Shown here: in pieces, positions 1 to 52,107 of the stretch
Numbering within the stretch: the first letter of the stretch is position 1
How the letters are laid out: each line of letters begins with the position of its first letter
Source: Pirellulales bacterium
GTDB taxonomy: Bacteria > Planctomycetota > Planctomycetia > Pirellulales > DATAWG01
Reading direction: 5' to 3'
Assembly (NCBI GenBank): GCA_035939775.1
Contig: DASZFO010000235.1
Span: 1-52,107 of the forward strand
DNA: 52,107 bases
Program-made: the position numbers and the translations under genes
Notes under the pieces: generated by a model
Told to the model about the DNA's origin: nothing
Databases searched by the model: none
The model's input: only the letters and a program-made list of their open reading frames with translations

Positions 1-533
1 AGTTGGCCCGCAGTGACATCCTGAACCTTCGGCAAAGTGGCGATGCGGCCCAAGTCTTGGTCGAATCGCCAGACGACCACGTCATGCGTCTTACGCATGT
101 CGTCGAGCATTCTGCCAGCGGTGAATTCGGTCACGACCTGACCAATCCGCGAATCGCCGGGAGACGATGAGGGCGCATCTGAATTGCCGAGCCCCATGCT
201 GATGCTCGTATCGGCCAAGACGAGCACTCGCGAGTTTTGGATTTCCTTCTGCTCCGACCATTTCTGCAAATCGAGATAGAAGAGCAACAATCCGGCAAAC
301 GCGGCCAAGCGCATGATCGCCAGAAACAAGCCGACGCCCGGCCGCAGCTCGACGCTGTCGCGGCGATACATATACGCCACAAACGCCACGACCGCCAGGC
401 AGGCCAGCACCACCAGCGGCGTTTGCCACCATTCGCTGAACGACTGCCACTGCGAGAATTGGTATTTCGTCGTCGTGGCGGCGCTCGCCGGCGAGGCGGC
501 ATCAGCAAACAAAAGTGATTCGATCCCGAACAT
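1..533 (-). CDS. VWA-domain membrane protein (partial, C-terminus off window)
   Basis: This is the last visible gene of the MoxR operon; 177 N-terminal residues are present and the frame is still open at base 1. It starts at ATG 531-533, whose A is also the last base of the upstream gene's TGA, so translation is probably coupled. Two hydrophobic segments (about residues 38-55 and 68-86) precede a von Willebrand factor A domain. The domain opens with VLVLADTSISMG, in which D108, S110 and S112 form the DxSxS metal-ion-dependent adhesion motif. Family knowledge: membrane VWA proteins next to MoxR and DUF58 act in protein complex assembly or stress response, substrates usually unknown. The specific role here is not inferable. 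Confidence 0.88.
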   Translation of the reverse strand, partial: MFGIESLLFADAASPASAATTTKYQFSQWQSFSEWWQTPLVVLACLAVVAFVAYMYRRDSVELRPGVGLFLAIMRLAAFAGLLLFYLDLQKWSEQKEIQNSRVLVLADTSISMGLGNSDAPSSSPGDSRIGQVVTEFTAGRMLDDMRKTHDVVVWRFDQDLGRIATLPKVQDVTAGQ

Positions 534-2752
534 CAACGGGCCAACTCCTTGGCGTTGGGATGATAACTGCACGAATAGGCCAGCAACTGCTCGCAAACCA
601 ACAGGCCGATCAGCGAATAGAGCACGAGCCGCCCGAGGTTCGCCCGATCGAATTCCCCGGAATCGAAAAAGGCGTCGGCCGCGTGATGGAAGCGGTATTT
701 CACTCCGCTCAGGCGGCTTTCCAACTGCGGGCCGTCGATTGTTTTCAGATCGCCCTCCTCGGGAGCGACGTTGTAAGCAAAGCGGCGCGATTCGTTGCGA
801 TTGTCGGGCGTGGTGAACTGCACTTCGTAAATGCCGCTCTGCGCCGCGTCGCCGGGCAGCGCGGCTTTGAAGCGATCACCGCTCGGCGCGCCCTCGACGG
901 GCAAGGTCCCGGCGGGCCCGCGCTGCGGCGTGATGAATTTCACCTGCGGCAGATACTTCGCGCGATCGAACTCGACTTCGAGCGGCCCCCCCACTTCCCG
1001 GCTCGGATTGGTCTGCTTCGCCGCCGAGAGGTAGGCTGCCAGTTGCAGCATCGCCCCGATGTGCCGCGGCGTCCGGGCCAGGTTGTTCCAGGTCGGCGCG
1101 GCGCTCGTCAAGAAAGCCATCACCCGGCCGTCGCCGAACTTCTGCTCGACCACCAACGGCGCGCCGTTGCGGAGCCGGGCCACGGTGCGGGCGGTCGAAC
1201 TCGTCGGCGGAACCCAATTCTTGTTGACCGCGAAGTAGCGCTCGACGATCACCTTATCGATGTCCACGTTCGGTTGACTGGCAAACAGGGAAAACACCGG
1301 ATGGTTTCCCTCGACCGTCAGATCACTGGCCGTTTCGGTCCGATCGATGAGCAATTCGGTCGGGCCAACCAGCGGGGCCGGAAAGATTCCTTTGCCGTCG
1401 CGATAGAGCCGCGTGTTGAAGAAATCGGAGCGCGAGCGGTCGCCCATGAAAAACGCCACGCCGCCCCCCGCTTTCGCATACGCCTCGACCGCGTCGATCT
1501 CCGGCTGATCGAGCCGATCGATATCGAGCAAGTAGATCACATGATACGCGTCGAGCGGCTTGTCGCGGAGGAATCTGGGGGATTCAATCCGCGGTGTGAT
1601 GCCGGTCGGAGCGACGTTGTTCGACGAGAAGGGAAGCGTGAGGAAATAGGCGTCCCCCTTGCCCGAGACCGCTTGTGTGTCGCCGTCGATCACCAGCACC
1701 GGGACGCTGTCGGGGAAATCGAGGACGGTATAACGATTGTTGTCGGGATCGACCGCGTCGGCCGGCAGCTTGGCGGAAATCGAATGCTCCCCGGCATTCG
1801 CGTAGCGGACCTCGAAATCGCCGCTCGCCGTCTGACCCGCGGGGATGGCGCTGATCGTGATCGCCGGCCGGGAACGGCCGTCCTCTTCGAGCTGGAGAGA
1901 AATGTCGCGGGCCGTCTGCTGGCCGTAATTGGTCACGGCCACTTCGATCTTGAGCGGCACGCCCGCCGCGCGGATTCCCATTCCCGGCTTGAGCGCGGAG
2001 ATGGCGAGGTTCGGCCGCTCGGCGTCCACGCAATCGATCATCTGGATCTTGGCCCCCAGCTCGTTGAGGGCCAGGAGGCTGCGGCGCAGCTCCGTGACGT
2101 TGGTCCAATCCTTCGCGCGGAAATCGGATACCAGATAGACAATCGTGGACGTCTTGCCGTCGCCTCCGCGGACCATCTGCTCGACGGCACTCAACCCTTC
2201 GGCCGGCCCGACGGCGAGTTCCGAGGGCCGCAACGCAGCCAGCTTGCCCGTTAGATCGTCCTTGAATTCTGGGGAGATTGGTTCGTGGTCGAGCGTGGGT
2301 TTCATTCCGCGGCCGGGGTGGCTGGCCTGCGAAAAGGGCAGCAGCGTGAACTCCTGCCGGCCTCCTTGGCGGCTCAATTGCCCGCCGATCCGGGCAATCA
2401 CGTCGGTCGCTTGCCTGAAGGCGGATGTGTCGGCCCAATGGTCCGACATCGAATAACTGTCGTCCAATAGCACGATATGATGCGTTTTGCCGCCCCCCAG
2501 CAGCGCCCCAAGCGTGTTGCGGGCCGTCGGCTGGGACAACATGAGCACGACCGCCGCCACCGCCGCCATCCGTAGCAGCAAGAGCAGCAACTGCTTGAGC
2601 ATGATCCAAGTGCGGTTGCGCTTCTGGCTCTGAAGCAGAAACTCCATCGGCGCCCAGCGAATCCGCTTGTGCCGAAGCACATTGATCAAATGGATCAAGA
2701 TCGGCAGCCCGACCAGCGGCAGGAACCAGAGAAGGGTGGGGAATTCAAACAT
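533..2752 (-). CDS. BatA/VWA-domain membrane protein
   Basis: The protein has 739 residues. The N-terminus (MFEFPTLLWFLPLVGLPILI) is the BatA-type anchor, with a second hydrophobic segment near residues 52-72 (MLKQLLLLLLRMAAVAAVVL). A VWA domain follows with the MIDAS signature LLDDSYSMS near residue 95. The central and C-terminal parts are probably extracytoplasmic beta-rich and glutamine-amidotransferase-like regions. A last hydrophobic segment (LGRLVLYSLIGLLVCEQLLA) ends the protein. It lies downstream of the DUF58 gene and overlaps the next VWA gene by one base (TGATG). The role is inferred from the family: part of a MoxR-dependent membrane VWA complex. The exact partner is unknown. Confidence 0.9.
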   Translation of the reverse strand: MFEFPTLLWFLPLVGLPILIHLINVLRHKRIRWAPMEFLLQSQKRNRTWIMLKQLLLLLLRMAAVAAVVLMLSQPTARNTLGALLGGGKTHHIVLLDDSYSMSDHWADTSAFRQATDVIARIGGQLSRQGGRQEFTLLPFSQASHPGRGMKPTLDHEPISPEFKDDLTGKLAALRPSELAVGPAEGLSAVEQMVRGGDGKTSTIVYLVSDFRAKDWTNVTELRRSLLALNELGAKIQMIDCVDAERPNLAISALKPGMGIRAAGVPLKIEVAVTNYGQQTARDISLQLEEDGRSRPAITISAIPAGQTASGDFEVRYANAGEHSISAKLPADAVDPDNNRYTVLDFPDSVPVLVIDGDTQAVSGKGDAYFLTLPFSSNNVAPTGITPRIESPRFLRDKPLDAYHVIYLLDIDRLDQPEIDAVEAYAKAGGGVAFFMGDRSRSDFFNTRLYRDGKGIFPAPLVGPTELLIDRTETASDLTVEGNHPVFSLFASQPNVDIDKVIVERYFAVNKNWVPPTSSTARTVARLRNGAPLVVEQKFGDGRVMAFLTSAAPTWNNLARTPRHIGAMLQLAAYLSAAKQTNPSREVGGPLEVEFDRAKYLPQVKFITPQRGPAGTLPVEGAPSGDRFKAALPGDAAQSGIYEVQFTTPDNRNESRRFAYNVAPEEGDLKTIDGPQLESRLSGVKYRFHHAADAFFDSGEFDRANLGRLVLYSLIGLLVCEQLLAYSCSYHPNAKELAR

Positions 2753-2753
2753 G

Positions 2754-2920
2754 GGACGGGGCGAGAGGCGAGGGGCGAGGGGTGAGGGGGCCGCGCCGCC
2801 CTTCGGGCAGGCGTGATATCGAAGATTGCTCGGGCTGTTGGAAAATCATGATAGCGCTTTCAGAATGCCTCTGAGAACGCTTGCGCGTTCCCTCGCCCCT
2901 CGTCCCTAGCCCCTGGCCCC
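2754..2920. repeat. Inverted G-rich/C-rich repeat pair between DUF58 and BatA/VWA genes
   Basis: Bases 2754-2790 hold degenerate GAGGGGCGAGGGG units, and bases 2890-2920 hold their reverse-complement counterpart (CCTCGCCCCTCGTCCC and following). Together they could form a large stem around about 100 bases. The left arm abuts the start codon of the BatA/VWA gene and the right arm covers the last codons and the TAG of the DUF58 gene. It looks like a REP-type intergenic element. A role in attenuating or stabilising the operon transcript is possible but not shown. Confidence 0.55.
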
Positions 2921-3808
2921 GATTCTTTGGCGGTTGCTGATGAAATGGGCGAGCACGGCGTCCAGGGGTTCGCTGGTGCGGATCAGGGCGTAGTCGCAGG
3001 TGTTCGTGGTGCAAGTGCGGCGAACTTCGTCGAGGAAGCCTTGCAGCGCTTCGAGGTAGCCGGCGCGCAGAGCGCGCGGGTTGCAGGTCAAGTGGTCCGG
3101 CATTTCGAGCCCCTCGAATCGCGTCGCGCCGCTGAACGGGAAATCCAGCTCGTCGTCGTCCATCACATGGAAAACGAGTACGTCGTGCCCACGCTGGCGG
3201 AGCAGCTTGATCCCTTTCACCAATCCCGCCCGATCCGCCAGCAAGTCTGAAATGACGATCATCATCCCGCGCCGCGGAAAGCTCTCCGCCACCTCGCGAA
3301 AGATCGCCAATAGATCGGTCTTTTCGCGCGGCTCGATCGCCGAGAGCGCCTGAATGATCGAATGCAGATGCGTGTGCTTGGTGCGCAGCGGCACGACCGT
3401 GCGGACCGAATCGGCGAACGCCACGCAACCGACCGCGTCCTGCTGCCGCAGGAGCAGATACGCCAGGCTGACGGCGATCGTTCCCGCATAGTCGAATTTA
3501 TTGAGCGGGCCGTTGCCGTAGGACATGCTGTTGGACACGTCAACCAACAACGTCGCCCGCATGTTCGTGTCTTCCTCGAACTGCTTGACGTAATACCGGT
3601 CCTGTTTGGCCCAGACTTTCCAGTCCACATGGCGCAAGTCGTCGCCAACCGTGTATTCGCGGTGCTGGCGAAATTCGACCGATTGCCCGAAATACGGGCT
3701 GCGGTGCATCCCCGACAGAAAGCCTTCCACGATGTGCCGCGCCCGCAGATCAAGCCGCGAGATTCGCTTGATCGCTTCAGGATGCAAAAATCTTTTGGAA
3801 GCGGGCAT
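2906..3808 (-). CDS. DUF58 domain protein
   Basis: The protein has 300 residues. The N-terminus has the DUF58 hallmark: [18 protein letters not shown], then [20 protein letters not shown] and [20 protein letters not shown]. The VWA-like half has [12 protein letters not shown], a DxSxS motif. DUF58 proteins are usually encoded beside MoxR ATPases and VWA membrane proteins, as here. The chosen ATG at 3808 gives a 32-base overlap with the MoxR gene end (3777-3808). The conserved domain begins within a few residues of this ATG, so a later start would clip the family N-terminus. Function beyond participation in the MoxR module is unknown. Confidence 0.92.
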
Positions 3809-4841
3809 CGCTCGTCAGCTCGTTTTCCTTGGTCGGTGTGATCTGGATCAGGCGTTCGACGACGTCGTCGGGAGTGATCCCTTCGCTCTCCGCGGCGAAG
3901 TTGAGCACAAGCCGATGCCGCAGCACCGGCTTGGCCAGCGATTGGATATCTTCGGTCGAGACGTGAGTGCGCCCGTGCAAGAGCGCTCGGGCCTTGGCGC
4001 CGAGGATCATGAACTGCACGGCTCGCGGCCCCGCCCCCCAGCTCACCTGATCGCCGACGAAGTCCGGCACGCCCGCCTCGCCCACCCGCGTTTGCCGCAC
4101 GAGCGAGAGCGCGTAGCGAATGATGTGATCGGTCACGGGCACAGCCCGCACCGTGCGCTGCAGACCCAGAATCTCCTCGGCCGTCAGCACCGGACCGATT
4201 TGATCGGCCAGCGTGGTGGTGGTCCGCCGGGCGATCTCAAACTCCTCGCCGAAATTCGGATACTTTACGAACACCTTGAACATGAAGCGGTCTTGCTGCG
4301 CCTCGGGCAACGGATACGTCCCCTCTTGCTCGATCGGGTTCTGCGTGGCGAGCACGAAGAACGGATCGGAGAGCGGATGCCGCACTCGGCCCACGGTGAC
4401 TTGCCGTTCTTGCATCGCTTCGAGCAGGGCCGCTTGAGTCTTCGGAGGCGTGCGGTTGATTTCGTCCGCCAGGATTACGTGCGAGAAGAGCGGCCCTTCG
4501 AGGAACCGGAACTCGCGGCTCCCCGTCGATTTGTTCTCCTCGATGATCTCGGTGCCGGTGATGTCGGCCGGCATCAGGTCGGGAGTGAACTGGATGCGGC
4601 TAAACGAGAGATTGAGCGAGCGGGCTAGCGTGCTCACCATCAGCGTCTTCGCCAGCCCCGGCACGCCTTCCAGCAGGCAATGCCCCCGGCTGAAGAGCGA
4701 GATCAGCAATTCCTCGATGACCTGATTCTGGCCGACGATGACCTGCGAGAGTTGTTGCAGGATTTTCTCGCGGGCCTCGTTGAGCTTGCGAACGGCCGCG
4801 GAATCGTCGCCGACGGTCTCGGCTTGATAGACCTCAGACAT
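3777..4841 (-). CDS. MoxR-family AAA+ ATPase
   Basis: The protein has 354 residues. Walker A is GVPGLAKT (59-66), Walker B is [10 protein letters not shown] (121-130, D126/E127), and sensor 1 is the ATQNP stretch. The [12 protein letters not shown] region and a C-terminal lid domain are typical of MoxR. MoxR ATPases act as chaperone-like AAA+ proteins with DUF58 and VWA partners, all encoded next to it here. GAGGAA lies upstream of the ATG and serves as a plausible ribosome site. The 3' end overlaps the DUF58 gene by 32 bases. The substrate is not predictable from sequence. Confidence 0.95.
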
Positions 4842-4883
4842 AGTTGCAGTTCCTCGAATGCAGTGAAATACGGTGGGGCGATG

Positions 4884-5936
4884 TCAACGTTGATAAATGG
4901 GCAAGCTGTTGTTTTCCAATTGCAGAATCGTGAGATTCGTGGCGGTGGTGTAGACGGGGCCGACGTAGCCCTGGGTCCAATAGATGCCATTGCGGCCGTC
5001 GTCGGTGGCTTCGGAGACGATCCGGGGATAAATCTTGTCGCGATAGGACTCCCACTTCTTGCCTCCTTCGCGATACATCACCTGAGAATAGTAGTAATGG
5101 GCATAATGCCAGTGGCCAAAGCCCTGATTGGAGATATTGCTCAGGTTCTTGTCGGCGTAGGAGAGCATCTTGGGGACGATTTGGTCGTCGTAATCGCCGG
5201 CGTTGAAAAGGCAGGCGATCGCGGCGGCACTGATTGCCGGCCGGCCGCCGCCCCCCTTGGAACTATACTGTACGCCGCCATCGTCCATCGTGCATTTGCG
5301 GATGTACTTGATCGCCTTGTCGATGATTTCCTTGGGAACTGGAATGCCGGCGTTTCGACAGCCGCGCAGTCCTTGCACTTGCGTGATGGTGGTCGAGCCT
5401 TCATCGAAGCCGTTGCCGTCCTTGGCGCTCACGTAGCCCCAGCCCCCTTCGTCGGTTTGGGCGCGGCCGGAGAATTCAACCGCCTTGGTGAGCACCTTGA
5501 TCAATTCCCTGCGGCGGTCTTCATCCTCCTCTTCGCCGAGCACCTGCGAAAGAAACAGCATCGAGAAGCCGTGGCCATAGGTATAGCGGTCGTCGGTGTT
5601 CGGATCGCCGATGAGCCCGGTCGTGCGGCTTCGGCTGACGAGATAATCCACTGCCTTCTTGATATTCTTCTGATATTTTCCCTGGGTGGTCGTCGAGCCT
5701 TCCAGCAGCAGGGCCGTGGCCGAAAGCGCCGTCATCGAAGTCGGGTAGCGCCCTTCGCCGGCAGCCCAATGCCCGCGCGAGGATTGGCTGTTTGCCAGCC
5801 AATCGAGTCCCCGCGAAATGAACTTTTGCGTCTTCGCGTCGAGTCCCGCCGCACGTGCCACAGAACTTTCGGCAGCAACGACCAAAATGGCCAACGCGAA
5901 GCTCGTCCAAGCCATGCTTGATTTGCGACGTGTCAT
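4884..5936 (-). CDS. Exported squalene-cyclase/prenyltransferase-repeat protein
   Basis: The ATG at 5936 is chosen over one 36 bases upstream because AGGAG sits 10 bases before it and the N-terminus then becomes a normal signal peptide (WTSFALAILVVAAESSVARA). The mature part (about 320 residues) carries alpha-alpha-barrel repeats of the terpenoid-cyclase type: GLDWLANSQ..GHWAAG, TDEGGWGYVSAKDG, TMDDGGVQYSSKGG, QGFGHWHYAHYYYSQ. It lacks an obvious DxDD cyclase acid motif, so it is probably a non-enzymatic or differently acting toroid. It is followed after 42 bases by moxR, so it may be the operon's first gene. This family is common beside planctomycete MoxR/VWA genes. Its ligand is unknown. 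Confidence 0.85.
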   Translation of the reverse strand: MTRRKSSMAWTSFALAILVVAAESSVARAAGLDAKTQKFISRGLDWLANSQSSRGHWAAGEGRYPTSMTALSATALLLEGSTTTQGKYQKNIKKAVDYLVSRSRTTGLIGDPNTDDRYTYGHGFSMLFLSQVLGEEEDEDRRRELIKVLTKAVEFSGRAQTDEGGWGYVSAKDGNGFDEGSTTITQVQGLRGCRNAGIPVPKEIIDKAIKYIRKCTMDDGGVQYSSKGGGGRPAISAAAIACLFNAGDYDDQIVPKMLSYADKNLSNISNQGFGHWHYAHYYYSQVMYREGGKKWESYRDKIYPRIVSEATDDGRNGIYWTQGYVGPVYTTATNLTILQLENNSLPIYQR

Positions 5937-6059
5937 TGACGTTACCACTCCTTTTCTGGAACCGGCACACATTGGTCCTACGTCGTCAACGGCTCACAGT
6001 TCGATTCGTTCGCGCGGCGCTTCGCCGGATCGGTCGGCATTCGCGCTTTGACTCACGCG

Positions 6060-9000
6060 TCAATTCCCGTCATTACCGCCATCCTCGCGAGATCCGGGGA
6101 AAAGTGCGCGCAGCGCCGCGTCAGCCGGGTTTCTTCCCAACAGCGATTGCTTTGGCAATAAACCGGCCTGATAGGGAGGCTCGGGAGGAACCGGATCGTT
6201 GGTGAATCGCAGCGTCAGCGATTCTGTCGGCATGGCCAACGTAACCGTATTGCGCTCGCGACTTCCACTCAGCTCGCAGTTGAAGAAATTGGCTTGAGGT
6301 TGAGTCAATTCTTTCTGACAGAGGGATCGGCCGGTCCGGCGATCGAGACAAAGAATCGACGACCGGCCCTCGCCCGTGTCGGCCATCCCGCCCGATTGAT
6401 TCCACTTCATGAGCACGATCAGGGGCAGATCGACCCCTTGATTGAGCACCGCGTGGTAGCCCTCGACCGACGCCGGAACCGGCCAGGCCGGCTTGCCAGT
6501 TGCACGATCAAATGCATACACTAGCCCATTCGCGGGCGCCATGCCGCCGTCGACCGTCATCACCGTTTGAGGCATCGGCTGGTTTTGACGATCGGCGGGC
6601 TGCGTCGAAGGATGATTGGCGAAGAGCAGATATTGATCGGGACTTCGCTGAATCACGATGGTGTCGAGCTTTGCTTCCGGATCGAGTTGTTCATCGATCA
6701 TCTTCCGGCCATCGGCGAGCGCGATCATGAGGAACCGGCCTTTGGGCTCGAGGAAGGCCGCGGCTTCGTCGCCGACCAGCGCCGGTTTCACGCCCGCATC
6801 GAAGGCGCCAAGAACGAGTTCCTGTTCTTTCCACGGATCGCTCAGCACGAACGTCAGCTTGCCGTCGCCGGCCATTCGGCCCGAGAGGCAACGGCGGCCG
6901 CAATAGCTCCACCGCCGATTCGCGACGGGGATAGTGCGCGTGCCCAATTCCTCGCCATCCATCGTGCGAAGGATGGTCGCTTTGTCGGCGTCCTTGGCGC
7001 CGTCGGGCGGCGCGACCACGAGCACCTCGTCGTCGCCAAACACTTCGCTCCCCCGCTCGACGCCGCGGCGGCTCCAAAGGGTCTCCCCCGTAAGCGGATC
7101 GAAGGCCGTCAACTCGCGCGATCGCTGAACCAGCACGCAACGATGCACGAGCGGCCCCACGACCCCCAGCGACTGACCGTTGTTCACGGCCGCCGGAACG
7201 TGCCGGCTCGCCCCCCAGGGCAAGCGAATCTCCTGCGTCGGCACCGGCTGGCCGTTGAACATGTTGGGAGTGAGTTCGACCAGATCCTGTTGCCACAAGA
7301 CGCGGCTACTGCCCCCTTGCGTGCGCAGGCTATCGACTTGCCGCAAGGTATCGAGCGCGAGCACCTTGTTTCCGAGATTTACCACCAGCACGTGGCCTTG
7401 AGCCGCCGCGAAGTTCAATTCAGGAGAGATGGTTTGGACGACCCCCATTTGGCTTTGAACCGAGTCATTGATCGCCACACGGAACCGCTCATGGCCCAAG
7501 CCATCGTGGCCCAACACCAGTTGGTTCTGCTGATCGAAGGCGACCGCGACCGTCTCAAGATAGGCCGGCCGGGCGCCGCGCCAAGCGATCGGGAAAGGCC
7601 GCTGCATGTTTTGGGGCTGCCGCATCGCGTGGGGTTCCGTCGTGTCGCGGCGCACATTCCCCGTCGGCCATGGCGCGGCTTGCGCGAGTGCTCGTTTCGC
7701 CGGCGAGTCGGCCGGCAAGCTCTCCACGACTTGCTTGCCCGTCTTGCCGCTCATGCATACCAGGTCGGCGAATTCATGCTCGAGACGTCGATAGAAAAAG
7801 GCTGCTTCCTCGGGCTTGCCCGCCTCATCGAGAAATGCCGCCATCCGCGCGACCGCCGCGCGGCGCCGCACCGGATCGCCCGAGCACTGCAACTCGTCGA
7901 GCAACATCTCCCGTTCGATCAGCGTCTCCGGCCCCGTCAATTGCGCGAACAACTGCTCGCGGGCTTCGTCGGCGGCCGGATGCGTTCCGAAATAGGCGAG
8001 GAACCTTCGCAGGGATTTGGGTTCCTTGGCAGCCAGCGCCATCTTCAGGCGATCCGCGACGGCCGCGTCGAATTTGGTACTCTCGTCGCCGATCGCGGCG
8101 GCATAAAGTTGGTCGAGACGGGATCGGACCCAGCGGTCGCGGCGGACCGAAAGCGCGCTATTGACGATTTCCGGCTCCCCTTGATTCCAGGGCATGTCGA
8201 TCAGCTTCAAATAGGCGTCGAGCGCTCCAAGCCGGTCACCCGACTTGCCCAGTCCATCGGCCAGCGTCCGCAAAAAAACGATCCGCTCGCCATCGAGCAC
8301 GATTAGCTTTTCGAGTTCGCTGACGGTCGCTCGCGACGCGCCAAAATCCCGGTTCAAGTCCGCCAGCAGCGCTTCGACCAGCAGCTCGCGCGTGCTAGCG
8401 ATCGGCGATCGCTCGAAAGATTTCCGGAGATCGGCGATCGCCTCGGGAAGTTTGCCTTCGTCCAATTCGATATTGCCGCGGTCCGCAAGCGCGTCGGAGC
8501 TGTCGGGATTCCCGGCCAATCTCGCGGCGATTTTCTCCTTCAGCGGATCGAGCTGGTAGAACGCGTAGAGGTGATCGACTCCCTGGGCAATGACCGAGCC
8601 TTTATAGCAGATTAGATTGCCGGGGATGATTCCCCCGCGCGACTTGGCTCGGGTGGCGATCCTGCCGTCGGCCAGGTCGATACTCGCCACTTCGGCGCTC
8701 GAGAGGGGCAGAAAGTAATCGCCGCCGCTCAAGAATCCGCGTCCGCTCGGCATGCTTCCTTGCGGCAGCGACAAGGGGCTCGGCCAGGCGGGCTTCCCGT
8801 CGGCCAACTTGACGGCCTGGATTTGCTTTCGGCCCACCAGAATTGCTTTGCCGTCATGCACGCCGCCAACGTACACGTTTTCGCCCCGTTCCATTTTCCA
8901 AAGCAATTTGCCGTCAATCAGGCTGAGGCAGAAAAGCTGGTCCGACTCGACCGGCGTCAGCAGCACGCAACCGTCGGCGATGGTCGCGGTGGCGTCCGAC

Positions 9001-10883
9001 CACCGATCTCCCATGAAATTCTGCGTGTTGTAGGCGTTCATCACCATACCCATGCGAATCGCCACGACCTGCTGCTGCGGCGTCTGCTGGTTACGCGGAT
9101 ACTCGTATCCCCACAGCAACGACCGGTTTGCCACGTCGACGGCGACGACCGCGCCGGCCGACGTGGGACAAATCAGAATTCCGTCGGCGTAGGACGGGCT
9201 CACGCCGGTGGTTCGCCGGAAACCATTTCCGAACGGGTTCGCGTCTTCGGGCGAAGCCAATTGCTGCGACCAATCGACCTTGCCGGTCTTGGCATCGAGC
9301 ACGACCAGGCGAATCTCTCCTTTGATCTCCGCCAACACATACAATCGACCCAACAGCGGCAGCGGCGGTCCTAGGAAAAAAGCGCCCGTGAGCATCGGCT
9401 CGACGTCGATGTCCTTCTTCTGACCGCCGAGGCGCCATTTGATCTTCCCCTCGGTTCGCAATTCGTAGGCGGCCAGCTCATTCGTTGGATTGTCGATGCT
9501 CATCGACGGGATCATCCCGCCGGGGCGGAGAAACATCCGTCGTCGCGGCATTTCGGGAACCGGCGTATTGTCAGGGACCTCTTCCACCTCGAACACATAT
9601 TCACCGTCGCTCGAAAGCGTGCCATACGTGGCGTTCTCCCACAGGCGTTCGCTCAACGATGGATCCTGCGCATTGAATACCATACCATTCACTCGCACGA
9701 ACCCGCCCGCGCCTCGATCGGGCGGCTGACCGATTGGGGAATGGATTTCCCATTTCCGTAAGCCCGTGCGAAAGTCCAACCCGATCAATCCCAACGGCGT
9801 CCGCATCAGCACCCAATCGGAAACGGCCAAGGGCTGCATCACGGGCATCGTGGGCAGATTGCGATCCAGACCCTCTTGCCGAGCGCTCACTGCGGTCTTG
9901 ATCGCTTCCGGGTTCGGCACCACCGGCGTTTCCCACCGGAAGCTCATCAGCGGCATTCCGCCTGAGCTAATGGCATTGCGCGCCGGATTGCCACGATGAA
10001 TCGCCCAGTTGGCCGCTTCCATCGTCTCGGTCGCCTGCGGCCGGCCGAAATTCTCGGCCAGCCACGCCATCGCATGAACTTCATCGACGGCCGTGAAGAG
10101 CTTCACTTCCTTCCCCGCGATCCGCAGCGTGGCGCCGGGATCGTGCTTCTTCAGGTCGATCATCACCTGGCGAGCCCGCGATTCCATGCCGCCGCGGAGC
10201 CAGCAGGCGGCCAACATGACCGAGAGCCCCGGCTCGTACTTCTCCGCCGCTGGAGTTCCTTGCAGCCGTTGAAAGCAAAGGGCGGCCGCCAGCGGCTCGT
10301 CGTGATCGAGCTGGTGGCGGCCCAAGAGCAGCGTCGCGTCGTATCCGGCGCGGGTGTGAAAATAACGCCGCGCAACTTCGGCCACCGCCGCCATGTCGCC
10401 CGCGGTCAGCGCGTCGGCCAGCATCCGCTCGGCCTTCGCTCCGAAGAGAATCTCGTAGGCCTGTAGTCCCTCGGTCGATTGCTCTCCGATCAACCGCTGG
10501 GCTTCCGACTTCAGCCCATTTCGGGCGATCTGGTTCTGTTCGGTGCTGTCGAAATAGTCCTGCGACGACTCGAGGATGTCGTCCAACAGAGGCAGCGCTT
10601 CGCTATAGCGATGGTCCTCGAGCAGCTTCTTGGCCTTTTTGAGTTGCTTGCGGGTCTCGCGATCGCTGTGAAAGACGCCCTCGGCCGTTTGTTCTTCGCT
10701 GCCGTCGCCGGTCGGCTGTCCGACCCCAATCCCCCGTCCGCGGACCCTGAATTGGAAGGGAACTTGCTGGGCGAGTCCTTCGGCCGCGGCGAACCCAGCC
10801 ACCGATAAAGCAATCAGCCCGACTCGAGCCGCACGCCATGCGCAAGGGCGATTTCCGGCCGAATAGCGACTGCGGACCAGCAT
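6060..10883 (-). CDS. Large exported PQQ-like beta-propeller and TPR protein
   Basis: The protein has 1607 residues. A signal peptide spans about residues 16-40 (VGLIALSVAGFAAAEGLAQQ). After a charged linker there is a helical, TPR-like region (ALPLLDDILESSQDYF and following). A first PQQ-type propeller has blades marked by GLRKWEIHSP, GKVDWSQQLA, RSLLWGYEYP and GKLLWKMERG. A second helical/TPR stretch starts near residue 780 (SSDALADRGNIELDEGKLPE). A second propeller has GETLWSRRG, GKPAWPVPAS and TGRSLCQKEL. BamB-like propellers often serve as scaffolds, but this size and two-propeller layout with TPR is typical of planctomycete proteins of unknown function. It is transcribed toward the MoxR operon but separated from it by 123 bases. 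Confidence 0.85.
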   Translation of the reverse strand: MLVRSRYSAGNRPCAWRAARVGLIALSVAGFAAAEGLAQQVPFQFRVRGRGIGVGQPTGDGSEEQTAEGVFHSDRETRKQLKKAKKLLEDHRYSEALPLLDDILESSQDYFDSTEQNQIARNGLKSEAQRLIGEQSTEGLQAYEILFGAKAERMLADALTAGDMAAVAEVARRYFHTRAGYDATLLLGRHQLDHDEPLAAALCFQRLQGTPAAEKYEPGLSVMLAACWLRGGMESRARQVMIDLKKHDPGATLRIAGKEVKLFTAVDEVHAMAWLAENFGRPQATETMEAANWAIHRGNPARNAISSGGMPLMSFRWETPVVPNPEAIKTAVSARQEGLDRNLPTMPVMQPLAVSDWVLMRTPLGLIGLDFRTGLRKWEIHSPIGQPPDRGAGGFVRVNGMVFNAQDPSLSERLWENATYGTLSSDGEYVFEVEEVPDNTPVPEMPRRRMFLRPGGMIPSMSIDNPTNELAAYELRTEGKIKWRLGGQKKDIDVEPMLTGAFFLGPPLPLLGRLYVLAEIKGEIRLVVLDAKTGKVDWSQQLASPEDANPFGNGFRRTTGVSPSYADGILICPTSAGAVVAVDVANRSLLWGYEYPRNQQTPQQQVVAIRMGMVMNAYNTQNFMGDRWSDATATIADGCVLLTPVESDQLFCLSLIDGKLLWKMERGENVYVGGVHDGKAILVGRKQIQAVKLADGKPAWPSPLSLPQGSMPSGRGFLSGGDYFLPLSSAEVASIDLADGRIATRAKSRGGIIPGNLICYKGSVIAQGVDHLYAFYQLDPLKEKIAARLAGNPDSSDALADRGNIELDEGKLPEAIADLRKSFERSPIASTRELLVEALLADLNRDFGASRATVSELEKLIVLDGERIVFLRTLADGLGKSGDRLGALDAYLKLIDMPWNQGEPEIVNSALSVRRDRWVRSRLDQLYAAAIGDESTKFDAAVADRLKMALAAKEPKSLRRFLAYFGTHPAADEAREQLFAQLTGPETLIEREMLLDELQCSGDPVRRRAAVARMAAFLDEAGKPEEAAFFYRRLEHEFADLVCMSGKTGKQVVESLPADSPAKRALAQAAPWPTGNVRRDTTEPHAMRQPQNMQRPFPIAWRGARPAYLETVAVAFDQQNQLVLGHDGLGHERFRVAINDSVQSQMGVVQTISPELNFAAAQGHVLVVNLGNKVLALDTLRQVDSLRTQGGSSRVLWQQDLVELTPNMFNGQPVPTQEIRLPWGASRHVPAAVNNGQSLGVVGPLVHRCVLVQRSRELTAFDPLTGETLWSRRGVERGSEVFGDDEVLVVAPPDGAKDADKATILRTMDGEELGTRTIPVANRRWSYCGRRCLSGRMAGDGKLTFVLSDPWKEQELVLGAFDAGVKPALVGDEAAAFLEPKGRFLMIALADGRKMIDEQLDPEAKLDTIVIQRSPDQYLLFANHPSTQPADRQNQPMPQTVMTVDGGMAPANGLVYAFDRATGKPAWPVPASVEGYHAVLNQGVDLPLIVLMKWNQSGGMADTGEGRSSILCLDRRTGRSLCQKELTQPQANFFNCELSGSRERNTVTLAMPTESLTLRFTNDPVPPEPPYQAGLLPKQSLLGRNPADAALRALFPGSREDGGNDGN

Positions 10884-11349
10884 GGCTCCTCCTCGACGTG
10901 TCGGGGCATCGTTCCTTGCACCCCGTATGTGTTGTTAGTGTCAGATTGGCGATTAAAGTTCAAAGACCTTAACCCATTGCTGTAGAATATCTTACAATTG
11001 TTGGCGAGAACCTGCAAGTTAGTTCCGATCGGTCCCAGGTTGTCGCGGCATCTGTCCAAACCAGCTCACTTGCTGGCGATCAAAATGGGTGCGGACGCCA
11101 ATCTATCCCCGGTTTCGACGTAGTATTCTAGGTGCGCGCCTCGCCGGAGCCATCGGCGTGGTAGTGCGATGCTCCCGAAGATCGCAGACCGCCAGAGTGA
11201 CCGAATGGTCATTTTTCCGGAGTTTTTCGCGATTTTTCGGGTTTTGAGGGTTGCATTTTTGCAAGCGTCGTCTTTAATCATCCGGTCGTTGATTATCAAA
11301 CCGACATCTAATTTACCCCCCGTAAACCCTACAAGGAGGGCCATGGACC
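10884..11349. other. Divergent intergenic region between PQQ protein and HU genes
   Basis: No gene was recognised in these 466 bases. It should hold promoters for both flanking genes. For the HU gene a weak candidate is TTGCAT (11251-11256), 16-base spacer, TTTAAT (11273-11278). AAGGAGGG at 11333-11340 is a strong ribosome-binding site. It decides the HU start: ATG 11350 lies 10 bases from AGGAGG and opens the real gene, whereas ATG 11343 opens a 14-codon out-of-frame peptide. Confidence 0.5.
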
Positions 11350-11694
11350 ATGGCGAAAGCTGCTGCTCCCGCGACTGCATCACCTAAGAAAGCGCCCAGT
11401 AAGACTGAGGTTCTCGCTGCCATCGCCGACGCGACTCAGGCCAACAAGAAGGTCGTCGGCGCGGTTTTGGACGCGCTCTCGGCCGAAATCAAGAAAGCCC
11501 TGAGCAACAAGGGGCCTGGTGTCTTTGCGCTGCACGGTTTGGTGAAGATCGAGCGCAAGAAGGTCCCCGCGAAGCCGGCCCGCAAAGGCGTCCCCAATCC
11601 GTTCAAACCGGGCGAGTTGATGGATGTCGCGGCAAAACCCGCCTCCACCAAGATCAAGGTACGTCCGCTGAAGAGTCTCAAGGAAATGGTCTGA
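11350..11694 (+). CDS. HU-family DNA-binding protein
   Basis: The protein has 114 residues. An Ala/Lys/Pro-rich tail (about 18 residues) precedes the HU/IHF fold: SKTEVLAAIADATQANKKVV (helices 1-2), a GPGVFALHGLVKIERKK strand region, and the arm ARKGVPNPFKPGELMDVAAK, where PNPFKPGE resembles the DNA-intercalating arm of HU. It probably acts as a nucleoid-associated dimer. The longer tail and altered arm fit the divergent HU-like proteins seen in planctomycetes. A strong AAGGAGGG site precedes it. Convergent hairpins follow it. Confidence 0.92.
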   Translation: MAKAAAPATASPKKAPSKTEVLAAIADATQANKKVVGAVLDALSAEIKKALSNKGPGVFALHGLVKIERKKVPAKPARKGVPNPFKPGELMDVAAKPASTKIKVRPLKSLKEMV

Positions 11695-11763
11695 CAGTTA
11701 CAAGTAGTCTGACGGTTACGACCGATTTCACGGCGACGGCCGTTCGATCGGTGGGTGCTCCAC

Positions 11764-11843
11764 GGCGAGAGACATCTCGCCCGGGCGGAAGCATCGCCGA
11801 GCGAGCGGCCGCCTCTGCGCGCCGTGTTGCGCTCCTTGGAGCG
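11764..11843. terminator. Hairpins between convergent HU and giant secreted protein genes
   Basis: GGCGAGA (11764-11770) and TCTCGCC (11775-11781) form a perfect 7-bp stem with a 4-base loop. CGCTCC (11830-11835) and GGAGCG (11838-11843) form a second, shorter hairpin. They lie between two convergent genes, as expected of a bidirectional terminator. No U-tract follows either, so intrinsic termination is only a possibility. Confidence 0.35.
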
Positions 11844-11871
11844 TAATTCCTCTCCGGATAGGTGAGGCGTT

Positions 11872-14800
11872 CTATCCGCCGCGTTTCGCCTTGCTATTCC
11901 GATGCGACGTCGCCGATATGACGCCGAGTGAGTCAAGTTGGGCGAAGATGGCGTCATGGGCCAGCATCCAGCCGCCGTGACGGGAAGCATTTCCCGATAG
12001 CGAGAGAGAGTTCAGCGATGTGACACTGTCCGACACCGCCGCGAGCAATCGGTTGGCCGCAGAGCCAGGGCCGCCGGCCGAGAATCCAGTCAGCTTCTCG
12101 AGAACCAGATCACGAGCCATTGCCGCCGCCGGTGGCGCGGCCGGCACGGATGCAACGGAGGGCGGGACGAATCCCTCGACCGCAATCGCCAGGGGTGTCG
12201 TTTCTGTCCTTGTTGTCGTCGTGGCCGTTGTCTCGCTGATCGTCGTAGTTGTCGTCGCGGAAATTGCAGTCGGAGTCGCTGCCAGAGCAGCGGCGGGCGC
12301 GGCACTGCTCGGCGCGACCGTAACCGCGGAAGTCGCGGGCGAATCAGTAGCCGGTGCGAGAGCGCCACCGCCTTGCCCCGGCGGCGTTGGATCGGTCGCC
12401 GGCAGCGAAGTCAGCAGTGTGGACTGAACCAAATTCAGGTCGATGCCCGTAATCTCTCCCTTGCCGGAGGTATCGTAAAGCGGGTTGTACCCGGCGGTGG
12501 TCGTGAATTGCAAGAAGTGTTGCCGCACGCTACCCCCGTCCACGCCGGTGACAACGCCGTTCTGATCGACATCGCCTGGCAGGATATTGAAGCGGAAGTT
12601 GAAATCGCCTCCGGCAACGGTATCGCCGGAGGGAAGCAGGTTGCCGCTGCCGTTGGCGAATTCGCCGTCGAGCGCCGCGCCCGAGACCTTGCTCGTCACG
12701 GCCGCCGACGGAATGCTGAGCAAGTACTTATCGAGCGGCAATGCGGCTTGATAAACCCACGTGGCCGTGAACGTCGTGCTGTTGTAAGTGAACGAGGCTG
12801 TGCCCAGCGCCGGCGCGGGCCCTAAGTCGGGCGATCCGACGAGCGCGATATTGGCGGTGTTGATATTCACATCGCGGCTGAACACGACCGAGATGATGTT
12901 CACGTTGTTCCAGGGGAGCGACCCGAGTTGGTTCGGACCACCCATCAGCCGATAGCCCAACTGGGCGTCTCCCAGGCCATTGCTAGCCAAATAGTTAAGA
13001 AAGCTCTGCTGCCAGGCGCTGCCGCTGACATAAATGGCGTCGACCTCGGGCGCCACCGGATTGACGACGAAGCTGCCGCTGGCGTTGGCGACGGCGAACG
13101 TGCCAATGCCATCGACGACGTTCGACCCGGCAGCGGTGAACGTGAGCGTGTAGGTTCCGCCGAGCACGTCGAGCGACGACAGATTACCGAGCGTAAAGGT
13201 AATGTTGTCGGATGTCGTGAGCGTCTGCGACGCAGTGAGCAAATTCGGGCCGCCGCTGCGCGAGAACGACAGCGACGAGATCGTGAAGCCGCTGACCGGC
13301 TCGTTGAATACGATCTGCAATTGCGCGGGGCCGGTCGTCACCGTGTTCGGATTGACCGGCGTGATCGTGGCGGTGGGAAACAGTTGCTGAGTGATTGCCG
13401 ACGATTCATTGGAGGCTGGGCCAGCGCCGGATCCATTGATGGCCCGCACGGTGTAATAGTAGTGAGTAAGCTGCGCGAGTCCCGTGTCACTGAAGCTGGT
13501 CGCGTTGAGCGGAGAGGCGTTGATCGGAGTCGGCCCTTCGCCGCCGACCGACGTGCCGCGGTACACGTTGTAGCCCGTGGCGCCGGTCGAAGCGGTCCAC
13601 GAAAGATTGATCTGGCTGCTGGAGATCGAAGCGGCGGTCAGATTTGCCGGTCCTTTGGGCGCGCCGGCGATAAACGTGACGGACGATTCGCCACTCTTGA
13701 CGCTTTCGCCGCCGAGACCGACCGCGGTGACTTCATAATAGAATGTGCCGCCGTTTCCGACCGCGGAATCGACATAGCTCGGGCTGGCGAGTCCGGTAGC
13801 AAGTGGAGTGGTGCCTTCTCCGCCGGCGGTGCTGGCGCGATAGACGTTGAAGCTCGTAGCTCCGGTGACGGTCAACCAGGAAAGCAAGACGTTGCCGCTT
13901 GGCTTGATCGCAGCACTCGGCGTTGCGGGCGCGGCGGGGGGAGTTGCCACAAATGCCTCGGCGCTCGCCGGGCTTTGTCCGCCCGCGTTGATCGCAACGA
14001 CCGTGTAGTAAAACGAGGTTCCCGCAACGGCTGCGGCGCCCGGATCGGCGTACAAAGCGCCGGTAACTCCGGTGGCGTACGGCACCGAACCTTCGCCGCC
14101 GAGTGTATTGCCACGGAAAACGTTGAAGCTACTCGCTCCGGGCGGGATCGTCCAAGTTACGTCGATGTCGTTACTGCCGTTCGAATTATCGATGGCGGCG
14201 GCGACATTTGACGGGGCCGACGGCGCAAGAACGCCGACGGCCTCGACGCTCCGCGCACTTTCACCCGAGCCGTTGACGGACGTTACTTGATAATAATAGC
14301 TGAGGCACGCCTGCCGATTCGGATCCGAGAACGCCGTGCCGGACACGTTGGTGGCAATCGGTGTGATCCCCTCGCCGCCCGGGCTGGTCGCGCGATAGAC
14401 ATTGTAACTCGTCGCGACGCCGACGCTGCTCCACGATAGGTTGATCTGCGTGCCGGCGACCGTCGCGGTGAGCGAGGCTGGGGCGGGAACGCTGGATGCA
14501 GTCGCCGTCGAGTTCACTTCATTGCTGGCGGCGCTCGGGCCGCCGGTATCCACCGCTTTGACAACGTAGAAGTACGGTTGACCGGACGTGGCCGTAACAT
14601 CAGCGTACGACGGGCTCGTCAACTGGCTGGCAATCGGCGATGCTCCCTCGGCGCCGGCGGCGATGCCGCGATAGACGTTATAAGTGATTCCGTTTTCAGG
14701 AATCGCGGGCGGCGCGGTCCACGACAGCGAGATCAGGCCAACGCCCGGCGTGGCCGCAAGACCACTGGGCGCGGCGGTCAATGTGTCGACCGTGGCCCCG

Positions 14801-17800
14801 GTGAAATCGGTGGCGCCGGCGAGGTTAAAGGCTTGCACGTGATAGTCGTAATACTGGCCGATGGCCAGGCCATTGCCGTTCGGTCCGTGGTCCGTATAGC
14901 TGGTCGAGCCGGCGGGCAGGGTGGCGATCAGGTTGAAGGTGCCGGACGAGCCGAACTTGCGGAACACGCTAACGCCAGTCTCCTTATTGGTGGAGTTCGT
15001 GGAATTGAGCTGCCAGGCGATGCTGATGGAGTTGGTGGTCACGGCGGTGACATGGCCGTTGCTCGGCGTCGGCGGCGTCACAGGCATCGTGACCGGCACC
15101 TTCGGCGTAAAGGCGGAATTCGCGACAAAATTAGTCGCCTGGACGCGGTAGCTGTACGTCGCGCCGGGGGTCAATCCCGTGTCGAGGTAGGTGGTGGTGT
15201 TGGGCGCGACGGAAAAATCGGTCACGGTGTTGTCGGGATTCGTGCGTTCGACCGTGAACCCGGTCTCGTTGTTGGAGTTGTCAGTCCAACTGACGTTGAT
15301 CGTGGTTCCCGATGCGGCCGCGGCAGTCAATCCGCTCGGAGCGACCGGCGCCGCGCCCGAGTAAAGTTGGCTCTGAGGCACGAAGTCCTTGGGCGTGCTC
15401 GTGCTCGACCACAGCAGCTCGGCTTCCCACCCACCGCCGTTCTGATAAAAATCCATTTCGATGTCATAAACCTGGCCGCCCGACATGGCGAACGTGCCGG
15501 AGTTCTCGGTCGGAGCGTGGTCGGTAAAGTTGTTGACGACGGTCGTAAAGGTGTTGCTCGTGGTCGGCTTGATGAAGAGCCGGACACCATCATCGCTTTC
15601 CGTATAGAATGTGTACGTTTGCGAGAACTGCGCTTGAATCCGGCCCGTCCACTTGACCGAAAAACCGGTGGAATTCAAGCCGGGGCCGGGCGAGCCGTTG
15701 CCGTTAGGAAAGTCAACTTCTGGATCGACCCGTGTTAGAACGGGAGTGCCCGTTAAATGGTTTCCACCGGAGTCGACGTAATAAGCTCCCTCCAAACCGT
15801 CGCCCGTGCCGGTCGGCGGCGCCTGCGGCGTGGTCACGGAAACGATGTTCGACGGCGCGGAAAACGTTCCGCCTTGAAAGATGTTGTGCGCTTCGACCTG
15901 ATAGTAGTAAGTGGTCTGCGAGAGAAGATTGTTCGAGTCGACGAATGACGTGGAGTTCGCGCTGGCCTCGCCAATTTCGACAAACGGCCCGCCGGCGCTG
16001 GTCGAGCGCTGGATGCTGAAGAAATCCTCGTTGTTGGAGTTGTCCTGCCAGGTGACGTTGACACTTTTGAACGTGAGCGCGGTAGCGCCGGTATTGCTCG
16101 GCGCCGCGGGTCCGGAGGTCGGCGTAACGGGCGGACCATAGGCGACGAGCGACGTGCTCGTGCCGACGAAGACCTGCCCGTCGGCGACCGTCGGGACCGT
16201 AAACTTGTTCACGCTGCCGACGAGTGCATCGCGATTCCCGGCGGCCTGGTTGCTGGTCCAGAGTTCCGCGAGAGTCGAGGCGTTGTAGGCCCGAAGAGTA
16301 TTATCTCCGTTGGCGTTGAGGGCCCACATGATGGCGTTGGTCGTGCCATTGGCCGAGATTGTCGGGCTGCCGGAAAGATTCCCAAAGCCGTCGACGGTTG
16401 TGTGAGTCGCGGTGGTCGAATAGGCGGCGGACCCGTTAGCGATCGAAAACGTCGCGGCGCTGCCGCCGTAACCGGGAACATAATAGATCGTGTTGTTGAA
16501 ATAGGCCGCGGCATTCAGGACGCCGGACAACTCTTTTTGCTCCTCCACAACGTGATCGGTTACGACATTGTTCGGATCGAATTTCCCCATATTGTCGCGG
16601 TCGATTAAGTAAATCTTTCCTTCTTTGCCCGAGCCGATCAGCAAATGCGGATGGGCGGCATTACCCACCGAATCTGGCAGAATGGTTGTGCCGCCCGAGC
16701 CGAGATCGGTGTCGCCCGCGTTCAGCGATTGATTGTTCGACGGAGAGAAATAGTCCAAGACCTTGAAGCCCCAGCCGTTGATGTTCTGACTCGCCTGGGT
16801 CGTGGTCGTGTCGATGCCGATCTTGACGAACGAATCGGCGTAGTCGCCGTTGACAGGGAAACCTTGCGCGTTCAGGCCTGTCGTCGTTCCATTGGGCGAA
16901 GTGCCGGTGTAATTCCCGTCGAAGGTGCCGTTGCCGGTTTCAAAGTAAAAAATGGGATTGCCGCTGGCGTCCAAGTGCGGATCGATCGTGGTGATGTCAC
17001 CTCCTTGCCAGATTCCGCCGAGGCCGCCGTTGGGGGTTGTGTTGAGCACGCCGGTCAAGGCGAGCGTGTTCTCGTCGAACTTCAGGACCCAGCCGTGATA
17101 GGGTCCGTTGTCGCCGTGGCTGGCCCAGGAGGTGTAGATTTGCCCGCCGAACAGCGTCATGCCTGGCCGGCTCATCTGCCGCAATGCATTGAAGTAAACG
17201 CGGCTTTGCCCATTGATTGTGATTTGTCCGTCCCCACTGCCGAATACGAACGGATCTTGGTTGGTGGCGCTGGCGCTGATTTGGGTGCGATAGACATACC
17301 CGCTGGTATCGTCCGTATCGGCGATCACATGACTGGCGATGACCGCCCCGTTCTGGATATTGATCTTGAAGAGTTCGGCAACGTAGTGCGTGTGGTTCGT
17401 CCCGCCGACGGGAACGATCTGTTTCGTCTTCGTGATGACGAAGATCGCGTTCTGCGAGGCGTCGATCGTCGGTGTCCCGGTGATTCCGATCTCGGGGTTA
17501 ATATCGCTCGAATTGACGTCGCTATTAGGGACGCTCGTAATCGTCGTCGCGCCCGCAAGCGCCACGCCGCTAATGGCCGGATTCAAGAACGAGTCGTACC
17601 ACAATACGTTGCCCCCTTGGGCATCGATCGCGTAAAGACCGTCGTGCTCAGTGGCAGCGAAGACGGTGTTGTGAATGCCTGGAAAGTTGCCGGCCGTGAT
17701 GTTCACGCCTGGCACATAAAGTGGTTCGGCGTAGGCCTGACCGTCGAGCGGCGTCGAGAACGTCTTGCCGAACGTGGAAGTGTTAACGTTCCCTGGCGTG

Positions 17801-17985
17801 AGCAGCGTTTCGGTCGAGTTGACCCCGCTGGACTGTGCATCCATGTGGTAACTCAGCACGCTGGTTGCCAGCACGAGCCGTGGCTCAAGCCGTTCCAGTC
17901 CAAGACCGGCCCGCTCCCGATGCCTAGAGTTTTTGGACGACCGATTGCGCTTTAGGTCCGCCTTCCGCCTGCGATTTCGGAGCAT
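11872..17985 (-). CDS. Giant secreted protein: PQQ-like propeller, PA14, FN3 repeats, dockerin-like
   Basis: The protein has 2037 residues. The N-terminus is basic and contains LERLEPRLVLATS, the planctomycete LEPR-XLL export motif. Residues about 40-620 look like a PQQ-type propeller (TEHDGLYAIDAQGGNVLWYD). An FN3 domain follows, then a PA14 domain at about 730-880 (GLEGAYYVDSGGNH, FYTESDDGVRLFI), then seven more FN3 domains. Four or five of these share near-identical YNVYR..S.GGEG strands, indicating internal duplication. An Ig-like domain (ITPVNPNTVTTGPAQLQIVF) precedes a dockerin-like segment at about 1795-1852 (DVDQNGVVTGVDG, DTSGKGEITGIDLN). The tail is Ala/Thr-rich. PA14 and FN3 modules suggest glycan or surface adhesion. 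No catalytic domain was recognised. Confidence 0.88.
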   Translation of the reverse strand: MLRNRRRKADLKRNRSSKNSRHRERAGLGLERLEPRLVLATSVLSYHMDAQSSGVNSTETLLTPGNVNTSTFGKTFSTPLDGQAYAEPLYVPGVNITAGNFPGIHNTVFAATEHDGLYAIDAQGGNVLWYDSFLNPAISGVALAGATTITSVPNSDVNSSDINPEIGITGTPTIDASQNAIFVITKTKQIVPVGGTNHTHYVAELFKINIQNGAVIASHVIADTDDTSGYVYRTQISASATNQDPFVFGSGDGQITINGQSRVYFNALRQMSRPGMTLFGGQIYTSWASHGDNGPYHGWVLKFDENTLALTGVLNTTPNGGLGGIWQGGDITTIDPHLDASGNPIFYFETGNGTFDGNYTGTSPNGTTTGLNAQGFPVNGDYADSFVKIGIDTTTTQASQNINGWGFKVLDYFSPSNNQSLNAGDTDLGSGGTTILPDSVGNAAHPHLLIGSGKEGKIYLIDRDNMGKFDPNNVVTDHVVEEQKELSGVLNAAAYFNNTIYYVPGYGGSAATFSIANGSAAYSTTATHTTVDGFGNLSGSPTISANGTTNAIMWALNANGDNTLRAYNASTLAELWTSNQAAGNRDALVGSVNKFTVPTVADGQVFVGTSTSLVAYGPPVTPTSGPAAPSNTGATALTFKSVNVTWQDNSNNEDFFSIQRSTSAGGPFVEIGEASANSTSFVDSNNLLSQTTYYYQVEAHNIFQGGTFSAPSNIVSVTTPQAPPTGTGDGLEGAYYVDSGGNHLTGTPVLTRVDPEVDFPNGNGSPGPGLNSTGFSVKWTGRIQAQFSQTYTFYTESDDGVRLFIKPTTSNTFTTVVNNFTDHAPTENSGTFAMSGGQVYDIEMDFYQNGGGWEAELLWSSTSTPKDFVPQSQLYSGAAPVAPSGLTAAAASGTTINVSWTDNSNNETGFTVERTNPDNTVTDFSVAPNTTTYLDTGLTPGATYSYRVQATNFVANSAFTPKVPVTMPVTPPTPSNGHVTAVTTNSISIAWQLNSTNSTNKETGVSVFRKFGSSGTFNLIATLPAGSTSYTDHGPNGNGLAIGQYYDYHVQAFNLAGATDFTGATVDTLTAAPSGLAATPGVGLISLSWTAPPAIPENGITYNVYRGIAAGAEGASPIASQLTSPSYADVTATSGQPYFYVVKAVDTGGPSAASNEVNSTATASSVPAPASLTATVAGTQINLSWSSVGVATSYNVYRATSPGGEGITPIATNVSGTAFSDPNRQACLSYYYQVTSVNGSGESARSVEAVGVLAPSAPSNVAAAIDNSNGSNDIDVTWTIPPGASSFNVFRGNTLGGEGSVPYATGVTGALYADPGAAAVAGTSFYYTVVAINAGGQSPASAEAFVATPPAAPATPSAAIKPSGNVLLSWLTVTGATSFNVYRASTAGGEGTTPLATGLASPSYVDSAVGNGGTFYYEVTAVGLGGESVKSGESSVTFIAGAPKGPANLTAASISSSQINLSWTASTGATGYNVYRGTSVGGEGPTPINASPLNATSFSDTGLAQLTHYYYTVRAINGSGAGPASNESSAITQQLFPTATITPVNPNTVTTGPAQLQIVFNEPVSGFTISSLSFSRSGGPNLLTASQTLTTSDNITFTLGNLSSLDVLGGTYTLTFTAAGSNVVDGIGTFAVANASGSFVVNPVAPEVDAIYVSGSAWQQSFLNYLASNGLGDAQLGYRLMGGPNQLGSLPWNNVNIISVVFSRDVNINTANIALVGSPDLGPAPALGTASFTYNSTTFTATWVYQAALPLDKYLLSIPSAAVTSKVSGAALDGEFANGSGNLLPSGDTVAGGDFNFRFNILPGDVDQNGVVTGVDGGSVRQHFLQFTTTAGYNPLYDTSGKGEITGIDLNLVQSTLLTSLPATDPTPPGQGGGALAPATDSPATSAVTVAPSSAAPAAALAATPTAISATTTTTISETTATTTTRTETTPLAIAVEGFVPPSVASVPAAPPAAAMARDLVLEKLTGFSAGGPGSAANRLLAAVSDSVTSLNSLSLSGNASRHGGWMLAHDAIFAQLDSLGVISATSHRNSKAKRGG

Positions 17986-18288
17986 TGCTCTTCCCTACTA
18001 GTTCCCTATTAGGCATTCCATCTCCGGCGACTAAACCAGATAGACGGGATACGAAGCCAATCAACATGGAGTCGAGAATCGACAAGACAACTCACGCCTG
18101 TTCTCGGAGATCGAAAGCTTGATCTCCTCTGAATTCCTGCACCCTCACTTTAACTGACGATAGGTATTTCGCAAGCTTTATTGGCGCGAAACTGCGTTTT
18201 CGCGCCCGGCGGTCGTGACTGTGCTCCCTCACTGGAATGGGAATTGTGGCGGACGCAGGTGGCCAACGACGTGCTGGGCCGAGCAATC
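17986..18288. other. Intergenic region with two hairpins
   Basis: No gene was seen. GGCGCGAAA (18183-18191) and TTTCGCGCC (18198-18206) form a perfect 9-bp stem with a 6-base loop, downstream of the TPR-methyltransferase stop on the minus strand; it is a plausible terminator although no clean U-run follows. GGAGATC (18106-18112) and GATCTCC (18121-18127) form a 7-bp stem inside the probable leader of the giant secreted-protein gene. Confidence 0.45.
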
Positions 18289-19743
18289 TCAGTCTTTGTC
18301 GCCGGTTCGCAGCACGATGATTTGGCCCTCGACCGGGCCCTCTTCTCCGCGGCGGAGCGACGTGCGTTGCGCGTCGCGGATCGCGAACCCATGTCGGATG
18401 GCCAGCGCGCCAATGTATTCGCTCGAGTGGGCATAGCGCCGCGTGCGGCGCAAAACCCAATGCAGTTGCTCGATTGTTTCGATCGAGAATGCGAACAGCC
18501 CGCTCGGCCGAAGGACTCGGCGGGCGGCGGCGAATAGCTCCTCTAAATCGCCGACGTAGATGAACAAATCGGCCGCCAAAACCAGATCGAACCGCGAATC
18601 AACCGCTCGCATGTAATCCACCACGTCGTTGCAAACCAGCTCGTCGTAGATTCCGGCCGCGCGAGCCGCGGCAAGCATCGCCGTGGAAAGATCAACCCCC
18701 GTCATGCGGCGTGCGAGGTCTCGAAACTGCTTTCCGACAAGCCCCGTGCCGCAACCAAGGTCGAGAATGTCGAGGGATTTTTCATCGTCTGTAGGGTACG
18801 GCCTCGGTGCCGTTCCGGGCCTCCGTGCCGTTCCGAATTCGCCCAGTTCTGCTGCGACCGCCTGTCGCAACGCTTCTGGAACGCGATAGTCCAGCTCCGC
18901 GACCAGCCGCCGCTCGAAAGTCGCAGCGAAATCATCGAACAGCCTCGTGACGTATGGTCGCGGCATGGAGCGCGGAGGAGACTCGCCCGAGAGCGCCGCC
19001 AAATCGAACGAGACTTCGACCAAGCCCGGTTCGAGTTCGAGTGCCCGCTCGTAGGCTTGCGCCGCCCGAGTCACATCCCCCGTCTCATCCAACAAGTTTC
19101 CGAGCGCATGCCAGCCCTTGGCGAACTGCGGATTCACGGTCAACGCTTGCCGCTCAGTCGCGATCGCCGACGTCTTGTCTCCGGCGTTGCCTAGGGCAAT
19201 CGCCATGGCGTGTAACGCCGGAATGTGTCCGGGCTGCACTGCCAGCGCGGCCTCGCACGCCGAGATCGCCACGGCAATCTGACCGGATCGCAACGCCGCG
19301 ATCGCCAGTCCCACTTGCGCATCGACCGAGGTTGGATCGCGCGCCAACACCTCTCGATAGGAATCGATCGCCTCGTGGATTCGGCCGGTTTCTAAGAGCA
19401 CGTCGGCCAAGTTCGATCGCGCGAGCAAATACTTCGAATCAAGTCGCAGCGCCGCTTCGTAGGCGTCGATCGCGCTGGCGCTGTCGCCCGCCGCTAGATG
19501 AAGACTGCCGAGATCATTGAACACGGCCGGCGTCGGCTCGATCTGCGCAGCTTGAAGCATCAACGGAATAGCTTCCCCGACTCGCCCGACACGATGCAGC
19601 AACCGCGCTAGCCGAACTAGGACGAGCGGCTCCGCGGGGTGCTCCGCAAGCATGTCGCGCAGGGCAGCTTCCGCGGCCGCCGGGCTTTCCGACTCTTGCC
19701 GCTGGGCCGCGGCAAGCCGTGCTTGCAATTCAGACCGATCCAT
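18289..19743 (-). CDS. TPR-containing SAM-dependent methyltransferase (COG4976-like)
   Basis: The protein has 484 residues from ATG 19743. A longer frame exists, but its extra 36 residues come from a common intergenic repeat, so it is rejected. Residues about 20-270 form tandem tetratricopeptide repeats (PAVFNDLGSLHLAAGDSASA, KGWHALGNLLDETGDVTRAA). A linker with TRLFDDFAATFERRLVAELD leads to a class I methyltransferase domain. Motif I is ILDLGCGTG, acidic GVDLSTAML follows, and FDLVLAADLFIYVGD comes later. This TPR-methyltransferase architecture is known, but the substrate is not. It lies 104 bases downstream of sucD on the same strand. Confidence 0.9.
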   Translation of the reverse strand: MDRSELQARLAAAQRQESESPAAAEAALRDMLAEHPAEPLVLVRLARLLHRVGRVGEAIPLMLQAAQIEPTPAVFNDLGSLHLAAGDSASAIDAYEAALRLDSKYLLARSNLADVLLETGRIHEAIDSYREVLARDPTSVDAQVGLAIAALRSGQIAVAISACEAALAVQPGHIPALHAMAIALGNAGDKTSAIATERQALTVNPQFAKGWHALGNLLDETGDVTRAAQAYERALELEPGLVEVSFDLAALSGESPPRSMPRPYVTRLFDDFAATFERRLVAELDYRVPEALRQAVAAELGEFGTARRPGTAPRPYPTDDEKSLDILDLGCGTGLVGKQFRDLARRMTGVDLSTAMLAAARAAGIYDELVCNDVVDYMRAVDSRFDLVLAADLFIYVGDLEELFAAARRVLRPSGLFAFSIETIEQLHWVLRRTRRYAHSSEYIGALAIRHGFAIRDAQRTSLRRGEEGPVEGQIIVLRTGDKD

Positions 19744-19761
19744 AAAGATCCGACATCTACT

Positions 19762-19792
19762 CCCTCTCCCGCTGGGAGAGGGCCGGGGTGAG
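19762..19792. repeat. CCCTCTCCC/GGGAGAGGG hairpin repeat
   Basis: CCCTCTCCC (19762-19770) and GGGAGAGGG (19774-19782) form a perfect 9-bp stem with a 3-base loop, followed by CCGGGGTGAGGGG. The pattern matches a short repeat found between genes in many bacterial genomes. It lies between sucD and the TPR-methyltransferase gene and could act as a transcript-processing or termination hairpin. Confidence 0.6.
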
Positions 19793-19847
19793 GGGAACAC
19801 GCGGTGGCCGTTGCGCTCGTGCGCATTGCGTGTCACCCTGTCATCTA

Positions 19848-20735
19848 TCACCGCTTCCCCGCGATGGCCCGCTGGACCGCCGTGCCCATATCGGCCGGGC
19901 TTTCGGCGACGACAATGCCGGCCGCCTCGAGCGCCGCGACCTTGTCGGCCGCAGTCCCCTTGCCGCCGGTGATGATCGCCCCGGCGTGCCCCATCCGCTT
20001 GCCGGGGGGCGCGGTGCGCCCGGCGATAAAGGCCGCGACCGGCTTGCTGACATTCGCCTTCACGAAAGCCGCCGCCTCTTCCTCAGCGGTGCCCCCGATC
20101 TCGCCGATCATCAGAATCGCCTCGGTCGCCGGATCGGCCTCGAACATCGCCAGCAGATCGATGAACGAAGTCCCCACGATCGGATCGCCCCCCAGACCCA
20201 CGCACGTCGATTGGCCCAGCCCGATGTTGCTCAACTGCCAGACCGCTTCGTACGTGAGCGTGCCGCTGCGGCTCATTAGCCCGACCGGGCCCTTCTTATG
20301 AATGTAGCCAGGCATGATCCCGATCTTGCACTCGTCCGGCGTTATCACGCCGGGACAATTCGGGCCGACCAGGCGGCTGGCGCTGCGCCGCACGACATCG
20401 TACACCCGGACCATGTCGAGCACCGGCACGCCTTCGGTGATCGCCACCACCGTCTCGATCCCCGCATCGACGGCTTCGAGAATCGCGTCGGCCGTGAAGG
20501 CCGGCGGGACAAAGATCATCGTGGCGTCGGCCCCGGTGGCATCAACCGCCGCAAAGACCGTGTCAAAAACCGGCAGCCCCTCGACCTTCTCGCCGCTCTT
20601 TCCCGGCGTCACGCCCCCCACCATGTTCGTGCCGTATGCGAGGCAGCCCTTGGTATGAAACTGGCCGACCTTGCCGGTGATCCCCTGGCAAATGACGCGC
20701 GTCTGTTTGTTGATGAGGATGCTCATGCCGCTCAT
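19848..20735 (-). CDS. sucD: Succinate-CoA ligase, ADP/GDP-forming, alpha subunit
   Basis: The protein has 295 residues, the usual length. SucD joins SucC to convert succinyl-CoA to succinate with substrate-level phosphorylation in the TCA cycle. Visible family marks: [20 protein letters not shown] (nucleotide/CoA-binding start), [53 protein letters not shown], and the phosphorylated histidine H250 in GHAGAII. Starting at 20726 (MSILINKQ) would match most homologues slightly better. The odd points are that no sucC lies upstream and that a GGGGACTGTCCCC repeat begins only five bases before the ATG. Confidence 0.96.
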
Positions 20736-20740
20736 TTATA

Positions 20741-20855
20741 GCCTATCCGAGAACCGCCGGGGACTGTCCCCTTTTGTGGAGCGGGCACCCATCGCCGCGA
20801 TGGTCGGGAACAAAAGGGGACTGTCCCCCTCTCCACAGGTAGTTTTTGGATAGGC
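20741..20855. repeat. GGGGACTGTCCCC repeat element, copy 1
   Basis: The element is bounded by GCCTATCCGAGAAC (20741-20754) and its imperfect inverse GTTTTTGGATAGGC (20842-20855). Two GGGGACTGTCCCC near-palindromes in the same orientation lie inside, around a short spacer. It has no coding capacity and resembles a REP/MITE-like element. It directly abuts the sucD start codon. Confidence 0.75.
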
Positions 20856-20953
20856 TCTTATCCGATGTGAAATTCAAGCGTTGATTTTTGGAACAGTTTA
20901 CCACAGTCAATTCGTGCGTCTAGCGGCAGGAAGGCTCACCATGATCGCTGATT

Positions 20954-21057
20954 TAGAACCCCTCACAACGCCGCCGGGGACTGTCCCCCTTTTGCGGAGT
21001 CGGCGGAGCAAAACGGGGACTGTCCCCTTCTCCCAGGCGGTTTTGTGAGGGGTTCTA
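20954..21057. repeat. GGGGACTGTCCCC repeat element, copy 2, with perfect 15-bp terminal inverted repeats
   Basis: TAGAACCCCTCACAA (20954-20968) and TTGTGAGGGGTTCTA (21043-21057) are perfect 15-bp inverted termini. Inside are two GGGGACTGTCCCC near-palindromes, as in copy 1, but the outer termini differ from copy 1. The rest of the 20736-21198 gap shows no gene. Confidence 0.75.
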
Positions 21058-21198
21058 ACGACGCAATGGGGCAATTCTTGAGCTAAATTTGTAAATCCTG
21101 GTGTGGCACGCGTCTCCTCTTCGAGCCTGAGCCTCAGAGCCGAAGGCTGACCGTGCCACGGGCGTGATTTCCGCCGCCAAATCCGAGGAAAAACCCCG

Positions 21199-21657
21199 AT
21201 GTTCTCATTCAGTCGCCACAAGAAACAACTGGACGTGCAAGCGCTCTTGCGGCGCGCGATCGACTCGTCCACTCCCAATATGCCGCCCACGAATGGGGAA
21301 CATCGTTGGGATAGTCGAGCCAATCGGACGTTTCCTCTGGTGCTGGCCACGTGGAACGACGGGCAAGTGAATATGGACGAGGCGACGACCGCCTTGACCA
21401 AAAATCTATCCGGCCAGGGATTGACCGCGGTTCATTTCGAGCCGCTCCAGGCCAAGCAGCTCGTGGTCGGCTTCTGGCTGGAATCACAAGCGTACTTTGT
21501 CTTGGGCGAAGTCCGCCATCGCACTCGGCTCGGCGGCGGTTACTGGCAGCTCGGCATCGAACTGGGAAACCTGCTCACTCCGGGCGAACACCCAGCACTC
21601 GAGCTACTGCTGCCAATGGTCGCCGGCTTGACGACGACTGATTCCCAATCGGCATGA
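21199..21657 (+). CDS. PilZ-like domain protein
   Basis: The protein has 152 residues. GAGGAA (21185-21190) lies 8 bases before the ATG. After a short N-terminal helix (KKQLDVQALLRRAID) the fold-level pattern resembles PilZ: a basic turn near WDSRANRTFPLVL, then TALTKNLSGQGLTAVHFEPL (the D/N-x-S-x-x-G strand), KQLVVGFWLES, FVLGEVRHRTRLGGGYWQLG and IEL. PilZ domains often bind cyclic di-GMP, but the classical RxxxR and DxSxxG residues are only partly present, so binding is uncertain. The gene stands alone between repeat-rich intergenic regions. Confidence 0.6.
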   Translation: MFSFSRHKKQLDVQALLRRAIDSSTPNMPPTNGEHRWDSRANRTFPLVLATWNDGQVNMDEATTALTKNLSGQGLTAVHFEPLQAKQLVVGFWLESQAYFVLGEVRHRTRLGGGYWQLGIELGNLLTPGEHPALELLLPMVAGLTTTDSQSA

Positions 21658-21662
21658 GTGTA

Positions 21663-21770
21663 GTCATCACGCTCCGTCGTGATGACCTGTCGTCGCGGCG
21701 CAGCGCGAGGACGACACTCCCTGAGCGGTGGCACTGGCCAGCGGGGCGCCCTCTGGGCCCGGCCAGTGCC
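21663..21770. repeat. Tandem hairpins after the PilZ-like gene
   Basis: GTCATCACG (21663-21671) and CGTGATGAC (21678-21686) form a perfect 9-bp stem six bases after the TGA. Further on, GGCACTGGCC (21730-21739) and GGCCAGTGCC (21761-21770) form a perfect 10-bp stem around a G/C-rich loop containing GGGGCGCCCTCTGGGCCC. The first hairpin could terminate the PilZ-like transcript. The loop of the second resembles part of the repeat at 42491-42597. Confidence 0.55.
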
Positions 21771-21920
21771 GGAACCCGCACCAAGCGCTGAATCGAGGTA
21801 CCGTCGCCCTTTGGAAGGCAAGCGAGGGGCTAATGTTGATCGGCGATTCAGCACTGGCCGAAAAAAGAGAAAGAGGACAGATGTTCTGATCCCTTTCCCC
21901 TTGTCCTCCCGTTCAGTTCG

Positions 21921-23498
21921 CTAAAACGCGCCGCCGCCCATTCCACCAGGAACTTGCGCGTCGATCTGCGCGATCAGCCGCGTTATTCGGTCTTGTACGG
22001 CCTGCGTGTTCCGCACGACGATCCCGCCGGGGACTTTGCCGATGTATCGCCCTTGCCAGCTTGCGGGTTCGATCACATTCCGGATGGCGGCGATGTATTT
22101 GTCGAGCGAAGCGTCGTCGCCGTTAGCTTTACTGACGCGATGAATCCGCACGATGATCGCCTCGCCCGCGTCGGCAGCCGGCATCGCGATCGCGGATTCC
22201 TTTGCGGCCCGGTGGGCCGCCCGAAGCTTGGCTAGCAGCTCAGCAATCTGTTCGTGCACCTCTTCCGATTGATCGATGATGAGAGCAACCGGGTGAGCCC
22301 AGGGACTGACGCCACCACCACCATTGGGCCATGAAGTCGGAGCCACCGCGGACGTGATTAGATCGATCAAACTGTCGAAATCCAAATCTGTGCTCCGATC
22401 GCCGGGTTTGGCATCGAGCAAGTCGCTCACGGGATAAACGCCGAGTCGCGCATGCTCTTTCTCCGCGGCATCGGTCGTGATCACGAGCGCATCGTCGCGA
22501 AGAATGAAGTTCAGGTCATTCGGCCTGAGCATGCTGCGCAGCGCAAACTCGAGCCGGACTTGCTTCGCCTTGAACCTCAATGGAACTTTGAGATCAGCTC
22601 CGGCATCGGAAAGCTGCTTGCGATCGATCGAAACCGGGATGCCGTCGGCCCGCAGGTCATCGACCAGTCCAGTCAGCGGCATTTCGTGAAAATCGAAATC
22701 CTGACGCCTTGCGAGTCGCTCGCGAATTTTTTCTTCCGCCGGGCCAGAATCAATCAATAGCGGCACGGACTGTCTTCCGGCAAGTTCGTCAGAGTTGATC
22801 TTTCGCAACGCGGCGAAAAGCTGGGCAATCTCAAGATGCGTTTCCGGGTTGCTCGATACCGCCAGGCTGCCGCCGATCGGCATAATCAGGCCAGTGCCGC
22901 CTGAATCGTTCCAACTTGTGGGTTCAATGCACGATTTCACGACATCGACGATCGCCGACCGGTCGTTACCGGCCGCGTCGTCGGCAAACTCATCTGGGGC
23001 TGCCGGCTGCGAAATCAGATCCAGAACGTCGTAAACGCGCATGATGCTATAGCTCTTTGCGTTCTCCGCCGTCGTGATCAGAAGAACGTTGTCCTCGGGA
23101 ATCTCATAACCGAGATCGTGCTCGGCGAGCATGGCCCGCAGCGCTGAGCCGAAGGAAACGTCCGCCATCTCGAACTCGATCGGCAAATTCTCCTGGATAC
23201 CGGCGTCGGCGATCGCTTTGGAGGCCACGAGAACATTGACGCCGGCGAGATCCGCCAAGTGCGCGGCCGCGTTCTTGAGCGGCACGTTTTTCAATTTCGC
23301 GCTAACCCGTTTCTCGAACGCTTTTTCAACCGAAGTGCGCTGGTCGTTGGCCGCCGCGGCCGGTTTTTCCGCTGCCGAAGCGGGGGTTGCATTCGGACCA
23401 GACGTCTTGTCGTCCGACCCGATCAAAGCCGAGCGCAATCCGTAAGTGACTAACAGCGCGGCGACTGTCAGCGCGATACGACGAGACGCACGTGACAT
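21921..23498 (-). CDS. Exported protein with repeated STN-like modules
   Basis: The protein has 525 residues from ATG 23498; AAAGGAGAGG just upstream decides the start over a longer frame. A signal/anchor (RIALTVAALLVTYGLRSALI) is followed by two modules, each with a secretin/TonB short N-terminal-like fold: LKNVPLKNAAAHLADLAGVN and FHEMPLTGLVDDLRADGIPV, each ending in a VLLITT or ALVITT strand. After each comes a second unit with YxVxDLL, then IEPTSW or VAPTSW, then an ETHLEIAQLFAALR or EVHEQIAELLAKLR helix. A third, partial unit (NVIEPASWQGRYIG, QDRITRLIAQI) ends the protein. No secretin channel is present. Confidence 0.75.
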   Translation of the reverse strand: MSRASRRIALTVAALLVTYGLRSALIGSDDKTSGPNATPASAAEKPAAAANDQRTSVEKAFEKRVSAKLKNVPLKNAAAHLADLAGVNVLVASKAIADAGIQENLPIEFEMADVSFGSALRAMLAEHDLGYEIPEDNVLLITTAENAKSYSIMRVYDVLDLISQPAAPDEFADDAAGNDRSAIVDVVKSCIEPTSWNDSGGTGLIMPIGGSLAVSSNPETHLEIAQLFAALRKINSDELAGRQSVPLLIDSGPAEEKIRERLARRQDFDFHEMPLTGLVDDLRADGIPVSIDRKQLSDAGADLKVPLRFKAKQVRLEFALRSMLRPNDLNFILRDDALVITTDAAEKEHARLGVYPVSDLLDAKPGDRSTDLDFDSLIDLITSAVAPTSWPNGGGGVSPWAHPVALIIDQSEEVHEQIAELLAKLRAAHRAAKESAIAMPAADAGEAIIVRIHRVSKANGDDASLDKYIAAIRNVIEPASWQGRYIGKVPGGIVVRNTQAVQDRITRLIAQIDAQVPGGMGGGAF

Positions 23499-23943
23499 GT
23501 TCCTCTCCTTTGAAACCGGAAGATCCCGGCCATCTGCTGGAGCGTCCGGAAGCGAGACGCCCTGCAATCATTTTAGCCGACCGGAGATAAAAAAGTCGCC
23601 TGATTGGCGGCGAACCGAAGCGCCGTTCAAAGGGCCGGACGGCCCGACAGGGAATAGCCCCAAACCGTCAGGTTGGGGTGCGGCACGACGAGATTGAATC
23701 TCCAAGGAGCGACACGCTGGGTCTGACCACGGCCTGGTGCCAGTCCTCCGGACCTCCGCATTCATTTGGCGCGATCATCGACCCCGATTTCACAATCGGG
23801 GCTATTACCTTTCGGCCGGCGGGGCCTATGCCGGGTTTGCAAGGATAGCGAAGCAGAACTGGGTTCCATTCGCCGTAGCGCAATTCGGGGTGCAACGTTT
23901 GGCAAAGTGGTCTGGCAGTCGACGGTGACCGCTGAACGCCTTG
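23499..23943. other. Non-coding gap with hairpins
   Basis: No convincing gene was seen in 445 bases. CCCCGATT (23782-23789) and AATCGGGG (23794-23801) form a perfect 8-bp stem with loop TCAC. It lies downstream of the next minus-strand gene and could be its terminator. A second imperfect stem pairs CCCCAAACC with GGTTGGGG at 23658-23678. Both look like planctomycete intergenic repeats. Confidence 0.5.
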
Positions 23944-24492
23944 TCAGGGTGCATCAACTACCTTCCAGCGATCCGACGTCTCGTCGTGGTCGGTACTGCC
24001 GGCCGTTGTGCCAAGGAATTCAACTCGTGCGGTAAGCCCATCCAGGTAGACGACATGCTCTTCGTGCCACATGTGGAACGGATAATCGTCGTTCACCACC
24101 AGCACGCCGCTGGCTGGAATCTCGAAGACCCACACACCATCCTGCATTTTCAATTCTTTTCCCGCAGCATGGTTCTTGACGATCGAGAACTCCCCACGAA
24201 ATCCGACGGGAACGACAATCCGGATGGGCTGACCCGGCCGATTGGCATAAGCGGCCAAGGCGAACGGGCCAACGGCGGCCGCAATGCAAAATATCAGGCC
24301 GAAGAGCGTCGCCCGCCGCTTAGTGGTTGCCTGCATTTCGATATCACCCGTCATGACGCATCCCAGCCCGACGACGAGCGGCACGAAAAACAACATGTTG
24401 ACACTGAAAAAAAGGCAAATCGTTGGCACGACCGCTGTGAACAGCCCCATCGAATAGAGCGCCGGATTTCGCATCACACGTACCTGCACCAT
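23944..24492 (-). CDS. Membrane protein of unknown function
   Basis: The open frame extends to 24576 but ATG 24492 (MVQVRVMRNP) or ATG 24474 (MRNPALYS) gives a sensible start. The protein is 182 residues from 24492. Two hydrophobic segments are visible (LYSMGLFTAVVPTICLFFSV and LFGLIFCIAAAVGPFALAAY), followed by a soluble beta-rich domain of about 95 residues (PIRIVVPVGFRGEFSIVKNH, FHMWHEEHVVYLDGLTARV). It is not a recognised family. Upstream is a copy of the 37-bp element whose own ATG is followed at once by a stop codon, so this gene may be a damaged member of the neighbouring gene series. Confidence 0.6.
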   Translation of the reverse strand: MVQVRVMRNPALYSMGLFTAVVPTICLFFSVNMLFFVPLVVGLGCVMTGDIEMQATTKRRATLFGLIFCIAAAVGPFALAAYANRPGQPIRIVVPVGFRGEFSIVKNHAAGKELKMQDGVWVFEIPASGVLVVNDDYPFHMWHEEHVVYLDGLTARVEFLGTTAGSTDHDETSDRWKVVDAP

Positions 24493-24585
24493 CCGAGCCA
24501 CAGGCCTGCTTATGGCTGTGTTACCCCGCCCTGAAGAACCGTGCCGGAATCGGAAGGATAACCGGAGGCGGACCAATTATTGCAT

Positions 24586-24622
24586 GGCCGCGTTATCCCG
24601 GACCGCCGGCAGCCGGGGCAAG
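24586..24622 (-). promoter_or_regulatory. 37-bp promoter-like element, copy 1 (degenerate target)
   Basis: On the minus strand it has TTGCCC, an 18-base spacer and GATAAC, and ends at ATG 24583-24585. That ATG reads ATG CAA TAA, so it encodes only two residues. This is the only copy not followed by an open frame, and one of two with AAC instead of AAT in the -10-like hexamer. Confidence 0.6.
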
Positions 24623-24677
24623 GGACTCAACGAGCCGACCGTTATAGCTGTGTCACCTTGTCTAGGAAAAATGCCGC

Positions 24678-24953
24678 TTACTCTCTGAAGGGCGGTTCCG
24701 GCGGAAACTCTACGTATATGAAACCGATGAACATGCCGAGTAGAACGCCGAAGAACGCGCCCTGGAACGGCTTGCCCTCGATGCAGCCGACTGCTGCGCC
24801 GCCAGTGGCGAAAAATCCTAGGAAAAGAAGCACGGGATAAATGCCTGGATCGAATCTCGTCGCGAGGAATAGCACCCCGAGTCGCATTGCCACGCCAAGG
24901 AGCGCAACCGCGCCGAGCATCCGGCGCATCGAGAACTGAGAAGGCATCAGCAT
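24678..24953 (-). CDS. Small membrane protein, FSMRRM family
   Basis: The protein has 91 residues from ATG 24953, the ATG that the 37-bp element abuts. The N-terminus is MLMPSQFSMRRMLGAVALLG. Three hydrophobic stretches follow (LGAVALLGVAMRLGVLFLA, YPVLLFLGFFATGGAAVG, AFFGVLLGMFIGFIYV) with the connecting motif AVGCIEGKP. It is clearly paralogous to the gene at 25910-26194, which has ALGCVEGRP at the same place. No function is known. No Shine-Dalgarno site is seen, as expected of a leaderless message. Confidence 0.72.
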   Translation of the reverse strand: MLMPSQFSMRRMLGAVALLGVAMRLGVLFLATRFDPGIYPVLLFLGFFATGGAAVGCIEGKPFQGAFFGVLLGMFIGFIYVEFPPEPPFRE

Positions 24954-24990
24954 GTCCGCATTATCCGCGACCGCGGGCAGCAACGGCAAG
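24954..24990 (-). promoter_or_regulatory. 37-bp promoter-like element, copy 2
   Basis: On the minus strand it has TTGCCG, an 18-base spacer and GATAAT, then GCGGAC and the ATG of the membrane protein gene at 24953. It ends exactly at the start codon. Confidence 0.7.
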
Positions 24991-25055
24991 CGATGCTGGG
25001 CGGCCATCGTCGCCGGCCATCGGTTTCGCTGTAAGAAGCTACGGCATGGGGCGGA

Positions 25056-25811
25056 TTACCGGATCCTATCCGGGTCGATCGCTTCGCCGCCATTGCGGGT
25101 GAAAAGTGCCTTGAGCGTCTCCAAGTCCTCTTCGTTGCTGATTACGATGGTGCGGCAATCAGCTAACACCGCGCAAAAAATTCCTCCTGCGTGCGCCTCG
25201 CCCAGGCCGTCGAGTGGCTCATTCAGGTCGACTTCCAAATCGTCCGGCTTGGTCCAAATCACTGCGCGATCATCATTGACCTCGACCGCGAGGATCGTGT
25301 TGCTGGTCCCGTCGGTGAATGACTGAATTGGCAATCCTTCGGTTCCCTCGAACGCCAACCCCTTGCCAACCGGAACCAAGAACACCGCCTTGCCGTCGTC
25401 AGCGCGACCTGGCTTAGCGTAGGCCGACGGCATCTTGGCGATGAGTGCCTTGTTGTTCGGACTGTCCCACGGCTCGTCCAAATGGAACTGCTTGTAGAGC
25501 TCGTTCTCCTCGATGTATGGGAGGATTGCGACGCGCCAACTCAACAGCGGCTTCCCCTCCGTGCTGAAGATCGCGTGGGCCGGGAAATGCCGGTTTGCCC
25601 GTTCATAACTGAGCATCGCCAAACCGATCTGGCGCAATTCGTTCAACAGTTCACGACCGTTGGCGGCCTCTCTCTCGATCTTCGCCTCGTGCGCCAGGTA
25701 GCCGCAGACCACGGCCACGACCGTGACGACCACGAACAGCGACCGCAGGCTGAACTGAAACCAACGGCGTTTGCTCTTCGGCGTGGCAGCTTTCGGCGAA
25801 TCGGTTTCCAT
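25056..25811 (-). CDS. Membrane-anchored DUF1559-like protein
   Basis: The protein has 251 residues from ATG 25811. The N-terminus carries the anchor shared by this cluster (KSKRRWFQFSLRSLFVVVTV) instead of a type IV pilin-like leader. The rest is DUF1559-like: ELRQIGLAMLSYERANRHFP, LLSWRVAILPYIEENELYKQ, FHLDEPWDSPNNKALIAKMP, FTDGTSNTILAVEV, HAGGIFCAVLADCRTIVISN. The same blocks occur in the DUF1559 protein at 37900-39441. DUF1559 is a large planctomycete family of mostly unknown function. The anchor suggests a swap of N-terminus within the cluster. Confidence 0.85.
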   Translation of the reverse strand: METDSPKAATPKSKRRWFQFSLRSLFVVVTVVAVVCGYLAHEAKIEREAANGRELLNELRQIGLAMLSYERANRHFPAHAIFSTEGKPLLSWRVAILPYIEENELYKQFHLDEPWDSPNNKALIAKMPSAYAKPGRADDGKAVFLVPVGKGLAFEGTEGLPIQSFTDGTSNTILAVEVNDDRAVIWTKPDDLEVDLNEPLDGLGEAHAGGIFCAVLADCRTIVISNEEDLETLKALFTRNGGEAIDPDRIR

Positions 25812-25848
25812 CGCCTCATTATCCCCGACCGCGGGCAGCCGGAGCAAG
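25812..25848 (-). promoter_or_regulatory. 37-bp promoter-like element, copy 3
   Basis: On the minus strand it has TTGCTC, an 18-base spacer and GATAAT, then GAGGCG and the ATG at 25811 of the DUF1559-like gene. Length and spacing equal the other copies. Confidence 0.7.
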
Positions 25849-25909
25849 GATGTCGGAAGCCGGGCGGCTATTCGTTTTGAAATCTATCCACGGACGTATT
25901 GCTGACTGC

Positions 25910-26194
25910 TTATTCAAAAGGACCACGTTGGGCAATCGTCACCCAGGCGATGCCAATCCCTACCCCGATCACCGCGCCCCAGATTGCACCCGCGCGGGGC
26001 CTTCCCTCCACGCAGCCGAGTGCCGTTCCAGTTGCCGCAGAGAATCCAACACAGAGAAACACCTGGAAGATGCCAGGACTAACGCCACCATCATGTCGCA
26101 CGTCGAGGAACACCATAAAAAGGCGCGCGGCCACGCAGAGCATCGCGACCATGCCAAACATCCGTCGCATCGAGAATGGAAATGGCTTGCTCAT
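25910..26194 (-). CDS. Small membrane protein, FSMRRM family
   Basis: The protein has 94 residues from ATG 26194; a longer frame upstream has no recognisable sequence. It begins MSKPFPFSMRRMFGMVAMLC and has about three hydrophobic segments (MFGMVAMLCVAARLFMVFL, IFQVFLCVGFSAATGTALG, IWGAVIGVGIGIAWVTIA). It aligns along its length with the protein at 24678-24953. The function is unknown. Confidence 0.7.
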   Translation of the reverse strand: MSKPFPFSMRRMFGMVAMLCVAARLFMVFLDVRHDGGVSPGIFQVFLCVGFSAATGTALGCVEGRPRAGAIWGAVIGVGIGIAWVTIAQRGPFE

Positions 26195-26237
26195 GGCCGC
26201 GTTATACCTGGACAAATCAACGGCAGCCGGACGCGAG
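26195..26237 (-). promoter_or_regulatory. Promoter-like element, copy 4 (43 bp variant)
   Basis: This copy keeps the two ends of the element (TCCGGCTGCC on the left, ATAACGCGGCC then ATG on the right) but is six bases longer, with a replaced middle (TTGATTTGTCCAGG). The -10-like hexamer becomes TATAAC. It is the most divergent copy and shows that the flanks, not the centre, are what is kept. Confidence 0.55.
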
Positions 26238-26283
26238 CGCCTCGACCAGGGGCGAAGCATCGGTCCACGCGGTTGACGTTCTC

Positions 26284-26529
26284 TTAGTGAGCGGAACGCC
26301 CGTACTTCTTTGTCGGGCCGTTCCACAACGCCAACCCGATTAGCCGTAGTTTCTCCTTAAGCGTGACCTTTACGCGGGCTTGCTCCACTTGCCACTCTCG
26401 CAGCATCGGCAAGCAGACCCCGCACTGAACCCCCATGATCGCGACGACGACGAAAAGCGTCCGCAGGCTGAATTGAAACCAACGGCGTTTGTGTTTCGAC
26501 GAGTCGGCTTTGGGTGGCTCGGATTGCAT
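26284..26529 (-). CDS. Small single-pass membrane protein, WFQFSLR anchor
   Basis: The protein has 81 residues from ATG 26529. The N-terminus MQSEPPKADSSKHKRRWFQF continues SLRTLFVVVAIMGVQCGVCL as one membrane segment. A short charged helix follows (EWQVEQARVKVTLKEKLRLI) and a short tail. The anchor is shared with the genes at 25056, 26743 and 27300, but the C-terminal part is unlike theirs and has no known domain. Confidence 0.65.
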   Translation of the reverse strand: MQSEPPKADSSKHKRRWFQFSLRTLFVVVAIMGVQCGVCLPMLREWQVEQARVKVTLKEKLRLIGLALWNGPTKKYGRSAH

Positions 26530-26566
26530 GGCCGCATTATCCCCGACCGCGGGCAGCCGGAGCAAG
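26530..26566 (-). promoter_or_regulatory. 37-bp promoter-like element, copy 5
   Basis: On the minus strand it has TTGCTC, an 18-base spacer and GATAAT, then GCGGCC and ATG 26529. It represents the consensus of the set, and the upstream TATCT is also shared with copy 6. Confidence 0.72.
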
Positions 26567-26742
26567 AGATACGTGCGGCGGATGAGGATACCGGTGCGGG
26601 GTTTGTCAAGGAAAAAACCGCGCGTGATCGCTGGTTATGCCGTGAGCCAGCATACCTATTCCGGCCAGACAGGCCCACGCAGCCTTGCCCCACAAGCGCG
26701 CCGGCGACTGGCTTCGTTGCGACCACGATGCCTAGGCGTCAT

Positions 26743-27141
26743 TCACCGGGCATTGGGACAGGATGCGCGTTCGGGGTAATCGGTCATAAAACCGAACGCA
26801 GCTTCAGGGAAAACGGTCTTCATCCGACTCGCTTGCGGCTTGGAAATGCCATATGGAAAATTGATGCTCAATGCCGTGTGATCGCCAATCAGAATGCGAA
26901 TCCATGTGATCTGCGACGTCTCGGGATGCTCCATCTCGTATTGCGCCTCGTGAATCACGCCACCGTTGTCCAGTAACCACGACCGAAGGGCCTTGCGTTC
27001 CTCCACGACCCGGGCTTGATGCGCAAGCCAACCGCATGGGATCGCCAGCAGCGTGACGACTATCATCAGCGACCGCAGGCTGAATTGAAACCAGCGGCGT
27101 TTGCGCTTCGGCGGATCGGCTTTGGGCAGCTCGGTTTGCAT
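26743..27141 (-). CDS. Membrane-anchored protein, WFQFSLR anchor with LRR-family-like tail
   Basis: The protein has 132 residues from ATG 27141. The anchor is KRKRRWFQFSLRSLMIVVTL. A helix (HQARVVEERKALRSWLLDNG) leads to a segment (GVIHEAQYEMEHPET, IRILIGDHTALSINFP, MKTVFPEAAFG) that resembles the N-terminal part of planctomycete TM/leucine-rich-repeat proteins, but the repeats themselves are absent. Its tail aligns in pattern with the protein at 27300-27755. It may be a truncated or minimal form of that family. Confidence 0.68.
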   Translation of the reverse strand: MQTELPKADPPKRKRRWFQFSLRSLMIVVTLLAIPCGWLAHQARVVEERKALRSWLLDNGGVIHEAQYEMEHPETSQITWIRILIGDHTALSINFPYGISKPQASRMKTVFPEAAFGFMTDYPERASCPNAR

Positions 27142-27178
27142 GGCCGCATTATCCCCCACCGCGGGCAGCCGGAGCAAG
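27142..27178 (-). promoter_or_regulatory. 37-bp promoter-like element, copy 6
   Basis: On the minus strand it has TTGCTC, an 18-base spacer and GATAAT, then GCGGCC and ATG 27141. It differs from copy 5 by one base within the 37. Confidence 0.72.
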
Positions 27179-27299
27179 AGATACGGAAGGTCATTGTCGC
27201 CAGAGCACCCGCGGCGATTCCGAATCGCTCCCGCGCTCGGACATGGGAGGCGGGATACCGGGGGGAAATTGGCTTGCGGGGCTGAGCAGGTGAACGCCG

Positions 27300-27755
27300 T
27301 TATTCGCGCGCGCCGGGAGCAGAAGATTCTGGCGCGGGGTACGGTTCTGATTGAGTGTTGGTAACCGTGGAGGCCGCGTGGCGAGCCGAAGGGCGTGGCG
27401 GTGATTCATCCACTATGTCGGCCTCTGGAAACAAGGCGACGAGGTGCGCTCGCTGCTCAAGTTCCGTTTCTGGAGAGATTTCGATCGCCATGATTCTCAC
27501 GTCGCCGAGCATTCGGCGAAGCGGCGAAATCGGGTTTGGTCCCACGACTTCAAAACCTTCAAAAAGGAATCCCCATCGTCCATTAACGTCGCGATCAAGC
27601 TCTTGCTTCCGCTCCCGCACGATCTTCGCCTGCCAACCGATGTAGGCGCACGGCACGGCCATCAGCGCAACGCCGATCATCAGCGAGCGCAGGCTGAACT
27701 GAAACCAGCGGCGTTTGCGCTTCGGCGGGTCGGCTTTGGGCGGCTCGATTTGCAT
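27300..27755 (-). CDS. Membrane-anchored protein, WFQFSLR anchor with LRR-family-like tail
   Basis: The protein has 151 residues from ATG 27755. The N-terminus (MQIEPPKADPPKRKRRWFQF) is nearly identical to its neighbour at 26743-27141. After the membrane segment comes a charged helix (QAKIVRERKQELDRDVNGRW) and a soluble region with LRRMLGDVRIMAIEISPETE and HLVALFPEADIVDESP. The Ser/Pro-rich tail is low in complexity. It is unrecognised beyond the planctomycete TM/LRR-type N-terminal region. Confidence 0.66.
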   Translation of the reverse strand: MQIEPPKADPPKRKRRWFQFSLRSLMIGVALMAVPCAYIGWQAKIVRERKQELDRDVNGRWGFLFEGFEVVGPNPISPLRRMLGDVRIMAIEISPETELEQRAHLVALFPEADIVDESPPRPSARHAASTVTNTQSEPYPAPESSAPGARE

Positions 27756-27792
27756 GGCTGCATTATCCCCGACAGCGAGCAGCCGGGGCAAG
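27756..27792 (-). promoter_or_regulatory. 37-bp promoter-like element, copy 7
   Basis: On the minus strand it has TTGCCC, an 18-base spacer with several substitutions and GATAAT, then GCAGCC and ATG 27755. The spacer length is kept although its bases differ, as expected of a promoter spacer. It lies 10 bases past the stop of the gene upstream. Confidence 0.7.
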
Positions 27793-27802
27793 AGATTCCG
27801 AT

Positions 27803-28399
27803 TCAGCGATCCAAGCCGTCAATTCTCTCCAGAAACTTCGTCTGCTCGGCGACAATCGTTTGCCAATTCGGCCGCTCCATCTTTCGGATGTACTCGATCG
27901 TTTCTTTGAGTCGCTTCTTGAATTCCTCCGTCGAAACTCGTTCACTATCTTCACCCGGTCCTGACTTTTCCCGACGCCCCTGGCCGAAGTCAACCGGAAT
28001 CAGAATCCACGCCTTGTCCTCAAAGATGGTGGGTGCGGAGATGTGCATGGTCCACCGAGTCGGGCGATTGAAGTACATCAGCACCAACTGTCCGGGATCG
28101 TTCTGTTGCAGGCCGGGGACATAGCCGTAGTCCGGCGCCCAATCCATGGAGCCTTCCATTTCCTCGCGAATGGCATTGAGCGAATTTCGGCCGACGCCTC
28201 CCACATTCGGGAATTCGTTCGTGCGGGTCGTGCTGTCCTTGCCGTTTCTGACGATCCAGTTTTCGAATGCGAGCATGATCTGCGCATGACAATAAGGCTT
28301 GCCCTGCCAATCGAGAATGAAGTTGTAATAGCCCAGCGGCAACCCGATGACGAGGACTGCCGCGACGATCCATTTCACGATTTGGCGTGACGGACGCAT
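27803..28399 (-). CDS. Single-pass membrane protein of unknown function
   Basis: The protein has 198 residues. An N-terminal membrane segment (QIVKWIVAAVLVIGLPLGYY) is followed by a soluble domain with no recognised family (NEFPNVGGVGRNSLNAIREE, DYGYVPGLQQNDPGQLVLMY, WTMHISAPTIFEDKAWILIP). Its start lies only six bases after the stop of the gene at 28406-28783, so the two are probably co-transcribed from element copy 8. It has no 37-bp element of its own. Confidence 0.7.
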   Translation of the reverse strand: MRPSRQIVKWIVAAVLVIGLPLGYYNFILDWQGKPYCHAQIMLAFENWIVRNGKDSTTRTNEFPNVGGVGRNSLNAIREEMEGSMDWAPDYGYVPGLQQNDPGQLVLMYFNRPTRWTMHISAPTIFEDKAWILIPVDFGQGRREKSGPGEDSERVSTEEFKKRLKETIEYIRKMERPNWQTIVAEQTKFLERIDGLDR

Positions 28400-28405
28400 A
28401 ACGGT

Positions 28406-28783
28406 TTAGCGAGTCGGAAGGTGGTCGGAAATCCATTGGAGGAAGAGCGCGAATACGGCGCCCGCGAGCGTGCCTGCCAATAGGGCGGCGAGCGTGGTGA
28501 AGCCCCTGCTGGTTGGATCTTGACCTTTGCCGTCCCCTTCAAACACATGCAAGTAGATCTGCCAGCCGATGAATGCGCCCATGAGCGCGACAACGGCAGT
28601 TAAGATCGCGTCAACAGCATTTCGCCGGTTCATGAACACGACGAGGAGGCTCGCGACGGCTCCGAACGGCGCAGCAAGCGGCCAATCCTCGGGGCCGAAG
28701 TATTGGGCCATTCGAATTGTCAGCGCAAAGACCGCGATGATCAGAAATACCTTGTATAGCGGGAATTGGAAGCGCCGGGACAT
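28406..28783 (-). CDS. Small multi-pass membrane protein
   Basis: The protein has 125 residues from ATG 28783, which element copy 8 abuts. It begins MSRRFQFPLYKVFLIIAVFA, a variant of the cluster's FQFSLR anchor. Four hydrophobic segments are visible (VFLIIAVFALTIRMAQY, APFGAVASLLVVFMN, AILTAVVALMGAFIGWQIYL, TTLAALLAGTLAGAVFALFL). The function is unknown. Confidence 0.7.
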   Translation of the reverse strand: MSRRFQFPLYKVFLIIAVFALTIRMAQYFGPEDWPLAAPFGAVASLLVVFMNRRNAVDAILTAVVALMGAFIGWQIYLHVFEGDGKGQDPTSRGFTTLAALLAGTLAGAVFALFLQWISDHLPTR

Positions 28784-28820
28784 GTCCGCATTATCCCCGA
28801 CCGCGGGCAGCGGGGGCAAG
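28784..28820 (-). promoter_or_regulatory. 37-bp promoter-like element, copy 8
   Basis: On the minus strand it has TTGCCC, an 18-base spacer and GATAAT, then GCGGAC and ATG 28783. It probably drives both the gene at 28406-28783 and the one at 27803-28399. Confidence 0.7.
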
Positions 28821-28867
28821 CGCGGTGCAAAGGGCCGACGGGCCGGTTCATGATGTTCGAAAGGACT

Positions 28868-29284
28868 CTACTCCGGCATGAGCGTCGGGATCACCAGGCG
28901 GCCGTTTTTGCGGTAGATGCGGAAATGGCGGTCGAGGGTGAAGACGCTGCTGTCGGCGTATTGCTCGGCCATGCGGACCAGGCAGGCGTCGGCTAGCGAC
29001 ATCGGGGTCGAGCGGTAGCGGGTGAGCAGGCGGGAGACGGTCGGGAGTTCGTCCGCCAGGCAAAATGGAGTCGTCACGACGGCGCGGGATAAGAGCTGCA
29101 TCAGGGCGTCGACGCCTCCGTCGATGCCCCGCAAAAGGAAGCCAGCTTCGGAAATGACCGCCTCGCACGTGACCAGCGGCGGGCGGAGGAGCTTGAATTG
29201 CTCGTGGGACCAATCGTGATGGCGCTCCCGCCGGTTCAACAGGGCCACGAGCGGGCCGGTATCGACGATCACCGGCCCTTTCAT
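28868..29284 (-). CDS. PIN-domain toxin, VapC-type
   Basis: The protein has 138 residues. PIN-domain acidic residues are visible: D8 in VIVDTGPLVALLN, E41 or E46 in TCEAVISEAGF, D99 in SLADACLVRMAEQ and D118 in VFTLDRHF. VapC-type toxins are Mg-dependent RNases. The start ATG overlaps the antitoxin stop by four bases (29281-29284), the standard coupled arrangement. The RNA target cannot be deduced. Confidence 0.9.
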   Translation of the reverse strand: MKGPVIVDTGPLVALLNRRERHHDWSHEQFKLLRPPLVTCEAVISEAGFLLRGIDGGVDALMQLLSRAVVTTPFCLADELPTVSRLLTRYRSTPMSLADACLVRMAEQYADSSVFTLDRHFRIYRKNGRLVIPTLMPE

Positions 29285-29520
29285 CGGCCGTATCCGCGAA
29301 GGTGCTTCGGATTCGTGGCCAGATCCTTGGGCCCGCCCACGGCGCCGATGAGGTCGCCCGCCAGATCGGCGCAGGATGGTTCGGCGCCATTTCGCGCGGC
29401 GGCGAAATAGGCCTCGAGTGCCGTGCGAATCACTTCCGACTTGGCCAAGCTGCGCTTCCGCGACAGCTCGGCCAACTTGGCGTGCAGGTCATCGGGCAAT
29501 TTGAGCGAGACGGTCTTCAT
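29281..29520 (-). CDS. Ribbon-helix-helix antitoxin of the PIN toxin
   Basis: The protein has 79 residues from ATG 29520; a further upstream start adds 11 residues with no family similarity. MKTVSLKLPDDLHAKLAELS followed by KSEVIRTALEAYF is the RHH (CopG/Arc-like) DNA-binding fold. The C-terminal part (LAGDLIGAVGGPKDLATNPK) is probably the toxin-binding tail. Such antitoxins repress their own promoter, and a palindrome lies just upstream. Confidence 0.88.
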   Translation of the reverse strand: MKTVSLKLPDDLHAKLAELSRKRSLAKSEVIRTALEAYFAAARNGAEPSCADLAGDLIGAVGGPKDLATNPKHLRGYGR

Positions 29521-29533
29521 GCGATGGCCGCAA

Positions 29534-29562
29534 GTAATACCATAGTAGTACAAGTGTATTAC
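29534..29562. promoter_or_regulatory. Probable antitoxin operator palindrome
   Basis: GTAATAC (29534-29540) and GTATTAC (29556-29562) are perfect 7-bp inverted half-sites, 15 bases apart, starting 13 bases upstream of the antitoxin ATG. Location and symmetry fit an autoregulatory operator of an RHH antitoxin. Binding is inferred. Confidence 0.6.
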
Positions 29563-29656
29563 GCAGGTCGGGATTCGTCAACGTGGGCAGAACCGCGGAA
29601 GAACGCGGATTGACGCGGATTCCGAATCGTTCTCCGCGTCCGAACGGCGGCGGAGT

Positions 29657-30130
29657 CTAACGACGCCCCCAAAGAATCATCCACACCATAGCAGCGATAA
29701 ATGCAGCAGCACTCCAAAGCGCGCCGCCAAGCGGCTGGCACAGAATGACCCACGACGCAAGCGTCGATACGCCGACAGTCAAGAAAATAGCAACAGTCAT
29801 ATCCTCGCGCTGCGAGCCAAAATACTGGTTCGTAAGAACAAAAAATAACCCGGCTTCGGCGCAGACAATCGTCACGATCACGAACATTCGACGCATCGAG
29901 AATCGAAACGGCTTGCTTGTCGGCGCATTCTCCCGGCCCCTGAAAAGGCGGGGCCGCGGCGTTTTTCGCACAAGCCACAAAGCGAAAAGCACTGTTGCTG
30001 CGGCAAAAATCGCGGTGCGAATGGCCGGCCACATAAAGCCCTCATGCCAACATCGCTCCGCAGCACCCCCCAGGACCAAGCCGATGCCCATCAGCAACAT
30101 GAACGCGGCAAATCGGCGGATCGGGTCCAT
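29657..30130 (-). CDS. Multi-pass membrane protein with FSMRRM motif
   Basis: The protein has 157 residues from ATG 30130, the ATG that element copy 9 abuts. It has two N-terminal hydrophobic segments (FAAFMLLMGIGLVLGGAAE, IRTAIFAAATVLFALWLV). The cluster motif TSKPFRFSMRRMFVIVTIVC then falls in the middle rather than at the start, followed by two or three more segments. This looks like a fusion of an extra membrane hairpin to an FSMRRM-type protein. The function is unknown. Confidence 0.7.
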   Translation of the reverse strand: MDPIRRFAAFMLLMGIGLVLGGAAERCWHEGFMWPAIRTAIFAAATVLFALWLVRKTPRPRLFRGRENAPTSKPFRFSMRRMFVIVTIVCAEAGLFFVLTNQYFGSQREDMTVAIFLTVGVSTLASWVILCQPLGGALWSAAAFIAAMVWMILWGRR

Positions 30131-30167
30131 GACAGCATTATCCCCGACCGCCGGCAGCCCGAGCAAG
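30131..30167 (-). promoter_or_regulatory. 37-bp promoter-like element, copy 9
   Basis: On the minus strand it has TTGCTC, an 18-base spacer and GATAAT, then GCTGTC and ATG 30130. It is the most upstream copy, lying beyond the toxin-antitoxin pair. Confidence 0.7.
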
Positions 30168-30334
30168 CGATCCTTGCATCAAAGGGTTGGCCACTGGTTT
30201 TAGGATTGGAGGCTGTTGTTGGTAGCGGCAGCTTCCAGCCGCCGTTCACGGGAGCAGGATACTCCCGCTACGACTGAAGCCAACCCGAAATCTTGGAGTT
30301 GACGAAGCACTAGCCGCATCTCGGCGGCTGCATT

Positions 30335-30931
30335 ATGCTGCCTTGCATGGGTGCTGCCGAGCGATTGCCGCGAAGTCCTGAGTTGATGTCGGCCGCCGAC
30401 ACTGGCTTGTTGGTCGTCGATGTGCAGGAGAAGCTGATTGGATTGGTGCCGGGGCACGAGCGGATCGTTTGGAACCTGCGGCGGCTGATCGATGGGGCGG
30501 GGTTGTTCAAGATGGCGATTCTGGCGACGGAGCAGTATCCGAAGGGGCTCGGCGGAACGGTGCCGGAGCTGGCCTCGCGGCTGGGGCCGATCGCGGCGAA
30601 GACGGCGTTTAGCTGCGTCGGCTGTGCGGAAATCGGCGCGGAATTGGAGCGATTGCCGGCGGCGAAGTGGCTGGTCGCGGGCATCGAGACGCACGTGTGC
30701 GTGCAGCAGACGGTCCTCGATCTGTTGGCGAGCGGATTCCGAGTGTACCTGGCGGTGGACGCGACCGGCTCGCGATTCGATATCGACCGCGAGACGGCGA
30801 TCGCCCGCATGGACGCGGCCGGCGCGACGCTCACGACGACCGAGGCGGCGCTGTTCGAATGGTGCCGGGATTCGAGTGCCGCAGAGTTCAAGCAACTTAG
30901 TGCGATGGTTAAGGAGAAGCGACCTTATTGA
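30335..30931 (+). CDS. Isochorismatase-family cysteine hydrolase
   Basis: The protein has 198 residues from ATG 30335; ATG 30347 and ATG 30386 are possible alternatives and no clear ribosome site separates them. The catalytic triad of the family is visible: D29 in LLVVDVQEKL, K89 in IAAKTAFSC and C122 in IETHVCVQQT. Family members hydrolyse isochorismate, nicotinamide or related amides. This one resembles the ycaC-like group, whose substrate is unclear. It is the first plus-strand gene after the minus-strand cluster, and its stop abuts a repeat element. Confidence 0.88.
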   Translation: MLPCMGAAERLPRSPELMSAADTGLLVVDVQEKLIGLVPGHERIVWNLRRLIDGAGLFKMAILATEQYPKGLGGTVPELASRLGPIAAKTAFSCVGCAEIGAELERLPAAKWLVAGIETHVCVQQTVLDLLASGFRVYLAVDATGSRFDIDRETAIARMDAAGATLTTTEAALFEWCRDSSAAEFKQLSAMVKEKRPY

Positions 30932-30944
30932 GAGCGCCCAACTC

Positions 30945-31183
30945 ATCCGGCTGGGACTCCACAAAAGGGGACAGTCCCCGGCCGTTCTCGCTGCGGAGGC
31001 GTAGGGAGCGCTCGGCGAAAGCGAGCCAACCAGCGCGAAAACGCTCGACGCGTCGAGCGGATTGCCGTCCTGCGTAGTCTATCTCCTCGAACCCGGCCTG
31101 CGCAAAGGGGACAGTCCCCGTTTTGCTCCGCGGACTGCGCAAAAGGGGGACAGTCCCCGGCGGTTTTCGGATAGGCTCTAAGT
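30945..31183. repeat. GGGGACAGTCCCC repeat elements, copy 3 (compound)
   Basis: Three GGGGACAGTCCCC near-palindromes, in the opposite orientation to copies 1 and 2, lie in this region. The right end has CGGTTTTCGGATAGGCTCTA, the same terminal sequence type as copy 1, and contains the argJ stop codon (31178-31180). The left part is decayed. The element fills nearly all of the space between the convergent isochorismatase and argJ genes. Confidence 0.65.
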
Positions 31184-32371
31184 GTGATAGTCGGCGTTAA
31201 GCCGAATGTATTCGGCGGTCAGATCGGTCGTCCAGAAGCGGACGCGCGCATCGCCTTCGGAGAATCGCAACGTGATGATCGTGTCGCGCTCGGCGCGGAT
31301 CGAGGCGGAGACGGCGGCGGCGTCGAAGGGGGTCGGAGCGCCGCCGCGATAGAGCAAGAAGCCGTTCAGATTGAGTTCCACTTCGAGCGGATCGAAGGCC
31401 ACGCCCGCATAACCGGCGGCCGAAACGATTCGGCCCCAATTCGGGTCGGCCCCGGCGATGGCCGTCTTGACCAGAGCGCTATCGGCCACCGTCTTGGCGA
31501 TCTGGCGGGCCGCTTCGCGCGTGGCGCATCCGCTAACTTCGATCAGCACTAGATGCGTCGCCCCTTCGCCGTCGGCCGGAATCGATCGGGCCAGCTCTGC
31601 GGCCACAGCGTGCAATTCCTCCTGAAATGCGGCCAGATCGGAGCCCGCGAGCGGTGAGCCGCCCGCCGCGCCGTTGGCGACGAGCAACACCGTATCGTTG
31701 GTGCTCATGTGCCCTTCGACGCTGATGCAGTTGAATGTGTCGTCGACGACCGCGGAAAGCGATTGCTGGGCCGCTGCGGCGGTGAGCGGGGCGTCGGACA
31801 GAATCAGACCGAGCATCGTGCCCATCCGCGGGCCGATCATTGCGGCCCCCTTGGCCATGCCCGTGATCCGAATGGTTCGCCCGCCGAGGGAAAGCGTGCG
31901 GCCGGCGAGTTTATGGACCGTGTCGGTGGTCATCATCCCGCGGGCAGCCGCCACGAGCGATTCCTCGCCGGTCCCCAATTGATCGGCGACGATTGCGATT
32001 CCTGCGGCGATCTTCTCCATCGGCAAGTACTCGCCGATGATGCCGGTCGACATCACAAGCGCCTGCTCACCCGTCGCATCGCAAGCCGCAGCGGCCAGGC
32101 GGGCCATTTCCCGAGCATCCGCTAGCCCGCGCTCGCCCGTGCAGGCATTGGCGTTGCCGGAGTTGATTACCACCGCGCGGAAGCCGCTGCCTGGAGTTCG
32201 CGAACGGTCGAGCGCCACCGGTGCGGCGAACACTAGATTTTGCGTGTACACGCCCGCCGCCACGGCCGGATGGTAAGAAACGACGAGCGACAAATCCTGC
32301 CGAGTCGTGTTTCGCTTCAATCCGCAATGCACACCGCCCAGGCGGAACCCTAATGGAATTTGGATCGACAT
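31178..32371 (-). CDS. argJ: Bifunctional glutamate N-acetyltransferase / amino-acid N-acetyltransferase
   Basis: The protein has 397 residues from ATG 32371 (MSIQIPLGFRLGGVHCG); a longer frame has no family similarity. ArgJ moves acetyl from N-acetylornithine to glutamate in cyclic arginine synthesis. Marks: AVVINSGNANACTGERG, VMSTGIIGEYLPMEK, KGAAMIGPRMGTMLG with the autocleavage nucleophile T185, EGHMSTNDTVLLVANG, and the C-terminus INADY-like RLNADYHT. The usual residue before the Thr is Ala and here it is Gly. It lies downstream of argC, 199 bases away, separated by an inverted repeat. Its stop codon is inside a GGGGACAGTCCCC element. Confidence 0.96.
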   Translation of the reverse strand: MSIQIPLGFRLGGVHCGLKRNTTRQDLSLVVSYHPAVAAGVYTQNLVFAAPVALDRSRTPGSGFRAVVINSGNANACTGERGLADAREMARLAAAACDATGEQALVMSTGIIGEYLPMEKIAAGIAIVADQLGTGEESLVAAARGMMTTDTVHKLAGRTLSLGGRTIRITGMAKGAAMIGPRMGTMLGLILSDAPLTAAAAQQSLSAVVDDTFNCISVEGHMSTNDTVLLVANGAAGGSPLAGSDLAAFQEELHAVAAELARSIPADGEGATHLVLIEVSGCATREAARQIAKTVADSALVKTAIAGADPNWGRIVSAAGYAGVAFDPLEVELNLNGFLLYRGGAPTPFDAAAVSASIRAERDTIITLRFSEGDARVRFWTTDLTAEYIRLNADYHT

Positions 32372-32438
32372 TGTGTTCGTTCCGTTACATTGAATCGACA
32401 TATCGCTTGGGACCGACAGATCACGTAGCCCGAATGAG

Positions 32439-32536
32439 TAGGGTGCGTCAAGTCCGCGCAGACGCGCCGGAACCCGCCACGACGGCCAGTCCACCTTGCC
32501 GCACGGTGCGTCAGCGCCGAGCCTCGACGCACCCTA
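32439..32536. repeat. TAGGGTGCGTC inverted repeat between argC and argJ
   Basis: TAGGGTGCGTC (32439-32449) and GACGCACCCTA (32526-32536) are perfect 11-bp inverted termini around a G/C-rich centre that holds a further GGTGCGTC. The element is about 98 bases long and non-coding. It looks like a short mobile or REP-type repeat. It sits within the probable argC-argJ transcript. Confidence 0.7.
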
Positions 32537-32570
32537 CCGAAGCATCATTCGCAAATCGCCATTCGACATT

Positions 32571-33581
32571 TCACAACAGGGCCGTCGTCTCGGGATAACC
32601 ATACATCAAATTGAAGTTCTGCACGGCCGCGCCGGAGGCCCCCTTGATGAGGTTGTCGAGGCAACTGATCGTCAGCACGCGGCCGCGGACTACGCGCGCG
32701 GTGATGTCGCAGAAGTTCGTATCGGTAGTGTCCTTCGAGCCGGGCAAATGATCGACGATGCGGACGAACGGCTGGTCGGCATAAAAGCCGCGGAACGCCT
32801 TGAGCAATTGTTCTTCCGTCACGTTACCGATCGGACGGGAGTAGGTGGTCGTCAAAATGCCGCGATCCATCGGCACCAGGTGCGGCGTGAAGATCACGCT
32901 CACCTCCTGCCCCGAACCGCGGCGAATGATCTGCTCGATCTCCGGGGTATGGCGGTGCCGGCCGACGTTGTAGGCTGAAATGCTTTCGTTGCACTCGGGA
33001 AAATGGGTGGTGAGCTTCGGTGTGCGCCCCGCGCCGCTCACGCCGCTTTTCGAGTCGATGATGATGTCGTGCGGCTCGATTAGCCCCGCTTTCAATAGGG
33101 GAGTGAGAGCCAGGATGGCCGACGTCGGGTAACAACCGGGATTCGCCACGATGCTGGCCCCGACGATCTGCTCGCGAAACAACTCCGGCAGGCCGTACAC
33201 GACCGTTCCCACGCGCTCGGGATCGGCATGTTTCTGGCCGTACCATTCCTGATAGGTGGCCGCGTCGTCGAGGCGATAATCGGCGCTGAAGTCGATCAGC
33301 TTCTTCCCGGCCGCCAAGAGATGCGGGGCCACGGTTGCGGAAACGCCGTGTGGCAGGCAACTGAAGACGCAGTCGGCTCGCGATGCGACGGCGATCGCAC
33401 CCAAGTCTTCGAGCTGGAGATCGAGCCGGCCCGCCAGCGAAGGATGTACCGACGCGACGTGCGGGCTTCCCTCCTGGCGGCTGGTCAGGGTGGTGATTTC
33501 GACCTCGGGATGCCGCAGCAGCAGCTTGATGAGTTCCAGGGCGGTGTATCCCGTGGCCCCCATGATCGCGACGCGAGTCAT
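32571..33581 (-). CDS. argC: N-acetyl-gamma-glutamyl-phosphate reductase
   Basis: The protein has 336 residues from ATG 33581 ([20 protein letters not shown]); the longer frame lacks homology. ArgC reduces N-acetylglutamyl phosphate to the semialdehyde with NADPH. The Rossmann motif GATGYTALE is at 8-16, the catalytic C150 lies in [11 protein letters not shown], and the [16 protein letters not shown] and [14 protein letters not shown] motifs are present. Followed by argJ, it forms an arginine gene pair; argB and argD are not in the window. Confidence 0.96.
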
Positions 33582-33785
33582 GTCCGTTCCAGCCGGGTTT
33601 TTGCGTGTCGAAATCGATTCCCATTGCAACCGAAGTTGCGGCAAACATCGGCAGATGCCAGTATACTGACACGAGTAAGGCCGCCAAGGGGTGGTCGTAT
33701 TTGGACAGTGCGCGGCGCCGCCAGGTTCGCGTGCGAACCGCCGATCCGCGAGAGCCGTAAAAAGTTAAACCGCTAGAGCGCCAAG

Positions 33786-34982
33786 ATGAGTTTTCATACT
33801 ATGCGAATCTTGATTGTGGTTGCGGTCTCGATTTTCCTTGGCCTGACGCTTGGTCTTGGCGCGACGGTCTTCGAACTGGGGTTGCGTCCCGACGGGTCGG
33901 GCCGGATCGAACTCGGGCCAGCGCACGTCGCGCCGACGCCCCCTCCTCCAGCGATTCAAGGTCCGCCGCCCAAGGCCGTCGTCGAAGGAGGCCAACTCGA
34001 GTTCAATTTTGGCAAGGCGGACAAGGGGACGCCGCAGCATCACGATTTCGTGATCCGCAACGTGGGGAAAGGAACGCTTGTGCTCGAGAAGGGTGAAACG
34101 AGCTGCTCTTGCACTGTCTCTGAGATCGAGCATCCCGAGGTGCCGCCGGGCGGCTCCACGAAGGTGACGATCGAGTGGAAGGGCAAGGCGATGGGGCCCT
34201 TCCGCAATAGCGCTCCCGTGCTCACCAACGACCCAGATCAGCGACGAATCGATTTGTTCATTGCCGGTGAAATCGTCTCGACCTATCGCGTCGAACCGGA
34301 GAAGCTGGTGTTCACAAGCATTTCGTCGAAGAAATCGGCCACTCAAACCGCGCGAATCTACTCGTTCGCCACCACTGACCTCGCCGTGCTCCGGCACGAG
34401 TTCTCCGGCGCCAGCACCGCGGCTTGGTTCGACTTGGCGATCGAGAAGATGTCGGCGGATGAGCTAAAACAGGAAGTCGGGGCAAAGAGCGGCTGCATTC
34501 TACGGCTTACAATCAAACCTGGCTTGCCGGCCGGACCATTTGCGCAGACAATCCGCCTCCAATTCAATCTGCCCGGCGATCCGGAGATTGAATTGCCGGT
34601 TGAGGGAAAGGTGAATAGTCCGATTGAAGTCGTTGGTCCGAATTGGGAACCCGAGCGCGGGATCCTAATGCTCGGGGAGGTTCGCGCGAGCGACGGGGCC
34701 AAGGCCGACTTGTTCCTGCTGCTCCGCGAAGTGGCCCAGGACAAGGTGAATCTGAGGCTGACTGGGCCGACCCTTGAGCCGCTGAAAGTGACCATTGGAA
34801 AACTAGAGAAACTGCCTCCGTCGGCGGCGAGAATTCCGTTGACGATCGAGGTGCCGCGCGGCGCTCGGGCAGTGAATCATTTGGGAAATGACCAGGGTAA
34901 GCTGGCGCGCGTCATTCTCGACACCGGACTGCCGGACGCGCCGCAGTTACAAATCTTGGTTCGCTACGTTGTGAAAGAATGA
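33786..34982 (+). CDS. DUF1573 domain protein, membrane-anchored
   Basis: The protein has 398 residues. One N-terminal membrane segment (ILIVVAVSIFLGLTLGLGAT) and a Pro-rich linker (PPPPAIQGPPPK) lead to a DUF1573 domain: LEFNFGKADKGTPQHHDFVI, GETSCSCTVSEIE, VPPGGSTKVTIEWK, FRNSAPVLTNDP. Further Ig-like beta domains follow. ATG 33801 is a possible alternative start. DUF1573 domains are Ig-like and found in envelope proteins. The gene is followed after 36 bases by the tetraheme lipoprotein gene, suggesting a shared envelope function. Confidence 0.87.
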   Translation: MSFHTMRILIVVAVSIFLGLTLGLGATVFELGLRPDGSGRIELGPAHVAPTPPPPAIQGPPPKAVVEGGQLEFNFGKADKGTPQHHDFVIRNVGKGTLVLEKGETSCSCTVSEIEHPEVPPGGSTKVTIEWKGKAMGPFRNSAPVLTNDPDQRRIDLFIAGEIVSTYRVEPEKLVFTSISSKKSATQTARIYSFATTDLAVLRHEFSGASTAAWFDLAIEKMSADELKQEVGAKSGCILRLTIKPGLPAGPFAQTIRLQFNLPGDPEIELPVEGKVNSPIEVVGPNWEPERGILMLGEVRASDGAKADLFLLLREVAQDKVNLRLTGPTLEPLKVTIGKLEKLPPSAARIPLTIEVPRGARAVNHLGNDQGKLARVILDTGLPDAPQLQILVRYVVKE

Positions 34983-35018
34983 AGGGTTTTGCGTTCTAAT
35001 CGAGCGGGATGTACACGG

Positions 35019-36827
35019 ATGTGCACAATCAAGAAATCGGCGGCAGCGGCGGCAGCGCTGATGGCTGCGCTAGTCGTCTCGGCGGGTTGTCCGCGCGAAG
35101 AGGGGACCGCCGCAAAGCCTAAGAAGCCGTCTCCTGACGCTGTCGCCGGCGCCGTCACCTCGACTTCCATTGAAGCGCTGCCCAGCAAAACCGCCGAAAA
35201 GCTGCCCGCCGAGAACCGCCGGGGACTGTCCCCTTTTGTGGAGCGGGCACCATCGCCAGATGGTCGGGAACAAAAGGGGACTGTCCCCCTCTCCTCGGAC
35301 GATTCTCGGATCGGCTCTAATCCGGCAATCCCGGAATCGTCGAAGAACTCTGCCAGCGATCGTGAGAAGGCCGACCAAGCTGCATCCCGCAATGAAACAA
35401 AACCGCCATCAGCAGTGGACGCGAACCACGGCGACTCTACTTCTCATCTGGCCCCAGATCCTGACGACCCGCTCCTTCAGGACTGGCCGATGCCCGCGGC
35501 CGTCATTGTGGCTACCGGCATGCAAATGGGTTATATCGAGCCGTGCGGCTGCTCCGGCAAGGAGAATCAGAAAGGGGGCCTGAGCCGGCGGCATAGCTAC
35601 CTCAAGAAGCTCGCCGCTAGTGGCATGACCGTCGTGCCGGTCGATGTGGGTGAGCAGGTTCGCCGCTTCGGCAATCAGTCGGAGATCAAGTTTCAGGCCA
35701 CGGCCGATGCACTGAAGACGATGAAATATGGAGCGGTGGCGCTGGGCACCGACGATCTGCGGCTCCCGGTTCAATCGCTGTTGGCCGCAGTCAGCGATTC
35801 GCCGGACAGTCCCGGCCCCTTTGTCTCGGCCAATGCCGCGCTAATCAGCTTCGATCAGACCTACATCCCGCGGCTGCGAATCGTTCCAGCGGGCAAGCTG
35901 AAGCTCGGCGTAACCGCGGTCATCGGCGACTCGGCCCAGCGGGCGATCAGCAATGACGACATCAAATTCAAGCCGGCGTCCGATGCGATCAGGGAAATCC
36001 TCCCCGAAATGCAAAAGGCGCATTGTGATCGGCTGATTCTGCTGGCTCACGCGACCAAGGACGAGTCGATCGCGCTGGCCAAAGCCTTCCCGCAATTCGA
36101 TTTCGTAATCAGCTCCGGCGGCGCGCCGGAACCGCCGCGCGAGCCGATCGTCGTCGAGGGAACCAAGACCCGGCTGGTCGAGGTGGGGCAAAAGGGAGAG
36201 TATGCCAACGTGATCGGCTTGTTCGACGATTCGCGGGAGCCGGCGCGTTTTCGCGTCGTGCCGCTGGCCGCGCGGCTAGGCGAATCGGACGAAATGCACC
36301 AGTTGATGGCCTCCTATCAGGACCAATTGAAGCAGGTCGAGCTTTCGGGGCTGGGGCTGGTGCCGACTCCGCATCCGAGCGGGAGGCAGTTTGTTGGCTC
36401 CAAGGTCTGCGGCGATTGCCACACCAAGGCGTATGCCGTGTGGAAGGAAACGCCGCACGCCAAAGCGTTCGACACCCTTGCCAATCTCAAACCGTCGCGA
36501 CAATATGATCCGGAGTGCTTAAGCTGCCACGTCACCGGTTGGGAGCCGCAAAAGTTCTATCCGTTCCTAGGGGGTTACACTAGCCTGGAGAAGACGCCGC
36601 TGTTGGCCCATAATGGCTGCGAGAACTGCCACGGACCCGGCTCCGCCCATGTGGCCGCGGAATCGGGCGACGCAAAGCTGACTGACAAGGATGTCGCTGA
36701 TCGCCGAGCCGCCATGCGGGCGGTCAAGTCGGCCGACACCTGCATCCAGTGCCACGACGACGACAACAGTATCAAATTCGATTTCAAAACGTACTGGCCG
36801 AAGGTCGAACACCACGGAAAAGATTAG
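35019..36827 (+). CDS. Tetraheme cytochrome c554-like lipoprotein with metallophosphatase-like region
   Basis: The protein has 602 residues from ATG 35019. A lipobox (MAALVVSAGC) predicts a lipoprotein. An N-terminal linker contains an in-frame repeat (about residues 65-102). A 5'-nucleotidase/UshA-like region follows with MGYIEPCGCSGKENQKGGLS, VVPVDVGE and GAVALGTDDL. The C-terminal domain has four CxxCH c-heme sites at 464-468 (CGDCH), 500-504 (CLSCH), 534-538 (CENCH) and 575-579 (CIQCH), similar to cytochrome c554 proteins. It probably acts in envelope electron transfer. The link with the phosphatase-like region is characteristic of planctomycetes but unexplained. Confidence 0.88.
   Translation: MCTIKKSAAAAAALMAALVVSAGCPREEGTAAKPKKPSPDAVAGAVTSTSIEALPSKTAEKLPAENRRGLSPFVERAPSPDGREQKGTVPLSSDDSRIGSNPAIPESSKNSASDREKADQAASRNETKPPSAVDANHGDSTSHLAPDPDDPLLQDWPMPAAVIVATGMQMGYIEPCGCSGKENQKGGLSRRHSYLKKLAASGMTVVPVDVGEQVRRFGNQSEIKFQATADALKTMKYGAVALGTDDLRLPVQSLLAAVSDSPDSPGPFVSANAALISFDQTYIPRLRIVPAGKLKLGVTAVIGDSAQRAISNDDIKFKPASDAIREILPEMQKAHCDRLILLAHATKDESIALAKAFPQFDFVISSGGAPEPPREPIVVEGTKTRLVEVGQKGEYANVIGLFDDSREPARFRVVPLAARLGESDEMHQLMASYQDQLKQVELSGLGLVPTPHPSGRQFVGSKVCGDCHTKAYAVWKETPHAKAFDTLANLKPSRQYDPECLSCHVTGWEPQKFYPFLGGYTSLEKTPLLAHNGCENCHGPGSAHVAAESGDAKLTDKDVADRRAAMRAVKSADTCIQCHDDDNSIKFDFKTYWPKVEHHGKD
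35211..35322. repeat. GGGGACTGTCCCC repeat element, copy 4, in frame within the cytochrome gene
   Basis: The sequence is closely similar to copy 1 (20741-20855): GAGAACCGCCGGGGACTGTC near the left, GTCGGGAACAAAAGGGGACT in the middle, CTCGGATCGGCTCTAATCCG at the right. Here it is translated within the lipoprotein, giving ENRRGLSPFVERAPS and EQKGTVPLSS. It adds about 37 residues without a stop codon or frame change. Confidence 0.8.
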
Positions 36828-36833
36828 GGTTTC

Positions 36834-37775
36834 ATGCGCAAAGTCCTCGTCACTGGCGGCGCTGGGTTTATCGGGTCTCACGTGGTCGATGCGCTGGTGC
36901 GGCGCGGTGATCAGGTGCGCGTGCTCGATAATCTCAGCACCGGCAATCTGGCCAATCTGGCCGAGGTCCGCGGGCGGATCGAGTTCATCGAGGCCGATCT
37001 CAACGACGCCGCGGCGGTGGCTCGGGCAGTGGAAGGGGCGGATTGCATCTTTCACGAGGCCGCGCTCGCCTCCGTGCCGCGGAGCGTCGAACGGCCGCTC
37101 GAGACCCATGCCGCCTGTGTCACCGGCACGCTCGTGCTGCTCGATGCCGCGCGGAAAGCCGGGGTCCGGCGACTGGTCTACGCCGCTTCGAGCAGCGCTT
37201 ATGGCAATCAGCCGGCCGCGTCGAAACGCGAGAGCGATCTGCCGATGCCGATTTCGCCATACGGGGCGGCCAAAGTAGCTGCGGAATATTATTGCCAGGC
37301 GTTCGCCGCGATGGAGGAGATTGAAACAGTTGCCCTGCGATACTTCAACGTCTTCGGTCCGCGGCAGGATCCGAACAGCGAATACTCGGCCGTTATCCCG
37401 CGGTTCATCACGCTGATGCTTGGCGACAAGCGGCCGACCATCTTCGGCGATGGCAATCAATCGCGAGACTTTACATTCGTCGGCGACGTCGTGGCCGGGA
37501 ACCTGCTGGCCGGCGATGCGCCAAACGTCTCCGGCCGCGTCTTCAATATCGCCACCGGACACCAGGTGAATTTGCTTGAGCTGATCTCCGCGCTGAATCG
37601 GCTGCTCGATACCGACGTCGCGCCGATCTTTGCTCCACCCCGAGCTGGCGACGTCCGCGAAAGCCTGGCCGACATCACCCTGGCCCGCCAGCACCTCCGT
37701 TACGAGCCGAGCGTCCGCTTCGACGAGGGCCTGCGCCGCTCGATCGACTACTATTGCTCGCTCGTAAAAAAATGA
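36834..37775 (+). CDS. NAD-dependent sugar-nucleotide epimerase/dehydratase
   Basis: The protein has 313 residues. The Rossmann motif GGAGFIG (G8, G11, G14) is at the N-terminus. Catalytic YxxxK is Y143-K147 in SPYGAAKVAAEYY, with S120/S121 in VYAASSSAYGN. RYFNVFGPRQDP and FTFVGDVVAGN are typical of extended SDRs close to UDP-glucose or UDP-GlcNAc 4-epimerases. The start lies six bases after the cytochrome gene stop with GGG just upstream, so it is probably in the same operon. It would serve surface glycan synthesis; the exact substrate cannot be assigned. Confidence 0.92.
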   Translation: MRKVLVTGGAGFIGSHVVDALVRRGDQVRVLDNLSTGNLANLAEVRGRIEFIEADLNDAAAVARAVEGADCIFHEAALASVPRSVERPLETHAACVTGTLVLLDAARKAGVRRLVYAASSSAYGNQPAASKRESDLPMPISPYGAAKVAAEYYCQAFAAMEEIETVALRYFNVFGPRQDPNSEYSAVIPRFITLMLGDKRPTIFGDGNQSRDFTFVGDVVAGNLLAGDAPNVSGRVFNIATGHQVNLLELISALNRLLDTDVAPIFAPPRAGDVRESLADITLARQHLRYEPSVRFDEGLRRSIDYYCSLVKK

Positions 37776-37782
37776 TTTGCGG

Positions 37783-37876
37783 GGTGCCATCCCCACGCGG
37801 GCACCGGCGCCAGCAGGTCGGCGTGGGCATGGACTGTGTTGGCTCATGGCCACTCAGGGCAGTGGCCATGGCACCC
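37783..37876. repeat. GGGTGCCA repeat element, intergenic copy
   Basis: It is bounded by GGGTGCCA (37783-37790) and TGGCACCC (37869-37876), with CCAGCAGGTCGGCGTGGGCA and GGCCACTCAGGGCAGTGGCC inside. A second copy in the opposite orientation lies within the secreted glycosidase-like gene at 42491-42597. It is non-coding here and sits between the convergent epimerase and DUF1559 genes, where its stems could act as a terminator. Confidence 0.75.
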
Positions 37877-37899
37877 ATAAAATCAGGTTTGACGCTCCA

Positions 37900-39441
37900 C
37901 TAGAAACTTTCGATCACCTCGCCGCCGGCTCGCGTGACGAGGGCCTTCAAAGTCTTTGAATCGAGCGTGCCCGGCACGAGACGGACCGAGCCGTCGCAGA
38001 GCGCCGCGTAGAAGCCGCCGCTATAGAAGCGGCCAAGCCCCTGGGTTGGCTGCTGCGGATCAAACTGCCAATCGTCGGGCTTGGTCCAGATCGCGGCGTG
38101 GTCGTCGTCTGATTCGATGACCATGAGCGTATTGGAGGTCCCGTCGGTTATGTCCTTGAACTCGGTCGGTTTGTCGGCTGTGAACACCGCGCCGTTGCCG
38201 ACTGGCAAAAGATAGTTCGTCCGGCCGGGCTCCTTATTCTTGGAGACCGGCAGGCGGTAGATCTCCGGCATCTTGTCGATCAAGGCCCGATTGTGCGGAC
38301 TGTCCCAGGCTTCGTCGAGGTGAAACTGCTGATAGAGCGGATTCTCGTCGAGATAAGGCAGAATCGCGACCCGCCAACTCAAAAGCGGCGTAGCTTGAGG
38401 GCTAAGGCTGGCGGGCAACGGAAAATGCTTGTGCGCCGAGTGATAATTGTGCATCGCTAGCGCAATCTGTTTGAGGTTGTTCGACGACCGCACCATCGCG
38501 CTCTTGCGCTCGAGCGACTCGATGGGCCGCGCAAGAGAGGCCAGGACTGTGTCGATGCCGCGATTCTTCTCGTCCCAAACCAACAATAGCCGTTTGCCGT
38601 CCAGTCGCGGCAGCATCAACGCGGCCACCTCGTCATAATTGGGGACGACCTTTCGCGTGCCTCCGTTCTCGCCGGCCAAGTGGAGCATATCGCCCAGCTT
38701 GCTCCGTAAAGCCTCGGCTGCCTGGGAATCCTCGGATTGGATTGTTAGCCGCACGGCGGCATGCGGAGGCGGATCGATCCCGGCGGCGGCCCACAGCACG
38801 CCGCGCGTGAACACGTTAATCGGCCCGCCACCGATTTCCTTGGGCAATTCGCCGATGGCCTCTTCCAGCACGCGGCGATAATGCTTCGGGGGCAACAACA
38901 GCACCTGGGCCGCCGTGTCGCCCGCGGCTTCCAAGGCCGGCGCCAGCTCGGGGCGTGGATCCAGTACTATTCCGGCTAGTCGCGTCAATGTCTCCCGATC
39001 GGGTGCAATCAGGAGCAAGTCCCCCCGCCGTTCGGTTGCGGCGACGATGCCGACGATTCCGCGAATCGCCTTCTCGTCGCTGGAAGTGTCGAGTGGGATC
39101 GCGGCAAACGGCCTTGCCTGGCGCAGGCCGCCGGAAAGAGTGAAAAACGCGTAGACATCCTTCACGCCAGCGTCGATCAATCGCTGTCGGAGCCCGCCGA
39201 CAGCGACTTTGATGGCCGCGGCTTCTTCCGTGCTGACAAGCCGCAGCGAAGCGGCCTGATCGACGAGCGGATCGACGGCAACTCGCGTGAGATCGAGATG
39301 GGCCACGGCGACCGTCTGCTCGTCGATGAGCGGCGCGACGATTTTCGCGCGGACGGTCGCGTCGAACTTGTCCTGGCCGACGGCGGCGCCGGCAGTGAGT
39401 GCCAACATGGCCATTGCCGCGGTGCTGAAAAGGACTCTCAT
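37900..39441 (-). CDS. Exported DUF1559 protein
   Basis: The protein has 513 residues. The signal peptide is MRVLFSTAAMAMLALTAGAA. The first 300 residues are a soluble region with no named family (LDLTRVAVDPLVDQAASLRL, VLLLPPKHYRRVLEEAIGEL). The C-terminal part is DUF1559-like: NNLKQIALAMHNYHSAHKHF, LLSWRVAILPYLDENPLYQQ, ITDGTSNTLMVIESDDDHA, FYSGGFYAALCDGSVRLV. Its start overlaps the gene before it by four bases (39438-39441). It is the last gene of the ECF sigma factor operon, so it may be under that regulator. Confidence 0.9.
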   Translation of the reverse strand: MRVLFSTAAMAMLALTAGAAVGQDKFDATVRAKIVAPLIDEQTVAVAHLDLTRVAVDPLVDQAASLRLVSTEEAAAIKVAVGGLRQRLIDAGVKDVYAFFTLSGGLRQARPFAAIPLDTSSDEKAIRGIVGIVAATERRGDLLLIAPDRETLTRLAGIVLDPRPELAPALEAAGDTAAQVLLLPPKHYRRVLEEAIGELPKEIGGGPINVFTRGVLWAAAGIDPPPHAAVRLTIQSEDSQAAEALRSKLGDMLHLAGENGGTRKVVPNYDEVAALMLPRLDGKRLLLVWDEKNRGIDTVLASLARPIESLERKSAMVRSSNNLKQIALAMHNYHSAHKHFPLPASLSPQATPLLSWRVAILPYLDENPLYQQFHLDEAWDSPHNRALIDKMPEIYRLPVSKNKEPGRTNYLLPVGNGAVFTADKPTEFKDITDGTSNTLMVIESDDDHAAIWTKPDDWQFDPQQPTQGLGRFYSGGFYAALCDGSVRLVPGTLDSKTLKALVTRAGGEVIESF

Positions 39442-40883
39442 CGTTTTGCTCCCTCAGAGGCGAGTTGGATTTCGTAAAGAGTCGGATTGTCGATCGGAAA
39501 CGGGGATTCGAGTTTTGCGGTATCGCCTTTGCGGACATAGATGAATGGCTCGCCGCGATATGGATCGAGCGGAATCGGCACTTCCGTGACGTCTCTCAGG
39601 CTCTCGGGCAGCTTGCCTTCATGCCCGGCGGCATAGAGCCGCAGCGCTTCGAGCACTTCGAGAGCGGCGATTTTTTGAATCGATCGGGTTTCTGCGTTCT
39701 TGACGTTAAACACTGCCGGCAGAAGGAGCGTGGCGAAGGGAATAATCTCTCGGCCGCGGGCGATGCTCTCATGCAATTTCTTATCTACTCGTTCCATTCC
39801 CTGGCGCGCTTCCGTGTAGGGGAGCGAGAGCCATTTGAATGTGTCGTCGCGAAGTTCGTTGTAGGTTTGCATCGAGTAGATCAGGATGACCTGGGCCGCC
39901 GACATGCCTTCCACTTCTGCCGGCGAGCGCCCCTCGGCGATCAAAGACCACTTCGCCCGCGGGTAGCCCTCGAGCATCGAGGCCACCGCCCCCAAGTCAA
40001 TCCAATCGGGCTGTCCCGAGCCACTGCCGGAGCCCATGAACGCGGAGAGTCGGCCCACGATCTTTTGCAAGATCCGGCGCCACTCGTCCGGCGTCAGATC
40101 CTTCTTTTCCAGATCGCGGAGCTCGGGATACGAGAGGTAAATCTCCGCGAATTCCGCTTCGTAGCCCGGACGAAAATCGATCAACGGCCGCGGCAGCGAG
40201 GCCAAGGCCCAATACAAGTTCGGCGCGCCCGGCTGCTGAATCAATGTTTCCAATTGATACGACATCATTCCGCCGATCGCGACGCCGACTAATCCATTGA
40301 TGAGCGTCGGTCCTTGGGCCACGTGCCGTGCGAGGGCAAAGCCGGTTTGCAAGGTGTGGATGGCGTCGTCGTATTTCCCGCCGGCGATCTGGAGTCGCGC
40401 CCGGACGGCCAGAATCCGGGCCCACGACCGGCTCGACTGAACGTCCGGCAGCAGGATCGAATAGAATTCGTGCTCCCGAATCGGAATATCCCAGTCGCAC
40501 GAATCGCAGCGGGCGCCGCGATCGAGCAATTCGATAATCCCGGACCGGCTCGACATTAGCCAAGCGTACTTCCTTCCTTCTCCGCTCACTTCTTTGCGCA
40601 GCTTGGGCAGCGGCATCTCGATCCACTTGTCGAGCGTGTCCCAGAATGCAGTGTCACTGAACAATTGGGTCTGCTCGTGCGGCACCTTGAGGTATTGGAC
40701 GGCCGCGTTGCCGGGCCGACGATCCAAGAGCGGCGGCAAAAGCTGATACTTGAGCGCCTCGCGGGGCTCGCCAGCCGGGTGCAAGACGATCTTGATCGGC
40801 GGCTTGTCCGCGTCTTGTCCTCGCGCCGTCGCCGCCGCCAGTGCAGCGCCGATCAATACAAAAGAGCCGAGATGGCGCATCAT
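39438..40883 (-). CDS. Exported protein of unknown function
   Basis: The protein has 481 residues with a signal peptide (LGSFVLIGAALAAATARGQ). The mature protein is largely helical and includes a pair of cysteines (RGARCDSCDWD) and a possible TPR-like stretch (ARLQIAGGKYDDAIHTLQTG). The C-terminal part (LEVLEALRLYAAGHEGKLPE, PIPLDPYRGEPFIYVRKGD) matches a pattern seen in planctomycete exported proteins paired with DUF1559 proteins. No catalytic motif is known. It shares four-base overlaps with both neighbours, so translation is coupled. Confidence 0.82.
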   Translation of the reverse strand: MMRHLGSFVLIGAALAAATARGQDADKPPIKIVLHPAGEPREALKYQLLPPLLDRRPGNAAVQYLKVPHEQTQLFSDTAFWDTLDKWIEMPLPKLRKEVSGEGRKYAWLMSSRSGIIELLDRGARCDSCDWDIPIREHEFYSILLPDVQSSRSWARILAVRARLQIAGGKYDDAIHTLQTGFALARHVAQGPTLINGLVGVAIGGMMSYQLETLIQQPGAPNLYWALASLPRPLIDFRPGYEAEFAEIYLSYPELRDLEKKDLTPDEWRRILQKIVGRLSAFMGSGSGSGQPDWIDLGAVASMLEGYPRAKWSLIAEGRSPAEVEGMSAAQVILIYSMQTYNELRDDTFKWLSLPYTEARQGMERVDKKLHESIARGREIIPFATLLLPAVFNVKNAETRSIQKIAALEVLEALRLYAAGHEGKLPESLRDVTEVPIPLDPYRGEPFIYVRKGDTAKLESPFPIDNPTLYEIQLASEGAKR

Positions 40884-41533
40884 AGTTTGCTCCCCTGGAG
40901 ATCTGATGGTTGGAAAATCGACTCATCCGGTCCACCGAGCGACTTGCCCGACTCGCGTAAAAGGCGTTGCCGCAATGTTCCATTCTGGATTTTGGAATCG
41001 GCGCTCTCCATGTCGATCATCGAGACGGCTTTGTCATTGGCTCGCCAACCGTTGCGGTTCGGCAAGCCCTCATCCAGCTCCGTGTCGCCGGCCGAGAGAA
41101 TTCCTCGGGCATCAGGTCGCCCGGAGAACGTGAGACGCCGCCGAATGCCGCGGTCGTCGATCGCTTCTCGGGCAACGGGCCGGGATGCAGACGGTCCCGT
41201 AGCGCCTGCGCGGCTCGTCGCCTGCGAAGTACCTTCCCGATCGGCAACGAGCGCCGGTCGATTGATCAACATCACTACCAGCAGAGTCGCCGCGATCGAA
41301 GTCATCGCCGCCAGCGCTCCCGGCCAAGACAAGCGACGAACGAGGCTCGCGGGCTGCAGTTTGCGTCCGCAATGAACGCAAATAAACTGGTGCCCCGCCG
41401 GATGATTGCAGGCGGGCGTCTTTTCGCGCGGCGTCAACTCGCTCGCTACTGCCCCGAGCACGCGCGGGCGCAATCCGGCCTCAAGTCCCTTGGGCGTCAG
41501 TCGGGCCAATAGTTCTTCGATGTCGTCGTTCAT
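40880..41533 (-). CDS. Putative zinc-binding anti-sigma-like membrane protein
   Basis: The protein has 217 residues from ATG 41533, which overlaps the sigma factor stop by four bases. The cytoplasmic N-terminus has a short helix (DDIEELLARLTPKGLEAGLR) and then H48-x3-C52-x2-C55 in GHQFICVHCGRK, which matches the HxxxCxxC core of zinc-binding anti-sigma domains. One membrane segment follows (ALAAMTSIAATLLVVMLI), then an extracytoplasmic tail of low complexity. Its position right after the ECF factor supports an anti-sigma role. The motif spacing to the first histidine is not checked, so the role is inferred. Confidence 0.6.
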   Translation of the reverse strand: MNDDIEELLARLTPKGLEAGLRPRVLGAVASELTPREKTPACNHPAGHQFICVHCGRKLQPASLVRRLSWPGALAAMTSIAATLLVVMLINRPALVADREGTSQATSRAGATGPSASRPVAREAIDDRGIRRRLTFSGRPDARGILSAGDTELDEGLPNRNGWRANDKAVSMIDMESADSKIQNGTLRQRLLRESGKSLGGPDESIFQPSDLQGSKL

Positions 41534-42057
41534 TTCGGTTGCCTCGCCATCCAGGTTTGCATTTTTGCCAAGGCCGCGCGATAGCGGGTGGCCACAGTCC
41601 CTTGCGGCGCCCCGATCACGCGGCTGATTTGTTGAAACGTCAACTCGGCATAGGTTTTTAGTTCCACGACTTCCCGCAGCTCGGGACTCAATTGCCCCAT
41701 CGCCGCGGCGACGATCTCCGCGATATCCCGGGCCTCGGCGTCGCTCGGCGCGCAACAGAACAGGTCATCTGCCGTCAGTGGCTTTCGCTCGCGCTCGAGT
41801 CGCGCCCGGCTCGCCGCAAATCGCGCCGACTCGTTCCGGGCGACGGTGAACACATAAGCCTCCAGGTTGGCAACCTTGGCGAATCCCTGTCGCGTGCGAG
41901 CCAGACGGAGGAACGATTCCTGCAATGCATCGCCCGCGTCGTCTCGCGAGCCCAGGCGAACGAGCAGGTAATGACCGAGGCGATCGGCGTAGGTGTCGTA
42001 CAACTCGGCGAAGGCAGCCTGGTCGCCTCGCGCCAATCTTGCCTGGAGCGTTTCCAT
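41530..42057 (-). CDS. ECF-type RNA polymerase sigma factor
   Basis: The protein has 175 residues. Region 2 is AFAELYDTYADRLGHYL with DDAGDALQESFLRLA. Region 4 is LSPELREVVELKTYAELTFQ with QQISRVIGAPQGTVATRYR, a helix-turn-helix. It is the first gene of a four-gene run in which each start overlaps the previous stop by four bases: sigma factor, anti-sigma-like protein, exported protein, DUF1559 protein. ECF factors respond to envelope signals. The target promoters are not identifiable in the window. Confidence 0.93.
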   Translation of the reverse strand: METLQARLARGDQAAFAELYDTYADRLGHYLLVRLGSRDDAGDALQESFLRLARTRQGFAKVANLEAYVFTVARNESARFAASRARLERERKPLTADDLFCCAPSDAEARDIAEIVAAAMGQLSPELREVVELKTYAELTFQQISRVIGAPQGTVATRYRAALAKMQTWMARQPK

Positions 42058-42155
42058 CCGGCTGCTCGACCTGTTTGCTGCGTACTATGAAGAAGACCGA
42101 CGCGGGCGACGGATTTATTGGAGAATCCGGTCTGAATGTCGGAAAAAGTCAAGAC

Positions 42156-45100
42156 TTAGCCATCAAAGCTGGACCAGCGCGCTGGCTGTTCCAATAGATC
42201 GTCGACGATGGCTAACTGTTTGACGAGATGCGAGGTGTTGCGTCCTGACGGTCGATCTGCGGCGGCGGTTGTTAGGAGCCTGCGGGGAAAGATGCTGTCG
42301 GGGATCGCGAATGGATCCAATCCGCCGACATGCGCCGCTGCCGCCGATGCGATTGAATTGTTCGCAGACGAGACCGATGGTTTGGCGGCCGTGGAAACGG
42401 GTAATGGGCTGCCGACAACCGGCGGTTGGTTTAGACTTAGCGACGGGACTGCGGCGATTGAAGCTAGCGGGGCTTCAATGCTGAATTGTCGGGTGCCAGG
42501 GCCACTGCCCTGAGTGGCCATGCCTCGGTGGGGCTCATGCCCACGCCGACCTGCTGGCGGGCCCATAGGGCGCCCCGCCCGCGTGGGCATGGCACCCAAC
42601 GCGGCCGAAGAGGCGACCGCAGCGCTGCTCTCCGGCGCGGCGGCGCTGGCTGCGTCCACGAGCGAGTTTCCATTGGCGTCACTCGCGGCAATGGTAACGA
42701 CGGCGCCAGAGCCGATCGTCAGGCTGCCGCCCAACGATGCACCGTATTCGACGATAAGCGATCCGGCCGACACATCGGTGCCGCCGGTGAAGCTGTTCGC
42801 GCCGCTGAGAATCACGGTCCCCGCCCCGGTCAGCGTCAGCGATTTTTCCGTGCCGCTGATCGCGCCGGCGACCGTCAAGGTGCTGCCGGCTGCGGCATCG
42901 ACCGACAGATTGCTCAAGAGCGCGAGGCCCGCGGTGATCGAGTGGCTGCCGGCGGCAACGTCAATCGCGGCGCTATTGGCGCCGTTGTTCATTTGCAGCG
43001 AACCGTCGGTGCCGGTTGCGATTGTGTAGCTCGTGATGCTGCTGTTAAACGTGACTCCGGCCAATGTCGGGTTGGCGCCGTCCAAGTTGACTATGGTGCC
43101 AGCGCTGGACTGGAAAAGGACCGTATCGCCGACGATGCCGCGCTCGCCGGGCAAAGCCAGATTGCCACCTAGCGCCGAACTTTGCCAATTGCCACCCGTG
43201 TTCCAAGAGCTGGCGGTCGAAGCACTCCAACTTGCCGAACCGGGCAACGAGACGTTCATCGTTCCGGTCAGGGTGCCGCTCATCGCTTGAATCGTCGCGG
43301 TGCCGGACATATAGGCCGGAGTGAACAGGCCCGTGCCGTCGATTTGACCTCCGCCAACCACCGACCAGATGAATGCCGGCTGGTTCGAGAGCGGGTTCGC
43401 GAATTGGTCGCGGGCAACGGCCGAGAACTGTTCGGTGCCGGTTGTCGCCAGATTGGATGAGGTCAGCGAAACGGCGATGCTCGTAAATGTTGGCACGACC
43501 GTCACGCTGACGCTGCTTGTGGTCGAAAGCTGCGCGGGATCGGTTATGGTCACTTGAAACGTGTACGTGCCGGCCTTGCTGAACGTGGCAACGGTGCTCT
43601 TTGCCGCGTTCGTGCCGTTCGCGGAAAACGTGATCGGCGCGGGCGGCGTGCCGGTCGTCGCCCAAGTGTAAGTCAGATTGCTCTCGCCGCCGTTGTAGCC
43701 GCCGAGCACGCTCAGCGCCGTGCTCGTGCCCGCGACGGGGCTCGGCATGGCGACGGCCTGAGTCGCCACAGTCGGAGCCTGCTTCACGTCGAGCACCGTC
43801 ATCGAATAGGCCGGGAAGCTATAGCTGAAATTTGCCCCGTTCAGGCTCAGGGTCGTATTGGAGTTCGCGAGTGCTGAAGCGCCATTCGAGGTCAGGCTTT
43901 GCGCCGTGTCCTGCGTCTTGCCGTATTGCCAAACCTGCGCCGGGCCGCCCGGCTGGAAGCCCGAAATGTCGAACTGATCGGTGATTGCGGTGGCCGGGTT
44001 GGTATTGATCACCAGCAGTTCGAGATCGCCGTTGGCCTGCATCACGGCGTAAACGTCGAGATCGCTATAGCTGCTCGTCGCCGGCACGACCTGGCCGCCC
44101 GCAGTGGCGATTTTCGAAACGAGTTGCAGCGCGTAATAGTTGGGGTAAGCGACATACGTGCCCGAAGCGGGAGCGCTCCCTCCAGATGTCCCCAGCACGC
44201 CGTAGTCGCCCCCCATCCGCCAGCCGTAAAGCAGATTGCTCTCGTTGTTGCCGGTGCCCCAACCATTACGCAGGTCCCACATCGTGCTGCCAACGTAGCC
44301 GCTGTCGAGCATACTTCCCAGCGAATTGGCGATGAACAATCCATTAACCAGGCTCGTCGATTGCTTGCCAGGGCTCGCATAAACCGAGTTGAACTCCGTG
44401 GCCATGAGCTGAACGCTCGCCGCTTGGCCCGCGAGCGTCTGCTGCAGCAGAGATTGATAGGCGGCATACCGCGTCGACCAATCCAAGATGCTGGGGCTAT
44501 ACGCTACGGTGTTGTTCAGCAGGAATGAATCGCTCTCGTTCCCGGGCCCTTGCATGTAGCTATGATCGGAGATGAAATTCGGCACGAACCCGATACTCAG
44601 ACCCACGGTCAGAACATTTTTGGTCCAGTTGTTGTCGCCGCCGTTCGGGTCGCCGCTGTCGATGCCGATCGAAATTGCGGGCAATCCGGCCGTGCTCAGG
44701 ATCGAAGCGGCCAGAGTGGCGAACTGCTTGGCGAAGGCGACATACGTGGCCGGGTCGTGCGCCGCGCCGGTGCTCGCGCCGCCGGGCCCGGCCGTGCCGT
44801 GGTGATCGACCTCCCAACTTACTCCGTATTCTTCGTTGCCGACCTCCCAATACTTGATGCTGGTGAAGGGGGCCGAATGGCCGATCCGCAAGAAGTTCAA
44901 GCCGTCATTCAGTGCAAGCGGACTCGCGGCACGAAGACTCGCCCAGTAGCCGACTGTATTCCAGTTCACTGTTTGCCATACGCTCGTGGAGTCGCTCCAC
45001 TCGATTCCATTGCCGATCGCAGTCGAGTCGGCGGTCGAGCCTTCCAGATAGGCCAATTCGGCGGCGGCTTCCTGAGGACTGCCCGAACCGTAATCGAGCG

Positions 45101-46538
45101 TCACCAAACCGGTCCCGCCCGCCAATGTAATGAACTGGACGAACTGCGGAATCGTGATCGCGGCGGAATCGCCGGAATTCGCCGCCACGTTGAAATGGAA
45201 ATCGTCGGAAGAAGAACCACCGGGAAAACGATACAACTTGAGTCCCGCGGCGGTCGCCATCTGCATTGTTTGAGAGGTGGTTGCCGCACTGTCCCACCAG
45301 GTTGCGTTGATGCCGAACATGTTGGTGGCGACGGGATGCAGGACCGTGGCGGCGCTCACCATCGACGTCACCGCCGCGCTCGGAGCCGCGCTGACGAGCA
45401 AATTGGTGAAGCTCGCCGCGCCGGCGAATTCGTAGCCCGTTCCGCTGGGAAGCGTGTAAGTTGCGAATCCGCCCGATTCGCTCGCGTAGGTGATTGGCGT
45501 GAATGAATCCGTCGTGGAGGGGGAGTATCCGTAGACGAGATCGGCCTTGAGCGTGCCGGCCAGCGTTGCCGCGCCCGAAATTGCGATCGAGCCAAAGACG
45601 TTGGTGGAGGGCGCGCCTCCGAGCTGCACGTCCAGCATGCCCGTCGAAGTCTGCGAGAAGGCGCCGCTCACCGCGATCGTGTTCGTGGGGCCGACGGTGA
45701 CCGTGCCGTTATTAGCGGCGCTTCCGGTGGTCAGGTGCGACGGCCCAATTGGGGACGGTCCGAACTTGACCGTGTCGAAATAGACCGTTCCACCAAAGGA
45801 TCCGCTACCCGAATAGGTTGCCAGTTGCACGTGTGCCGTCGCGGCATTGCTTGGCGCGACGGCGGTCGTGAAAAAGTGATTCCAGCCTTGGCCGCCGACG
45901 GTCCCCGCGAGCGGTCCGCCGCTCGCGCTCGAGCCGCTGAGAACGACGATCTGATTGGGCGCGCTATAAGCGCTTATTTGCTTGTTGCTGGAGTCGAAGT
46001 ACAGCACCTGGAGTTCGCCGACGATGTTGCCCGTCAGGGGATTGGCGGCGGGAGTCATCGCGTAAACGGACGTGGTATACGACGCACCGGGTGTGACGGT
46101 AAAGGTCTGCGACACTCCGGAGTTCGCGCCGCTCAGGACGAGCGACTGCGAGCCGGCGAAGGCGTATTGGCTGCTGAGGTATGACGATCCCCAGTAGCCC
46201 CAGTTGGCGGGCCGCGTCGTGCCGTTGGAAGCGGCCGGCGATTCGAATTCCGGATTGCTCGTGATCGAATTGCTGGCTGGGTTCGCCGGATCGCCGCCGC
46301 CCGGCATCGCCAGCGTATCGTTGGCGCCGACGGTCAGGCTATTTACCGAGTCCGTTTCGCCGGCCTGGATCGTAATCGTCGCCGGCGATGACGTGTTGAT
46401 CATCACGTCAGACGTGGTCGTCGGAACGCCGTTGTTCCAATTGGATGCCTGGCTCCAATTTCCGTTGCCGCCGATCCATGAGTCAGCGGCAAGCAAATTC
46501 CGATCTTCGAGCCGCTCGAAGCGCAGCCTGACACGCAT
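42156..46538 (-). CDS. Giant secreted glycosidase-like protein (clan GH-A type)
   Basis: The protein has 1460 residues. The N-terminus has RFERLEDRNLLAADS, a LEDR-type variant of the planctomycete export motif. A beta region (SWIGGNGNWSQASNWNNG) and a CBM-like domain (NSITSNPEFESPAASNGTTR, GVSQTFTVTPGASYTTSVYA) follow. The core resembles a TIM-barrel arabinofuranosidase (GH51-like): LKLYRFPGGSSSDDFHFN, proposed acid/base E569 in YWEVGNEEYG and proposed nucleophile E715 in LMATEFNSVY. Two Ig-like domains and an autotransporter-associated repeat (LTGAGTVILSGANSFTGGTD) precede the tail. Residues 1314-1350 come from a repeat element. Substrate is inferred only to be a polysaccharide. Confidence 0.82.
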   Translation of the reverse strand: MRVRLRFERLEDRNLLAADSWIGGNGNWSQASNWNNGVPTTTSDVMINTSSPATITIQAGETDSVNSLTVGANDTLAMPGGGDPANPASNSITSNPEFESPAASNGTTRPANWGYWGSSYLSSQYAFAGSQSLVLSGANSGVSQTFTVTPGASYTTSVYAMTPAANPLTGNIVGELQVLYFDSSNKQISAYSAPNQIVVLSGSSASGGPLAGTVGGQGWNHFFTTAVAPSNAATAHVQLATYSGSGSFGGTVYFDTVKFGPSPIGPSHLTTGSAANNGTVTVGPTNTIAVSGAFSQTSTGMLDVQLGGAPSTNVFGSIAISGAATLAGTLKADLVYGYSPSTTDSFTPITYASESGGFATYTLPSGTGYEFAGAASFTNLLVSAAPSAAVTSMVSAATVLHPVATNMFGINATWWDSAATTSQTMQMATAAGLKLYRFPGGSSSDDFHFNVAANSGDSAAITIPQFVQFITLAGGTGLVTLDYGSGSPQEAAAELAYLEGSTADSTAIGNGIEWSDSTSVWQTVNWNTVGYWASLRAASPLALNDGLNFLRIGHSAPFTSIKYWEVGNEEYGVSWEVDHHGTAGPGGASTGAAHDPATYVAFAKQFATLAASILSTAGLPAISIGIDSGDPNGGDNNWTKNVLTVGLSIGFVPNFISDHSYMQGPGNESDSFLLNNTVAYSPSILDWSTRYAAYQSLLQQTLAGQAASVQLMATEFNSVYASPGKQSTSLVNGLFIANSLGSMLDSGYVGSTMWDLRNGWGTGNNESNLLYGWRMGGDYGVLGTSGGSAPASGTYVAYPNYYALQLVSKIATAGGQVVPATSSYSDLDVYAVMQANGDLELLVINTNPATAITDQFDISGFQPGGPAQVWQYGKTQDTAQSLTSNGASALANSNTTLSLNGANFSYSFPAYSMTVLDVKQAPTVATQAVAMPSPVAGTSTALSVLGGYNGGESNLTYTWATTGTPPAPITFSANGTNAAKSTVATFSKAGTYTFQVTITDPAQLSTTSSVSVTVVPTFTSIAVSLTSSNLATTGTEQFSAVARDQFANPLSNQPAFIWSVVGGGQIDGTGLFTPAYMSGTATIQAMSGTLTGTMNVSLPGSASWSASTASSWNTGGNWQSSALGGNLALPGERGIVGDTVLFQSSAGTIVNLDGANPTLAGVTFNSSITSYTIATGTDGSLQMNNGANSAAIDVAAGSHSITAGLALLSNLSVDAAAGSTLTVAGAISGTEKSLTLTGAGTVILSGANSFTGGTDVSAGSLIVEYGASLGGSLTIGSGAVVTIAASDANGNSLVDAASAAAPESSAAVASSAALGAMPTRAGRPMGPPAGRRGHEPHRGMATQGSGPGTRQFSIEAPLASIAAVPSLSLNQPPVVGSPLPVSTAAKPSVSSANNSIASAAAAHVGGLDPFAIPDSIFPRRLLTTAAADRPSGRNTSHLVKQLAIVDDLLEQPARWSSFDG
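42491..42597. repeat. GGGTGCCA repeat element, in-frame copy
   Basis: It is bounded by GGGTGCCA (42491-42498) and TGGCACCC (42590-42597) and is the reverse-complement relative of the intergenic copy at 37783-37876. It lies inside the secreted glycosidase-like gene and is translated as AMPTRAGRPMGPPAGRRGHE and following, adding about 36 residues near the C-terminus without a stop. Confidence 0.78.
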
Positions 46539-46595
46539 CGCGATCCATCCTGGTTGACAACCCCTGTACCGTTACTCTAGCCGCTCGGGCCGTTG

Positions 46596-48065
46596 TTAGG
46601 CAAATAACCCCGGCACGGGCAGCCCTTGCACCATCTCGCGCGGCTGGTTGAGATGGTTGTAGACGATCGTCGCCGGGCTGATGCCCGCCGCGTGATAGAT
46701 CGTCGCCAGCAGTTCCGTCGGATGGACCGGATTCTCCAACGGGCCGCTGGCCGTCTTGTCGCTCTTGCCGTAGACGAAGCCGCGCTTGATGCCGGCCCCC
46801 GCCAGGCAGGCCGTGTAGCAGTAGGGCCAGTGATCGCGGCCGTCGGGGCTGTTGCCATTGCCCGAGGTGCTCAGGCCGCGCTGCGGCGAGCGGCCGAATT
46901 CGCCGACCGCGACGACGAGCGTCTCGGCGAGCATGCCGCGCTCGTCGAGATCGGAGATCAGCGCCGTCAGGCCCGGATCGAACATCGGCGCCGCCTGGGT
47001 CTTCATGCGCTTGGTGAGATCGACGTGCATGTCCCAAGAGTGATTGTCGGAATTCGCGACCTTGGGCCAGATCACCTCGACCACTCGCGTCCCAGCCTCG
47101 ACCAACCGCCGCGCCAGAAGACAGCTTTGGCCAAACGTGTTGCGGCCGTACCGCTCGCGCATCGCGTCCGGCTCTTTCTTGAGATCGAAGGCATCGCGCG
47201 CCCTGCCCGATAGGATCAGCCCCAGCGCCTTGTCGTAATACGAATCGAGTTCGTACTTCGCGGTGGCCTTTTCAATCTCCGGCATCCCCTTGTCGATCAC
47301 TTCGCGCAACCGCGCGCGGCGCTCCAGGCGGGCGCTCGAGACCTCCGGCCGAAGCTGCAAATCTTCGACCTTGATGCGGTCCATCTTGGCCATGTCCATA
47401 TCGTCGCCGGGCGGATAGAGATAGTACGGATCGAACGCCCGGCCGAGGAAGCCGGCCGTGCCCGATTTGCCGACCACGCCACTCTCCTGCAACGGCCGCG
47501 GCATCATCACGAACGGCAGCATGGGGACGGTCGGCGGCTTGAGGCGAATAATGTTCGAGCCGAAGTTCGGATAGTCCTTCGGACTCGGCGGCTCGAGCTG
47601 GCCGGAGGGACTCACCTTGTCGGCCGTCCAGCCAGTGTTCATCTGATAGATGGCGGCTGTGTGGTTGAACAGCCCGTTGGGCGTGTAGCTCATCGACCGC
47701 ACGAGCGTCAGCTTGTCGGTGATTTCGGCGAACTTTGGGAGCATCTCGGTGACGTTCACACCGGGCGTCTTGGTTGGGATCGCCTTGAACGCGCTGCGCA
47801 CATTGTCTGGCACGTTTTCCTTTGGGTCCCAAAGATCAAGATGGCTCGGGCCGCCTTGCAAGTAAACCAGAATAACGCTCTTCGCCTTCCCCCAGCCCGG
47901 CCCGCCGCCAACTGGCGCCTCCGCGGCAGCCGCCTGCCGCTTGAGCAGATCGCCAAGCGTGAGCCCGAGCATTGCCGATCCACCAATGCGCAATAGATCA
48001 CGTCGGGTAACGCCAAGCTGACGATCGCAGAGATCTTTGCCAGGTTGACCAGGGATGACGAGCAT
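46596..48065 (-). CDS. DUF1501 protein with Tat signal
   Basis: The protein has 489 residues. A Tat-type signal ([20 protein letters not shown]) is followed by the DUF1501 (sulfatase-fold-like) domain: [109 protein letters not shown] and [15 protein letters not shown]. Planctomycetes have many copies, normally beside a DUF1549/DUF1553 cytochrome gene. None is present here. The function is unknown, possibly hydrolysis of sulfated polymers. It is 57 bases upstream of the glycosidase-like gene on the same strand, which may link the two. Confidence 0.93.
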
Positions 48066-48279
48066 GAGAACACCTCGGATGGGAAGGAGATTCGAGGATC
48101 AGGAGGGAGAATTCTTTTATGCGGCGAGCATGAGGCAGGGAATTAATTCGCTCCCGCAGCGCACTCAATATAGCGGCATGTGGCGACGAATGTCAAATTT
48201 GGACGAACTCGGGTAGTGGGTCAGTCTGAAATCGCGATTCCGAAAATCTATCGTCGGGCGAGCGGGCCGTTCAATCATC

Positions 48280-48477
48280 ATGGCAAATATCGCGATCAAT
48301 CACGTCCCTGGCCCAAAACTTGACCTGTCCGTGGCTGGCTTCAAAGTCGTCAACTCGCACCTTCAGTCCATCAAGTTGCCGACGGCTGACATCGACAATG
48401 CAGAGACCGGAGGTGTGGATCGGAAAGCCTTCTTCAATGCTCAGGCCTTGAACCCCGAGAAACCGGAGCCGCCGTAA
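48280..48477 (+). CDS. Small ORF of doubtful status
   Basis: It would encode 65 residues (MANIAINHVPGPKLDLSVAG and a Pro-rich end). It has no signal peptide, membrane segment or known motif. Codon use looks plausible but the length is short and no ribosome site is clear. It is listed because it is the only candidate in this gap. Confidence 0.28.
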   Translation: MANIAINHVPGPKLDLSVAGFKVVNSHLQSIKLPTADIDNAETGGVDRKAFFNAQALNPEKPEPP

Positions 48478-48489
48478 GACGGAGTCCTT

Positions 48490-48624
48490 TTAAAGCGTCA
48501 AATCCAAACGAGCGCCAGAAAAGTCAGGAGGATTTCGATAGTAGCAAAGCTCGACGATATCGTATTGCCAGGGGCGATCAATGATCGGATGATAGGGATC
48601 GTCGTCGAATCTGTTTTCGCTCAT
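48490..48624 (-). CDS. Small ORF of doubtful status
   Basis: From ATG 48624 it encodes 44 residues (MSENRFDDDPYHPIIDRPWQ, YDIVELCYYRNPPDFSGARL). The aromatic-rich, acidic sequence does not look like a random reading frame, and GGAGGG lies immediately upstream though too close to the ATG for a normal ribosome site. A longer frame to 48741 would overlap the divergent gene at 48722. No family is recognised. Confidence 0.35.
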   Translation of the reverse strand: MSENRFDDDPYHPIIDRPWQYDIVELCYYRNPPDFSGARLDLTL

Positions 48625-48721
48625 CCCTCCATCATATCCGAGCGCTCTCGCAAGGGCCAAAGGCACGCCACAATAACCAATTGGATTGTTCGCGGCGCAC
48701 TTTGGATCGTACAATTTCAAT

Positions 48722-49003
48722 ATGGAAAGGATGATCGCCAAAACGGTCAGTGAGATTTCTGAAACGGCCAGGCGCAGTCTTGAAGGCCTGCTCGGCCGGC
48801 AATTGCAGCCAGAGCAGCGTGTGCTAGTTATGTTGCTTTCGCCAAGTGAAACACCGGATGATTCGGTCGGCCGCGAACCGCTGATTGGACTGCGGCAAGT
48901 TATCGCATCCGCGCAGCGAAATGCCGATGCGAAGGGAGTCAGCGACGAAGAAATAGGCGCCGCTGTTGAAGAGGCGATGGCGCATTTCCGCGGCAGGGCC
49001 TAA
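48722..49003 (+). CDS. Small protein of unknown function
   Basis: The protein has 93 residues from ATG 48722 (MERMIAKTVSEISETARRSL). It is a mixed helical protein with LEGLLGRQLQPEQRVLVMLL and an acidic C-terminal helix (DEEIGAAVEEAMAHFRGRA). The pattern is reminiscent of small antitoxin-like proteins but no toxin is next to it on the same strand. It is convergent with hicA, overlapping it by four bases (49000-49003). Confidence 0.55.
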   Translation: MERMIAKTVSEISETARRSLEGLLGRQLQPEQRVLVMLLSPSETPDDSVGREPLIGLRQVIASAQRNADAKGVSDEEIGAAVEEAMAHFRGRA

Positions 49004-49206
49004 AGGTCATCGTCTCGCAGTCCAGCTCGTCTCATCAGACTCCGTAACGTCCCGCGTTTCAGATCGCGGTTGCCATGCACGGGGACCGTGAGAATCACTT
49101 GGCTTCCTGGCCGAGCGTAGATGTGATGGCTCCCGTGGACTTGCTGGAGAATCCAGCCGCGGGTTTCCAGCACTCTGCAGAGATGCTTGTCCGAAACGAC
49201 CTTCAA
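49000..49206 (-). CDS. hicA: HicA-family toxin (mRNA interferase)
   Basis: The protein has 68 residues, the usual size. The family pattern is VLETRGWILQQVHGSHHIYA with H27 as the catalytic histidine in GSHHIY, then VILTVPVHGNRDLKRGTLRS and LMRRAGL. HicA binds RNA through a dsRBD-like fold and cleaves mRNA. Its start overlaps the hicB end by four bases, so antitoxin and toxin are translationally coupled with the antitoxin gene first. Confidence 0.93.
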   Translation of the reverse strand: MKVVSDKHLCRVLETRGWILQQVHGSHHIYARPGSQVILTVPVHGNRDLKRGTLRSLMRRAGLRDDDL

Positions 49207-49406
49207 AGATCGATCTGCGCAAGCTGGGCGTCGGATTCCTCTGCGACAGCTTCATCCGCTACGGCGAGCCAGCCCTCGGCGGCCTCGCGGATGTTTGCGA
49301 GTGTTTCGTCGTAGGAGTCACCTTCCGAAACGCAGCCAGGTAAGGCGGGGATCTCGGCCCAGAATCCACCTTCTTCAGCAGGATGCAACACGACTCTCAG
49401 CTTCAT
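49203..49406 (-). CDS. hicB: HicB-family antitoxin
   Basis: The protein has 67 residues. The partial RNase H-like fold is visible: MKLRVVLHPAEEGGFWAEIP followed by ALPGCVSEGDSYDETLANIR and EAAEGWLAVADEA. It lacks a C-terminal DNA-binding domain, so autorepression may need HicA or another factor. It precedes hicA on the same strand. Confidence 0.92.
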   Translation of the reverse strand: MKLRVVLHPAEEGGFWAEIPALPGCVSEGDSYDETLANIREAAEGWLAVADEAVAEESDAQLAQIDL

Positions 49407-49420
49407 GGCAGACCCTTCCG

Positions 49421-51580
49421 TTACGACGACCCAATCCGCAATTCCTCATGTCGCAGCGCGCCGTTGCCGAAGGGGCGGGTTTCGGGTGGGGCGACGGCGG
49501 GGTGCAAGGCGAGCAGACGTTCTTGGCAGCGGTAGGCCATGCCTCCTTCCGGCGGTTTGATGCGGACGTACATCCCGTCGGGCTGGAGCATGCGGGCCTT
49601 CACGTTGTCCAAAAGATACGCCGGCACGATCTCGTGCAGAATCCGCTCGCGCAGATCGGCCGCCTCGATCGGGAACATCACTTCGACGCGGCGATAGAAA
49701 TTCCGCGGCATCCAATCGGCGCTGCTCAGATAAATCTGGCAATCGTCGTCGGGACCAAAGACGTAAATGCGGCTGTGCTCGAGGAACCGATCGACGATGC
49801 TCCGCACGCGGATGTTTTCCGAAATCCCAGGTAGCCCCGGCCGCAGGCAGGAAATGCCGCGATCCACGATGTCGATCGGCACTCCCGCTTGGCTGGCCCG
49901 ATAGAGCGCCTCGATCACGCGATGGTCGGCTAGCGCGTTGGTCTTGGCGAAGATTCGCGACGGCCGACCTTCGCGAGCGCGCTGCGCCTGCTCGTCGATG
50001 AGTTGCAGCGTGCGACGCTGCAAATCGGTTGGGGCGACCACCAGCTTCCGCCATTGATGCCCCTGCGAATAACCGGTGAGCAGATTGAACAGGGCCGAGG
50101 CGTCGGCGGCGATGTCCTCGTTTGTGGTGAACAGACCCAGATCGGTGTAAATGAGCGCGGTGGTCGGATTGTAGTTGCCGGTGCCGAGGTGCACGTAGCG
50201 CCGCAGGCTGCTTCCCTCCTGCCGCACGACTAGGGACACCTTGCAATGCGTCTTGAGGTCGAGAAAGCCGAACACCACATGCACGCCGGCCCGCTCGAGC
50301 TGCCGTGCCCAGCTCACGTTGTTCGCCTCGTCGAATCGAGCCTTGAGTTCCACGAGCGCGGTGACGTGCTTGCCCGATTCCGCGGCCTGGATCAAGGCCC
50401 GCGTGACCGGCGAATCGCCGCTGGTGCGATAGAGCGTCTGCTTGATAGCCTGCACCCGCGGGTCGTTCGCAGCCCGGCTGATGAAATCGACCACAGGATC
50501 AAAGGCGTCGTATGGGTGATGCAGCAAAATGTCGCGCTTCGCGATCATCGCGAATAGATCGTCGCTCCGCCGGCGGATTCCTCGCGGCAATTGCGGCGAA
50601 AAGGGCGCGTCGCGGAGGTGATCGCGATTGGGAATCTTCGTGAGTTCCATGAGCGCCGTCAGATCGAGCGGCCCGGGGATCCGATAAACCTCGCTATAAC
50701 CCTCGGGCGTTCCGTCGCGAATTGCTTCGTCGTCGATGATCATCCGCGACAACTCTTCATTGCCCCCGGCGGCGACCTCCAGGCGCACGGCTTCACCGCG
50801 CTGCCGCGCCTTGAGACGATCTTCAATCAGACGGAGCATGTCGTCCGATTCTTGCTCCAACAACTCGATGTCGCTGTCGCGCGTAATCCGGAATGTGGTC
50901 CACGAGAGAATGTCGAACCCGCCGAACAGTTCGGGCAACCGCGCCGAGACCGCCTCTTCCAACAAGATGAACTGCTGCTCTTCTCCCTGCCCCAACGGCA
51001 CCAGGCGCGGCAGAATCTGCGGCACCTGCACGACGGCGAACAACTGCTTCGGCCCCAAGCCGCGGCGGCGCTCGAGCATCGTCGCCAGGTACAATCCACG
51101 ATTGTGATACCGCGGGCTGGGATGGGCCGGATCGACGGCCATCGGCGTGAGAATCGGGAACGCTCGCTCGCGGAAGAAGCGATCGAGCGATTCGCGCTGG
51201 GTGGGATTCAGCTCATTGAACCGCAATAGCCGAATCCCTTCGGCAGCAAGCTGCGGCAGCACGGACTCGTTCCAGCAACGATACTGCGCGGCGACGAGTT
51301 CCTGGGTGCGCTTAGCGATCCGCTGCAACTGCGCGACAGGGCGCATGCCGTCGGGGGCAAAATCCTGCGGGGCGCCGTCGCCGAAGGCCTGCTCGCGCAG
51401 GCCCGCCACGCGGACCATGAAGAACTCATCCAAGTTCGAGCTGAAGATTGCCAGAAACTTCAGCCGCTCCAAGAGCGGGTTCGTCGGGTCTTCCGCCTCT
51501 TCCAATACGCGGGCGTTGAATTCCAACCAACTCAACTCGCGGTTGATGAAGTGCTCGGCTTGGAAAGTTTGTTCAGACAC
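49421..51580 (-). CDS. ppk: Polyphosphate kinase 1
   Basis: The protein has 719 residues from GTG 51580 (VSEQTFQAEHFINRELSWLE). A frame to 51760 would add 60 residues from a repeat-containing leader and is rejected. PPK1 forms polyphosphate from ATP and reverses the reaction. Family marks: FINRELSWLEFNARVLEEA, LKFLAIFSSNLDEFFMVRVA, HHPYDAFDPVVDFI, LVELKARFDEANN, the phosphorylated H464 in YVHLGTGNYNP, and the second catalytic region DIVDRGISCLRPGLPG. The length is slightly above the E. coli enzyme. No ppx is adjacent. No Shine-Dalgarno site is seen before the GTG. Confidence 0.95.
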   Translation of the reverse strand: MSEQTFQAEHFINRELSWLEFNARVLEEAEDPTNPLLERLKFLAIFSSNLDEFFMVRVAGLREQAFGDGAPQDFAPDGMRPVAQLQRIAKRTQELVAAQYRCWNESVLPQLAAEGIRLLRFNELNPTQRESLDRFFRERAFPILTPMAVDPAHPSPRYHNRGLYLATMLERRRGLGPKQLFAVVQVPQILPRLVPLGQGEEQQFILLEEAVSARLPELFGGFDILSWTTFRITRDSDIELLEQESDDMLRLIEDRLKARQRGEAVRLEVAAGGNEELSRMIIDDEAIRDGTPEGYSEVYRIPGPLDLTALMELTKIPNRDHLRDAPFSPQLPRGIRRRSDDLFAMIAKRDILLHHPYDAFDPVVDFISRAANDPRVQAIKQTLYRTSGDSPVTRALIQAAESGKHVTALVELKARFDEANNVSWARQLERAGVHVVFGFLDLKTHCKVSLVVRQEGSSLRRYVHLGTGNYNPTTALIYTDLGLFTTNEDIAADASALFNLLTGYSQGHQWRKLVVAPTDLQRRTLQLIDEQAQRAREGRPSRIFAKTNALADHRVIEALYRASQAGVPIDIVDRGISCLRPGLPGISENIRVRSIVDRFLEHSRIYVFGPDDDCQIYLSSADWMPRNFYRRVEVMFPIEAADLRERILHEIVPAYLLDNVKARMLQPDGMYVRIKPPEGGMAYRCQERLLALHPAVAPPETRPFGNGALRHEELRIGSS

Positions 51581-52000
51581 GGTGATAAGTACGAAGTGCG
51601 AAGTACAAAGGACGAACGGCGAAAGAAACGGGGATAACTCTTCAGACGCGACCCGATGCGCCGGGCTGGAACGTCCACCTAAGTATAAATCATACGGAGC
51701 CGCGAATCGGCCGAAAACCCCGCTCGCCGCCGAAGGACCTGATTCATCGAATTCACACAATCGCCATTGCCGGCAGGGGAACAGCCGCCGGAATGGTAGT
51801 CAGCCACGGACACGATCGCGCCAGCACCGAAATCAATCGATGGCACGACGGTCACGATGCCGGACACCCCAGAAAACCAAGCCGCCTATCCGCAGCAAAC
51901 GACTAAAGAGGATCTGGCGAGCTTCCGCCACCCTTGAAGGACTTTGACGCTTTTCATAACATCGTTAACCCAGCGGCTGTGTTTTTTGTCAAGGTTATTT
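51581..52000. other. Non-coding gap upstream of ppk
   Basis: No gene was seen. It should hold the ppk promoter. Bases 51587-51610 contain AAGTACGAAGTGCGAAGTAC, a short direct repeat of the AAGTNCGAAGT type. From about 51950 the sequence becomes AT-rich and probably belongs to the end of the insertion sequence whose transposase begins at 52001. Confidence 0.5.
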
Positions 52001-52107
52001 TTAAGCATGATTGGAGTTCCAGGTAGAGTTTGTTTTGACCATGGTATTGAGGATGACAAGGAGTTTTCGCATGCAGGCGGTGATGGCTTTTTTGAAAGGT
52101 TTTCCGG
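52001..52107 (-). mobile_element. IS110-family transposase, C-terminal fragment at window edge
   Basis: Reading the minus strand from the window end gives GKPFKKAITACMRKLLVILN, then TMVKTNSTWNSNHA and a TAA at 52001-52003. The motif KKxAITACMRKLLVILN is the conserved C-terminus of IS110/IS116/IS902 (DEDD) transposases. Only 34 residues are in the window. After the stop comes CCTTGACAAAAAACACAGCC, AT-rich unlike the surroundings, likely the IS end. A plus-strand ATG at 52071 is a shadow. Whether the element is complete cannot be judged. Confidence 0.85.

Follow-up and report, generated by a model that had tools for sequence, protein, structure and literature searches.

Leaderless genes whose TANNNT -10 box lies about 12 bp before the start codon have been described in Actinobacteria, Deinococcus-Thermus and other groups (Zheng et al. 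2011, PMC3160421; PMC12340547), and in Deinococcus the -10 region is adjacent to the ORFs, most such genes having no classical -35 region (PMC12340547). The term Planctomycetes was not found in either of these two papers, and for genes of the phylum that have no Shine-Dalgarno (SD) sequence, leaderless and/or S1-type initiation had already been proposed in a survey that included one Planctomycetes genome (PMC5397173). The 37-bp element analysed here, found in a window of 52,107 nucleotides (the whole stretch of DNA that was studied, from a Pirellulales bacterium), resembles the TANNNT leaderless genes in its -10-like hexamer a few bases before the ATG, its lack of an SD sequence and the expected absence of a leader. 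In contrast to them, a single genome has ~70 repeats of the whole promoter together with its spacer, and unlike the Deinococcus genes the element has a TTG-type -35 located 18 bp upstream. Moreover, whereas the survey reported a statistical bias in one genome, our observations concern a defined gene family with an exact six-base spacing in many genera.

Two other systems are close to this locus. 'Mobile promoters', or promoter propagation, were reportedly described by Matus-Garcia in 2012 and van Passel in 2014 (cited in PMC8049555); as with these, a near-identical promoter is found here before non-homologous genes of one genome, and the element was not found in 57 relatives, only one of them of the same family. 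The present element differs in that it ends in a start codon and usually carries along the opening codons of the gene it came from, and its copies are clustered and co-oriented. With integron attC sites and CALIN arrays it shares the arrangement of a species-specific repeat that separates genes of one strand, most of them unrelated, and it differs from them by the absence of an integrase, R boxes and a conserved fold.

Element copies and reading frames in the window

The earlier note had listed nine copies, all of which were reread. Eight are real 37-bp minus-strand copies, each abutting an ATG, and none was misplaced; the remaining one ('copy 4'), described there as keeping the flanks but not the middle, is a look-alike. 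Model R1, which recovers 8 of the 9, misses this place even at E 10, and promoters resembling its TATAAC-GCGGCC-ATG precede its FSMRRM paralogues on other contigs. An exact-length search allowing up to 3 mismatches gave 4 copies (0.00 expected in shuffles), and no Rfam family was found in the window. Seven copies sit exactly at the starts of ORFs of 81-251 codons, as listed below, while copy 1 starts no gene directly, because the ORF after its ATG has two codons (ATG CAA TAA, M-Q-stop).

30131..30167, minus strand: element copy 9, 37 bp, TTGCTC-18-GATAAT-6-ATG (R1 46.2 bits)
29657..30130, minus strand: 157-aa membrane protein ORF with its ATG right after copy 9 and an internal FRFSMRRMF motif; no Pfam family above cut-off
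28784..28820, minus strand: element copy 8 (R1 51.3 bits)
28406..28783, minus strand: 125-aa membrane protein ORF, MSRRFQFPLYKVF..., after copy 8
27756..27792, minus strand: element copy 7 (R1 47.0 bits)
27300..27755, minus strand: 151-aa FSLRSLL-family ORF, MQIEPPKADPPKRKRRWFQFSLRSLM..., after copy 7
27142..27178, minus strand: element copy 6 (R1 52.7 bits)
26743..27141, minus strand: 132-aa FSLRSLL-family ORF, after copy 6
26530..26566, minus strand: element copy 5, same as the genome consensus (R1 56.4 bits)
26560-26565 and 26536-26541, minus strand: putative -35 TTGCTC and -10 GATAAT of copy 5
26529, minus strand: expected transcription start of copy 5, the A of ATG
26284..26529, minus strand: 81-aa FSLRSLL-family ORF, after copy 5
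26195-26231, minus strand: 'copy 4', a different promoter, TATAAC-GCGGCC-ATG, with the -10/ATG geometry of the element and another spacer
25910..26194, minus strand: 94-aa FSMRRM-type ORF, after the 'copy 4' promoter
25812..25848, minus strand: element copy 3 (R1 51.9 bits)
25056..25811, minus strand: 251-aa ORF, FSLRSLL N-terminus and DUF1559 (SBP_bac_10) domain, E 5.6e-25, after copy 3
24954..24990, minus strand: element copy 2 (R1 44.3 bits)
24678..24953, minus strand: 91-aa FSMRRM-type ORF, after copy 2
24586..24622, minus strand: element copy 1 (R1 47.6 bits)

Promoter geometry and predicted leaderless starts

The element can be read as a sigma-70-type core promoter with a -35 TTGCTC, an 18-bp spacer, a -10 GATAAT and a 6-bp discriminator GCGGCC, from which transcription would be expected to start at the A of the ATG, giving leaderless mRNAs whose 5'-terminal AUG would be translated without an SD sequence. 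Promoter activity, start site and leaderless translation are predicted here from the DNA itself. Note that the -35 hexamer agrees with TTGACA at 3 of 6 positions only, and that the discriminator offers no SD sequence before the start codon.

The strongest support for this leaderless reading is comparative, in that related genes without the sequence repeat its geometry. Of 90 element-free family genes, taken from the studied genome and others of the order, 20 have TANNNT located 6 nt before the ATG (0.56 per spacer in the background). The 81 that come from other genomes include 11 with TANAAT at spacer 6 and no more than 3 at any other spacer, and 2 with an SD 4-mer where such a motif is usually placed. 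TATAAC-AACAGT-ATG lies ahead of a homologue in a MAG labelled Planctomycetota. Family genes of predicted leaderless type without the element also occur in the same genome, and TANAAT-N6-ATG was found before ORFs read from their sequence as RecG, UppS, ThyX, an ECF sigma factor and Uma2-like proteins. TANNNT is missing altogether from some family genes, several of which may be distal members of operons. Since element-free relatives repeat the TANNNT-6-ATG geometry, almost all of them without an SD sequence, the view that messages from element-led genes have no leader is well supported; the leaderless genes predicted in the earlier note thus gain from relatives that keep a -10 six bases from the ATG despite differing promoters. 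This would be a minority mode of initiation, because the generic genes of the genome (crude ORF caller, 444 kb) have SD motifs and show no clear TANNNT-N6 excess, so that leaderless use is not general.

Copy number, conservation and rival explanations

A search of the genome and of related genomes, as the earlier note had proposed, gave ~70 copies in the genome (71 places for R1 at E < 0.003), these counts coming from sequence searches and fetched stretches of a 96% complete draft, and 0 in 57 relatives, only one of which belongs to the same family; in this one, homologues of the flanking genes sit on separate contigs. The pattern GATAATNNNNNNATG occurs 58 times in the genome vs 2 for the reversed pattern. 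Exact-pattern scans of GTDB and IMG/VR, which use a strict core and possibly did not include records of the genome itself, gave no hit, the core having no exact match in 84,980 species. Rather than lying mostly away from start codons, which the same note had regarded as evidence against its reading, the element retains the ATG in place, 6 nt after GATAAT, in 52 of 69 copies, and many of these ATGs open broken reading frames.

The element is uncoupled from the gene downstream. Indeed, an intact family gene follows only ~20 copies, ~50 of the 70 are not before an intact family ORF, and short or broken frames begin at about half of the copies. Homology to the family N-terminus extends downstream over 0 to 110 nt, copy by copy: most copies keep some of it, and 17 of 71, including those before LRR and LolA-like genes, have none. 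The element stands immediately before the LolA-like gene and is missing from its paralogue, and the homology of the pair starts right after the element. Non-homologous genes of one genome are hence preceded by a homologous promoter, as in mobile promoters.

Conservation in the element is non-coding in pattern. The majority frequency by codon position is.93/.87/.90 in the element, with no wobble pattern, vs.84/.86/.63 in codons 2-23 after the ATG, where wobble is present. The alternative of a translated N-terminus, MLRLPAVGDNAAM, with the in-frame TTG as start is rejected because third positions vary little in the element, where second positions are the most variable, but vary clearly in the codons after the ATG; although 68 of 69 copies have the frame open and 63 keep the TTG at -36, the open frame follows from the small number of substitutions, such an extension is missing from family genes of other genomes, and the TTG has no SD sequence upstream, so that we consider this reading practically negligible. 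It is also rather improbable that the element is nothing special, merely ordinary upstream sequence of recently duplicated paralogues, as the retention of some family N-terminus in most copies could suggest. Identity in the element (.80) exceeds that of the upstream flank (.67, 11 copies) and of third codon positions (.63), conservation drops sharply at -38 and past the ATG, and the 37 bp are conserved even at the 17 copies with zero downstream homology.

The entire 18-bp spacer, and not the boxes alone, is ~90% conserved, which together with the conservation above third codon positions and an imperfect dyad spanning the spacer (CCGnCnGCnnGCnGnCGG, seen by eye) would fit a co-regulated set in which selection keeps the spacer identical as the operator of a single regulator or of an alternative sigma factor. 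However, the dyad is likely to be chance in GC-rich DNA, relatives with the same gene family have no element, leaderless family genes of the same genome do without it, and conservation is equal where no gene follows (3.70 mismatches per element beside intact family genes vs 3.71 at other copies). The regulon claimed in the earlier note is unsupported as stated, because a single promoter copied along with a family of paralogous genes best accounts for the sharing, and we regard co-regulation as unlikely. Only a slight chance is given to a reading in which the element serves for recombination, as a site of an integron-like gene-cassette array or of some other site-specific mobile element, with its promoter likeness secondary. 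All copies lie on one strand in 12 of the 13 contigs with at least 2 copies, VapBC-like, GNAT, ThuA and glyoxalase genes occur inside clusters, two LRR genes (97% identical) share sequence from the exact left edge of the element, divergence is star-like, and a XerC-like tyrosine recombinase lies near two copies on contig C217. Against this, no integron integrase was found in the 96% complete draft (best TIGR02249 score 82 bits, cut-off 265), the consensus has neither R'' RYYYAAC nor R' GTTRRRY boxes, containing neither AAC nor GTT, and no fold is conserved on either strand, an integron or CALIN array thus failing on all three counts; the element moves with the downstream gene and not the upstream one, and same-strand family clusters exist in element-free genomes too. 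RNAalifold on 67 copies returned no structure or merely a 2-bp stem for both strands, and no covariation was seen among variable positions; a REP-like hairpin was ruled out for want of conserved pairing.

Proposed amplification of the promoter and its meaning

Altogether, we favour, with a probability of about three in four, a leaderless promoter, amplified to ~70 copies in this species and putatively mobile, that belongs to a family of small membrane proteins. This planctomycete family would consist of short single-pass proteins with an N-terminal ...RRWFQFSLRSLL..., leaderless geometry would be an old trait of it, and one version of the promoter would have multiplied, carrying 0 to ~110 nt of the first gene, probably by recombination or duplication. 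At present, some copies would drive family genes and some precede other genes, about half being left with short or broken frames. One promoter would seem to have multiplied in a burst; strong conservation beside broken ORFs would not be expected of promoters serving their own genes alone, so a recent burst or another role is needed. Element distance and gene distance did not correlate in a Mantel test in which the positive control failed too. A further and highly speculative suggestion is that element and start codon form a mobile unit inserting in one orientation, which would give genes a ready-made leaderless start, promoter and initiation codon at once, and, needing no integrase of known type, build up arrays of new small genes that all point the same way.

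No transcription-start map for this planctomycete order was found in the literature searched. If our reading is true, leaderless expression would be a conserved, gene-family-specific trait of the order, and the ~70 copies, as natural replicates of the same leaderless promoter before varied codons, would make the sequence rules of leaderless initiation directly testable. If true, amplifying a promoter along with its start codon would also be an easy way of getting new small proteins expressed.

Element copies in the window and across the genome

Rereading the minus strand from 23.8 to 31.2 kb and extracting each place bore out the nine places (24586-30167) that the earlier note had listed for a 37-bp element ending at a start codon. 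Eight of the nine carry the element form, CTTGC(T/C)...GGGATAA(T/C)GCGG.. then ATG, but copy 4 (26195-26231), which resembles it at the ends only, went undetected by the later model of the element and represents a distinct promoter, of the TATAAC-GCGGCC-ATG type. The consensus common to the window copies, CTTGCTCCGGCTGCCCGCGGTCGGGGATAATGCGGCC, stands immediately before ATG, and 100 shuffles gave no match with three or fewer mismatches. Since copy 1 reads ATG CAA TAA and copy 4 is separate, the claim that the element ends at a gene start holds for seven copies, which lie directly before real ORFs.

In the 6.39 Mb draft genome (384 contigs), GATAATNNNNNNATG occurs 58 times vs 2 for the reversed pattern, and a sequence-only model built from 14 copies finds 71 places at E < 0.003. 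All copies lie on one strand in 12 of the 13 contigs having at least two, and contig C71 holds 12 in a row. The element matched none of 57 related genomes (only one of them in the same family), and a search of 84,980 species genomes and of IMG/VR for exact matches to its core pattern gave none (the window's own records are possibly absent from both), which suggests that the element is, as far as can be seen, lineage-restricted.

The conserved block and its downstream genes

Across the 71 copies, positions -37 to +2 carry high per-column information, with a sharp fall on either side; a weaker conserved arm covers -54 to -38, and conservation trails off through family coding sequence beyond the block. 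Read in frame, the element has majority frequencies of.93/.87/.90 at the three codon positions and so shows no wobble; codons 2-23 of intact family copies have identities of.84/.86/.63. The identity of the element (.80) exceeds that of these third positions (.63) and of the upstream flank (.67, from 11 alignable copies), its variable positions being -32, -26, -22, -14 and -1. RNAalifold gave no structure worth the name on either strand of the element, and Rfam no family anywhere in the window.

In the window, the ORFs after the element code for small membrane proteins whose N-terminal segment reads ...KRRWFQFSLRSLL... or ...FQFSMRRML...; one runs on into a DUF1559 domain, and none of the small ones passes the NCBIfam cut-offs (the best being a sub-threshold match). 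The FSLRSLL family is many-fold expanded in several other genomes of the order (G019, G047, G052, G045, G022), and the small members tested have no Pfam or NCBIfam family above cut-off. Genome-wide, an intact family ORF follows ~20 of 70 copies, the remainder opening short, shifted or unrelated frames; mismatches to the 37-nt consensus are 3.70 beside intact ORFs vs 3.71 beside the remaining copies, and homology to the family N-terminus past the ATG ends anywhere from 0 to 110 nt. Frames that reach 60 codons or more and score positive on hexamers start at ~27 copies; this weakly indicates that many are genuine genes, the null for the threshold being permissive, with 21% of random ATGs clearing a similar one. 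In addition, two LRR genes of 97% identity share sequence from the element's left edge onward and none before. On C71, the element lies immediately before the SD and ATG that belong to a LolA-like gene; the C2 paralogue of this gene lacks the element, and the homology of the two genes starts right after it. The element in front of the C71 gene's own SD looks acquired.

Spread of the element

The regulon proposed in the earlier note is better replaced by an amplified promoter of one gene family: judged from sequence, the element would be an amplified, probably mobile leaderless promoter, whose mode of spread we infer. The copies are star-like (distance.173 within contigs vs.186 between contigs, p 0.17), which fits one burst followed by independent mutation. 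Tandem growth of the family may account for their lying on one strand, since same-strand family clusters also exist in other genomes without the element. The moving piece may be longer than 37 bp, because subsets carry longer upstream modules: ~11 copies have one of ~110 nt, and three copies have TTTTTCCTTGACAAACC at precisely -49/-50 from the core. No ends of the moving piece, target duplications or empty orthologous site were found. The ~110-nt stretch, CCAGAATCCAGCCGCCCGCGTCC...GTTGAGAATCCCGCCCGCCGATGCGTTGGCC, lies for example at C56:1706, C187:1363, C333:1788 and C71:16904; at C187:279 alone it has no element directly behind. In G035, of another genus, two family promoters (among L228, L272 and L274) have a common GC-rich spacer, TTCTNCTGGCAGC...GCGCGGTAGAAT, with partial similarity in the third; the same kind of amplification may have happened there independently.

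Two further features lie in or around the cluster:

28868-29284 and 29281-29520, minus strand: ribbon-helix-helix and PIN-domain pair (VapBC-like toxin-antitoxin), lying between copies 8 and 9 and lacking an element copy of its own
20733-21058 and 30957-31184: second dispersed repeat with GGGGACTGTCCCCTTTTG core, flanking the cluster as inverted repeats ~10 kb apart

Exact matches to the GGGGACTGTCCCCTTTTG core number 59 across the genome, and both orientations occur. Integron cassettes were suggested by the co-oriented arrays, by VapBC, GNAT, ThuA and glyoxalase genes nearby and by a tyrosine recombinase found on contig C217; this reading was rejected on finding no IntI, no attC boxes and no fold, with the C217 enzyme under every curated cut-off. 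This XerC-like enzyme (L074, 2175-3116; NCBIfam cut-offs) shares its contig with three element copies. The C71 array (L049, C71:13000-28000) sets its twelve one-strand copies within 12 kb among GNAT, two ThuA, glyoxalase and LolA-like genes.

Probable leaderless starts in the membrane-protein family

The element's hexamer stands six bases before ATG, so transcription would be expected to start at the A of ATG; promoter activity and this start are what we infer, and element-led genes are probably leaderless, as previously proposed. A stronger argument than the element's own spacing, and independent of the repeat, comes from family genes that have no element copy, whether in the window's genome or elsewhere in the order: their upstream sequences differ, yet a TANAAT-like hexamer recurs six bases ahead of ATG (TACAAT-GCGGGC, TATACT-ACCGCC, TAGAAT-GCGAAC, TAAAAT-GGCGAC and others). 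TANNNT at spacer 6 precedes 20 of 90 such genes, where the background is 0.56 per spacer (p ~2e-24 by Poisson, counting the genes as independent although some are related), and an SD 4-mer occupies the usual window in only 2 of 81 family genes of other genomes. A lake MAG labelled Planctomycetota has TATAAC-AACAGT-ATG.

In other phyla, published surveys place TANNNT ~12 bp before leaderless starts (PMC3160421, PMC12340547), and for Planctomycetes a survey that included one genome of the phylum proposed leaderless and/or S1 initiation (PMC5397173); the literature searched, mostly outside subscription papers, gave no start-site map for Planctomycetes. In the window's genome, TANAAT-N6-ATG also precedes ORFs read by eye as recG, uppS, thyX, ECF sigma factor and Uma2-like. 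Since random genes of this genome mostly appear SD-led, with no clear TANNNT spacer-6 peak, leaderless starts are in the minority here and concentrate in this membrane-protein family.
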